Assembly: GCA_029959195.1 (NCBI GenBank)
Contig: CP114119.1
Coordinates: 2,976,001-3,040,000 of the forward strand
DNA: 64,000 nucleotides
Direction: 5' to 3'
Origin: Dictyophora rubrovolvata
Lineage: Eukaryota; Basidiomycota; Agaricomycetes; Phallales; Phallaceae
Positions 1 to 64,000 of this stretch are shown here, one piece after another. The position numbers and the translations under genes were made by a program. The notes under the pieces were generated by a model, which made no database searches, was not told where the DNA came from, and saw nothing but the letters and a program-made list of their open reading frames with translations. Numbering within the stretch: position 1 is the stretch's first letter; each line of letters opens with the position of its first letter.

Positions 1-3000
1 TAAACGATGTCCGCGTCGGCGAGGATTGTTTTTTTGCGAAACCGACTCGGATGCAAGTCAGGCCAACAAGGATGTGTGGAGATTGGGAATGCGCGTATGA
101 CACAATGTAATCCGGCGAGGAGATTAACGTTCTATGGGTGGCACGCGAGAGGACAGGAGTGGGTAAAGATCAACCTGGTGGAAAGACAATTTTAGATTCA
201 GATGATCAGCCCGAATAATAATAGTTTGAGATGATAACTTTTAAAACAATGTGGATCCAGTAAGAGACAAATTTATTTAATGGAGTGCCTACCTGGCAGG
301 ACTCGGAAAATACCAAAACAAAGGAGCAAAGTACAGACAGCCGAGTCCCGGCAATGGGGGCCACCAAACGGATAGGTAAAAATCATGAGCTTTGAACCTT
401 AAAAAGGAAAAAATCCACTAGAACCGCTTCGATGTTTTTTTGGCTATACCATTCCAAATGGCAAAATTGATATGGCAAGTGGTTCCCGATCAGTTATTAA
501 TCATTTAACCCATATGAAACAGATATGGACGATTCTCGTTTGTTCAATTTGGTAAAAACTTTACCGGCATGCGACGAAATAGCCTACGTCGGATGGTTGT
601 ATATAGACTACTGAATTTCATTGATCTAGCCAAAGGAGAAACGAGAGATACATAATTCGGTGCGCAAATAAGAGGCAAATAGACAACTGACATGTATTGC
701 CCGATGAAAGGGGATTTCAGTTTTGAGACCTCATAGATGTTGTCTTTTCTGTCACATGTCACGCATCGCGTCACAATTTTAATTCAAGCTTTTCTCCAAC
801 CACGACGCACTACGGCCCACAGCATCCCGAAGTCTAACCGATCATGCTAACAAAAATGGAAGAAACGAAGAAGCGGTATTAAGTGTGTAATAGATATTCT
901 TGAACTCAACGTTGATTTGAATTCGATGACTTAATTCCCGGTGAACTTGAACTATGGTACTTAATTTAAAACACGTCCTAGAAGCCTTTGGTATATACAG
1001 TGCACCGGAATCGGAGATTGCGCCCATACCAAAAAAACATCTACTACAGTAGACAATTCATATTTACTTGACAAGTCAATTGCACGAATCGACTTGTTCA
1101 GGTTACCCAGTTTATCAAGAGAGGATCATCAGCCTTTATTCATTCTCATTCATAGGACGGCCCTTGAAATTCGGGGTCTCGCAATCGATCATTTCCGTTT
1201 CCCTTTTCTGACAATACACCGTAGAAGAATTTTTTAAAAAAAGTTCAACTGGCTAAAGGAGCTGAATGAATGAACGAATCAATCATGGCTGTCCACGAAA
1301 TTCGAATCCGAAGACAGGTGGCCAAAAATAGCCTTCTGCATATCATATCGTATCAACTCAGCTATATATAGCCTTACAACCCGGCATAGCATAAATCTTT
1401 ACGTACGTTAATGTTTTGTCCGACATTAATTCGACTCCAACGAAATCTCATAGGATATGGATAGACAATACATGAGCCGGGTTTGGTAGAGCATGTGGCA
1501 CATATCGACTAAGGGATTCTGCGTACTGCTATCGGTTTTAGCTCGCCATATCTCGTAACTGAAGAGTCAGAAAGAAGATGATGGCTCACTCCTGAGCCGT
1601 AATTCCAGCGAGTTACTCACAAGGGGAGTATCATGGTATTCTTTATGATGTATTCTGATAACGAGCGGACGGGTTGAAACTAACCACCAACGTCGCCATT
1701 TCGACGACATGCGGAGCCCATTATGAGCCAGAACGTCTTACTATAACCATGACTGTATAAACATTGTCAATGCTCTTTGTTTACTAAATTAGCATTTTTG
1801 CAGGGTTTTCTATATTAATCTGTCCGAATTCTATTTATTCCTGTGTTCTATGTATAGCCTATGATTTGCCTTTTGCCGAGCTCGGCCGACAGAAAGTTAT
1901 ATATAGCAACAGGTGGCCAGAGAACAGAAGTTCCGATTGAGTTCCGAGGGCTTGGGCCGTAAAGTTATTCATATGCCGACTTCAAAATCAAAAAATAGCA
2001 TCCAATCACAAACAAAGAAGGCAGTTCTCGAATTTTTGGAAATAAATGTCACTTCCTTTTCTTCTTTGTGCAATCAGTTTACGGTCATCATGTATCATAT
2101 GCACTACATGCCATACGTCGTTACTCCATATGTACTTCAAATAGCGACATAAATGACTGATATAACTTCGAGCAGCCCTCCTTCGTAGCTAATAATATTT
2201 TCAACCCTCAATCAACTTTCATGAATCTTTGAGGTCTGTGCGTAGGCTGCAGGCATCTGGATGACGAATGTCATTATCAAGAGAGCCATAAGTGATGAGG
2301 CATGTCCGACTCGGATTTATTCATACCTTGAGATGTATGTAATGTGTATGGAGCTCACGGCTTTGAACGGAGAAATGTACAGCTCGAGTCCTTTTCCGAA
2401 ACCGGACTGCAGTGCAGTGCCATGTTAGACTATGTTGGTAGAAAGTGTAGTTGAATAGTGTCCCCCCGGCTAAACAATAAGAATATCCACAATTGGAGTC
2501 AATCTCGAATGTCATGATGTAGTAAATTGTACACCAGGCAAAAGCGGTCACAATTAGACTTTATAAATAACTAGCTCCGGGCCAGTACCTCAGATTCAAC
2601 TAAGGTTTAATTTATGTACTTGTGAGCTTAGTCGTCTTATCAAATCAGGAACTAAGATGCTTGTATAAAATATCCAGCTAACCTGCCAAAAATATCGAGA
2701 GAATCGAATAAAGAATGTTTAGCGTGTCTATATGGTATAACGAAGCAATTCCGATCAATCATCATACTCCTAAGGCCTAAGGGGCTATGCAACACTTGTC
2801 CTCAGCCAACACGATTGATTCCTCTTGAACTTCATAGTATATTCAAAGTCTATCCGTTGTGGATACATATGGCACTTCATTCCTAAAACGTGTTTATGAA
2901 AGGAAAAAATGGTGAAATGTTAAATAAGTAACCTTAAGTTGTCATGCATGTCACCAGGCACTATTCCCCTCTAGGACCGGACTGCGCATCCGATGCCTAC

Positions 3001-3590
3001 TGCGACTATTTCAATTGAATTCTAAGTATATAACTGTCTACCGTTAGCTGCAACCTGGTAAGTAGTTCCAGCACCCCTTCTGAGCGGTCATGTACCCCAA
3101 AGTACACAAGTAAAAACCAAAAGCACAACACACAGCTGAAGCGTCATCATCGGCCACAAGTCAATTTGTATCCATTCGGTAAGTTGAGAAAGACCTCTAT
3201 GTCCGAGTCAGATATACCTACTAAATATAGCTAGTTATCTCATCGAATTACGTAGGTGTATACGCAATTAAATAGAGTTCAGATTCTAATCAAAGTAAAA
3301 AGTAAACAAAGAAGGAAGAAATCAAAATCTTCGATCAGTGGCATGTGCCAATAGAATCACAAATCAGCCCCCCCCCCCCTATGCCTCACTCGGACAGCTA
3401 ATCAATCCGAATGAAAACAGTGGCTCATCGAACTCATGCCACCGTACGAAGCAGCCATGTTAAGTAACCGAGTGGATCCATAATAGAAGACTCATCAACA
3501 AACAAACAAAATGAATAATCCATAATTGAATTGAGAATGTGACGACAACACGGTCAATTCGAAACGGCATACATACATAGATCCACCGGC
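1..3590. other. gene-poor stretch
   Basis: No coding region could be supported here. Open frames are shorter than 90 codons, show no recognisable motifs and do not join through splice sites into a family I know. The sequence is AT-rich, with scattered TATATA runs near 1,360 and 1,900. A homopolymer of twelve C lies at 3368-3379. It may contain the downstream region of the indoleamine dioxygenase gene that ends at 3658. A weakly conserved or species-specific gene cannot be excluded. Confidence 0.6.
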
Positions 3591-3657
3591 ACCCCAAACA
3601 AACCCCCACATTAGTCCATCCTCCCCAACCCCAAACTTGACTATTCCCACCTGTTCA

Positions 3658-6024
3658 TCATCCACCACGGTCGCTCCCAACACTTCCCCTCTGAAGAGGC
3701 TTTTCCTCACCCATATCCACCTCCGTCGCGACAGATGCGGATTTCTGATTGTCACGACGCTTACTATAAAACCCTACTACTCCGGAATCATTGCTATCGA
3801 CATCAGTAGTAGCCGCATGACCTTGGACCTTCCTGCTCTTCTCAGTCATCTTCTGCTCATCAACGATCTGCCAAACCTCCATTTCACGATCCAAAACCCT
3901 CTTTTGAGTTTCAGATCTCTGACGACACTCCTCAACAGTCTTTAGGAGCTTTTCGTCTATGCCTTTGTTTTGAAGCAAGGTTTGAGTCGGTGGGAGTGCG
4001 GCGCAGGCTTCGTCTAAGACTGCTACGACTGTGCGAAGGTTCTGTAAATGAAGATATGAGTGGGATGTCCTTGGTAATTTGACTTTAAAAAGCGTGTACT
4101 TGAGGGAGATATTTAAGAATAGGAGAACCACCCGTAGCCAGTCCATACGAGCTTCGGCGAATAATGTACTCTTTCGTGAATCTCCAGTGTCGGTCACGGA
4201 ATTCACGGATCTGCAAAAAGTAAAACCGGTTTGAGTTGAGCAATAATGCAGAAGAAAAAAAACAACTCAACCTGATCTGCATTGAGAATATAAAACGCGA
4301 GACTCTTGGGATCGGCGAACGCAAATTCTTTCACTCGAGCTTCGGTAGCTCTAACTTCGAGTGAAGCTATGTATTCACGTTGAGTGATGGGACGGCTATT
4401 GTGAGTGAGTGATTTTTTCTGGAGTGCGTGCGTGAGAGGACGACGTACTATTGCCTAAAATCACGTAACACTTTGGTCAATTCGTTATCTGGAAGTTTAG
4501 CGGTGACTAGTAAACCGGCGGAAGAATCAGGGAATAGCACCATTCACAGTCTTTATGCGGACGTACTCTCAAGAAGATTATCTCCCAAGGGAATCATACT
4601 AATTAAATGTCCGTATCAGACACGGAAACACAAGAATTCTTTTTCTTACGAATCGTTGGCGCCACTCTCTCCTCTGTAGTGAGTAGGCTTTTCATCGCCC
4701 ACACCCTCATATATGACACCATCGGGAAACATGGGATTATCAGCCTTCGGCGCGGTTCCGAAAATGAAGCTTCGGAATTTAAGGTAATCACTACTAAGAG
4801 GTCAGTCCGGGGGGTATGTAGGCCGATAGTTATTTCACTTACGCGGGTTTGGAGCGACCCCACATCGTTTCCATGGAGTTGTTAATCTATCATAACAATC
4901 AAGACGTGAACTTGATAAGTAAACCGAAATGAACATACGAGTCTATAAGTGTCATACAACCTTTCAAGTGCATTGTTAAACGCCTCTCTGTCCTTGTTAT
5001 TTACAGCTGCGATGGCATCTTCGGCAGCAGATACAAGTTTTCCAGAATGAGAAACCATATCTCTAAGAAAGCGTAAATTCCTTTAAAAATCATCAACCAT
5101 AAATGCCATCCCATAACTTACACATGGACAAGAATAAACCCTTTCTCGCTACCCGCGAAATCTTCAAAAGCTCTAATGAGACGAAGGTTTTCATAGTGTA
5201 TGCCCCCATTTTCATCTTTACGAGCCCAGTTCTCTGTAAAATATTTGTCAGCGGCGCTGCCAGCATACTAATGCAACGTGCACCACGTACGAAGTGCATA
5301 AGAGCTTGCATATTCCATGAAGGGGAATTGGTTCAACTTCTCAGCCAATGCGGCCATCGGTCTGGCTAGTTCTTTAGGAAGGACTGTCCTACCCGGGCAG
5401 TATTCACCCGTCTGACGGAACGCAATATCGACGGGTTCCAACAGGTAGGCAGACGTTAAGAAACTGATGTGAAGAAATGAGCTTTCGCGTAACTCAATAA
5501 TGTGAAATAACGAAGAACTAACCTGTAGTCTCTGAACAAAGCAGAGATAAGCAACTGTAAACCATGCGTTTGAGCCTTGGGACCGTGTCTAGTAACGAGT
5601 GTCCAAATCTGACCTGATCATCCGATGCTATGACTTTATTAATCTCCTTTTCGAGGTCTAATCCACGCAATTCGGATATGACTGCGTCTCCAAATTGACC
5701 CATGGCAAGCAATCCAGCTGTGCCGTTGGGTTGATGAATGGTCATACGATTCAAAAGAGACTCAACAGGTGAGAACACAGATGGTAAAGCTTTAATAGGA
5801 TCCTAGAAAGAAATATTGAGGTAAGAAAACCTAAACCGGATACGACGAACCTCCCGTGGAAGGAAACCTCTCTCCCTGGTTATGGTAAAAGCGGGGGCAG
5901 ACTTATGCTTCGTCCCGACAACGCGCTCGGGTATAACAACTGGACGAAGGAGATTTCCTGCCGCAGAGCGAATAGACATAGATTTGTCACTAAGAGAAGC
6001 ACGAAGACGTGCTGTGGAATGCAT
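3658..6024 (-). CDS. IDO: indoleamine 2,3-dioxygenase (spliced)
   Basis: This haem dioxygenase opens the indole ring of L-tryptophan to N-formylkynurenine, the first step of the kynurenine route, in the cytosol. The reading starts at 6024 (MHSTARLRAS...). Exon 1 ends at 5851 and exon 2 begins at 5802 (DPIKALPSVFSP). Downstream exons give the family blocks SAYLLEPVDIAFRQTGEY, LPKELARPMAAL, FPDGVIYEGV with a following YRGESGANDS (read across about 4.6-4.8 kb), FRDRHWRFTKEYI and ATGGSPILKYLPQ. The His in FRDRHW aligns with the proximal haem ligand of the family. A likely 53-nt intron at about 5594-5646 joins SELR to QIWTLVTRHG; without it the frame breaks. The last exon ends in a charged tail of about 100 residues beyond the core, which looks disordered. 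At least seven introns are needed. Family identity is secure; individual splice sites in the middle are inferred. Confidence 0.93.
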
Positions 6025-8491
6025 ATTTGAAAAGAAGAGACGTTGTAGATAGGTACAGCGATGACAGTGGTAATTGTCGGTGAAGTGGTCTTTTTATATT
6101 TCCACGACTGAGGCAATGTCACGTGAGCTTATTTACGGGCGGGACCAGCATATTGGCTTATGGTGCCCGTGCCACGTCCTTGCCGGATACCGAGTGAAAT
6201 TTGAAAAAGAAAAGGAAGTTAATGAAGTCATAAGAGATAGATAACCAATACATTTGACGTAAGAAGTGAAATGAAATCTTGTAGATAAGGTATTTGTGAA
6301 AACGTAAACGTAAACGTGGACGTGGCTAGCGGTTAGTCTTCAAGCTTTAAGTTTCAAGTTCTATACCCACAGAAAGACACTGCAGAAAATTTATGGCCAG
6401 AAACAAAGAGCGATTGTGACCTGATTTTGAACCGCCCCAGGGTAAATTTGGCCGAGCCCGAAACCAATACCTTAAACGCGTGCCAAAGTTTGCTTGGCGT
6501 ATTTATTGGAGATATTAGCACCCAGTTCAAACAACGATTAGCTGGCTCATTTACGTTTGAAATGGAGACGAAATACCTATTAGCGGTATGATAAGAAAAA
6601 CAAACCAGTGAATGAAAGAAGTGAACGTACACACGTGTGCATGATAGTATGTACTATGAATCGCAAGCACTTGTACGTACTTGCACACTGGCGATATCGC
6701 AATGACAAGGCGTGCGGCCTTGATAAACTCGTTTGTGAACCGTAAAGAAGCTGAGCTTCGTGGTGGCACGAATACCGAATACCACATGACTCGGAGCTTG
6801 TTGAGAGGCGCTGAGGTGACCGTGTGCCATTGCCATCCACCGAAAAACCGAAGAGTTATTTCAACAAAGAGCGTAGTTTACGGAGCCTTAGGTAATGTCT
6901 GCTTATGATAAGCTCATAGCTCGCCCCAGCTCACGTTCGACAACCATCGCAACATTGCAAATAAAGAATATTCGACAGTACGTGAGTGGTTTTCTGCTTA
7001 CAGTATATAGACCGTACAGGTTGTTAATTGGAGTTTTGATTTCTCCCGCATCTTACTTGAAGAGTAATCTATAAACACGAAGAAGCGGATGTCATCATGA
7101 GGTGCGGTGAAACGCAACGAGGCTGCGGAGAGCGCCAAGGCATTGTAAGCGCAGCGGACAGCAAATTGCGTAAGCACTATAATCTAGACCACTGGACACA
7201 AAATTTACTCACAATTGACTTTTACAGGGAAACTATTAATATGGGCTTCCATTCTGTTTCCGTTATAAAATGGAATTACGGCTCGTTTTCTCCGGACTGT
7301 CAAACACAGTAGCATTGTAGCAAACCCAGTGCGCAACTATTGATACGTCAAACAACCCATGCTAATATATTATGTTGGACTGTGCTGAAGCTGTGAAGGG
7401 GTGATAATGGGTGAGGCCTCCGAGGGTCTAGCTTTCCGCTTTTTAGCTTTGATGCCTTTCTCGTTGCTGAATAGTCCCCGTAGGTTGAAGAAGAGTGCTT
7501 CGCATCTTTCCTCCGGCTTCGCGGTGGGCTGGACAGTGTAGCAGGAAGTGTATCGCGGTTTCGATCCTTCTCATTGCAGTCGGAGCCTGAGCAGATGGGT
7601 GAATCTGCCAATATCGGGTCTAAGAGTAGGTTGAAATACCAGAACTCGACGGCTTGCTTTCGGTACTAACAGTTAGAACTGGTTTTCACTTCTACTCTCG
7701 TCCGTTCATCGCCGCGGCTTCTTTTAGCTGACCCTCAAATTTACGCCGACTGATATGATTGTATATCCATTTTGCTCAAAGCACGTTCATACATTTGGAT
7801 TTGTAGCCAAGTAGTATTAAAAAAAACGTAGTTATCATTACAATTGTAGAAGCTTCCCTCTACGATTTGGACAAGCGTGCGTGCAAGTAAAAGCCATTCG
7901 GATGACATTGGCAACCATGAAAAGATGAGATGAGTTGTATCAACGTGCAACAAAAGAAGGCTTGGCGCCTAGAGGACGGCGACTGCGAGTACATACATAG
8001 ACCCCAACAATTATCTCGCCTCAACATTTAGTCAGGGGTCAAAATATTTCCGTGGAATAATGTAGTCTAATCATAAGGGGATGGACCTGAAAGAGTTGGT
8101 GCACCAGGAGCATACTATGGTTCTAATGGCCAACAAAGATTTGTTGATTTTCATATATAAATCAAGTCAATTTGGCTTCCCGGCTGTGTAACGGTACAGG
8201 TAGAAAAGTGTGGGAATCAAAGGAATGACGTTGGCGAGTTGTCTAAGCGAGCGCAGCCGTAACTGTGGTGATTGCCACGCGGCAAACACTGTAAGAAACG
8301 ATTCGCTTTCGGTCTTTCACGGTGTGACGTGGATTTCAAGTGAGTTTTCAAGTCCCTAGTGAATACATACAAAATAGTTCAGAAATGGTAAAGAGTGACA
8401 AATATACACGTAAAACGGCAGCGACAGGTCATCATCGCGAAGTAGTACTTTGCTTGCTCATCATCCTCCCGAGTAAATTTTGTGCGGAACG
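6025..8491. other. intergenic region, one decayed retroelement piece
   Basis: This stretch separates the divergently placed dioxygenase start (6024) and the 3' end of the MFS gene (8492). No intact gene was recognised on either strand. The only meaningful coding trace is the LINE-like fragment listed separately at about 7.46-7.64 kb. Several short open frames around 6.35-6.91 kb overlap one another on opposite strands and look random. Confidence 0.55.
7460..7640 (-). mobile_element. fragment of non-LTR retrotransposon (LINE) ORF2 C-terminus
   Basis: Reading the minus strand from about 7630, one frame gives ADSPICSGSDCNE and the adjacent frame gives IETAIHFLLHCPAHREA. Joined by a one-step frame change, these match the C-terminal Cys/His cluster found downstream of reverse transcriptase in many fungal LINE elements: two Cys in an SPxC context, then ETxxHFLLxCP. 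No reverse-transcriptase catalytic core, 5' end or poly(A) tail is visible, so this is a short, frameshifted relic and not a working element. The match rests on one motif, so moderate confidence. Confidence 0.5.
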
Positions 8492-11002
8492 TCAGGAGCT
8501 CGGTGGCGATTTGGGTAATCGTTTGCGTTCTATCAATAGAACAAATAACCCTGCCAAAGCAGATACAACGATTAATGTGAGGAAGTTTCGTCTAAGAGCG
8601 ACCATATATGCGTTTATTACGGGCGATCGATAGGATGGTGGTAACTCCAGAACTGCCTCGATGCTTTCCAGGACCAGAGAACGGACTTCTGCCGGAAGTT
8701 TTATGTCAAGATGATCAATTTGAAACTGAAGTGTTCCCTCGAAAATGGCACCTCCGACACTAATTAAAATTTTAATCTTTTAAGTCATAAAGCGCAAAAT
8801 AAGAGAAAATAGACACATACGAGCTACCAATCGCGGCTGATAATACAGTGGAAAAGGAGATCAAGGAAGTAGCCTGTGGGATCATGTCTTCGTCATCGAC
8901 AAACTCTGCTTGGGCGACGAGAATCTAGCAAAAAAAAACGATGACATATTTGTCCAGAAACAGTCGTACAAAGAAAACTTACACAATTTTGGGAGGCAGG
9001 ACCGAGACCAAATCCCATAAGGACTTGACACACTGCAAGGAGGACCAGGCTCGTCGTGGCAGCAGGGATCGCTGCCAAGAGAGCGAATGCGATAGTCGCT
9101 AGGAAAGGTGGCAAGAACATCCAAATCCAAACATTCCCAGTTCTCTGGACTTTTTGTAAGCATAATGGGGCTGAGATTTGCTACTAACACACGCACCCCA
9201 ACTATAAAGCCACAAAGTATAGTGCCTATGTTGATGTGCGTTCAACTACCCATAAAAGAGGAAAGGTCTATTGACTGAGTGCTTACCAACAATGCACGCC
9301 CTAAATCACATGAGTAAACAGACGATGGTAAAGAAACTCGCAAATTGCACTCACGCTGAAGTGGGTAAAATTTGCAAGCCAGCTTCGATAGCAGACATTC
9401 CACGTAATTGATAAAGAATAGACTAATAAAGTTGTATTCTCCAACTTCGAACATAAAGAAGAACTCATAGACACAAACCAAGTAAAGCTAACAAAGGGTC
9501 AGCTAATCACTCAACAAACATTAAGCGACTTCCTTACCGCTGCTACAATTATTGACCATCGGGTAAATAGCTTCAAGGCGTAACAGAATAAGTAACAGCA
9601 GATTGATTTGTAAAGATACAATGTCATACCGAAGCCAAGAAACTTCCTAGAACGTTTCGCCTTTTCAACAACACAATCGGTAAGAGTGCTTCAGACCCCA
9701 TGCGTGCTTCCCAAGCAATGAATAGACATGAAAGAATACTGCCCTATTTCAAAGTGTTTAAATAGCGCAATGCAACTACACTAGTTCACTCACGATTACT
9801 ATGGTCGCTATAACTCCGGGATCGTTCCAAGGTTTTGTATTCCCACCCCATTGTAATCCGGTGAGCAATAGAAAGATGCCTGAAGTATTCAGAAATGACC
9901 CTATCCAGTCCATTCTCAACCACGAGTGCAAAAGGGAATTCTTCAATTCATGTGTTGTTGAACTGGGCACATTTGGAATAAAGAACACAAGCGCAAACAT
10001 AGCTATGCCGCCAATCTGACGAAGCATAATTGTGGCTTGAAGTGAAAAGAAGATTAGTCGAACTTACAGGAAGGTTTATATCTGGAATGGACAATTCGTA
10101 AAAAAAAATGTCAGAGGAAAGGGAAAAAACTCACAGAAACACCATCTTAGAATAATAATTTGTTACTTGTAATTGTCGATATGTATAATAAACGACGCAC
10201 CTAAAACTAAGACGTTCTGAAAGACTTATATGAGACAAAAAGTCCAAACGCGAGATGTAAAAAAGTTACCGGTGAGCGCACCACCTATCACCGGAGCGAT
10301 CAATATGCTACCGGCATAGACAGATATGATTATCCCAATAAGAAAAGATCGTTGACTAAGAGTGCTGATCTAAAACATTAGTTCTTGATTGAGTGATAAA
10401 CGCTGCAGCAGAGAAACAAGGAGGTTACATGAGTAATGATGGAGAGCACGGCTACCAAGATACCAGCAGCCCCAAGTCCAGCTATCCCTCTTCCAAGAAG
10501 AAGAACATCGATAGTAGGCGCAACTCCACAGATAAGACTCCCCAATTGAAAAACACTCAGTGCAGCAAAAAGAACATATTTCGGAGGCGTGAAGGTCAAT
10601 ATTTTCCCGTAAAGCAAGACGAAACAGGCCTTTCACATAATATTAATGAGCGGAAGTGGCCAACATTTGTTCAAGCTACGCTTACTTGAGAAATGAAATA
10701 AGCACTGCCTATCCAAGCAATATCATCAACCGCGTTGAATTCGGAAGTTATGGCGACGAGAGCAGTGTCGAGTATGCTCATGTCGAGACCCAACAATAAA
10801 GCCATTATCAGAAATGTCCTGTAAAAAGAACCTATAAGTTTCACGACATATATATGCTCAGTCGAAAGACATGCCCCTCAGCGACAATCAATCTAACACC
10901 ATTGAGCAAATACGACGATTTTTTCGCTTTCAAATGGTATAACGAGGAAGTTGAACCGCCCGGTGTTAATGGTTCGAGTTCGGCTTTTTGACTCAAGTCC
11001 AT
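8492..11002 (-). CDS. DHA2-family MFS transporter (spliced, micro-exons)
   Basis: This is a proton-linked major facilitator of the 14-helix drug:H+ antiporter-2 type, expected in the plasma or vacuolar membrane. The start at 11002 gives MDLSQKAELEPLTPGGS. The next exon gives LLGLDMSILDTALVAITSEF, then YGKILTFTPPKYV, LLLGRGIAGLGAAGI (the motif after helix 4), SVYAGSILIAPVIGGALT, RWCFYINLPIGG, WEARMGSEALLPIVLLKRR, QLRGMSAIEAGLQILPTSA and MGFGLGPASQNC. It ends SALAGLFVLLIERKRLPKSPPSS. RWCFYINLPIGG is assembled from three tiny exons: 10201-10216 (16 nt), 10135-10145 (11 nt) and 10068-10081 (14 nt), then an exon at 9794-10015. All junctions keep frame with GT/AG borders. The region 9.4-9.65 kb, around the loop before QLRGMSAIE, could not be resolved cleanly and may hide another small exon or damage. 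Substrate is unknown. Confidence 0.88.
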
Positions 11003-12534
11003 CCGTGATAGTGGGGAGTAATATTATAAAGTGGAAAATATAGATTCAAAGGTAGAAAGGTAGTAGAAAAACAATAGAAAGGGGATATTAAAGATAGGAA
11101 GTCAAAACTGGTTTGAGATTTTTTCGGGGCTGCTCTGAGTTTTTATTTTCCAAAAAAAAAACAGCAGACCTATAACTTACAGGCACCATAAACGTCTGTT
11201 AATGACTCGGAGATCCCGGGTGGCACACGGCGTAATTACCCCGTCTATAGCAATCAAAATAGAGGCCATGTTTTTTTGTCGTTTTTTTTTTCGGCCAACA
11301 CGGGGATATCCATTTTGTAATGCATGCCGACATCAGACCACATGATCAGGGGCGTAATCATCGTTGACAATCCTTTTAGAGTAAGGTTTTCGAATGGAGC
11401 TGCAGCCTGCACTAGATTATTGACGAGAAATAACATACGTTGGGATACAAATGTGGAAGAATAATGATCGTGGTTCATCAAATTCAAAATAAATTAACAA
11501 TCAGATTCCAACCGGCCCTACATGAAGAGTCAGGCACGAAATTGGAACGCATTCTACTGATTAATCACCCCAGTTTTATTTCAAAGGATGCCGAGTCTCA
11601 AACTAGAATTCGAAGATATAAAAGAGGGCGATGCCACAAGGGAATTCCGATACTCCTCTAATACGTAATACGAAAAAGCTGATGTTGGATGGCAGAATCA
11701 ACTTTTTGTGGAGAACATTGGAATCAACAAACGAGCAAGCAAATGCCCTAGATTAAAGAAGGTAATCCATTTGCATGGACCTCATGGGCAATAAACTCAC
11801 TAGATCGAGCAGGAGACATGAGTTTGTGGAGGTAGTGTGGGAATGTTGTACCATGGCTGCAAAAGGATTGACAAGAGACCGAGATTAGGTTCGTGAGAAT
11901 CTCTCAAAAAGCGGGTCGATTTAGCTGAGGGAACTCATGCCTAATTAACGAAACTTCGTCGTGTTCTACTATCTGAACTAGTAGGAGCAACACTTCGCTA
12001 CAATTCCTATTGAAAACGCCCGGGCAAAGTATTATATGACTTACCCACCTTGCAAATCAACGCGACTCCATGACGTTCAAAACGGCCCTTTCAGAGACTT
12101 TCCCTCTATGTCTGTATTGAGCATTATTATATCGGAGGTTTCGAAATCGCCTGTCGCGTTAAAGTTTTGACTAGGGTCACAGTCAAAACTAGGCCATCAT
12201 CCCAATGGAACCTGTTATTCTTTTTCATATTTTCACGCCATGCATGTCGCAAAACATCTCAGCTGGGAGCTAGTTGCAAAGTTCGACGGAATTTTCTACT
12301 CGATTGGAGATTAGAGTTCTTCATGTGAAACTGAAAAAAATTGATGAGTGTTAACTGTTTGCATAATAGATACAAATGTTCCCCGTTAGTGTACGCACCA
12401 GCTCACAGCTTTCAAGAGGCTTTGTACGCGGTACGTAAAACAAGCTGCGCGGAGTGCGCCAAATTCACGATACAAGCGCTTGACAGCCCCTGTCGCTTGT
12501 GCAACTGAATCCATACTCAGATTGAGGTCGAAGG
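11003..12534. other. intergenic region between divergent genes
   Basis: This stretch lies between the start of the minus-strand MFS gene and the start of the TSC1 homologue, so it should hold both promoters. No coding region is supported. An open frame of 77 codons at 11254-11487 (-) has no recognisable motif and no plausible splice partners. A-runs occur near 11,150 and T-runs near 11,280. Confidence 0.55.
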
Positions 12535-15500
12535 ATGCCGTCAGACATCTCAAAGCACATTCGCAACGCCCTCACAAATGATACTTCGGAAAAACCACTG
12601 ACAGAAGCTCTCAATGCCATCTCAAGCATCATTGCTCAACACCATGCTTCACAACCGCCGCTAGACCTTGCGGTACTCGACGAGCTCAGGGACGATCTAG
12701 AGTCCATGTACCAAGACCTAGTCGACCACTCCTCCACCACAAAAGTAGAGAGATTCATATGCATTTTGCATGCGTTTCTGCCCATCTTTCGTCCTATATA
12801 CGTTGTAACACATTGGTGGGATCTTGTACTTCGCGCGGCGTTGCGGAACCCTAGGCTATCTGCCAAAGCAGTGCAGCAAGCAAAGGATGTAACCCTCCAC
12901 GGTTTGGTACTTGAATCAAGCAAAGTCACTGAATTTCGCAAGAGAATTATTCAGCTGTTTTTGCTTGATGCGTATGATGAAAATTCGGGGTGTGATGCTC
13001 TTGAACAAGCCACTATGAGCGCTGAGGAGAGACAAATTCAGCAGTTTTGGAAACAGAATTTGGGTGATCTGTTGGAACACTTATCTATCAAACGTCCTGA
13101 AGTACGTTAGTTTTATGAATCCAAAAAAAAAAAAGAATCAAACTCTCACTTTTATTAGGAATTCCTGGATGAAGTAACGCCATTCTTCGCTTCCCCACGA
13201 TCCCGCCTGAAACTGTCCATCCTCCTCGGAGTAATCCTCCGCGCCGAACATTTCCCCGTCCAAAAATTCGCAGCCCACCCACTTCTTGACTCTTTCCTCC
13301 TTTCTCTCATTGTCGATGGATCGTCAACCCTCTTCGAAGTTGAAATAGCAATGCTCGCTACTCTCCTGCCCCACTTCGCCGTACACGCCCCAAATACGCT
13401 CCTCAGAATCTTACCATATTGCTATGCAATTTTAGCAAGAGTCATGTGCTGGAAACTTCGCTCTTATTCCGACGATTTTATGGACGTCGAGACTGTGCAA
13501 TCTGATGCCAGTGTTTCGTCCCAAAGTCAAGTGTCTGATAAGGAAATTGATCCTGCCGATACACCTCCTGTTCACAAAGACCTGCAATGGAGGCGACTAG
13601 GCAAGTATTCACCATAACCATGTTTCGTCCATCTATTTATCTGAGCCTGAGTTTAGATGCAACGTTCGTCTCGTCCGTCTCGAAACCACCCTCCCCGCTC
13701 CCTTTATTCAATACTCTATACGGTCTATACCCCTGCAACACACTAGCATTTCTTAAAGACCCAATGTCATACATCACCCAATCAAATTTATCGAGTCCTT
13801 TTACCACAGACTGGTCAGACGCCCTCGACGAGGAACAGATCCGCACTCGAGCTAGGGTAAGAAAATCCAACTCGATCCCTTCAACATCCTCTTATCAACT
13901 TTCCCATCCTTCTTTGATAGGCCCTCCTACGACACAGCATACTCCATTCCACACTTCTAACCCACACAGCCCAATCAGAACTAGAACAACAAAACCGCTG
14001 GTCAGACTGGGACGTCCCAAGGATAGCGATGATGTGCACGATGCTAGACGTCCGAAACGCCGCACTCTCACTCCGACGCATGCCTGACGCTTTACATCTC
14101 CCCGAGTCATTCAACATGCCTACAGAGAATATTCTTTCACCTGCATCACCGCTAGCGGAAACGACATCATCCAAGTCTTCTTCTTCTTCTTCGTTATCTT
14201 CCTCACCGTCCCCGGCTGTTGGACGTTCGGGAGATAGCACGCCCCAACAGCAGCAGCAACGCAGTCCTACCAGTAGAGACCTACGCGCTCTCGATCTTAT
14301 AAGTATAGGCCGTCCGAGAGTATCGGTGCAAGACATAATAGGAACATACCACGCCCTCAGAAGCGGGATTGAAATTGATATTATTGATCCTATTCCGGAC
14401 TGGCCTCAAAAACTCTTCCCGAACGTCATAAGCTCTTCTTCAGGTTCTCTATCTAGTGCTGATGGTGGCAGTGGCACCCAGGGGGTATCTCCAAACGTGG
14501 ACCACGGCGACTCTCTTCCCCCACATGTCGAAAAAGCAATGGCGAAACTCCAAAGAGAAAATTTATTACTTCGCACCGAGCTAAATTATGAACTATGGTT
14601 GAAACGGGAACTAGTCAAACGGATTGGAAAGTTGTATATTGATCGGATTCAGGTTAAAGGGGCCGAAGTTGAAAGACAAACATTGGTAAAAAAAAAAAAG
14701 AAAGTCGCTGTTTATTTTTCGTTTCGCTGATCTCTCTCTCCTTTTTTTTTTGGAAGCACCATAAATTGAAAGAATACAAACTTAAAGTCCAACAATTCCA
14801 AAAAGCCCTGTCGAGAGAACAAGCGGGTGCATCGGCGACGAAACTACAACATGCGGATTATACACGCCGTTTGCAGGAACGACTTAAAGCTGAAAAAACG
14901 GAAAAACAGTCATGGGCCGAGGAGAAATCAAAGATGCAGAGTGAATATCAGAATTTGAAGGTGAGAGTCATGTTTTAGAGCAGGAGCGAGTTAAATTTAC
15001 GATAAGAAAATTTTGATTTCTCCGAACAGGCTATGCTTGCAGCTCAAGCGGATTTACTTGCCGAAGCAACAGCACGTGTCTTTGAATTGGAAACGCTAAG
15101 GAAGGAAGATAAGCCCAAAATCGACCGGTTACACGATTATGAGGATAAGATTGCCCAGTTGCTTAAAGCACAACGTTTATGGTAACGTGGAAGATCAATT
15201 ACTACTCTCGGGTTTTTTGTTTTCTGGCTAAATCGTTCAATAGGGACGACGACGTCCGCCGTTTGAAAGAAAAAGAAGAATACCTGGAAAACATTCGGAT
15301 ACGGTTCAGGAATAAATTACTTATCATTGAGAGTTATAAGGAAGCGAACAAAGAGCTTGAAGCTACTATCGAGTTGGTCCAAGGTCCCCTTAACCACCTA
15401 TCGAACGAATCCAACTAATATCTACCCTTCCCAGATCAATGAAATCCAGAATTGCATCCCTAGAATCCACAATAGCGCATGCAAATTATAATAACACGAA

Positions 15501-15759
15501 TTCTGGGTCGTTACCCTCGCAGTTGGATACTCCAGGTCCTTCTCAGGTGCACGACGTGCGGGGAGGGGTCACCAGGATAATCGACGAGTTGAGACAGCAA
15601 GTGGCGAGTCTCACGGCAGAGAATAAGCACCTTACTGAGCGAAATGAAATGCTTGGTGATCAGTTGGAGGAGTCGAGGATGGCTGTGGAGTCGTTACGGA
15701 GTGAGTTGGGTGTCCGACACGTCCAGAGCGGACAGGATTTACAGAACACCGAGAAGTAA
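12535..15759 (+). CDS. tsc1: hamartin / TSC1 homologue (spliced)
   Basis: Hamartin partners with tuberin (TSC2) in the complex that restrains Rheb and TORC1 on lysosomal or vacuolar membranes. Exon 1 is 12535-13101 and exon 2 starts at 13159; the junction reads KRPE|EFLDEVTPFFASP. The N-terminal half is the helical-repeat hamartin domain, with the family block LFNTLYGLYPCNTLAFL near 13.7 kb. A Ser/Pro-rich linker with a run of Ser codons (about 14,175-14,200) and a Gln run follows. The C-terminal half is coiled coil, beginning KLQRENLLLRTELNYE and continuing through segments near 14.77-14.98, 15.03-15.18, 15.24-15.42 and 15.44-15.76 kb, separated by short introns. Fungal Tsc1 proteins show the same LQRExxLLRxxLNxE start to the coiled coil. 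The stop is at 15757-15759. Identity is good; the internal splice sites are by eye. Confidence 0.85.
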
Positions 15760-16840
15760 TAAGTAATAATACCCACACGGAACTTTTTTTCAAAAAGCAC
15801 AATTTTTTTTCAATGCTTTTAATATGTTTTACACGTACTTATGGTTCTTTAACCAACAGTGAATGACGAATTTGCTGAGACATGTGACCGAGCGTTGATT
15901 AATTGATTAGTGAGATTACATTAATTGGACCGTTTCAGCTTCTGACCTATGACATACATGTACATCCTGAATCATCGTGTGATAGACTGTGATAGACAGC
16001 TCTGTTTCGCATGCGGGCACAAACTGGGTAAAACAAACGTTTGCTTCTTTTATAGCACTTCATCTTGATGCGGATGTGACGTGTTTACTAGGGCAATGAT
16101 ACGGGCCCCGGGATATACAATCGAGTATGATATGTATTGGGACAAAATCCAGTCATTTTCGGATAATATACGAAGCCAGTAATGACTAGACAGATCCACC
16201 CTTGTACAGCAAGCCAAAAGCCGCATGACAAAAAAAAGAAAACACGACGCAAAAATGATTCAAACTCCGCCATATAAAACCGGCATATGCCGAAACACAG
16301 ATGGTCTGTGCACGGTATGCCGAAGCCAAGCCGAGAATAATCCACAATTGTACACGCGCGCAGAACCAAAGAAATAAGGTTCGAAACCGAATTGGAGGTC
16401 ACACAACGGGCGCCAATTGAGTCTTTTGACCCACACCCACCCCCCACCAGCGTACACAAAAATGCGAACTCCTCTCAAAAAAAAAGTCGCCCCCTTTCGC
16501 CATCCTCTCCCTCGGACCATCACCATCGTCCTTTTAAAACTTTTTCCCAACCGACCTAACTGTAAGTTTACTTAAATCATTTTCTGGAAATACGCGTCCT
16601 GTCGAGCTCTGCACAATTGCGTCTCTCTTTTCTCCCCTTTTCTGCGTGTCTCTTGTCTTAGTCATACAATCCTGGTATCACTTTGTCTTTTCACGCTCCC
16701 CGCCACCCATCCATGCCAATTTGTGTCGCTTTTCAAGACGCCTTTGTTTTATCTGATTAATATAATACGTGTTGGCTGATTGGATTACTGATTTGACTGC
16801 TTTTTTACCCTCCAGTTGCGTTTCTAGCACACGTCTAAAC

Positions 16841-17203
16841 ATGCCCCCTAAGAAAGCTGAGACAACCGAGAAGAAAAAGAAATGTACGTTTTTTTTTTTC
16901 TTTCGTCGTCTTTTTTTTTTGTCAGTTCACTAAGGCTTCTCATGCACTTCATAAGCAGCTGGTCGAGGCACCAAGAAGATTTCTCCATATAACAAGTTTG
17001 TTCAGCAAGAATTGGCCCGCCTCAAGGCTGATGACCCTTCAATGTCTCACACCGAAAGGTACGCCACTTGCACGATCCTCTGCCATCCTTGGTCCGTTTA
17101 CTCATATGACACTCTTTTCGCTCCGTCTTTTCGCTCGTATAGATTTAAACTCGCTGCACAAAATTGGAAAAAGTCCAAAGAGAACCCAAAGGCGTCGGCG
17201 TAA
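16841..17203 (+). CDS. small HMG-box/YABBY-like chromatin protein
   Basis: Three exons are clear: 16841-16883, 16959-17058 and 17143-17203, all with GT/AG borders. They encode a basic protein of 67 residues. It begins MPPKKAETTEKKKKSGRG and contains the core SPYNKFVQQELARLKADDP followed by FKLAAQNWKKSKENPK. This short HMG-box-like fold (helix, Pro turn, two helices ending in NWKxSxENP) is common in basidiomycetes and resembles plant YABBY domains; it is expected to bind DNA in the nucleus. The upstream 16.56-16.84 kb is rich in pyrimidine runs, as in strongly expressed fungal promoters. No signal or membrane segment is present. The specific role is unknown. Confidence 0.88.
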
Positions 17204-18826
17204 ACTCCGAACCATCGTTGTTTTAACCCTTATCCACTAGTATTGCTCCTGCTCGCGTTTGTTCTGTCATGTGTTGTTGTTGCTGATTCTCCCCAACTCG
17301 TATTAAAAGTCATCGTGTAACCTCTTTGATTTTTTTTTTCCTTTTCCTTATATTCTTCCCTTCACTCTCGTTGGGTAAATTGTCTGTTTCCAATGTACTT
17401 TACTTGAACGTAAATTTCACGTGAAATATTTCTGTCTTATACGGAAAGGCTCTAAATCATGGGGCTTGGGTTCAGGTTAAATCGAATGGTGATGTGAATC
17501 CCGTCGGAGCTTTACTTGGAGATGAGATGAGAAAGACCCGAGTTGACACACGTGGCCGATTGATTACATAAATAGATTGCATCCTATCAACAACCGGCGC
17601 GCTGTATGGAGGGAAGAAAAGAGCCATCACTAAGGACTAAAGTACTTAGGCACCTCGCCCGTGTTAACTCACATCTTAGAATTATGTATTATTGATCATG
17701 GTTTTTTACTTATAAAGGATCAACGGGCTCCACTGAGTTGAGTGCTTGCACTGGAGTGATGACCTGGATTGTTCATGACCGCAATTTCTGACCAACGCCG
17801 CTACCAAAGAAGCCTACTCCACTTAAGTATAATTGACTCCGCCCACTCGCAAACGAGTTATGAGACGCAAGCCTGCGCGTTTGATTAGAGCTCTTCTGCT
17901 ACTAACAGGCCCGTACTGGCTGCACAATTTGTTCTGCCAAGACGTCCGAGGCTCCAAGCTGAGAGCGCATATGAAATAGGGACGTTAACACAGCTTTACA
18001 AAATTTCAAGTTCACGTCGCACCTGACACCTGCTGGTTGTGGCTATCAATTAAGACTTAACGCATACCTAGAAAACTTCAACCAACCTTGACCTTCATAT
18101 ATCCTGCCAAAGGCTTCTCGTACTACTTTGAATGCTTTCTCCTTTCACAAAACGCAAATTAAAGAGCTGAGAAGGCTCCTGATTCTTCCAGTGGTTCGAC
18201 GTCTTCACTAGCAGTGCACTTGTCGAAGGGCAATGAGTATTGAATAGTCCTCGATTGCGGGATCACCGGCCCGACCCCTCCCCAGATAACCGGGGTAAGA
18301 ATGTACTTACCTTTGCTAGCTCTTCCTTCGTCCGTCGTTTGCTCAGTGGCGTTAAACTGATCGTCGCCGAGTGACCTGTCTTTTGTTTGAATATTTATTC
18401 CGTGTTCAACTTATCGGATCTCTCTTATAGGACATTTGTAATAATGGCTCTTGATTTCACAAGGTCTCAAGTACGTGGTATTTTCCTTCTATGTTTTTCT
18501 GATAAAATGCAAACAACCACCGGGAAAACCATCTGTTTAGTCGTGGAGTTGTGCGAGTAGTAAGCCCTTGCAAGGTTACCATTGCATTAATACGTCCTGT
18601 CGCCGGTGATATCATTAATGTGCTTTCTTATAAATACATTCAGAATGGTTCGGAATACCTGTGACTAAATGAGTGAAACGTCATGAAGTAGATAGATTCA
18701 TTCTCCATGTTGTGTTCAAAGCACCCTGAACCAGACGCAATAAAAAAGGCTGTTATATATGTAATTGAGACGGAATTTGACTTGAGCTAAAATAAAATCG
18801 TGGTAAAATCTGAGTTTTTCACTAAC

Positions 18827-18863
18827 TTAGGAGATTCGCCCCTTTTAAGGGTGAATCTCCTAA
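18827..18863. repeat. 37-bp inverted repeat (hairpin)
   Basis: The left arm TTAGGAGATTCGCCCCTT (18827-18844) pairs with AAGGGTGAATCTCCTAA (18847-18863). The stem is 17 base pairs with one bulged base and one G:T pair around a 2-nt loop. It lies about 380 bp upstream of the monooxygenase start. It could be the remnant of a small palindromic element or a regulatory palindrome; nothing in the sequence decides this. Confidence 0.7.
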
Positions 18864-19204
18864 ATTCGTACTAAAAAACCTAATCCGGCTGAACTCGTGG
18901 CAAATTCTAAGGTAATTATAGGTCGCCTCAAAATCGTACCTGGCCGCCTGTAATAAGGCCAGCAGCCGTCCCTCTTGAGCTCACCCGGAATTATCTAGAC
19001 TCTACGTGGTACGATTTCTGTCAAATCTGGATTCCTTGTGTATTTGACCCTTGGCTGAGTTTAATAAAAACGTCGGTCTTGAAATGCGTTCGCTCGACGT
19101 TGACTTCAGACCAGGTTCAGTGGTTATGTAATTAGTCAGAAACAAGTTGCGGTGATCAATAACCGGGACTGCGGGACCGGCGATCGTACAGCCTTACACT
19201 TTGG

Positions 19205-19210
19205 TATAAA
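19205..19210 (+). promoter_or_regulatory. TATA box of the monooxygenase pseudogene
   Basis: TATAAA at 19205-19210 lies 36 bp upstream of the ATG at 19246, within GGTATAAAAGC. The position suits a fungal core promoter with a very short leader. The promoter therefore looks structurally intact even though the gene behind it is broken. Confidence 0.5.
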
Positions 19211-19245
19211 AGCACATTTCCTGTTGTTCCTTGCAACGTATCGCA

Positions 19246-21330
19246 ATGGCCGACTCTGCTGCACCGACACCTATGTCGCAAAAATCGAAATTAAATTTTT
19301 TTGTTAAGCGAACGGATCAAGGCTCTAACTTGCATTATAAAGGGTTTATAAACTGTTTATAATGCAAGTTAGAGCCTTGATCTGTTCGCTTAACAAAAAA
19401 ATTTAATTTCGATTTTTGCGACATAATGTCAAATACAGCAAAATCGTATGCATTGGCATGGGTCTCTCAGGAATGTGTTTGGGGGCGCAGTTGAGGACGA
19501 AATGGGACTTTAAAGATATGCACTTTTATGATCGCAACGAGTCCCATTCGGGAACATGGTTGGAAAATCACTATCCTGGTGAGACATCCCCCACGTTCTT
19601 TTCAATTCATCAGTCATTTCTGATTCAATTAATAGGTGCTGGATGGTATGTTGTTCAGCGATACGATTATAAAATATCATAAACATTATCTCAACAAACT
19701 AATCGGTGTTTTAAGCGACGTTCCTGTCATCTTTTATTCTTTCTCTTTTGCCCAGGGTCAACCGTGGTCCCGACTTCAGCCTGGGTATGATGAACTACGA
19801 GACTACGGGTCCAGAGTGATGTCTAAATACGACTTACACCGCTATGCTACTTACCGAACTGTGTGCGAAGAAGCAATCTGGGACGAAAACCGATTCATTT
19901 GGTCGCTGCGCATGCGGAATCTCGTATCTGGCGAGAAGTTCATTCATGAATGTCCAATCTTAATTTCGGCGGTTGGATTTTTTAACCAACCTTACATTCC
20001 GGGAGCGGAAACGTTCCAATGAGAGAGTTTGCATACTGCACGATGGAGGGATGAGGTCTCGCTCGTTGGAAAAGACGTTGTCGTTCTTGGAAATGGCTGT
20101 ATGTGAATCGAGACTTTCTGTGTTATCATTTCATCTGTGAGGTGTTTAGGTTCAGCAACTCAATTGGTTCCTGCAATTATATCCAAAGCAAAAAGCGTCA
20201 CTCAAATTATCAGATCGCCTCATTGGGTGTTATTGTTCGATAATCTCCGACTCCCACAAACGTTTCTGAAGATTATGAGGGCCGTACCGTTTTTCACCAC
20301 GCTAATGCGCTGCATCGTTTTTGTATATCTTGAACTTGGGTGGTTGGCATTCATCATGAACAGCTGGGGAGAAAGATCACGGAAATCCATGGAACGAACA
20401 GGGAGGAACTATATTTTAACGAATGCTCCAGAGAAATATCGTGATATTTTGACCCCCGACTACGCCGCGGGGTGTAAGGTACCGTATCCACCTACAGAGT
20501 TTACGTATTTTTTATTAATCCCACGAATAAATATTTAGAGGCGAATCTGTGACTCAAACGGTGCCTACTTTGAAGCCCTTTATTCCGACAAAGTTTTCCT
20601 CACAAAGGAGACTGTTACCGAGATCCAGCCGAACGGGATCCTAACAGACAAAAGGTTTTATCCTGCCGATGTTATTGTCTACGCCACCGGGTTCAAAACT
20701 AACAACTCCCTTGGACAAATACGAATAAAAGGCGAAAATGGGATGGCACTCAACGAATATTGGAGTAAAGGAGGCGGTGCTTCAGCTTATAATACCATAG
20801 CGGTTGCTGGCTGTGCGTGGTTATGTATGAACTGACTCAACGCGACAAACGAATTCACGCTATTTTTTGTTGTTTAGACCCTAATTTCTTCATGTTATTC
20901 GGTCCAAATTCTGCCACGGGACATACCAGCTTACTCTTAACTGTTGAAAACACCGTTAATGGGATATTGAAATTGATCGCACCCGTTCTGAAAGGACGAG
21001 CGACCAAAATAGCAGTGAAAGAAACTGCGTATGAGAATTGGACGACCTTAGTCCAAGCGACGAGCAAAAAACGTGTCTTCAGCAAGGAAATATGCAGAAA
21101 TGTAAGCCTCATTTTGTTTTGTTAAATCTCTATGGACTAACAATGTATAAAAAAAAAAGTGGTATAATTCAGAGTCAGGTTGGAATAATAGTCTTTTCCC
21201 TTGGTCCCAGGTATACTTTTGGTGGCGTCAAAAGTTTCCAATCCGAAGTGACTGGGAGTATACTGTGCGTGCACTTTTTTTTTCGACGGATTTACTTATT
21301 ATTTTGATCTTCCAGTACGCCAAAAGTTAA
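19246..21330 (+). pseudogene. Baeyer-Villiger-type flavin monooxygenase, disrupted
   Basis: The family inserts oxygen next to a carbonyl using FAD and NADPH. Reading from ATG 19246 and skipping the palindromic insert gives MADSAAPTPNVKYSKIVCIG. The FAD motif GMGLSG follows, then WLENHYPGAGCDVPVIFYSF across a 10-nt micro-exon (19636-19645), and YDLHRYATYRTV. The NADPH motif is LGNGCSATQL, followed by VYATGFKTNN, NFFMLFGPNSATGHTS and a C-terminus YFWWRQKFPIRSDWEYT. The end at 21330 is inferred. Two lesions are visible: a 150-bp MITE in codon 9, and TGA at 20020-20022 where the fingerprint FxGxxxHxxxW should have Gly (FQ*ESLHTARW). All other exons splice in frame (for example 20099/20150, 20478/20538), so decay is recent or the damage is strain-specific. 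Confidence 0.88.
19274..19423. mobile_element. 150-bp palindromic MITE with TA target duplication
   Basis: The left arm 19274-19341 and right arm 19356-19423 are 68-bp inverted repeats with one mismatch (G against A, near 19313). They surround a 14-bp loop that is itself AT-rich. The termini are TGTCGC...GCGACA. TA dinucleotides at 19272-19273 and 19424-19425 flank the element, the hallmark of Tc1/mariner-type insertion. Removing the element with one TA joins ACACC-TAATGTC and restores an uninterrupted reading frame into the flavin-binding motif. The element has no coding capacity and would depend on a transposase supplied elsewhere. The palindrome is directly visible; the superfamily assignment is inferred from the TA duplication. 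Confidence 0.85.
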
Positions 21331-21678
21331 GACGTTAGCTCTCACTGGTTGAATTGAAAGCGCAACGTGACTGTTTGGTTTCAATTTGGGACAACTCTGT
21401 TATCGCCTTTTTTTTCTCGGGCGTTAGGGTTTTTTTCTTTCTGTTTTTCTCCCTCTTTCTATTAAACTCAAGCTTCAAAGGTCCGATTCCTCGTTCCCAC
21501 TTCGACATTCCTATTTAATTGGGTATACATGTATTTATTTATATGGTATCTTAGCACGAATGATACTATTGTGAAGCTTGTCAGAGTCTGAGTTTTCTCC
21601 CTTTACCCTGCTTAAATGATACCACGTTTTCATTCATGTATGGAACTTGTCTGTCTGTAGCAGAGTACTGCACATTTT

Positions 21679-23353
21679 TCAATCTATACTATTAACAGAA
21701 ATGCCCAAGTCCTGAGCAGGAGACTCTTCATCGTCTGGAACACCGGAATCATCACGATCGATGTCTCCTTCCTCTACGTTTATATGCTCAGGGGCCCCCA
21801 TCTCTACAAGAACGGATTGATGAACATGCTGGAGCACGCTTTGAAACTGAAGTGACGGTAAGGATATGTTACTGGCAGCCATGATCGCTCTAGAGTTGCG
21901 TTGACGAAGGTCTAAAGTGAAGTCTGCAACTAAGATTGCTGACAAACTTTTTGAACGGAGGTAAGCAAAACCTAAGCTAAGGGGATAAGTCGCCTTACAT
22001 GTTTTGGAAAATGTTCAAGACGCTTGCGACGAGATTCTAGTTGCGAACCTGTTTAGCGATTGAAATAGAAGTAGACGATGAGAGGTGTTTTACGTTCTGG
22101 ACCTAAATAAATTAATAAGCAAATACTCATATTTCAAATATTCAAATATGAAGTTACTTGTGCATAGATTGTAAAAGGAACAGTAACAACAACAACAAAG
22201 CTTAAAAGTCCAAATTGAGATAATATCTGTGAAAGCGTCTGCCTTCGAAAGTGCTCACCAACACCGCACTATACCTGAAAGTTCCAGATTTTAGGGTCTC
22301 TCCGAGAGCTATTTCTCAAAACTTACTTTGTTCGAGGAGTATAGTAACAAGGTCGTTTCGACTTTGAATACCGGTTTCACGTTTAAGTTTCCATGTGCCC
22401 CAAAGTGTCCATGTGCAAGCCCCGATTACAATGAGATCGCTATAGATATTAGAAACATTGAACAAAAAATCAACTAGTTTTTCTTCATCTAAAATTGATA
22501 AAGTGTAACCGGCAGAATCGACCGGGAAGCCTGAGTGCTGACATACCAGACACTGTGAAGCTAAAAAAATTGAGATGTGAGAACTTGAATCGTGTAAGAA
22601 AAATATCTCGCTTCACTAACCCAATACATCCATTCGATGGGATCAAGTTTAAAACATTTACTATCACCTTGTGCTCCAAGCTTTAGAAATCATCTCCCTT
22701 ATCAACTAACAGTAAAACCAGCCCTGAAAAAAGCCAAACAGCAGAAACCCAGCTGGGAATTTGTTTCCTTTGCATAGCAAATATACTTGAGTATTTAATA
22801 AGCCTAGAGTGATTCATACATATCTTATGAGTGCCGAGGACAGAGAAACACTAACCTTGAACGCCGAAATATATCAAGACAAACCAGAACGTTGTTATAT
22901 CAGCGAGAATATCACAAGATCTTTTGCCTTTCTCAATAAATTCAAAGAATTGATACAATGCACAAGATGTTACCGCATTGACTAAAAAATATTAATTCCG
23001 GAAGATCAAACCAAGTTTCGACTTGCTATTGGTGCCGCGTTGATCACAACGTTGAGCCCTTGATTAATTAAAGTTCCGTATCTTGCAAAAATATATAGCA
23101 GACTTGGAAGGCCAAGTCTTTTCGACCATATATGTTCTACCTCTTGTGGGATTTTTGACACTGTAGCATAGAGCAGAAGTACTAAGGTTTTCTGAATCAT
23201 AAAAGTGTCCACACCTGAATTACGGACTTACCGCAAATACTGATGTTGAACAAGTTGTTGACATACCTACATAATATGAGAGAAATCAGTAGCGGAACTG
23301 GCAGAGGGCTGAAAAACACATGAGTCGTATGCTTCCTGAATGGAAGCGTCCAT
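21679..23353 (-). CDS. DUF6533-like multi-pass membrane protein, copy A
   Basis: This belongs to a basidiomycete family of about seven-helix membrane proteins of unknown function (DUF6533-like N-terminus). Exons in order on the minus strand read: YVNNLFNISICG; LLLYATVSKIPQEVEHIWSK with LLYIFARYG; DILADITTFWFVLIYFGVQG; WTLWGTWKLKRETGIQSRND; FGLLSFVVVVTVPFTIYAQ; NLVASVLNIFQN; and the last exon SAILVADFTLDLRQRNSRAI...VLQHVHQSVLVEMG, ending at 21679 with an acidic tail. Small exons follow the same plan as copies B and D. The start at 23353 (MDASIQEAYDS) is weak: an upstream in-frame stretch resembling the start of copy D (NSNFTAVTMDAS) has CTG where D has ATG, so the start could be lost or displaced. 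Otherwise no break was seen. Confidence 0.7.
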
Positions 23354-25238
23354 AGTTACAGCAGTGAAGTTACTGTTCAGTGTCGTTTATTACTTACGGC
23401 TTTATGAGTCTTGGAGATGGTAATAACTCGATACACGCTTAAATTTCAGACTTTAAATTCTTTAAAGCCGTGTTATCGCTGAAGTAAAAGGCATTTAAAA
23501 TCTAGTTCCATTGATAAACCTGAAACGTAAATGGCACATCAGCTCAAATTCGGAATAGATGGTACGTGATACTGACAGCTCAACCGGTGTGAAGATCTCA
23601 TCGCGCTCAATTGTACGCTCCTGACAAATATAAGTCTTCATTGTCAGTTATACACCAGAAGCAAATCAGTTTACATAACTGGCGGTGATTTCGAAGGAAT
23701 CGTGGTGTACGGTTTAATGGCGGATCGAGTAGTGCCAAGGCATATCCCGCCCTTCATCACAATGTCGAAATAGAAAAACTCTTTCCAAGATCCACTCATG
23801 ATTACAGATGCGAGCTAGATTTTTGATCAAGGATCGTCTCGTCTGCATCGTATGCCGTCAGACGCGCTAGAAGCCGATAGTCACTGCGTTCAGCATTAAT
23901 CTATCAAGGCTTTGTTGCATAGCCCTTGGAATCTTGTGAGGGAGGGGAGCCAATTTGCTCAAGCCGTTTAATCAGTAGGAGAGTAAGAAATCCATGTCAA
24001 TTGTCCCCGAATAAAGAGTAAGGTAGTCCAGCCACGCGAGATAATCTAGGGAAAGATGTGTCTTAAACGAGTAATTGAACTAGAGCACCATATAATTGAG
24101 TTCTGAAAAGTCACGGAAGGCCGGCTTAGGCACATCAAGTTTTGACCCAACTTGAAGATGAACGAGTGTCCGAGCGATTAAAAAACTTAAAGTAAGACTC
24201 TTCTGTTATTAGCCACAAAATATTTCTGTCTCCTACTGCGGCAAAAGATAAGTGAGATGCCTATAATTTTCGATGACTATTGACCTTAAAATAGCACGAC
24301 GGGGCAAACCTGACCTGTTGGACGTGATTCCGCTGAAAGTAGCTCCTCAAAGCCTAAAGACAATTCAGAAAAGCCCATTCCAGCGATGACGTGTTTAACA
24401 AGTTGACAACTTGAGTCTTGCAGTCGAGGGTAACACGTGACGTGCATGACATAATATATTTTTTGTTTTTTTTGTCTGCCGATGTGTGTTACGTCGTTCC
24501 CACTGTTGCATAGCTTGGGCACCCGATCTGGTTATTCACTCGTTAGCAATGTGTAACCATCTTTATTATCGACGAGAGGCATAAATCTTTGTTGATCGCG
24601 TCAATTCAATACAACTGTTCGGCTTTGAAGCTGAAACCTTCCAGGACTCGTCGCTGGAATTTACCGGTATCATTATCATTTATGGGTATACTTTTAACCT
24701 TAAACCTAATATTTATCACTAGATATCGAAAATAATAGAATTTGTAGTTGAAGACGCATGTGATATCTGAGGTCTGCTCGCACTCGATATCCAATTACTC
24801 GAACCATCTGACTAATCTCTTTTATACTGACTATGATGCAGATGACTAGATCAGCTCGTCGTCAGGCATTTCATAACACGAGTCCACAAATATGTTATGG
24901 GTAACGTTTTGCAAACCATCATCATTTCTCGTGCATCATCCAATAATGACCCCTTTTTTTAGGCCACATCGAAATGCATATCAAATGTGATGATAAATTG
25001 AGGCTGCAGGTCAGCTGACGAAGATTGTAATTATAAATATAGAATCTTTCACCTTCCTTGACGTAACACACCGATTGCTTCAAATACAAGTAACAAAACT
25101 AGCAACATCAAATCAAAACCTAAACTGCAGTTCACGTCTAAGGAAAAGTTAAGGAAGAGGAATTGAGTAAGGGCCCTAAAAAAAGTGGGATGTGAAGGGG
25201 ATGTGCGTTTCATCTGACAATTAGAAGTGACTCGTTTC
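23354..25238. other. intergenic region between family copies A and B
   Basis: Nothing coding is supported. A 78-codon frame at 24286-24522 (-) has no recognisable motif. The stretch is AT-rich and holds no obvious inverted or tandem repeat. It contains the putative promoter of copy A. Confidence 0.55.
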
Positions 25239-25239
25239 C

Positions 25240-25443
25240 TTACACTCCCACCAAAACTGTACCAATATCTTCAGTGTTTCGAGTTCCTTGTTCACCGAAA
25301 AGAGATCGATGTACTTCTTTTAGCGCAGTTTGTAAATGGACGGTCTGTAATGATATTGATGGGTTACTCATTTCTGAGGACCCAGAGTTGTGCTGACGAA
25401 GTTCCAAGATATACTCGCTATTTTTGAAAACAAATGACGACAT
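25240..25443 (-). pseudogene. orphan last exon of a DUF6533-like gene (partial duplicate)
   Basis: The minus strand gives SEYILELRQHNSGSSEMSNP followed by LQTVHLQTALKEVHRSLFGEQG, a diverged copy of the last exon of this family (ADFTLDLRxxNS...LQxxLxxxHxSxxxEMG). It lies only 9 bp beyond the stop codon of copy B. No upstream exons are present, since the preceding sequence is the last exon of copy B itself. It is therefore a tandem duplicate of a single exon. It might serve as alternative 3' sequence for copy B, but no splice evidence favours this. Confidence 0.65.
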
Positions 25444-25451
25444 GAGATTTA

Positions 25452-27169
25452 TTAAACAGAATCTAGTGGTTGTTGAGTGGACGGATCGGCGATAGCTTGC
25501 AATCCAGCCGAGACATCATCATGGCAGCCTTTGAGTCCTGCCCCTGCTGGCACACCCGTTACCGTAAGTTCAGGATCCCCCATTTCCGCAATGATTGACT
25601 GGTGTAAATGTTGAAGCACGTCATGGAACTGAATCAACGAAAATGAAGCGGCGCTTCTATCGGCTTCCATTGTAGCAGAATTATGGCGACGAAGGTCCAA
25701 AGTGAAGTCGGCGATCAGAATTACTGACAGACTAGCATAGGAAACCGTGAGAAACTGAGGAGGTATGAGAGTTGAAATAAACTTACGCTTGTTGGATAGT
25801 TTCGAATACGACGATCAAGGAAGACTGCCAACGTTTACTTGTCGTTAAGACAATGTCCCAGAAGTGGTGCAGTAACATACTTACTTTCACAATCTGAGAA
25901 AATGTGAACGGTTTCATGTCAAATAACGGCGAATTTCATGTAAATATAACATACTGGCTGAATAATGGTACCAATGAGGGTAGTCACGACCACGAAGCTT
26001 GCGAAAACAAGATGAATGACTGTTTATATAACTCATGAAAAACATTTACCAAAACCTGGATATTACTAAAACAACTTGATGTTAGAAACAGCATCGTAGA
26101 AAGAGTTATCAAAGCTTACTTTGCCCGATAAGTTTGGAAACAAAGTCGCGATTGCTTCCAACCCTCGTTTCCCGTTTCAATTTCCATGTCCCCCAGACTG
26201 GCCATAAGCATGCCCCGAATACAATGGCATCGGTCAAAATGGTAAATATGTTACCAAGAAGATTTAAGAGTTCTCCTTCGGCTAATAGGTTTGGGCTTGA
26301 ATGAACTTGGTGCGCATCATTTTTTTGCAAGCGCGAACATACCTGTTTCGCTAGGTATTATTAAGTTAAGAAATTCGGATAAGAATCCTAATTTAGTTAC
26401 TGACCTTGTGATACACCCATTCAGCGTTATTATACCTAACTTAAGTGTAAGCTTTCAGTTTTGTCATTCTGAACCACCACGTTCACTGAAGATATTTTAC
26501 CATGGAGATCTAACCCTAATCCTACCAAGAAAACGATGGCCAGGGCCACAGATATGACCTTATTTCCTTGGCACAATGCATACGTTCGAGCGATCAACAA
26601 GCCTTTAGTAAAGAATGAGAAAATATTGTTCTAGACTGTTAGCGGAAAATTAACCTTGAACGCCAATATACCCTAATATATTCGTAGCATTTGCTGCGTC
26701 AGCCATGATATTACAAACCCTTCGACTCTGTTATGCTTCCTCTCGTAGTGCTGGGACTAAAAGACTTACCACAAGCTCCAGTCCTCGAACACAAGACTTA
26801 CTGGCAGAAAGTTTATCCCGAAGGACAATCCGTGGGAAGCTATACCTCCGCCGTATCGTGCAAAAACATAGAGCAAAGTGGGAAAACTGAATGGTTTAGA
26901 CCACATATATTCCACTTCGTTTGAGATACTTAGTACCGTCGTGTAAAGAAGCAATGCTAAGGGATTTTCGTCAAAAATAACACTCGCTTAGAAGTATGGA
27001 CACACAGCTCACACAAAGCACCAATAAATATCAAATTGTAGACATAACTATATATTCATGAGTAAATTATTTGAGAATCGTGAGGGAACATCGTCATATA
27101 CTTTTGATAAGTCTCTTGAGTGATAGTTTCTACCATAGCCGGTGTAAGACTATTGTTGGGGTCGCTCAT
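25452..27169 (-). CDS. DUF6533-like multi-pass membrane protein, copy B
   Basis: The start at 27169 gives MSDPNNSLTPAMVETITQET. The first exon splices at CAAAA|GTATAT into NYVYNLIFIGAL. Later exons give LLLYTTVLSISNEVEYMWSK, LLYVFARYG, CNIMADAANATNILGYIGVQ, LLIARTYALCQGNKVISVAL, AIVFGACLWPVWGTWKLKRE, SFVVVTTLIGTIIQ, SSLIVVFETIQQ and the last exon ADFTLDLRRHNSATMEA...VLQHLHQSIIAEMG. The stop is at 25452. All visible junctions keep frame and the TW.LKRET signature shared with copies A and D is present. Membrane helices are predicted from the hydrophobic exons. Function is unknown; sensing or transport at the plasma membrane is only a guess. Confidence 0.75.
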
Positions 27170-28387
27170 TCTGAGACAGGACTTGTTTTGACCTTGGAGA
27201 GAGCGAGTCGGGGGTTCCAATTTTGAACGCCCCAGAGGCTGCATTTAAATTCTACCCGATCTGTACTAGCTATGGCGTGCCAGTGCACGGATGTCGCCCG
27301 ACGATGAAATCATGATCAAGAATTTGATTGTACTACCATAAGGGAAGTCCGGAAAAATACGAGTGGAATTACTCCTCGGGCTATCAGTCGAGTAGAAACT
27401 GCAATGCAACGCATAATTAGATATTGATATGGCTTAAAAAAAACAAGCTTGTAAAGTACCCAAGTGTTCTAAATTGGTCTTCTTATCACGACATATAATT
27501 GAATCACTTCTTTTGTCACGCGCGAGACTGAAGCTCCACAACAACACGATCCGCTTATTCTTGCGAAGAAAACTCAAGGGGTCCCTTTCCACACATAATC
27601 CAGCGCGTGACATTTCGAAAAACTTGGAACGATTTCGTGCCACCCCTGCCAAAGATGGCTAGGATTCCAACACTAATTGTGTTAAGAGAAATGTATTTGG
27701 AATGTGGCTTCGGTTGGCGCATGATAGTATCGGGCGTTGCTGTCGCTGATAGTTGAAAAAGTATTTTCGTATGCAAATCCTATGAGAACGACCATCTGGG
27801 GAATGATACTTCAATAGACGAGTCTTTTGGAGCGAGTTCTATCGTTGATCTGTTGCGAGGTTTTTTTTCAGCCCAAAGTTGCTGATCCAGTCTAAAACTG
27901 ACGTGTTTGACAGCCAGCGCTACCAGAGATAACCGTTTTGATCTGTTAATTGTTAGAAATATACACAACACAACACAACGCACACCAGAGACGAGGAATA
28001 CGTGTCAGAAATAGCGCAACTTCGTGGAAGCTTCAAACTTGTAGTCTTGTACGTTGGATGACTTATGACACGTGACAATTTAGACGCCACTGGCGAAGTT
28101 GAGCATGTGAACCAATGCGAGATGTCAGCTCGTGTGCCATAGCCACCTTCATCAATCAGAAAATTGAGACATTAAGGGATTTATTAGACATCACGATTCA
28201 AATTCATGATGAGGTATAAAAATATAGAAAGGGGGGTTAAGCTCACCAAACAACCGTTTCAGTACTTTGCAGCGTGTGCTGCGCTCAGTTCCGTGAATTT
28301 TGAGTAATAAATTATGAATCCGGCTATCTTCAGAGCAATCCTACTTCCCGAAAGCTTCAACGACCCTTCCTTGCCGTTACTACGCAC
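27170..28387. other. intergenic region between copies B and C
   Basis: No gene is supported. Short frames on both strands at 27.4-27.98 kb overlap each other and carry no motif. The region should contain the promoter of copy B. Confidence 0.5.
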
Positions 28388-29090
28388 TTACAGACATAGT
28401 CCGGTGACTCCGGTCTGGACTAAATTTGGCCCAGTATCATCTGGAAACTCGGAAATGTCATCATCACTTCCCGCCCTCCCATCCATCAATCCATTTTGTT
28501 CCCCCATCTCAATAAGAATGCTTTGGTATATACTGTGCAGCAATGCACTCCGGAACTGAATCACCGAACCAGAACCGTTCCCATCATGATTAGCGTCGAT
28601 TGCGACGAATTATGTCGACGTAGACCCAATGTAAAATCAGCAATTACAATAATCGAAAGGCCAGTGTGAAAAGGGGGGGTTGATGTAAAACACGAGTCAG
28701 AATAAGCTTACACCTGTTGGTAGAATTCAAGTTCTAATACCAAAGTAGACTGAAGATGATCAAAGCCCTTCAAACGTATTACGGCGATGGTGCTTACGTT
28801 CACGAACTCAACAGTAGGGGGAATTTCAGATGGTGAACAATAGGATATGCTCGTTATGACATACTGGTCGAAGGATGGTACCAATAACAGTCCGAGTCGT
28901 GACGACCAAAAAGCTGAAAAAGCAGGATAAAATCACTGCATATATTCTACTTCGTCCGAGAAGTTCAGCACGCTGCTGCACTGTAGTGTAACAAATGAGT
29001 GCTGAAGTGTTTGTCAGTAATTAACTCGATCTCTCTTGAATAAGCTCACTCAAAGCGCTAATGAAAACCAAGTTGTAGACATAACTAATA
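28388..29090 (-). pseudogene. DUF6533-like copy C, truncated and frameshifted
   Basis: Homologous pieces occur in family order but are broken. SYVYNLVFISAL (about 29,055-29,090) is followed by ALICYTTVQ, then in another frame VLNFSDEVEYM and a stop. The exons carrying FARYG, CQGNK and TW.LKRET are missing altogether. The sequence jumps to FLVVTTRTVIGTILRP and VLELEFYQQ. In the last exon LGLRRHNSS runs into a frameshift near 28,605, after which VAIDANHDGNGSGSVIQF and LLHSIYQSILIEMG continue to a stop at 28388. At least two frameshifts and one internal deletion of several exons make it non-functional. No convincing first exon was found upstream. Confidence 0.8.
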
Positions 29091-30171
29091 TCCAAAGGTC
29101 AAAGATGCATACGACATTATCCCATCTTAAGTGAATTTTAGAGGCGAAGTTGAGATGACATTGAACCGAACCGCGAAAATCAGATATGATTGTTACAAAC
29201 CGTTAATTGATATATTAATGTCGACTTGTACCCGGGAAAACGCTGCGTTGGGTGGGTGTTATCGATTGGTACGATAATCATCCCTACTTTCAAATTAAAT
29301 CTTCCTTACTTCATTATTTTTGGCATGCACAAGCTTTTTACGTGAAACTTCGAAGCCGGTACCATTTCGGTGTATCTGTCAATCTCGCATCAAAACTCAG
29401 AGCAGCTCATCCTGAGAAGGGAATTTAAACTATTTATATCATGTTGAAGGATGTGCGGAAGCATACGTATAGTCAACGAACTCAGACGACTCATGCTGTC
29501 AAAGAAGATTCAGATGCCATCCGAAATTGAATCATCACTTACATACATGTGTACCTCATTCATTTGCCATCCATCTCCAGAAAATCGTACTGAGCTTCCA
29601 AGTTCTATCTTTGATGTTGACGATCCTCTCAACAGATTGACGCGCATGTCACCATGTTGTAGCTCTTCATTGAGAAGGCTGTTTTGTCTGCACGATTTTT
29701 GATAGGGACAGCGATTCGCTCGAACGTGATATCATAGTTAATCATGATGGCTGTCTGACAGAGACCCGTACAGGAAGGTCGCCGCATTAACTTACATACT
29801 ATCAGGGGCAATATTGGATGATGTGTGATGAGTATGGTTATCTGAATGATTTCAATTCTTCTGATATAGGACCAAGTTCGTTCTAAAAGAAAGTTAAGAG
29901 TGCGTAGGTGAATAGCGTGTTCAACAGTCGACATCGCTGTGTATTCTTGATCATTGAAAGCGTTTAATTCCCTTTTATTCGGACCATAAAAAGGAAGTGC
30001 GATGTCAGTACAAACACTTCCTTTGTTTTGTTCGAGTTGTTTCAGTCCGACGAGGCACATTCGAAAGGAAAACGCAGCATAATAATCTGCTCATGTTCAT
30101 TTGTTCATAGATACAGATTCATACGTTTTATGTCTCACTTGAAAATTGTGGCAAATGTTGTACCAATATGT
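29091..30171. other. intergenic region with one unrecognised open frame
   Basis: A frame of 143 codons at 29629-30060 (-) contains LERTWSYIRRIEIIQITILI and THHPILPLIVCKLMRR, which includes one possible membrane helix. I do not recognise it, and no splice partners complete it. It could be a relic of another membrane-protein copy or chance. Nothing else in this stretch can be supported. Confidence 0.35.
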
Positions 30172-30846
30172 CTACGCACAAGTTATTAAATCAGGGCGAT
30201 GAAAAACACGAACAGAAGGTAATTGAACAACCCACCCTATATTCGCTCTGCCTGGATCATTAAAATGTCTGATGATTAAAAAAGGAATTCATACTAGGAG
30301 CTGCTGCTTTATAAAAAGTAGTGACGTACATGTAACCGCGATCGCCGGGTACACCAAGCTTCTCTTTGAAATACTGGAAGAAGGCTGCGCTGTACTGAAG
30401 ATTTGACTCGGGATTAATGTTGTCAAGCGAGATCTTTCCCATGAATTAATAGGGGAGGATACGACTGATGGTAAGTAAAAAAAAAAGACACGAACGATAT
30501 TAAGCAGCAAGGCCGGCTCAAGTGTTCCGCCAAATGTCAAGTACGGGTCATAATTGTAGTTGATGGAAATGTATTTCTCGGGTTTATTGAGGACTGGGAT
30601 TATCAAGACTGTAAGCCAAAAGAGAAATGCGATACAGCTGTGAAGAAAAGTCTTTACTTTTAGCTGACACCTAAATAACATAAGTGACCTCGTGGATCAG
30701 TCGGTTGCATCGTCACAAAATGAAATCACCGTCCCAGTGCCAGTGGGAGGTCTCAATACGTTGAAGATACGTACTTTAGAAAAGTCGAGAACAAACTCCT
30801 CTACGTCTGAAACTTTGACGTTCGTTATCAGTACCAATGGAGGCAT
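30172..30846 (-). CDS. MIF-like tautomerase (macrophage migration inhibitory factor family)
   Basis: This is a small trimeric tautomerase fold with catalytic Pro after the initiator Met. Exon 1 starts at 30846: MPPLVLITNVKVSDVEEFVL DFSK, keeping the catalytic Pro2. The next exon gives NKPEKYISINYNYDPYLTFG and GTLEPALLLNI. The third gives ISLDNINPESNLQYSAAFFQ and KEKLGVPGDRGY. It splices at GGTTACAT|GTACGT...CATCAG|ACATTT into IHFNDPGRANIGW and a short tail, with the stop at 30172. The blocks LTFGGTxEPA, LGVPGDRGYI and DPGRANIGW are diagnostic for the eukaryotic MIF family. Length is near 120 residues plus a short tail, as usual. The acceptor of exon 2 is ambiguous (two AG choices in frame). 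No signal peptide is seen. Its role in fungi is not established. Confidence 0.9.
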
Positions 30847-31789
30847 GGCGAAAGGGTGGTTTAGTTGAGATGGTGTGTGATGATAGATCTGGCTGCGTTC
30901 GCAATAAACATCCTCAAACTTTTATTTTTTCGGTAACGAGTGGCGTGAATATTGCGAGGGAAAACGTTTCTGAAATAGCCCATATCTTACTGGTCGGAGA
31001 CGCGGCCGATAATCACCGCAGTGGTCAATGGGTTAAATATATAGCAAGCACATGTATTTGTGACTTTCTTACTTCTTTTTCCTTCATATGTTTGGTAGCC
31101 ATGCGACTTTTTTGCTTGAGATGGTAATAGTTTATCTTTTAGTATAAGTTTCGCCCCTGAAAAACCCAAAACGAAAATGAATAACATACGTACTCCGATG
31201 TTCAATTGGTTCAAATTCACGAGTCCGCTGACCATGTATAACATCATAGGATAGGACTAAAAGATCCTTTAACTTGAACTTAATTCGTAGCAATCGGATT
31301 GGAGTTTCCCCTTTGTATATACATAGCTTCAAGCTGTGTCGCGTTGGACGAAGTATCGCATCTGTCAATTCTTGATTAAGCGCCCGAACATGGCTGGCTC
31401 CGACCAGCTTACATAAAGAAGAACGCCTGCTCATTGGACCTACACGAGTCCATCAGCTCATAGTGCGTAATAATGCCAGTGCAAAGGCCGTGCTTCTTCT
31501 CTTTCTTCCTTTCTACAAAACCGCATTTCTTCTGAAGAACACAATCTGTCGTTTATAAGGGCCCTCCTCGTCGCTCATTTTCAATCAGAAATGGAAACCG
31601 CCCTAGTAGCTCGAAGTAAACCACGTGTAGGATTTTGGTATGTTGTCAATCAATTCGACTCATGGTTTACTCGTGTTTTGTTCACAGTCAGTCTACAGGG
31701 ACACCCTTTGGGTCACTTTAGGATGGTTTGTGTGTTCCAACTTTTATGAATAAATTCGCACACTAATGTTGACAGGAAATTGACGGCGC
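30847..31789. other. intergenic region between MIF-like and CCCH genes
   Basis: This lies between divergent starts. A frame of 100 codons at 31132-31434 (-) shows no family motif. An ATG at 31590 opens METALVARSKPRVGF, which could be a non-coding or alternative first exon of the downstream CCCH gene, but no in-frame junction was found. A TATA-like ATATAGC lies near 31,040. Confidence 0.45.
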
Positions 31790-34121
31790 ATGTCGAGCAT
31801 CCTCACTACGGTAAGTACAAGAACCACTGCCACTTTTACTAAATACAGTCTAATGCTTTTTTTTAAAGAGACACCCGCTCCAGCTGACTCGTCTCAGTCT
31901 CACAGGATAACAGAACTCGAAAAGGAACAGCAAGGCCTTAAGGCGAAGCTAGAGCTGACCAACCAACTGTTAACCCAATACAAAGCCTCTTTGGACCGTT
32001 CCGACAGGGCCATCGAGACTTTAGAGTTGCAGTTAAGAACGCAGCAAGAGCTGATATTGGTGCTTTCTATTTCAATCTATTTTTTGATCTCCAAGTGCTC
32101 ATTCCTTCGCACTACAGAATCTCATCCGCAATTTCAATAAGGATTTGTCCACTCAGGCTGAAAAGTTCAAGTCTGATCTGAAAAACCACGAGCAGACGGC
32201 CCGAGCAAACGATGAAGAACACGAATCACAGATTACTTACCTATTCAATAAGCTGTTTGCGCTTGAGGCTTCTTATAAGATGGAGAAAAGAGCGCCTGGA
32301 ATGGATTCGTCCTCGAACTTGCCCACAGCCCTGCCCCCCACCCAGCATCAAAGTACGACTCCGTCACAAGACCAAGTTCTAAAGGATGATACTCAGGTGG
32401 ATACGGATGTCCAGATAAGGTCGCCATCCAACTTAACGACCCTTCTTGATCAACAACAAACCACGATTTACGCCATCATAGATGGTGACGGCCACATATT
32501 CGATGCGAGCTTCTTAAAACGCGGCGCACGAGGAGGCATTGAAGCTGCAAAACTGTTAATGGACACCTTGACCGCGTATTATCAGCAGAATTTCCTTGAC
32601 GCTTCAAGTGCTGCTTCTTCATCCGACTTTCAGCTTCGTATCAACATCTTCTTAAATAGCAGAGGACTGCAACACGTGCTGGCATCGAAAGAAATCTGTA
32701 CGACGACACAATATGATAATTTCATGGCTGGGTTTACGCAGTCGAATCCGAAGATTTTGATTTGCGATGTACGGTCCGGAAAGGACGCGGCGGATATGAA
32801 AGTGCGAGGTATGATAGGCAAGTATATACATTGCCATTTTTTGTCATGTTTGTTTTAGAGCACCTACTTGATTACGCTCGACACCCTACGGTTACAAAGA
32901 TCTTCTTTGGCGGTCGGTTTCTTTCTTTTGGCTTTGCAACTACACTTCTATCTCATACGAACTGACAGGGTGCCACGACACGGGCTACACAACAACACTA
33001 AACACTCTCCTAAACGAGGGTTTACTATCCAAAGTCATCCTTCTTCAGGGATACAAACACGTCCACAAGAAGATCAGCTCTTTTAACTTACCTTTACTTT
33101 TCATACCAGGATTGTTCATGGAAGAACGATTGCCACGGAACCCACCGAAAAGCTCAACACCACCGGAGGAAGTTGAGGACAAGTCCGGTATCGTTGACGA
33201 AGGGAGGCAAAAGAAGACTTCGTCTGTAGCTACGGTCACTGTCCAACCCTCTCCGCCCCCAACCTTACCTCCTCCAACTCCGTCCACGCCGGCCAGAGTC
33301 TTGGGAAGTATCAGGAACGAGAACAGATCTACCATCTCATCACCCCTTTCGCAATCGGAGACAAATAATGAACTAATTGACATCACTGTCAAAGGCCTTG
33401 ACCTGTCTGATGAAACGAGTGGCAGTAGGAGAAGAAGGAAAAGATCCGGCAGACGTCGCGATAGTGACAGCTCTGACGACCGACCTGCCATGCCTAACCT
33501 CCTTTTCCAGAGAATGAGGTTGGTGAACAGGCCGAAGGTCAGTTTTCTTTTTAAATTGGATTCTCTCTGATTGGTTCCATTAACATTTCTGTTTCCGCGG
33601 TGCTTATATATCGCATAACCCAGGGTGCGTAAAATACTTTTCCGTTCCAGGGCCATTTTGTTGAACTTTGAATAGGAGCTCCATCCCCTTGCTATTACTT
33701 TTACGTGGCAAACAAGTGCCCAGCGGGTGTAAGCTAATTTCCTTATGAGAGTTATCATTCATGGTGCATCTGCAGGAGAAATGCAAATTAGGACATTTCT
33801 ATCTCTTGAAACCTGAAGAGCTGAAACACTTGAAGAATGAAGGTGCGAAACGGCCATGTTTGGCTGTTCAGAAGAGTAAGTACCATCCACCACGCGTTCT
33901 TCTCTACGTTCTCATTGCGTAATCCTTTGCTCCTTAAGACCTTCCGTGTATCCTCGGCTCGGAATGTCCCATGGCTCACAAATGCCCGCATGGGCCCGAG
34001 TGTAAGCAGTACGCCCAACAAGGGCGGAGAGGATGCCAATTCAAAGGAGGTAAAACACTTTTTCCTTCCTCACTTTTTGCGTGCTAAATTTTCTTTTCAC
34101 CCAGAGAACACGCATAAATGA
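31790..34121 (+). CDS. CCCH zinc-finger protein with PIN/NYN-like domain (spliced)
   Basis: The start ATG at 31790 (MSSILTT) splices to TPAPADSSQSHRITELEKEQ, a coiled coil of about 80 residues. A domain beginning TIYAIIDGDGHIFDASFLKR, with GGIEAAKLLMDTL and later NPKILICDVRSGKDAAD, GCHDTGYTTTLNTL and SSFNLPLLFIPGLFMEERL, resembles the conserved domain preceding tandem CCCH fingers in fungal proteins; the acidic IDGDG strand suggests a PIN/NYN-type fold. A Ser/Pro/Arg-rich linker (33.1-33.55 kb) follows. Finger exons read SPCYYFYVANKCPA, EKCKLGHFYLLKPEEL, KRPCLAVQK and LPCILGSECPMAHKCPHGPE, and end FKGENTHK with stop 34119-34121. It is likely an RNA-binding protein. The junction between 33,538 and about 33,676 does not keep phase as read and may need another small exon. 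Confidence 0.78.
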
Positions 34122-34788
34122 CCGTAGTCTTTGCCTTTCGTGCGCCATTGAATTGACAGACGAGAAGGTAATGCTTTGTCTATATGTATCTGTACACTGC
34201 AATGATTGAGATTGGTCATGTATTATATCGAGGCCTCGACTATGTATGTAGCGGTTGGCTCCTGCTTTTCATGCCAATATATTTATGCATGTGGGTTTCG
34301 CGTGTCCAAATCACGATGTTCAACGTAATTTATCCGTGCACAGTGCTTTCGGCTAACATATCTCTTGGATGCCTAACGCCATTTTTATAGTAGACATCAA
34401 TAGTTCGGGAAAGGCGTTTCTACATCTGTTATGAATATTAGTGAGCAGTCCTCTCCTGCTCATGTTGATATGGCCTTAATCATCTCCTTCCCTCCCATTC
34501 ACATTTTCATCATCTCTCAATTCCCGTAATTGATGAGCCTAACTAGGTGTTAGGTAATCTAATATCAAAAACCCTCATAACCTATAAACTACTTAGTACT
34601 CGGTAATACTTATATGCTGGGAGGTTTCCTATTTTCATGCACTTCTAAATGAAGCTAAATTCCGTTGAGATGTATTTTATGAAGCGGTAATACTAACATG
34701 ACTTGTCAGCCTGAGCCGCCGACGACAATTTAGTTTTCTTTGAAATCCGAATTGTCCTGTAATGCAAAGCCCATTGAATATTGCACTC
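34122..34788. other. 3' intergenic space between convergent genes
   Basis: This lies between the convergent CCCH gene and membrane-protein gene, so it holds two 3' ends. No gene is supported; the 68-codon frame at 34184-34390 (+) has no recognisable motif. The sequence is AT-rich with several AATAAA-like stretches on the minus strand. Confidence 0.5.
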
Positions 34789-36375
34789 TTAATGGGAGAG
34801 ATCTACAACAGGCAGACGCGGAATGTGGGGAATGGTTTGATTCGGAGGGAGAGTAGCATAATAGCTGGGAGGTTCAGATATCTCAGTTGGTGCATGGTAG
34901 GCGGCGATCGAAGGTGATGCACTTCTGCCACCGAGCCGGCTGTGATGATCGTTCTCTCCGTTTCCGAATACTGAACCCCGTCGATAAGAGACACTATCTG
35001 AAGATTGCACCTGCATTGCGTCTTCTTCCACGGACGGTGGAAAGTGTATACTGGCAATATTTGAAGGTGGTTGTCCCACTGCCACTGGCACAACAAAGGG
35101 AGTTACATCGTAAATTCCGGCGTGGTTCCCCTGAGTTCTTCGCCTCTTTTGATTGCGCACGGAGCGGATGATTAAAAAAGCACCAAAAACAACGCATACA
35201 ACTCCTAGTATGCTTCCTAGGGTTGCACCAACCAAGACGGTGTTAGGAGATTGCGATTTGTTGGCTATCTGTGATACGGGGCCACCGTTGGAAATACTCG
35301 TTATAACGACTGTTGGACCCAGTATGGTTGAATTAGGCGACACTAGTAATATCTTCAGCGAGAACTGGGGAGTGTTCTATGACGAGATGATACGAACTGT
35401 CATTGAAAGCAACCTCCATTGCGCTATCTGACGGCCATACGTCGTCTATCTGTCAAGAAGTTAAATTGATAGTCATCTTATCGGCGAGAGCCTTACTGAT
35501 ATATTGCCGATAAAGGCCCATCCTGGAATCACTGCTTTAATTCTAGTAGGCAGCGGAGAGTGTAAGGCCCTAACAATGTCAAGCGTTTTCTAAGTATCAA
35601 ATTGAGCAAATTGGATAAACAGACTTACGAAGTTGTGATGAATGGCTTCACCTCAGGGTCGTCCTGAAAGACAGCCTGAGTGTCATTTGATATAGTACAG
35701 TTGTTCGTCATCAGCCACTCTCCCCATCTAAAAGACCCCATTTTTTTTGCATTTCGTAATAGCCATTGGAATAATATCAAAATTAACCCACGTTGGCTGA
35801 GAAAAAATGATCCCATCTGGGTTACACAATACCCACGCACTCAATAAACTGAAGATGATGGTATTGCAGAGGCAGCCGTCTTGTTTGTCAACGGGAAAAA
35901 CGCCATTTAAAGCAGTGTCTGATGTAAATTCTACCTGATAATTCAAAATAAAATAAAGAAGAAGAGTAGAGCATGAAGATACCGAAGTTACAGTTTGACG
36001 TCAACTGTTCAACCACTGCTCTTAGGGTTCAGGTCATTATGGCTGATTGCAAAAATGAAGTAATCACCTTGACAGGGGGTTTGACCTTCAGAGTTGAATG
36101 TCTTAAAATATGCGAATAGTCAGATCATAAGAGCTTGATAAAGTTCCATAGCACATGCACACCCAGTTGTAATTAGTCCCGTCCGAATTGCTGCAGTTCA
36201 TATTCGACCATATTGAAGGCTGGATATTATGAGTTGGATGGATACAGTAATCACACTCTCGAACCTAGTAAGCACCTACAAAGTTGGGTGGTGTAACAGC
36301 CTGCGCAAGGTATCGAAGAACGGATGCATAGATCACAACAAGTAGAGGCAAGGGAGAAGCTCTTAAGGGCTTCAT
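34789..36375 (-). CDS. secreted/surface single-pass membrane protein (basidiomycete family)
   Basis: The start at 36375 gives a clear signal peptide (MKPLRASPLPLLVVIYASVL, cleavage probably near AQA). Short Cys-bearing exons follow: QPSIWSNMNCSNSDGTNYNW plus VCMCYGT; CLCNTIIFSLLSAW; FRWGEWLMTNNCTISND; and RIKAVIPGWAFIGNIS. The last exon carries one membrane helix, VGATLGSILGVVCVVFGAFL, followed by a basic stop-transfer stretch (RSVRNQKRRR) and a cytosolic Ser/Pro-rich tail ending at 34789. This layout (signal peptide, CxCN ectodomain, WAF strand, one helix, disordered tail) is a widespread but uncharacterised basidiomycete type. A surface or wall-associated role is inferred from topology only. 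Exact small-exon borders in 35.6-36.2 kb are uncertain. Confidence 0.72.
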
Positions 36376-37659
36376 AGATGTACGCTGATAGTAGTCCTTG
36401 CCTTTTATGATCACATCTTTAACCACTTCTTATAGTTGCATCGCGTGTGATAATTTAGAGCCTGGCACATGAGATCAGATTCTAATGCTGTCATCAACGA
36501 TCGACTCAAAAAGGCTTACCAGCTAAATTTACGAGATAAGTAACGAAGGCGCGCTCTGTCAGGCAATTGTAATATCTAGCCTATTCATGCTGTTCCAGAA
36601 CCAAGGAGGTTTGATTCCAATTCAATAAAGAACCCCCGTTTCACCTTGTTGAAATGAAGGCCGCAGTGGCAGGCATCGCAGCACGGTAATATAAATCAAC
36701 ATCATGGGAAGCTCGATTCCATATTTTACAGGTTTGCCAGACAGATACCCCTAAGTTGCGGCGTGCGATGATATAGGACAGAATGCAATGTGCATGACAT
36801 GACTGTCCTTGACCAATGACAAAAAGATCCGAGATTCGTCACGTGGAGGTACAGCAGCTAAGATGTCGAAGGATATTACAGTGCACTGACAACAATGGAG
36901 TCCGTAAGCATAAAAGTTCCGCAATTATTTACATATCACAAGGGATTTCCCAAATGCAATGCTGATCGCGCTGGAAATGCCTTCAAGGACAAGCCAAAGG
37001 CTCTGAAAGGCAGTAAACCCTAAGGAGCCATAGCACAGGGTCGGTGCTTGGAGCTCCAAGCTTAAACATCTTCCTTCAAGGATGGAAAAGGGGCAAAGGA
37101 GAGCTAGTAGTCTCGACTTTCCGGTTCCAATGAGCCTCGGTCCGTTTCGCAAAGACTTCCGATATTAAACTCCGAACGAACGGCATATGCCGGTCCCTGG
37201 TTCTTTTCCACTGCCTAAGCTTAGTTCAAACTTTGACATAAGAAATCGCACAATTTTTTTATTGCAATAACAGGGGATCCGGATAAACCGGGTAATGAAT
37301 ATATGGTCTAATTTCTTCGGAATCTCGTCGAATACACAGTCCGAAACGACCCGCCCATCGACATGTTAACGAAGTCAACATTAGCAAGAAGCACTGTGTT
37401 TCATTCACCGTTTATTTGACCACCCTAGACCAGCGGACGGTACAATATCACGTCAGGCTTGCCGCTTCGATAACCTGTACGACATTTACAGGGCAACTTA
37501 TCCCGCTGCAAAGAGAAAGAACTAGCTGAGGCCACTGCTTCTCTAACTAACCAATAACCAACGGTAAAAATCATCGTTATGATATATTTTTCTGTTTTGG
37601 GATTTTGAATGAGCCATTGGGGAAGGGTTTGCACAAGAGGACTTCCGTCCTCGTAACCA
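36376..37659. other. intergenic region
   Basis: No gene is supported. Frames at 36925-37152 (-) and 37425-37634 (-) have hydrophobic stretches but no family motif and no splice partners. The region includes the promoter of the membrane-protein gene and the 3' end of copy D. Confidence 0.5.
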
Positions 37660-39372
37660 CTAATCCCGAGTCAACCCAGTTTCTGCATCCAAAACGAATT
37701 CATCATCAGCACTATCCGACGCTATATCGTGATCTCCCATCTCCGCAATAATGGATCTGTGTATATATTGAAATACACTTCGTATTTGGATATTCGGCAG
37801 CGTCAGGTTCGTAGCTTCGATTTCTGCGGAATTTTGGCGGCGGAGATTCAGAGTAAAATCAGCAAGCAGAAGGCCTGAAAAACTTTTTGATGTCAAGTAC
37901 AACGCATAATCGGAATAAAAACAAGGGTAATATTGTATCTTACGTTTGTTGGAAAGTGGCCAAATCGTTTACAATTGGGATCTAAGAATAGGTAAGCTCA
38001 ATTAGTAATTTCAATTTCAATTTTCGAAGAAAAATTCTGATGTACCTCATCTACAAACTAAATTTAAATGTTAGAGACATAACGGGGTCGTTTAGGTGGT
38101 TATATGGGTCTTACCTGATCCAGTATTGTGAAGGTGATGGTGGTGATGCTCACAAAACTACAAGACTCGGGGAGATAAGATAGTGTCTAGCAGAGGATTT
38201 TTGAACACCGAGTACGCACCAAAACCTTGATACGACTAAAAATATTTATTAGACGCAGTGTCAGGAAGACATTGATAGAAACATACTTTGTCTCAATAGT
38301 ATGGAAACCAAGTCATTGGTACTGTGGATACCCGTTTCACGCTTCAATCTCCATGTTCCCCAAACCTTGAAAAGACACACGCAAAAAACAACAAAATCAG
38401 TACAGACAGTACAAATATTTGCTATCAAAGCGTTTAAAAAAATTTCGCCTAAATTGACAGCACGAGTCCAAAATAGGTATGATGGTAGTAACACTGAGCT
38501 GGACGTACCGCTCAAGCTCGGACTGGATCACGGGGACTTGATTAAATTGGACTGAACATAAATTGTCCACTTACTTCTCAATGCATCCATTGAATGCTAT
38601 CGTTCCTAAAACTGAGCGTGAGATCATTGAGTTTATTGTCGCATGCCAGTTAATTCTCACCAAAAAGGTTCGAAACAAACCCTCCCAAAAGTATAATGAT
38701 TAAAAGTCCAGCTACCGCTTTATTCCCTTGGCACAGTGAATACGCCCGAATAACTAATAAGCCTAAAACGAGCTGCAGGTTTTACCAAACACTTCTACGG
38801 GTTGCGGAGTACCGACCTTGGATACCGATATATACAACAACAGACAAGGTGTTGGCTATATCAACGACGACATTACACAAGCTTTTGGCTCTGCTTAGTC
38901 CTCTGAGCTCTTTATATTTGCTGGATTTTACCTTCCTGGCTGTAAAAGATCAGAAGTGGTCAGCAGTGTTCGCAGACAGTGGGAGTGATCGGCTCACGGG
39001 TACAAAGAGTAGCCAAAAGTTGAGACCTTGGAGAACTAAATTCCCGTATCTTGTAAAAATGTAAAGAATGGTCGGAAAACTGAAACGCTTGGACCACATA
39101 TATTCTGTTTCTTGTGCGATAACCAGTACGGTGGTGTAAAGAAGGAGCGCTAAAATGTAATTTCTTGTCATTGAGCTCTGATGCATTTTTGATGCACACG
39201 TTTAAACAAAGGGGCTTACTTAGGGTGCCAACGGAAATAAGAATGTTGACATAACTAACATTCAAGAGTTTAATGAGTACATAATAGCGATCGAGGTAGA
39301 AACATACTTTTGATATGTTACTTGAATGATTTCAGAAGCCGTGAGAGTGGTATTATTGATTGTGGAATTCAT
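37660..39372 (-). CDS. DUF6533-like multi-pass membrane protein, copy D
   Basis: The start at 39372 gives MNSTINNTTLTASEIIQVTY, splicing at CAAAA|GTATGT into NYVNILISVGTL. The next exons read LLLYTTVLVIAQETEYMWSK, FTRYGNLVLQGLNFWLLFVP, CNVVVDIANTLSVVVYIGIQ, VIRAYSLCQGNKAVAGLLII, VVFCVCLFKVWGTWRLKRET, FVSITTITFTILDQ, IPIVNDLATFQQT and the last exon LLLADFTLNLRRQNSAEIEA...SVFQYIHRSIIAEMG. The stop is at 37660. Every conserved block of copies A and B is present and in order, so this is the best-preserved copy. It lies about 8.5 kb from the other copies, with three unrelated genes between. Several membrane helices are evident; function is unknown. Confidence 0.78.
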
Positions 39373-39572
39373 TCTCGCGAGCAACAGCGAAATGTTTAAA
39401 GAGTGTAAGTACCGTTTACTTGACAAGAGCCTGAAGATATAATCTTCACATTAAATGCTAATAGGAGGATATCTTTTATCATTGGCATGAGTGGCTTACA
39501 TAGACTATAGTTGTTTCGAAATCAAAGAAGGCAATCTGAATCAATGATTTCAAGGCAGTGGGTTGCGAGGTA

Positions 39573-40036
39573 AGTGAATGTTCACGATTCCTACAATCAA
39601 TCGTACACAAGTGTGTGGGCTTTGGAAGAGAAGAAAGAGTTAATGTTTTATTCGGCAAAACATGTTACTGCTCGGATACCCATCGAAAATACACTTCCGG
39701 ACACTATCTCAGCATGTTTATCTGCAATAACTTCACTTCAGATGCCAATGCGCATGTCACATATGTTATATGAGCTATGGCTGACTGATGACTTAAGGTG
39801 AGAGAGTTCACTGTCACCGAGATAATTGTCCGTGCGTGATCATTTCGGCACAGCCAAGCAAGCCTCCTCTCTTTGTCTTTACCAATGCAGATAGTTCTAT
39901 CAATACATTCCTATTCCGTTTCTCTCATGATTCACGTATAAATGTTGATCAACCTTTAACTGGAAGGGACGTATCTCTTGAAGAAGATGAGTCATTAACT
40001 GTATCCAATCGACGCGTCTTGAAAGATTTTATTTAA
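39573..40036 (+). CDS. possible two-exon coding piece, unrecognised
   Basis: Two neighbouring frames look protein-like: EEKKELMFYSAKHVTARIPI...LPDTISACLSAITSLQ (39.57-39.80 kb) and QPSKPPLFVFTNADSSINTF with SRINVDQPL (39.84-40.04 kb). The alternation of hydrophobic strands is loosely like the sliding-clamp fold of Rad9-type proteins, but I could not join the two in a single phase and the resemblance is weak. They may be part of an intron-rich gene or a relic. Confidence 0.22.
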
Positions 40037-40125
40037 TATTCTCGAAAAGTAAGAGATAATTCACCCTTGTGTTTTCGGACACAACCTATCCGCATGGCCC
40101 TGTAGAATGCAGTCCTGCACATCAA

Positions 40126-40689
40126 TCAAACCCCACAGTCACGATGAGAAGGGACGAACCAGACTGATTTCGTGGCTGAAGGAGATCCACCATTTGATCG
40201 TGATACACCAATTTGTTTTAAAAATAGGCAACGAGTTCGCGATAATGTCGGAGACAACGGGTAACCATTGATACTGAGCACTTGTTGATTCGTTAAGGTG
40301 GATGAGGTGACGTCCGTCTCTTTACAGGATTTGCCAGTATGTTTGGGATTCTTCCGCCATGATTGATATTGAGATGGGGCTGGTGATTTACCCGTCAACA
40401 TGTCCACAGGTAGATCATTAAAATGACAAGTTGGTGTCCTAAAGAAATACCAACCATCCTTGAAAGAAGACGATCCTTGCGACCACCGTAGAGTAAATAA
40501 ATGGGAAGAATAATTCAGGACCAAGTCTCGAAAATCTACACACGCCTGAGTTATATCATTATACACACGTCTATTGTAGGTCTGACTCACCTTTTCCGTC
40601 AATACGGACACCGCTATTTGAGATATGGAGTGTTCTGATTCGAAGCTGTCAAAACGACGTGGTGTTCGGCGCGTTTCCTTCATCCCCAC
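40126..40689 (-). CDS. unrecognised open frame of 187 codons
   Basis: The frame starts MGMKETRRTPRRFDSFESEH and contains VYNDITQACVDFRDLVLNYS and DGWYFFRTPTCHFNDLP. It ends at 40126. The first half looks coding (helical, balanced composition), and upstream sequence at 40.69-40.78 kb gives DDLLDDAAVRKEDELRKV in the same direction, possibly an earlier part of the same gene. The second half is Ser/Thr/Pro-rich. No known domain is seen, and no signal or membrane segment. Confidence 0.35.
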   Translation of the reverse strand: MGMKETRRTPRRFDSFESEHSISQIAVSVLTEKVSQTYNRRVYNDITQACVDFRDLVLNYSSHLFTLRWSQGSSSFKDGWYFFRTPTCHFNDLPVDMLTGKSPAPSQYQSWRKNPKHTGKSCKETDVTSSTLTNQQVLSINGYPLSPTLSRTRCLFLKQIGVSRSNGGSPSATKSVWFVPSHRDCGV

Positions 40690-40837
40690 TCTTTTTCACA
40701 CTTTGCGGAGTTCATCCTCCTTCCTAACCGCAGCGTCATCAAGTAAATCATCCAAGCTTGAAGCAGTTGTGACAGCAGCGACTTTTCACCAGATGCCTGG
40801 ACATTTATTCAATATTGACAAAAATGTTTTTCCCTAG

Positions 40838-41719
40838 ATGTCAACTTACCAAGATGGTCTGTATTGAATGTTCTTTACTTCAGCTCATGAATACCGCATG
40901 GCTGACGACGTTGATGATGGTGTTTGTATGTAACTCGTCAATGATGTTTCCTTTAACGAATTTTTAATGATGATTATGAATAAGAGTGGAGTAAATTTCC
41001 AAAACAAAAAAAACAAAAGGATGTCACGCCAAGGTGCACCGCGTCAGGCTGGAGCGACGAGCGTGCTCAAGGACCTATCACACGTGACATGTTTTCGACA
41101 TCCTGAAGAAGGGGAGGGAATGCTGAAGAAATAAAAGAGGAAAATCTTGCATATCGGAAACATGAAGCTCTGAGCTCGCGATGTACGTTGGCCTACGTCA
41201 TGTCATTTAGGAATTAACGCAAAATAGTTCAATAAGAGCGTAGCCCTGATTCAGATGCAACAAAGGTTGAGGCAGGTTGATTGGCACCATTTTCTCGGAG
41301 ACTTTCACGATTGAACCTCCGTGCTTAGGAATTGTACCGTTCAAACATCATGGCGGCGAATGGTGTGTCATGGAATTTGAACCGGGAATAAACTGGCCTG
41401 CAAAGCTGCGTCTGAAACAAGGCTGGGAGTATTAGGTATGTACCACACGTTCCTCGGAATGAAAAATGAATGCGCTAATCTTATAGCATAAACCCTGATC
41501 AAAAGACTCCTCTTCCTGGGCCATGTTGATTACAGGGACATGAGGGTGGACAAGAAATCAATACATGAAGAAATGTAAACACAATTCTTGAACCTTTAAT
41601 TTAATAATCTGGTTTAATGATCTAGATAAACTTACCCTTTAAGATTGACACGGGTGATCGTTAACTAGGTGAATACTGTTGGACTCCAATAAATACAACC
41701 GCCCTCACACCATAGCGGT
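40838..41719. other. intergenic region
   Basis: No gene is supported on either strand. Short A-runs occur near 41,010. It includes the 3' side of the kinase-like gene. Confidence 0.5.
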
Positions 41720-42750
41720 TCAATAATCCCAGGGCTCCAAAACACGACCTTTAACCAAATTCTTGAATAATTTGCTTAACCAGTCGTCGTTGCAGCCGTC
41801 GATAAAATATAAATTGCCATCTGACTTCCGACATAGATCGAAGTCGACCAATCTCCAACGATGCACATGCCCATGATTTGGGCATATCTTCCCCGAAGAC
41901 TCCGGTCCCAAATCGTCATTAGCTGACAGGATATTGCTCCATCGAATGTCCAATGGCTCTATACCCAAACGAGCCATGTCATTAAATAGCTCATAAACGT
42001 CATCCCTATACGAATCTTAGCTCATATCGAGGTTGAGAAAGAATATACATAGCGCACTTGATAGTAGGATCAAGGGGCTCCCCAACTGGAATATTTCCAC
42101 CTAACTTCTCCAAGACAAGTATTGAAAGTACGGGACCTTGGCCAGGTAAGTCTCTCTCATACTTTACTTCGTTAACGACCGGACCTTTATAATTAACTTC
42201 ATCTTCAGACTCTTCTTCATCTCCGGACTCATCAGAGCCAGAGCCCCACGTCAATACGTGATGGCCATCCTGTAGTCGCGTCTGGAAGAACCCATAACAT
42301 CGAGGGACTGATACACCTTGCAGCTGCTCAAGTTCTTCGTAAAACCAAGCCTCCTGAGCCATGCCTCCCGACTTCTTCCGTTGTGAGACTTTCACTACTA
42401 ATCTCGGCAGCTCAACATCTGTTCCCATCACAGTTACGTCGTGAACTGAACCGACTCTGCCTTCTCCAAGTTGTTCGCCTAGATATAGCGTAAGATGTTG
42501 ATCGCCAGGTGGAGGCAAATTTGATGGCGGGCGAGATGGGATACCATCCGGTCTCATAAAGCAATCGGCTTTAATTGAGACGTGATGTCCTGGTTTGACA
42601 GTTCCTCTGTGAAAAGTCTGTGCGCAAGATGCTCCATTCTCGGAGACGAGACCGTGGACGGTGAGTGAGGAAAACGCGTTGAGAGGCTATAGACGTTTAG
42701 TCATTTATCATAGGACTGTCGAAGCTCACACTCACTGCAGTACATTTCAT
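41720..42750 (-). CDS. protein kinase-like protein (fungal-specific type)
   Basis: A 15-nt first exon (42736-42750, MKCTA) splices to PLNAFSSLTVHGLVSENGAS. The body has a kinase N-lobe pattern, LYLGEQLGEGRVGSVHDVTV (glycine-rich loop) and LPRLVVKVSQRKK (candidate ATP-binding Lys in VVKV), then EAWFYEELEQLQGVSVPRCY (helix C and hinge-like segment). An acidic insert (GSDESGDEEESEDE) follows. After an intron at about 42,042-41,999 the C-lobe gives DVYELFNDMARLGIEPLDIR, WSNIL and WRLVDFDLC, where the HxD of true kinases is replaced by DIRWSN and DFG by DFD. It ends at 41720. This resembles the short kinase-like proteins expanded in Agaricomycetes. Catalysis is doubtful because HRD is not canonical. 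Confidence 0.65.
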
Positions 42751-43454
42751 CCTAAGAACTGTGCAGAAAGGACCAGTGCCTAACGCAGTCGTAACGACGC
42801 TCGCAGTTTGGATTCATGGAAACAATCGTCCATGGGCGCTAAGTATATGTCACAGTAGAGATTTTTATGACAAAAGCTTGTTCTGGTAGGATAAGGCAGT
42901 TTCTGAAGACCAATGGAAAGTTCAGTAGCTTTCAAGACACCTGGAATGACGGGGACGAGTGACGTTATGACAAATGGTTAATGGCTAACGCTACATGAGA
43001 CTGCCGCTTGCGGTGGGACACGTTCACAACGGGCCGCGGCGCTTCACTTGAACGCTCGTCGTGTTTTGAGTTCTGACCAGTGTCAGGGTTTATATCAGTG
43101 AGTGACTCTCCCCCTCTTCAGGTTGTTTGTATGGAGTTCAGTGTGAAATGACGATGAATTAAAAATTGTGTCGACTTGATCCTGAAACTTGACCAAGGCT
43201 TGACAGTACGTGGCACCGTACGCGTTACGGTAATACGCCAGTTGTGTCATTGTTTCATGCAGGTTTATTTGCGCGTTGTATTCAATATATTTGCAAGGAA
43301 ATGATTGTCGAATATTATATGTACACCCAAACAGACATATTTATTATGCAAACAATCCGGATTGAATTCTCAATCATTGCTTCCTGTCATTCGCGAGAAC
43401 AGTTTTGATACACTTTTCCAAGAGCATACAGGTAAAAGAACTTATATATACTCG
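42751..43454. other. intergenic region
   Basis: This holds the promoter side of the kinase-like gene and the 3' side of the MFS gene. No coding region is supported; the 130-codon plus-strand frame at 43305-43697 is mostly the complement of the transporter's last exons. Confidence 0.6.
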
Positions 43455-45296
43455 TCATACATATTGTTTTCCAAGCTGCTTGGCACGAAGATGTCTGCTC
43501 AAAGCAATCAGCGGTACGCCACCACCCAAAATCACAGTCTGAAGTTTTACAGTTCAAAAGACAGTCTCCAAGGCAGGGTTATTGAAATTTCACTCACGCC
43601 GCTAAACACAATCGCTTTGGTCCAGCTAGCTCCATCACCTACGAGAGCCCCGATGATGGGCGGACCTGTCAGGAACGCGATTGAGTTGAAAGCATAAGCG
43701 ATCCCAAGGCGTATCCTTCGTATTCATGCTGAGATCAATGAACAAAACGAGAAGAAAAAACATATGTACCCCAGTTCTTTTGGATGTTTGACGAACGATA
43801 CTATAGTCGGGGCGAATAGAGAAAGGACTGCAGACAGGTTCATCGTGAGTCACGAGTGTGAGAGAGAAAAACAGCAAGAGATGCTGTCTTACCTCCTCCG
43901 GAGAAAAACCCATAAAAAATGGCAAAAATAACGACGGCTGTGACGGTTTTGACAGCGAAAAGCGAAAAGATTATGACCCCAACTCCAAAACTGGAAACCA
44001 GGATGGCGTTTATGACTCCATACTTCTCCGCGAAAGCGTTGGGAATGATTCGCCCGAATGTCGAAGCGCCATTTTGAATGGTTAACTTAAGGACGAAGAT
44101 CAGAAACACTGTTAACTTTGAACAAAGACACAGGGATTACCGTATAGAACGCAAACGTCGATGGAAGACCGTGGAGAACGGTGTACAACTGAAGGTAAAA
44201 ATCTTGTACCTTAAATCAGCCTTCCGTCCTGAGACCTAATTTAAAATGAAGGCTTACACGGGAAAAATAGGCCCAGAGTCACAAATGATCCTCTAAAGTA
44301 ACCGGACATAATTGAAATCGCATTCTAGAAAAAAAAAATTGGGACTCTTACCCAATTGCCAGACCCAAAATGAACGGAACATCCGTCAAAATTTCTCTGA
44401 TGTTAGCTGGCTCAGTATCCTCAGCACCACTAGGGTGTTCTATTCGATCGCTCATCAGAACAACCGAGAACACCAGTAACCCCGTCGTTAAAATAGCAGC
44501 CGCCCTTACAGCAAAGCCGAATCCGGATTGTTGAAATAAGTTATTGAGCAAGATAGGATACGCGATTCCGCCAATTGATGATCCTGAGGAATGATATTTT
44601 GAGTAAAGCTGAGAGAGAGAGAGAGAAGCCAGGAGCGAACCTGTAATTATAATCCCCATTGCCATAGCTCGCCGATTTTTCCAATGTTGCCCTTGGACTG
44701 TCATAGACGGTATATACAACAATCCCGAGCCTACTCCCATTCCAACACCTTGAGTCAAGAAGAGTTGATAGTACCGATTGATGTGGGCTAGAGATAACAT
44801 ATAAAAACTACGGAACCAACATTAGTGTCTAATTACTTGGAGGTGGGCAGAAAAAAACCATGCCTGATGAGATAAATTGCAGCTCCTAAAATGACAACTT
44901 TCTTGAAATGCCCTTTATCAACTAGACGACCAGCCGGAAGACCCATCATCACAAAAAAGAACAGCTGGACGGATCCAATCCAACTAATGTCTGACGACGA
45001 AGCCGTTCCCGCACGGACGTATAGATCTTGGTAGACACCAAAGGATGATATATGACCGAATGTGCAAAATAATGCCAACCAGCTATTGTTGTATTGCTTA
45101 GTTATTCGGGGGAAATTTCCACGAGTATAACATGCTAAGAAAAGTCTCACCCTCCCAGTAAAGTACACCATGCTTTCGTACCCCCATCTTTCGGAGAAAG
45201 TTGTTTTAGAAGCTGCTCTCGGGCTTTTATATATTCAGGCGACGACGTATCCAAAACGAAAGCGTCAGAATCCCAGGTGGCCAATTTTGAATACAT
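43455..45296 (-). CDS. MFS transporter, monocarboxylate-porter type
   Basis: This is a twelve-helix major facilitator of the fungal monocarboxylate (MCT/SLC16-like) group, plasma-membrane or vacuolar. The start at 45296 gives MYSKLATWDSDAFVLDTSSP and the family start of helix 1, KDGGTKAWCTLLGGWLALF, across an intron. Then come FGVYQDLYVR, ISWIGSVQLFFFVMMGLPAG, RLVDKGHFKKVV, MGVGSGLLYIPSMTVQGQHW with RRAMAMGIIITG, SSIGGIAYPILLNNL, LTIQNGASTFGRIIPNAFAE, FYGFFSGG and AYAFNSIAFLTGPPIIGALV. The last exon (VILGGGVPLIALSRHLRAKQ) stops at 43455. The substrate is not predictable; fungal members carry monocarboxylates, riboflavin or secondary metabolites. Confidence 0.88.
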
Positions 45297-46189
45297 GAGC
45301 ACGGAGGGGGAGAGAAGAAAAAACTGAATTAGCAGTTGACAAGCTCAAACTGAAAAAAACACGCGCGAACACCCGAAATTCTATCGATACACCTGACTAG
45401 CCTACCTTGCGATCGTATAGCCTTCAATTTGATGGAAATTGCAGTCGGAGCGCCCTTTGAGCTGATAGTTTGATGAATGAAATAGCCCGAAAGGGTTAAG
45501 CTTCTCCGCATATACGTATGTGGCACGCACCAGTCGGTTCGGTCGACGCAAACTGCCAAGCCGTCCTACAAGGTTCCCAAATTGGAACAGAAACTAAGCA
45601 GGGCTTCATCGATGAGAAAGATAGAAAACAGAAGCCAATAAACAACGACGGATCCATGACTGCTACACATGGCTGGCCGCGGGAACATGAACGGTATCGT
45701 GTATCGTGTATGTTCGGTAAGTATTGATTATGTGCGTATCTCGAACTTCCAAGTTGATCGGAAATCCCTGAAGGGAGTTGTAAGAAAGTCAGGGTCGTGA
45801 CCGCGGAAGCTGCGAATGATATCAACGCATGCGATCTGAGATTTAGAAGACAATGACCACCCTTTCTGACTCATATTTGATGAACAATAGTTTCGCTTCT
45901 CAATTACCCTCATTGCACATGGTTCAAATTCACAAAGCCATCCAAACAAATTAACTTCGGAGGATTCGGAAAACATATGTTACTCACGATATACATCTGA
46001 CGTCGGCTAAAATTCGATGGCACGGTGGCTTCTCGCCTGGGTCAGTATCTCGAATGCAAAAGAACAAGAGGCAAGCTAAGGAAATGGGCTAACTTCCTTG
46101 GATTGTTCGGATCCCGAGGTTCGTACCTATAAATATTCCATCGAAAAAAAAATAATAACATGCAAATTAAACTCCATAATTATATAACT
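45297..46189. other. intergenic region, nothing recognised
   Basis: Open frames on the minus strand (45496-45825 and 45728-45976) have no motif and unclear splicing. The region lies upstream of the monocarboxylate-type transporter and downstream of the UBE2O gene. Confidence 0.5.
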
Positions 46190-49100
46190 CTACATGGTTG
46201 ACTGCGAAACACAAGTCCGATCTGCCCAGATAGCTTCAAGCCTTTGCAATGTCCGCGAGAGCATTAACATTCCTCCAGCGGTCAGCCGAGGGACGGCCCG
46301 ATCAGCTAAAGTAACAGAAGTAGAACGAGAGTCACTGATATCATTACTTTCCGGCTGTTGTTGTTGCTGCCTACTCTTTTGAATGAGCTCACGGGCTTCT
46401 TTTATGACATCTAGTAGTCGTCCCCTGTCATAATAAAACCACTTGATCTCGGTTTCCAAGCTGCCCAAAGGTACTTCAAGCGCCCTTCGGACGAACCCTC
46501 TTGATAAGACGTATGCTTTCTCGTTGTAAAGTCTACTGTTGACCATACCCTCTTCAGTATTCCGTAATTTCTCATAGGCAGGTTCGCAAAACCATCTAAG
46601 GTAAACACAATATGAGTCATAAAACGAGACTAGAAGCACTCGACGCACGGCTCTCGAACAAGAACTAAAAAAAAAAAGAAAAGACATCATGATTCTGATG
46701 ACTGATGATTCCCGAGACCAGAGGAGATTACGTACCTAACCCCTGAATCGAAACAAACGCCTGCAATAATGACGACCGAGCAGCACTCCACGACTCGTTA
46801 CGATCTCCAGCCCAAGTTCCCAATATCGACAAACAGACTTTGCCTTCCTCATATAAATTAGGGTTTACGCGTCCATTACCGTTTGTCCAGCTTAGGAAAT
46901 GCGCTTGTGGAGGTGTTTGAGGAAAATCAGAATCCAGGAGCCAATCGATGACGAAGGGCTGTTTGTGCAGATATGAGCGATTAGCTATGAATGTATATGA
47001 CGCGTTCTCGTACCGCATTTTCGTATGGAGTGTTCTCAGGTCCAATTATAAGCGAGCGTAGCAAATCCGCCCGGTCTTCATACGCTCGTACAAGGATAGA
47101 ATCTGAGATGGAGAGCGAAAGCCTAAGACACAACGATACACACTTTCGATAAGGCAAAAAAAAAATACCTGGTAAACTACTTTTCAAAACACGATATTCT
47201 TTATTTAGCCGACTCATAAAAGCTTTCGTGGTTTGAGCAGGTTTTGAGGAATAGAACGCATGGTCAACAGGTGTGCCGGGTAAAACGGCAAAACGTTGCC
47301 ATTGTGACTCGTCTTCATCTTCCAACGACAAGTCTTTAGCCTTCTTTGCTGCAATATCAACTTGAGAGGGCGATTGAGATCCGGATTGAGATTGATGTTG
47401 AGATTGAAACTGAGGCTGAGATTGGGGATATGTATGTGGATGCGGCTGCGAATGTGTATCACCTAACTGGGTCGGAGAAAGAGGTATCAGCTTCGGCAAC
47501 CCTTCTTGCTCCTGTTGTGGTATACTCGGTGTGCTCGTACTCGAAATCGCCTGTGGCAGATGATCCACCTCCATGACGGCGTCCGCTTCGACTTCAGTCT
47601 CCGAACCCCATCCCGTGTCAGTATGGGCAGGATCATGGGTAAGCTCAGACATGATGTTTTGGTGAAGGGGATTGAGTGATACATCGGCAACAGCAGAACT
47701 CCAATCCCCCTCAACGATAACGTTGTCAACCTCAATGAGGTCGTCCCATTCTAACTCGCCGTTTCCCATCTCATCTTTTCCTTCACCCCCTTCATCACCC
47801 TCCGTGTTCTCATCCTCATTACTCTCCCAAGTACCTTGCGACGTGCCATCGCCCTGTACCTCGAATTCGCTATCTTCGACGATGTATTGACCGTACCCGT
47901 CCGAGAATCCTTCGCCCCACATATCAGCCATAGCATTGTCCATACCGTCTTGCAGCCGCGTCAAACGTTCAAGCGGCAAGACCACCTTCTCGCCATCACA
48001 TAGTATGACTTCGACAAGACCATCCGTTCGCAACTACGCGTATAAAACGACGTAAATATCAAGGTAACTTGAAAAAACAATTCGCTAAACCTCTTACCTC
48101 GATTACCTCCCCAAACCAATCCACCTTCCCAACCTTCTGCACCCTCCCATCCAATTCTCGTCCAAGAGCTTCAGGCGTCCCTCGAATCTTCGCGATCCCC
48201 TGCCCGATATTGTGTAGCTCGCCCCTCCATCCACTAACAGTGGTTGACCCATCCTCCTTATCCTCCATAATCGGAATTTCTCGAACCCAAGGCTCAATCT
48301 CCCCGATCTTTGGCACACGAGGCAGCTCAGCGCCGTTCTTCGTTCCAACACGATGAATGAACACAAAGTCACCTCTTCGAACTCCGAAGCTGTCTATCTG
48401 GTTTTCTTGAGCCGCAGTATCCAAACCCGAAGTGCCGTGGGGATCTAGTTCCAACAAGCTAACGAGCTCTGTTGCATCGTTGTCGTGGTAACGGATCATG
48501 GCCGTTCGGTCCTCAGCGTTAACCTGTTGCACCACTGCAACACGCTTTGCATCTTCTGTTTTGTGAAGGACATAATCTCCCGGCCTTTTTGAAAGGCAAA
48601 GATAGTCAGAATAACAGCTACCACACCAAGAAAGGGAGATGTAACCTACCAACAATCGTATTCATCAACGTTCAAGTACGGAATAAGAGAGTTGGAGTCG
48701 TACTCTTCTTTAGCTCCATTCTGCCAAAGAACCGTGACCCGTGTCCGTGTCTCAGTGACGACGACAGCGCGCACAACGACAACACCCCCATCCACACCGT
48801 CTTTTCCATGGAAAGATGGTCTCAGGCCCTTTTGAAACGCCAAAGATGAGTTTCGTATGATGTACTTATCGCCTACTCGGGGTTTGCCATCTGATTGACC
48901 CCGGACGAGTAGGAGGCGAGACATTTCTGGGCCTGCGAAGAACCGTGGGGGACGCGATCGAGTGGCCGCAATAGAAGGATCGATCTAAAGGCAGACTTGA
49001 GAGGTGTATTCCAAAAAAAATGTTTTATATTTGTCACATACGGTCTGGTTTATAGCCATCCATGAGACTGCTATGGCGGTCGGTCTGACGCTCAATACAA

Positions 49101-50043
49101 CATCTTGCACGTTGGATCGAGCCGGTCGGATAAGAGCTGCTATGAAAGATGGCGATTCAGGGGGTAAGACATCCTATGAAATTAGTGTTAATGAAAGGGG
49201 GAAAAAAACGGCTAAAACGGCCAGAATGAGAACATAGTACGAACAGGTCCGCTATCGCCAATTTGTAAGCGACCACCCAACTGTGGAACACGCACAAGAT
49301 TACCAGAGTTAAGTTGTACAACAGCCTCGTCGAATATCTGAAAAAGCATGAAAGGGTATTCATCAAGAAGACATTCAATACAATAAAGCATACTTCTTCA
49401 ATCTGAGACAAAAAAGTGAGCTGAAAGCAACAAGGAAAAACTAAGCAGGCAAAACAGACCTGTCCAATCCAATCGTCAAGAACAACGAAATCTCCGATAA
49501 AAATGTCATTAGCAGGCTCAAGCTCCTCTGACTCGATCCATTCATCAAGTAAAACATGCGTTATAGCATGCTCAACTTTAGCCTGCACCTCACTCGCAAT
49601 GATAACACCGCTTTCAACAGACTGAATATCTTTCTTGCAGACATCTCCGATTTGGAAGTTCCTGTCGATGAGGTCGAAATCCGATTCGGGAACGATATCC
49701 CTCCAGTGTGTTGGAAAGAAGCTTACGGTGATTTCGCCTGGAGCTAATGGGCGGAGGAGAGGATCTACAGGATTAAGAGGCGGGTAGTCATCTGAGTCAT
49801 GCCAGCATCTCTATAGGAAAACAACGCATCATGAGCGTATTCAATCTGGCACGGGAAAAAGATGACGAAACCCTACCAAAACAACGGCCAATTCATGTCC
49901 TGCCTTTTTCCTGCGTACGATATCTTCCTGGTAGAACTGAGACAGCAAAAGAGTGAGTATTCCATTGTATTAAAGCGAGAGGAAAGAAACTTTAATCGCT
50001 CAGAAATTACTACACTCACTTTACTCTGATTTCGTGATTGCAT
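46190..50043 (-). CDS. UBE2O: UBE2O-type E2/E3 hybrid ubiquitin-conjugating enzyme
   Basis: This large enzyme attaches ubiquitin by itself, recognising unassembled basic proteins. The start at 50043 (MQSRNQSK) splices to [20 protein letters not shown] and [11 protein letters not shown]. Successive SH3-like conserved regions include [50 protein letters not shown] and [40 protein letters not shown] follows, then a long acidic, Gln/Ser-rich linker (47.3-47.95 kb). The UBC domain reads [40 protein letters not shown] and [20 protein letters not shown]; the catalytic Cys codon is 46833-46835. A C-terminal helix ([10 protein letters not shown]...IKWFYYD) follows, ending at 46190. The domain order matches UBE2O throughout. 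At least eight introns are needed. Confidence 0.9.
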
Positions 50044-50657
50044 AAAACGGTTCGTAACAGATGGTGTGGGCTGGGCGGGGGCTGGGCCTAATTAAAGAGC
50101 CTTGCAGAAAGCAGGACTTTTAGGCGCGCGCGTTTGCGCTAAGTACTCGGCACCGACGCACCGCGCGATGCTACGGTGACACTGCAACAGGCTTCAAGGT
50201 CCCGAGTGAAATGAGAAATGTACAGTGATAACATGGATGATATATTTTGTTTACGAAGGGAATAGACATGGACTAACGGACTATGTCGTGTCAAAAAATG
50301 AAGGTGTGTAACAAAGGAAGGGAGTAAACAAAGGAGAGTATAAGCAGAGAAAGAAACAAGAAGAAAGGTGATCATGTATGAAGACCAGTCAAACACAACC
50401 AACAAACGACAACAGACCGAAGTTCGACCTTGTAGTCTTGGTAAAAGAGTACCGGGTATAAAGGCGGAGCAAAAGATAAAAGAAGAGCAAGCAAACATTG
50501 CCCAAATCCAATATGATTGGGTTGTTGAAAGGTATTGTTGTTGAACCGGAAAGACTGAAACCGAAATACACGTATTGCTATGCAACAAACCTAGATCGTT
50601 GTTTAGAAGAGGTAGAGGATATATCGTTAATGTCTTAGTATATAAAGTGCTGATCTT
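50044..50657. other. intergenic region and KRE6 3' flank
   Basis: No gene is supported. The 149-codon frame at 50139-50588 (-) lies directly downstream of the KRE6-like stop and probably reads through its 3' untranslated region. It is Ser/Leu/Cys-rich without a motif. Confidence 0.55.
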
Positions 50658-52899
50658 TTATGTCGAGCAATTATCGACAAGCTTATTCTTCGGGAAGGAC
50701 TGCTTAAAATCCCCTGTCCAAGTGGTTAAATTGACATCAGTGTACGCCTCAATGAACCTATTCAGAGACATCAGCATCGATCACATGGAAAAGAGGAAGA
50801 CTCCATACGTGTTGATATAATTCTGAGTTGGATAATCTGGCGGATCGCATCCAATGTTGGTAGCACCTTTAGGTTGATAAACCCTAACCCAATCAACAAG
50901 CATCTGCACCGGGAATTTGATGTCCGGAAAGTCGATTACGCCTCCAAAGTTCATGGACAGACCAAGGTTCATGATAATGTACTGTTTCAAGAAAGAGTCA
51001 TCATAATAATGAACGAGTATCAGTCATGGTCACGCGCACCATAGGTTCCTCGGGTATAATCCTCTGACTAATGTTGACAAGCTCATTGGGCCCCACCCCA
51101 GCTGCCTGAATAGTCCAAGCCCTCGCACCATTATTGATCCAGGAAATATACCCTTTAGACCGATCCGGCAAATACTCGTACCCGTACACAGTCGAACATC
51201 CTCCGTTCAACTGATAACAAGACGCATTGGTCAACGAAAGCCCTGATGTAGCTTGCTGGAACACGCCTCCTCTGTAAGGATTGAGCTGCGTAATTGACGG
51301 GTTATCGATCTGAAGATTCTGGGTAGAATTATTCCATATGTAGGACGCATCAAACGGCGCCCATTGAGCGGACTGCGAGACGGTGCCGGTGTCTGTCACG
51401 GGGTTGACTTGTGCCTCAAGGACGTCGATTTCGGGAGCAGCACGACCGGTATAAGTTCCATCAGGTTTCACCGGACCAGGATGTGCCTCGTCTTTGCAGG
51501 TGCATGCGCTAAGCCGCTGACCCTGGAGGAAAGACAAGACATTATTTTCTGTCGGATCACCATTGATAGTCGCAGCATGTGGTTGACCGTTCAGCGTTTG
51601 ATTAGGCAAGGTGCCGACATCACAAGAATCATAAGAGTACGGCCACATCCCTTCCAACGATGCTCCGTACCCCGCTCGCCCCAAGTTACCCATCGTCCAC
51701 ACGGCAGGCCACAAACCAGGAACATCGTTACTCCCGGGCAATGTGACGGACACTTCAATCCTTCCTCCCGTAAAGCAAAACTTGTTCCACGACGAGATCA
51801 TTCCACTCGTGTAATTGAGATCATGCTCCGGCGTATTTGAAAGCGTTAGAACAAGCTTCCCATCTTTCGTGGTCACGGCACTTGGATCGTACCATTCCAG
51901 GTCATTTGTCTGCCAGTAGTGCAAGTCCGCGGCTTCCCAGTAGGGATCGTCACCGGGATAGAACGACCTGCCGTCGAGGTTGAACTCGTCAGAGAAGACA
52001 AGCTCCATCTGGACGCCTTCAAAGCTGGTCTTGGTGTAGACCTCTACGGGAGTGTCCTTGTCGATGACTGACCAGTTTCCGGGGATTTGGGGGATTTGAC
52101 CGGAGGAGTTGGTACCGCCGATACCAAATGCACCAAAAGTCGAGGCTCGAGGCTTGGTAAAAAATGTAATAAGAGGATACCCCGCACTTGAGAGAACAGC
52201 CGAAGTTAGAGAGGAGGTAGATAAGGAGGTTAGATGGAGCTCACAATAGAGTGGTCAAACCAACGACTAGGAAAGCCAGACAACCAATGTTGGCCAGGCC
52301 CCTCGCTGTAAAGATAGTGCCACCCCTGTCGTTTTTATGGTCTCGTTTAGGATCTGGATTGTGAAGATAGTCATCAGGTTCGATTTGGCTAACACTTGGA
52401 TGGGCCCAGAAGGACGGGTCAGGAGATAACGAAAACTATTGAAAGCATGAGAGAAGAGATGTGATCAGGATGAAAAAGAACGTACTTTTTCTGACAAAGA
52501 ATGTGTGTTCTAAAGGGGCAGGTTTGATACATTAAAACGTGAGATTGGTGGCAAGCAATACAGAAAAAAATAACTCACGCCGCTACTATAGGATGCTACA
52601 CTGGGTGCTCTTCTGTGCAGTTTTGAAGGCGATGGTAAAGAAGACGAAGATGTTGATGCCGAAGAAGGGTTCAATGAACCATGCATTGGACTCCTAGGAA
52701 CGCCATGCTGCTGTTGGAAATGGCGATCTACAAGAGACGTAGACGAGGACATAGCTGAATTGGGCGAATTGGCTAAGTGCTGAGTTGAATCGTTTGCTCG
52801 AAATGGTGCATAACCAGTATGGCCCGAGAATGAGGATGAGGATGCAGGAGGGTTAGTGCCTGCGCCTCCGTTAAAGGGGTATACTGGAGGCCTGGACAT
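50658..52899 (-). CDS. KRE6: KRE6/SKN1-type beta-glucan synthesis-associated protein (GH16 fold)
   Basis: This is a type II membrane protein needed for beta-1,6-glucan in the fungal wall. The start at 52899 gives a long Ser-rich cytosolic region (MSRPPVYPFNGGAGTNPPAS...). An intron near 52.5 kb leads to FWAHPSVSQIEPDDYLHNPD, then one membrane helix (LANIGCLAFLVVGLTTLL) and a short exon with FGAFGIGGTNSSGQ. The luminal GH16-like domain starts near MELVFSDEFNLDGRSFYPGD and contains GGRIEVSVTLPGS, LWPAVWTMGNLGRAGY and the active-site-like EIDVLEAQ, then YGYEYLPDRSKGYISWINNG. The end exons give PVQMLVDWVRVYQPKGATNI and FIEAYTDVNLTTWTGDFKQS, with the stop at 50658. All hallmark blocks of the family are present. 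The ExDxxE residues are kept, though catalysis by the family is debated. Confidence 0.93.
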
Positions 52900-53161
52900 T
52901 ACTTAAAGAGCGTTTTTAGTTTTTTATCTGACGGGAGGGGGGGGGAGACAGGGAAAAGAGAAAAAGATATTCGGAGAAGGGAAACAAAAAAAGCGTGATT
53001 ACTGAGAACTGGTCACCGTCACCGTCACCAAGTCCCTTTGCATCCAAAAATAGGAGTATCTTCGACCTTTACCCCGAATACCCCTCTGTTCCGTCCGTCC
53101 TCGATTCGCAGACGCAAATAAACACGATTATCCATAACCGGAGTGCTCCGGGGTCCCAAAC

Positions 53162-53760
53162 TTACTCCACTCCACCCTTGTTTACGCGCCGCGAAAGTGT
53201 GTCCTTCTTAGGCCCTTCACGATAATTGATCTGCCCCCATATAATACGTACAAGAGTATCTCTGCTTCAATAGCAATAGCGTCGCAAGGCTCTTTCATGA
53301 AAGTAGAAAAAAAAAAAGATTCGGTCAAAAGCAACCGCTGATTGCGGTGGTCACCGGCGTGCCTTGGGAAAAAAACGACAGTTGCATAAATGACACAGAA
53401 TCGCTCATCATTGATCATTGTTGATATATGGATCCACTGGCTGATCCCAGTTTCTCTGTTACCCTGAAACTTCACGACCTTGGACGATGCACGCGTTCTC
53501 AGTACAAACCTCTGAGCTAATACCTCAAGTCGGAATGGTAGTATGCCCGGATCTGATCAGCCACTTCCGCAAGCGTCGCTTCGCGCAGTCGTACAACATG
53601 TAACGAGAGCTTTAGTAAGTATGTCAGACGGACCTGATTTTTACTGACCACTGGCATGTGACAGCTGGTCTCTGATATTATCTTGAAGACTGTGTCTGCA
53701 TTCTTAAGTATGTAGAATTCGAAGGCCATCAACTCTTAATATTGAAGACGCTGGCTAAGT
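53162..53760 (-). CDS. possible SAP18-like gene (uncertain)
   Basis: The exon near 53.52-53.61 kb gives LREATLAEVADQIRAYYHSD LR and ends at a donor (GTATTA). This resembles the DATLxEVxxxIR helix of SAP18 (Sin3/ASAP-associated). Downstream, SFRVTEKLGSASG (about 53.43-53.47 kb) resembles the YRVKEIGSTMSG strand, and CDAIAIEAEILL then INYREGPKKDTL with a stop at 53162 could form the C-terminus. The N-terminal strands of the ubiquitin-like fold were not found, and phases between the pieces could not all be reconciled. It could also be chance resemblance. The Ser/Pro-rich plus-strand frame at 52995-53225 overlaps it and is not preferred. Confidence 0.28.
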
Positions 53761-54158
53761 CAAAAGCCCAACTTGTACTAATAAAGATTTTTATCAGTCT
53801 ACCTACGACTAATCTCGCTTTACTTGTGAGTACGGCCTTGTTTAATATTCAGCGTCAGTGCGACGAGACAAGAATTCATTTTTGTTTGTGGTTTTGTGCT
53901 CCGATACTTTTCTTCTGGTCTCTTTGTTGGGCATTTTTCGCGATGGCCAAGTATCAGCTGTGGACAAGGCACTGCGTCCCTTGGTAGCCGAAAAGCCGAG
54001 ATATCGCGCTTATGGTTCAAGTCCATTTGGTCCACCTCCACGACTGTGTCCTTTGTCCAACGAATGTCCAAGCTCAGAAGATATAAAACGCGACCTCCTA
54101 GTCGTCGTTTGCGTGCACATACTACCCTCCCACGCTAAAGTTAAAAATACCACCGATC

Positions 54159-55473
54159 ATGATCATGTAAGTGTCTGTTCCACATCTTTGGAGAGGGCCT
54201 GAAATCTGACTTGGTTCTTTGTTTCCTTTTTAACAGGGACTACGAGTAAGTCTCTCTATCCTACTATTGGTATATGAATTTACGATTTTTGTTAGGAACC
54301 TCCCGGCATTGCCTCAAATCACAGCTGAGAACGTTCTACGGCAGGTTTTCACTCATAGAAGTGTGTATGGAAGACCTGGTCATCAATTTGAAGATACCCC
54401 CGATGATCCCTCGTACGTGATTATTGAATTCTACCTCTCCACATCCCTCAATCATAAGCTATAGTCCCGATAACGAAAGGTAAAGAGACCGGCCATGTAT
54501 TGTTTTCCACGTTTTGATCATCTCCAAGCCTAGAGCACTTGGGCGACTCCGTCCTTGGATTCATCGTGACGAACTTGATTCGGAAAATGTACCCCAATAT
54601 TCATGTTGGACCAGCTACAGTAGGAGATGATTTTTTTCAGTAGTAATTGTCAGAAAATTGATGTCGATTCAGAAACTTCGGTCAAAAATGGTTAAAAATG
54701 CGACACTTTCAGCTCTGTTAGTTTCGATTGTTTGACCTCCGACGTTGCTCGTGTCTTTTGACTCATCAATCGTTTGCTTTATATTCCAGAGCCGTACACT
54801 ATAAAATGCCCGACTCACTAATAGCTCACCCTGCTCAAGTTTTCGTTCTACGGGGATCGCGCAACATTCAAGGTAGGTATCGACTGTCACTCCACCAAAA
54901 AAAAACATCCGAGCTGAAAACCTGAAAATGTGCTGTAGGAGATCTATTTGAGGTACGTAAACAAACTTAAATTAGTGCAGCGGATATTATAACGTCTAAA
55001 TGGCATATATGTAGGCATACATTGCGGGCGTGTATATCACGCAAGGCTTGGAAGCTACCGCAGAATGGCTTCATGCGCTCTTCAAGCCGCTCATAGCAAA
55101 CGAGTACAACCGTATCCGGTCAGATTACTATGGGTTTAACACTGACCAGCAGTCCGAAACGGACTCTACAGATACTACGGACAGTAATTCGTCGAGTTCA
55201 GAGCACCTTGCAAGCACCGTTGCGCCCCGTTCTCGTTCTACTCCTTCCGGATATCTGATGCTTTTCAACGAGTATCTCGTTAAGAATAAACTATCCGCGG
55301 ATTGGATTTGGGAAAGTGATAGCAATATGAATGGCAATGCTGCTTGCCCGTGGACAGTTCAAATCATGATGCATGATGCATGCGTTGGAAGTGGAAAGTC
55401 GAATACGAAACAGGGTGCTAAAAATGAGGCGGCTTTGCAAGCATTGAAGTCGCTTGGAGCACTAAATGCATAA
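54159..55473 (+). CDS. ribonuclease III with C-terminal dsRNA-binding domain
   Basis: This cleaves double-stranded RNA. It starts with an 8-nt exon (54159-54166, ATGATCAT), then a 9-nt exon (54237-54245), then a third exon from 54296. Together these read MIMDYENLPALPQITAENVL and VFTHRSVYG, in phase. Next come DDPSPDNES (spliced) and LEHLGDSVLGFIVTNLI, the RNase III signature with the catalytic-type E and D, although Ser stands where Arg or Lys is usual. The second acidic motif is GDLFEAYIAGVYITQG. A Ser/Thr/Asp-rich spacer precedes the dsRNA-binding fold (GYLMLFNEYLVKNKLSADWI...KNEAALQALKSLG). The stop is at 55473. Its length of about 310 residues suits Rnt1/Pac1-like or mitochondrial-ribosome mL44-like proteins; retention of the acidic residues favours an active nuclease. 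Confidence 0.85.
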
Positions 55474-55928
55474 TGTGCCTTTCTTTGGTCTTATTAGTGC
55501 TTTGTAATGTTGATTCTCGAGAATAGCATACTACACATAAAACGTCCCAAGTTTCTTATCTCAGTAATTTTCGTATAGAGTAGACAAACGCTGTACATCA
55601 CACGTAAAATTTGTATTTTTTTTGTGTTTTGCAAGTTCAGTCTAAGACTTGGCTCGACTCTCGGGACGACAATTGATTGTTGCACGACGAGCTCGTGATT
55701 TGAGTGACCGACTGGTGTGACCATTTGTCAACTGCTACTCGAGCCGTTGTTCCGGTATTTCTCACATTTTGGCTTATTCGAATGGAACAAGCGCTGTTCT
55801 CTTCTCCCCAACGTTTATCGCCCGTTGCCAACCCTCACACTATTCTTCCTCTCCGAACCATCTTTTCCCAGTTTATCACGTCAAATAAGATGATAATGAT
55901 ATATATGAATGGATGAACATTAAGACGT

Positions 55929-58731
55929 TCATGGAAGGGACAGGAATAATTCTCTAAGCTTGCCAAAGTTGGGTGTACCTAGTCCAGTGACTGGATCCCA
56001 TCCCTCCGTTCTAAAAGAACATATTGGTATGTGCTTTTCCTTCTTTATATAGGTCTGATTACTCACGCTGTGAATCCTGGCGTGCCTAAGGAAGACTTTA
56101 GGTGATGTTTTCATGTTTGGGTGGGAATTCACTTACCACATCCTTGGTTCCCTCCCATCGTAATATCATTGAATCCGGGGCGGAATTCGGGAAGGTAGAT
56201 CTGTCATTTCGATGTAGGAACATTCATCTAAATTGTAGGGAGAGGTTATAGGAGTTTCTTACCGTGGGGTTGAGGAACCCGACCGGTTTCTTTCCAGCCG
56301 CCAATCGTGCATCGTTGATAGCTGTGATCATCGAGCCCACAACGGGTGAAGAGCAAGAAGTGCCAAAGACAAGCTCAAATTCGCCGTCAATCTATATCGG
56401 TCAACATGTTATGAAACCATCTCAACACGACCATCACTTGGAAGAAGAACGTACAGCGATGACATAGTTCGCGCTGGTTCTCATGTTAGTTCTACATTTC
56501 AGTCTTTTCCTCTCGACAGACTTACCCATTCGCAGCTATATCAGGATAACCACGTGCCTTTCCACTGTTATTGAATTGCGCAGCCGTGAATGGTGGTGGG
56601 TGGTTAGTCAAGAATTCGGTGACGGCGGCCTTCTGGTACTCTGGTATTGGGAAGATATCCGAGAAACCTCCACCACTTTCACATCATCAGTCCGATATGT
56701 ATCATTCAACCAAGCCAACCCTGAATGAAATTACCTGAAGATAACTTGTTCGCATGCACCTTCAGGGTCATTGACGGTTGCTACCCGGAACGTCAGCCAT
56801 GTGTCCAGCATTAGCGCAGACCACAAACGTACCACCTGGATTGATCTGCGTTGCGCCGACTACACAACATCATGTTTGGATTGCTTTAAACGAAGATAAT
56901 CCAATTTGTTTGCCTCACCTGCAGTAACGAAGGGACAGTTGGCGGGAAAGTCTTTGGGTTGGGGTGGATTAGCACACGGATCTTTCTCTTCCCAGACCAT
57001 CCTCATCGGTATTGATACATACCTGGATCGAATCTTGTTCCGTTCGCAGTCTCAATACCCGTCGCAGGATCGATGCAAAACCCGTCATTTCCGGCAACAC
57101 CATTATCACCTGAACTGTACAAGATTGTAACACCCATGAGACCCAACTTGCCATATTCGTTACACTGCCGTATCTCGTACGCAGCGGTCATCTCAGGCTC
57201 TTGAGAACCGAATGAAGTCGAGATGACATTAGCTGGTTTTACGATACCGCATGACTCAGGCTGGTCGAATCCACCAGGTTGGGTGTCAGGATAGATGCCG
57301 TCGAATTCGGGATCATCTCCGCCTTCGAATGTACAATAACTTGCATCGAGGGCATCAAGCAAATTGTTAAACGAAGCCTTATATTGATGGTTAGCAATGC
57401 GTTCATATTCAAAAGACGACATGATTGGACTGACTCCTTCGACAAGGTCACCAGTCTGGTATAATGTTATTTGTTGTGGGAACACCAGGGTCATGCTGTA
57501 TTCCTGTAAAATAATGTAAGTTCGATATACATATTACGTATTTTGTTCTTTGACATACAAGATCAAGATCACTTTCACCGTTGAAGTCGAACCCTTGGTC
57601 TATTTGCTGTGGAATACCTTTTGACAATAGACGTTAGTATGTTTTTTCACTTAGTATAAGAACTGCCACGGCTGACCTCCATCAATGGACACCAGATTCG
57701 GACTCTTTCCTTGGGTCGCTGGACTAAAGTTTTTGAAGAACATATTCAGGTCGCTTTGTATGAAAGCCTGCGGCGTGTATTCGACTACCCAAGGAAGTTA
57801 CATAAATCAGTAACCTCATCCGTCCGAGATCAAAAACGAAACGGAAAACTTACCAATGCCATAACTGTTCTTGTTCGTGGACACCAACTCGACATCGTTG
57901 AAGTTATACAATGCTCTTAAGCACGCTGGAGTGATTTCTTCGTCGCAGTTGGCAAGATCGTTAGGGTCCTCGCGACCTTTGGATTTGGCACCTTGCGTCT
58001 TAACAAAAGGATGGATATCTGCCTTCGGTGTACCACTTATTGAATTGCCATCAGGTGCGCTGCGTCTCGCCAGACGTTCTGCACGTCGCGCTGGTGAAGC
58101 TGGATGACCCTTTGGGGCGACTCTTGCGTCGAAGTTGACGGATGGAAGGACGATATCGACATGTGGTCTTATATGTGCTGGTAGCGAGTACGAGTCACAT
58201 GCTATAGCGGTCCTTTTAACTCTGGGATACGAGAGGCGACCTCTGCCAATAGGTCAACTTACCAACATGCTCATTTCCATACGTGTGTTGGTACACCGTG
58301 TATTCGGCGTCAAGCATCCGTTCCGCCTCATCGACGGTGAGATTTATCTCGACCCATCCTCCGCTGTTGCTCAACTTCATCCTGTCTCTATCGATGCCTT
58401 CGCTTTCCAGCCAATCCGTAACTGCGTCGACACTTTCTTGGGAAGGCTTGAACATTTCTTTTACTTGCTCTGCCGTGTAATGGTTTCCGTAATTCGGGCT
58501 GTGCGGGTGAGAAACATCCATAAGGAGTTCCTCTAGTCTTTCAATGTTGGACTGCTTGAGTCCGATCCGAACCGGAAGGTTAACGGAACTGCCTAGGCGA
58601 CGGACAGGTTCCCACCCAAAAGGCGTATGTGCTCGACGCTCATGTACCTCTTTAGGACTGCGATGTGTAGGCGATCCATTGACGTAGGCGGCGAAAACAA
58701 ATGACAGGAGAACACTCGTGAGGAGTTTCAT
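55929..58731 (-). CDS. secreted sedolisin (tripeptidyl-peptidase, S53)
   Basis: This acid serine-carboxyl peptidase removes tripeptides from extracellular protein. The start at 58731 gives a signal peptide, MKLLTSVLLSFVFAAYVNG. The prodomain (PVRIGLKQSNIERLEELLMD, SPNYGNHYTAEQVKEMFKPS, VEINLTVDEAERMLDAEY) is followed by a cleavage linker rich in Arg. The catalytic domain contains LRALYNF, GFDFNGESDLDLEYSM, LLDALDASYC, STSFGSQEPE, LYSSGDNGVAG, CPFVTAVGATQINPG, FGTSCSSPVVGSMITAINDA (nucleophile Ser) and GKKPVGFLNPT. The C-terminus is GWDPVTGLGTPNFGKL, the calcium-site region, with the stop at 55929. A GTACGT...GGGTAG intron near 56.8 kb joins NPG to ATVNDPEGACEQVIFS in frame. Many 50-70-nt introns occur. 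No damage was seen. Confidence 0.92.
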
Positions 58732-58831
58732 CACGGATGAATAGTGGAATGCACGCTTGGATTTACAGGTTATTCTTCTGCCCCTTCCAAAGATGGATGG
58801 GAAACAGGTTACATGCTCGATAAAAATTCGT

Positions 58832-58838
58832 CTTATAT
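58832..58838 (-). promoter_or_regulatory. TATA-like element upstream of the sedolisin gene
   Basis: On the minus strand CATATAAGACG places TATAAGA about 100 bp upstream of the start codon at 58731. Position and sequence suit a core promoter; there is no further support. Confidence 0.3.
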
Positions 58839-59350
58839 GCAGGTGCAGGGCTGAGAGTTTGTTGCAATTCATCAAATTACATTCGGTGGTGGAATCTAGG
58901 TATGGGTAAACATTCCCTAATCATCCAATCACACCCTGAATTGTGCCAATTAGCAGAGTAGCGACCTAAATACCACGGCCGACCATACATCATCATATGT
59001 CCATATGCACATGGATTCATATTGTGTACCTTTACCGATAATAAAAATGGAAGGAAAGCAGCAAATAATGTTTACTTCTTTTTTATATTATGAAGCTTTG
59101 TCATTGACGATGAAGGAGAACCATACATCTGGGTTCTTTTCTTTACGCATGAATGAGATCCATCAAGACCTGGCTCGCCTTAATGTGGTATCTCTTCTCC
59201 TTTTCCAACTATTCCTATTCTTCTTTCTTCTCTCTTCTTTCTTCCCTGGTTCGGGCTGCGTCCCCTTGTTCTTTCTATGTATCAACATTTTGAATTGCGA
59301 CCAGTTTTGTGATACAACCTTTCCCAATTTCTTTTTTTAAAATCCTGCAA
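58839..59350. other. intergenic region
   Basis: Nothing was recognised. A 111-codon plus-strand frame (59005-59340) is dominated by Phe/Leu/Ser from pyrimidine runs at 59.19-59.26 kb and looks like low-complexity chance. The region contains the promoter of the sedolisin gene. Confidence 0.5.
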
Positions 59351-60171
59351 TCATAGTCTGTCCCTGTGTTCACCCTGCTTTTTATCTCCCGTAATCTCTC
59401 CTAATATTAATTGTATCAGTGTGGCTTTCACCCTCCGATTCGATGGGTCCAGCTCCACCGGGCTGCGGTTCGTTATCTCGTTGACCGGCTCAGATCCAGA
59501 TAGATGCTGCCTTTGGGAAATTATCGTTACAAATATATTCGACGAAACACACGAATCCGTCATAGCGCGGGAATAGTTGTTCATGATATCACGTACTCGG
59601 TATGATAGTCTGGGAGAAAGCAGTAAAAACGCGGGAATTTCGAGTAATATATTTGAAAGGTACCATCGCATAAGAAATGTTTTAGTTGGAATAAACGCCT
59701 TGTGAGAGGTTTGTGCTATTTTTATCTCACCTTGGTACTCCAGGATGTTTTAAAAGCCTTGTGTCGTCTATTGATACCTTTATTCTTAAGGTTGAACCAA
59801 GGCTCGGAAGCCGCATTAATCCAAACCCACTGGTCAGACTGCGATGGAGAATGACTAAGTAAATCTCCGGGACGGCTACTTCTGGATCTCAATGCCCTCA
59901 ATTCGTTGAAGATATGGCAGTAATGTAAACAATTAATCCATGAGAATATTAAGTTCATACTGACATAGTACGGTTGACTTGGAAGTAATATGCATATAAA
60001 AAATGTGAGTCGAGACAGGCAGGATAAGGTTACAATATAATATAATAGCCAACGACAGGGCATCATTATATTCATGAGTGTCATTAACTTGTCCAGAACG
60101 GATTCACATAAAACGGTCATATGTTGTGTGATTACACATCGTGGCTGCGTTATTAGAAGCCAAATGCACAA
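59351..60171 (-). CDS. unrecognised gene, two main exons, possible membrane segments
   Basis: The upstream frame (60171-59722) includes hydrophobic stretches (WLLYYIVTLSCLSRLTFFIC, PYYVSMNLIFSWINCLHYCH) and a polar segment SRPGDLLSHSPSQSDQWVWI. It reaches a donor after FKTSWSTK (GTGAGATA). The next exon reads WYLSNILLEIPAFLLLSPRL with SYRVRDIMNNYSRA, SSNIFVTIISQ and a charged tail NRRVKATLIQLILGEITGDK, stopping at 59351. The join through an intron of about 60-70 nt is plausible. I do not recognise the family. The start was not identified and could lie upstream of 60,171. Confidence 0.4.
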
Positions 60172-61892
60172 CGAGATGGCTAGCCCTGGCTTCTAGAGAT
60201 CGAAAGATTCCGGCTAAAGTGGTCAATTAGAATAGGATAAACGTTAAAGCTCCACAAAAGAGACAATGAGAGAGTCACAAGGGTATGTATTAATATGTAA
60301 TAAACTCACATAAATGTACGTACTTTGCTTCCCTCGGAGTTAATCAACAATCCACGAGGTAGTGAAACTAATACAGTCCGTTTTAGAAAGCTTTAAACAA
60401 CTCGGGATCCTAGTTTCATCATACCGAGTCTAGAACCCGATGTTTATGTGGGAAACAGAAAACAATGGCTTATCTAGTTCATAAAGAATTTCTACGACAA
60501 GTATTAGAGCAGATGTATTTAAACGATGCGATGGCTCAAATAATTGATCACTTAGATAGCTCATGTGACTGTTTACATGGCATATGGCAGCCGGGGCATG
60601 TGTATATCAATGCCGGTTCGACACACCATGACTAGGTCGCTTTGGCCCCTCTGTCAACAAAATCAGAATCAACATGATTTCATGGGAAGTTCAAGACATC
60701 CGATATCCCCGAAAAAACAAATGTGACGCACGCTGATCGTTTAAAGATATCGGCAGCTTTGTGTCAGAAAACCAATTTTGGTCAAATATCCGAACGCCCG
60801 TGGAAGTCGAAGGTCATTTTTTGGCCCTGAACGATGTAAGTCATCGAAGTGATTAGTATTTTGATGAGTCAAGCTAATTCGCTCACCTTGACAGTGGATT
60901 TATATGGTCTGGTTCCTGAAAAATTGTAACCGTTAGCTAACGACGCATGCCTGCTTTGTAGAACCTATATGCCACCTTACGAGAGATCAAGTAAAAGCAA
61001 AACCAGCTCCTTACAACCGGTGCGTACTAGCTGCTAATTGGATAGTCCTTCGTCTACAAGCCGACCCTAATAACAGTCCCGAATCCCTATTTCATTTGGA
61101 ATGATTCATTGGGAGCAAGTCGCTTCCTAAATCAAGCTCGATCTTTCACGGTTATTCCCCGATGCCGGCGAGCGTGAAGCTCGGTTGTGAAGTGACGCGG
61201 CTAAGCGGCAAGCCACACGGCCGAGTCCTGGAGGCGCCGCTGTACTGCTGCGGGTATATCAGTATCACCATTATCGCGTCACCTTTTCTTTTTGGAAAGA
61301 AATTCTTCAATCTCAAGTCTTGCAGAACAATGACTGGGTGGAGAGAAGGAGATTTCAAGCTTCGGGTTCAATGATCGTGTTTTATATTCTCTAAGTTAAA
61401 AAAACGAACTATTTATGTAGCAACGAAAGAAGTCAGAAGCTTTAACAGACGGAGACCCGGACTATTTGCATTTAGGTGTCACATCGGAGAGACGTGTTAG
61501 AGCTGTCAGGAAATGTCAGGAGACTCGAGAGTAATCTCTGCCTCATTTGTCATTCCAGACTTAACAGGGCCAAGCATAATAATATTAGCATGTCAAGCCT
61601 TTGTTCCTGCGCTTTATTGAGGTAAGACAACTTGAACGAAATTAAAAAAAGGGATGAATAAATCTCTGGCTTGGGTGTAATAATATTTAGTACCCTGTTC
61701 ATGCTAAGACTCCTAAGGCCGAGCTTGTCGTCTCCTACACCGCAAAAATGGAACTTGAACTAGGCCAGGCAATCGTCATAATATACGACGTAGTAGGTCA
61801 AACATATACTTATGTTAATGTGTTTCGGTCCCGAACTAGGGCATCATGCATCTGTAGCATATGCATTCAATATACACATGGTCAGTAAAATT
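60172..61892. other. intergenic region with a GC-rich patch
   Basis: No gene is supported. A patch of clearly higher GC content at about 61,140-61,260 differs from the AT-rich surroundings and is open on both strands, but it shows no known motif and no RNA-gene fold that I could name. The rest appears to be plain intergenic DNA. Confidence 0.45.
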
Positions 61893-64000
61893 CTAGTTCT
61901 TGGATTGGACTATTTTTCTAAGATCTTCCCAGTCTACGCTTTTACGACACATCTGCATGAAAACACCGTCAGGATTACTGAGCAGTCTATCCGGAGAATC
62001 AAATTCGACGATCAACCCTGAATCTAAAACGAGTATTCTGTCATAATCAATGATAGTGTGCAAGCGATGTGCGATTGTGATAACCAAGGTGTCTTGAAGT
62101 TCTTCCCGGATAGTTTTCTGGATCTAAAAAGAAAATTAGAAAAAATCCGAACAATGTCAACGATATCAGCTCACCATACTATCTAGCTCAAAATCTATAG
62201 CCGAAGTGGCTTCATCCATAATGACAACTTGGCTACGACGTAGTATAGCTCGAGCTAGTGCCAACAACTGTCTTTCGCCAGCGCTCAAAGAACCAACCTG
62301 ATTGATAGGCATATCAAGGTTGGTAATTCTGTTAGTCCTAATTTTCCCTGGGAGATACAATTCCTGGACATCAGGATCAGAAATCAGGTGACATCGTCTT
62401 AATACATCCCAGCACTCCTGATCTTCGTGCTCGTCAAAGGGGTCGAGATTACTCCGAATCGTCCCAGAAAATAGGGACACATCTTGACTGATGATCGTCT
62501 AAAGTACGTCAGGACAACAGTCACTCTGGATCGGGAACCAAAACATACAATCCGTGTCCGGAGATCTTCGAGGCCAATTGAATTGATGTCAATCCCGTCG
62601 ATCCTGCAAAAAAATCGTCTGTAAAAAATATGCCGTCCGGCTGTGAACGCACAAACATACAATACACGTCCTCCAGCTGGTTCAACCATACGAAGGAAAG
62701 ATAGTGCCAGCGTGGATTTCCCTGAAAATCAAGAATATACAGTCAGGGTCAAAATATTGAAGGTTGTCAACATATACTATACCGGAACCTGTCCGTCCCA
62801 CCTGAAATATTCATAATTAATTAATGTAAATCGCGTCAGGATTGCCTTCATGTACTCACAACGGCAACCTTCTCACCAGGCTCTACCTCAAACGACAATG
62901 CGTTTAGGACAGGAGGAAGATCGGGCCGGTATTTAACCGTGAGATTTTCAACTTGTATTCCGCCAGTTCTTGAGGGCCACCACGCTGGCGGTCTGCTATG
63001 TTGAATAATCGCCGGAGCTTCTTCTGGAACGACCAGATATTCTGATATTCGTTCTACAGAGTTGAAGTCTAGTTCTAACTGAGCGGAAACCCTAGGATAA
63101 GCCGCTAAGTGATGTATGTCATAATAGAACTACTTTTGTCGTTACGCACTTGATCAATTGACGGCTGCTCTCCGCAAAAATGCCTGCTTGAACAATAATA
63201 ACAGCGGCATAACCACTCTCAACACCACTCAAGAGTGAAAAAACGCTAGCACAGAACACAACCACCGATCCCAGACCTAAAACAACTCAAAATGACAATT
63301 ATGGAAAAACAATGATAATATGCTCACAATCGTATCTCCATCGCATCCACATACTCAAGAGCCACTAGAAAAGCTTCGAATCAAATTCAAATAAAAACTC
63401 AATGTCAATTGACGAACATAAACGTGATCGTAACTTTGAAATCGATCGACTTTCTGATAAAAACGGTTTTGATACCAGTTTTCCATAGCAAAGGCTCGAA
63501 CGTGTGGGAGACCCTACAAGAAAACTGGCATCAAAAGCTTCTACGACGAAAAACATATACCGACATGTAACAGTTCGTCAAACGACGCGAAGGTAGGAGA
63601 TAGCGAAGTTAGTTCTAATCGTCGCAAGTCCCTGGATGCAAGAATGAAGGAGGGAGCCAAACGTATGTATAAATACGCGATGATCACAGCAAATGGGAGA
63701 AAGGAGGGGACGAGCGCAACTATAACAACGAAGCTTGATGTGAAAGTCAATACGCCATCCAGTGTTTTTCGAGCGGAATCGTTGAGCTGCCCTGCGAATC
63801 ACTGAGGAATTGTGAAAAGAAGAGTGGTTCTAATACAAACCATCAACAGTTCCAAAATCCGTAACAAAGCGGTTCATGATCCTTCCAAGTGGAGTTACAT
63901 CAAAAAATTGAATAGGAGCTCTGGAGAGTCGGAAAAGCATTTGTATGAACAAACGTCTTGAAGCCCGTACACTAGTATAATAGCCAATTCCAATATAAAA
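61893..64000 (-). CDS. ABCC (MRP)-type ABC transporter, 3' part; continues past the right edge
   Basis: The second half of a full-length ABC exporter is visible. Membrane domain 2 is represented by APIQFFDVTPLGRIMNRFVT (about 63.85-63.9 kb) and FVVIVALVPSFLPFAVIIAY with ASRDLRRLELTSLSPTFASF. Nucleotide-binding domain 2 follows: Walker A GRTGSGKST, split by an intron exactly between GSG and KST; VEPAGGR; FSGTIRSNLDPFDEHED (the ABCC NLDPF block); the signature LSAGERQLLALARAIL; Walker B VVIMDEATSAID; and the His switch IAHRLHTI. The stop is at 61893. LSAGE instead of LSGGQ is normal for the second domain of this family. The start and first half lie beyond 64,000. The substrate (glutathione conjugates, drugs, pigments) cannot be told. 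Confidence 0.9.

Follow-up and report, generated by a model that had tools for sequence, protein, structure and literature searches.

A recently inserted, near-perfect palindromic MITE with PlavakaA-type ends in the first codons of a monooxygenase gene of Dictyophora rubrovolvata

We identified a TA-flanked foldback of 150 bp at positions 19272-19425 of a 64-kb window of the Dictyophora rubrovolvata genome, within the opening codons of a Baeyer-Villiger-type monooxygenase gene (the window is the whole stretch of DNA analysed, 64,000 nucleotides, C3:2976001-3040000; other loci are likewise given as contig and position). With a probability that we put at about 0.9, this foldback is a non-autonomous, near-perfect palindromic MITE of the PlavakaA lineage (CMCT clade), mobilised in trans by a Plavaka transposase. 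The features of PlavakaA that were found are TGT..ACA termini, 2-bp target-site duplications (TSDs) and, in elements that have the same ends, the Plavaka domain PF18759.

A palindrome scan of the 64-kb window (score of at least 14, loops of up to 30) returned the foldback as the sole gapped palindrome over the threshold, with a score of 66. Both the scan and the sequence itself agreed with the structure described in the initial annotation, in which two 68-bp arms with a single mismatch surround a 14-bp loop and TA stands on either side; the mismatch is G19314 against T19383, and the positions of these features and of the host gene are listed in Table 1. The predicted RNA fold of the palindrome had an energy of -113.4 kcal/mol, compared with a mean of -24.8 for shuffled sequences (sd 3.15; n=200), giving a z of -28. 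No second family end was found in the window, and one other place in it fits the 13-bp end with two mismatches.

Table 1. Features of the foldback and of the interrupted gene, in window positions.
Feature	Position	Strand	Basis
Codons 1-9 of the interrupted Baeyer-Villiger-type monooxygenase gene, from the inferred start	19246..19272	+	sequence, translation, paralogue
Left target-site duplication, TA	19272..19273	.	sequence, flank survey
Palindromic MITE, 150 bp, PlavakaA-type ends TGTCGC..GCGACA	19274..19423	.	palindrome scan, genome copies, flank survey
Left arm, 68 bp; shares its first 18 bp with the 5' end of the C6 Plavaka element	19274..19341	+	palindrome scan, element comparison
Loop, 14 bp	19342..19355	.	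palindrome scan, RNA fold
Right arm, 68 bp; mismatch 19314/19383, where other copies have CpG	19356..19423	-	palindrome scan, copy comparison
Right target-site duplication, TA	19424..19425	.	sequence, flank survey
Gene resumes after the insertion; FAD-binding motif GMGLSG	19426..19578	+	sequence, translation, paralogue
Inferred introns of the host gene	~19579-19635 and ~19648-19714	+	splice signals and paralogue
TGA stop in frame, within the Baeyer-Villiger signature (FQ*ESLHTARW)	20020..20022	+	translation; paralogue has a sense codon

The host gene was called a monooxygenase because one downstream exon piece matches cyclohexanone monooxygenases in PDB (E 6e-5), because the gene has GxGxxG and FxGxxxHxxxW motifs, which we take to mark Baeyer-Villiger-type monooxygenases, and because a paralogue of it is present in the genome. 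Five exon pieces of the gene, including the one with the PDB match, gave no Pfam family at E 0.001, and a Pfam scan of another, unrelated window ORF was likewise without a match. From the inferred start codon (19246-19248) the frame reads MADSAAPTP, ending at 19272, and once the 150 bp and one TA (152 bp in all) are taken out it continues as MADSAAPTPN-VKYSKIVCIGMGLSG; the proposal that removal of the palindrome and one TA rejoins the gene in frame was thus borne out when read off the sequence. The paralogue (C11:68021) is 64% alike to the window gene over 101 amino acids, and part of its region was examined. Its first exon, MTSPGSSKLT-VKYNEIVCVGLGLSG, is uninterrupted, and the number of residues before VKY is equal in the paralogue and in the insertion-free window gene. 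The initial annotation had described an insertion into the codons of this gene, and the palindrome does sit there; a simple knockout by it is no more than a candidate effect, with a separate in-frame stop lying downstream. Judging from the sequence, the host gene appears to have been broken twice, by the insertion and by the in-frame stop, in either order, and the stop may be an assembly error. Since the TGA at 20020-20022 is separate from the palindrome, the insertion is only a candidate for the first cause of gene breakage.

Copies of the foldback were searched for in the 28.24-Mb genome (11 contigs). A 72-bp query from the left side of the palindrome gave 38 matching pieces genome-wide, and the whole 154-bp query gave 58. 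The 20-bp end with up to three mismatches was found at 62 + 54 places in the genome, compared with 1 + 1 for the reversed control, and 100 of these 116 places were individually listed. All distinct two-ended places among the loci examined made up a survey set of 22 complete elements, with places known from the list only left out; their sizes are 65, 110, 150 (nine elements), 155, 194, 268, 689-745 (seven elements) and 1109 bp. Among the nine 150-bp copies, three do not differ at any of the 150 bases (C3:2995274, which is the window copy, C11:188913 and C9:1747544), and the other six are 1-6 bases away from them. Because there are three identical copies on three contigs and the exon of the paralogue is uninterrupted, the window copy is a recent mobile insertion, among the youngest copies of the family. 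The arm mismatch is common to both identical sister copies and is therefore older than the insertion in the window. The earlier description of the foldback as a very young and complete MITE with a 2-bp target duplication holds, and sister copies are present in the genome. Gene frames were scanned beside three of the 22 elements. The identical copy at C11:188913-189062 is flanked by two open frames with matches to the fungal protein kinase family PF17667, one covering profile positions 296-343 and the other 354-385, and appears to lie inside a gene as well, in an exon or an intron. A frame close to C11:1643504 is similar to GMC oxidoreductases, with a score under the family cut-off.

Variation among the nine 150-bp copies was concentrated at CpG sites: of the 13 variable columns, 9 coincide with one of the 16 positions at which at least one copy has CpG, against an expectation of 1.4 (hypergeometric p 8e-8, with columns taken as independent). 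The window copy's own arm mismatch falls at such a site. As the variation is mostly at CpG, it is consistent with methylated copies, and it may fairly be inferred that the copies are CpG-methylated. The genome has six matches to PF00145 (cytosine-methylase family) and 11 to PF02171 (Argonaute, Piwi); the suggestion of the initial annotation that a transcript through the foldback might enter RNA silencing is a hypothesis.

The flanks of the complete elements were compared across the family. An exact 2-bp duplication was present at 15 of the 22 elements, TA/TA at the window copy included, as the initial annotation had it for that copy, and a 3-bp duplication at none of the 22. When the right flanks were shuffled, a mean of 4.5 exact duplications was obtained, and 15 were reached in none of 20,000 shuffles. 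The duplicated dinucleotides are TA (eight elements), AA (three), AT (two), GA (one) and TC (one). The remaining seven elements have no exact duplication, with flanks of TC/TT, TA/AT, CA/TC, AA/TT, AG/TC, TG/TT and CA/AT; the first of these pairs belongs to the identical copy C9:1747544. Four further pairs outside the 22 were AC/AC, TA/TA and TC/TC, which match, and CA/TG, which does not. All 22 elements start with TGT and finish with ACA, having been chosen by an end pattern that itself begins with TGT.

Larger relatives that have TGTCGC termini together with a transposase domain were also found, in keeping with what the initial annotation had led one to look for. The Plavaka domain PF18759 gave 33 exon-level matches in the genome, whereas 14 control genomes gave none, a comparison of little weight since the named controls are bacteria and archaea. 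Three PF18759 loci are at least 99% alike (C6:819752, C7:712733 and C7:396299), and the end TGTCGCAAAAATCGAAA lies upstream of them at 8672, 8681 and 8645 bp, respectively; the dinucleotides just outside this end differ among the three elements (AA, CG and AT). A query with the 1198 bp at the start of the C6 element gave 99-100% matches at the three loci and, among the matches listed, no other at full length. This element (C6:811080-822693, 11.6 kb) is closed by TTTTTGCGACA on its far side and has AA/AA flanks. A further element on C4 (C4:2659564-2672790, 13.2 kb) also ends in TTTTTGCGACA, has TA/TA flanks and is related, being 79% and 81% alike in two stretches around the transposase. Exact identity between the MITE and the C6 element extends over 18 bp at the 5' end and 11 bp at the 3' end only, and the listed genome matches to the whole palindrome included no Plavaka element end. 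Just outside their left ends, the C4 element (L084) and the window MITE (19265-19273) have CGACACCTA in common, possibly by chance; within this sequence the beginning of the terminal repeat can be read in reverse complement. In a C7 Plavaka element, a frame on the minus strand (L062:264-575) weakly resembles protein kinase PF00069 (E 1.4e-4); this frame lies upstream of the Plavaka domain, scores under the family cut-off and is a possible passenger gene.

PlavakaA elements are characterised by 2-bp TSDs and by termini 5'-TGT..ACA-3' in the part of PMC12730594 that treats these families. The MITE family resembles the PlavakaA elements (CMCT clade) of that part of the source in its termini, in its 2-bp TSDs and in the presence of PF18759 in its partner elements, and unlike them it is represented in the window by 150 bp of almost entirely inverted repeat that have no coding capacity. 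Lineage A over lineage B is the probable assignment, on the strength of termini and duplications. According to the portions of PMC8290104 and PMC9674265 that concern Marasmius oreades, the non-autonomous DNA elements of that fungus likewise have terminal repeats in common with an autonomous relative; the active DNA elements described there are hAT, as opposed to Plavaka here. The KDZ group (Zisupton, Kyakuja, Dileera) was considered, being the other large fungal group, and rejected. The same part of PMC12730594 gives KDZ duplications of 7-8 bp (7 bp in Kyakuja, 8 bp in Zisupton), and none of the 22 elements has a duplication of more than 2 bp. PF18758 gave six matches, and the loci surrounding them (~3 kb each) were without an end at up to two mismatches of the 15-bp pattern. 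As for how the foldback would move, a Plavaka transposase would recognise the TGTCGCAAAAATCGAAAT terminus and mobilise the MITE in trans; it would excise the element and join it, by a presumed cut-and-paste reaction, to a target cut with a 2-bp stagger, and the two target bases, most often TA, would be duplicated on joining.

The initial annotation had instead taken the foldback for a Tc1/mariner-type MITE with a TA duplication. Tc1/mariner elements are known to duplicate TA only, and their MITEs are, like the present one, short and provided with terminal inverted repeats; TA does stand on both sides of the window copy and of eight of the 22 elements. In the present family, in contrast to those MITEs, TA is optional, and elements with the same ends contain the Plavaka domain PF18759. 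AA, AT, GA or TC accounts for seven of the 15 exact duplications, and a TA-bound family such as Tc1/mariner is therefore incompatible with the survey; with five dinucleotides duplicated and a Plavaka domain in the partner elements, the assignment failed, and the non-TA duplications already contradict it for the TGTCGCAAAAATCG-ended family. We leave it barely any chance. The TA flank of one copy is insufficient for a Tc1/mariner call, and the dinucleotide must be read across the family. Two further readings concern what the palindrome does in its gene. It might have arrived as a new, introner-like intron, in which the GT within the element's left terminus, at 19275, would be spliced to the AG at 19437-19438 to leave MADSAAPTP-I-KIVCIG in frame. 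This 164-nt GT..AG stretch can be read and keeps the frame, and the identical C11 copy between the two kinase gene pieces, in exon or intron, points the same way, but a third of such choices should keep the frame in any case, the donor GTCGCA does not resemble the inferred donors of the same gene (GTGAGA and GTATGT), the right end of the element is without an AG, and the host gene has the other in-frame stop as well. We regard this reading as quite unlikely. That the palindrome is a hairpin RNA gene or a regulatory palindrome under selection, rather than a mobile insertion, would suit its very stable hairpin and the Argonaute domain matches in the genome, but copies with 2-bp duplications stand at many places, the palindrome is missing from the paralogue, and its location is inside a coding exon, which leaves this explanation next to no probability.

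Several complete elements have been altered at or near the tip of the hairpin. The 268-bp copy (C7:415601-415868) consists of the palindrome with 118 bp inserted between positions 73 and 74 of 150, the centre being 75/76, and the insert aside it has three differences from the copy at C11:1643504, a perfect 150-bp palindrome. The 118-bp insert is 100% identical to C10:93572-93689; the stretch shared with C10 is at least 118 bp long, as the query ended at the junction, and near it there was no 20-bp-pattern end with up to two mismatches among the matches listed. In the 194-bp copy (C2:123973-124166) an inner part of the palindrome is repeated, and in the 110-bp (C1:2776181-2776290) and 65-bp (C2:611247-611311) copies parts have been lost unequally; these three rearranged copies all have exact 2-bp duplications. 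Our reading of the tip changes, in which one fragment was captured, is that an unstable palindrome broke or gave rise to template switching. More tentatively, and at somewhat less than even odds, breaks could arise at the hairpin apex and be repaired with a copy of other chromosomal DNA, so that perfect foldbacks would precede fragment-carrying MITEs. Between the perfect palindrome at C11:1643504 and the window copy, both arms differ at one pair, 37/114. The possibility that both arms change in concert was considered here and dropped, there being one case only and the change at position 37 standing alone in two other copies.

The copy with the tip insert suggests how a perfect palindrome could turn into a spacer-carrying MITE, a route that is open to testing. 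Our literature search, with most subscription journals and Repbase outside its range, returned no paper that pairs 'Plavaka' and 'MITE' as whole words. Overall, under the assignment proposed here, PlavakaA, a little-studied lineage of fungal transposons, gains a very young foldback MITE family, and the same genome supplies the candidate partner elements.
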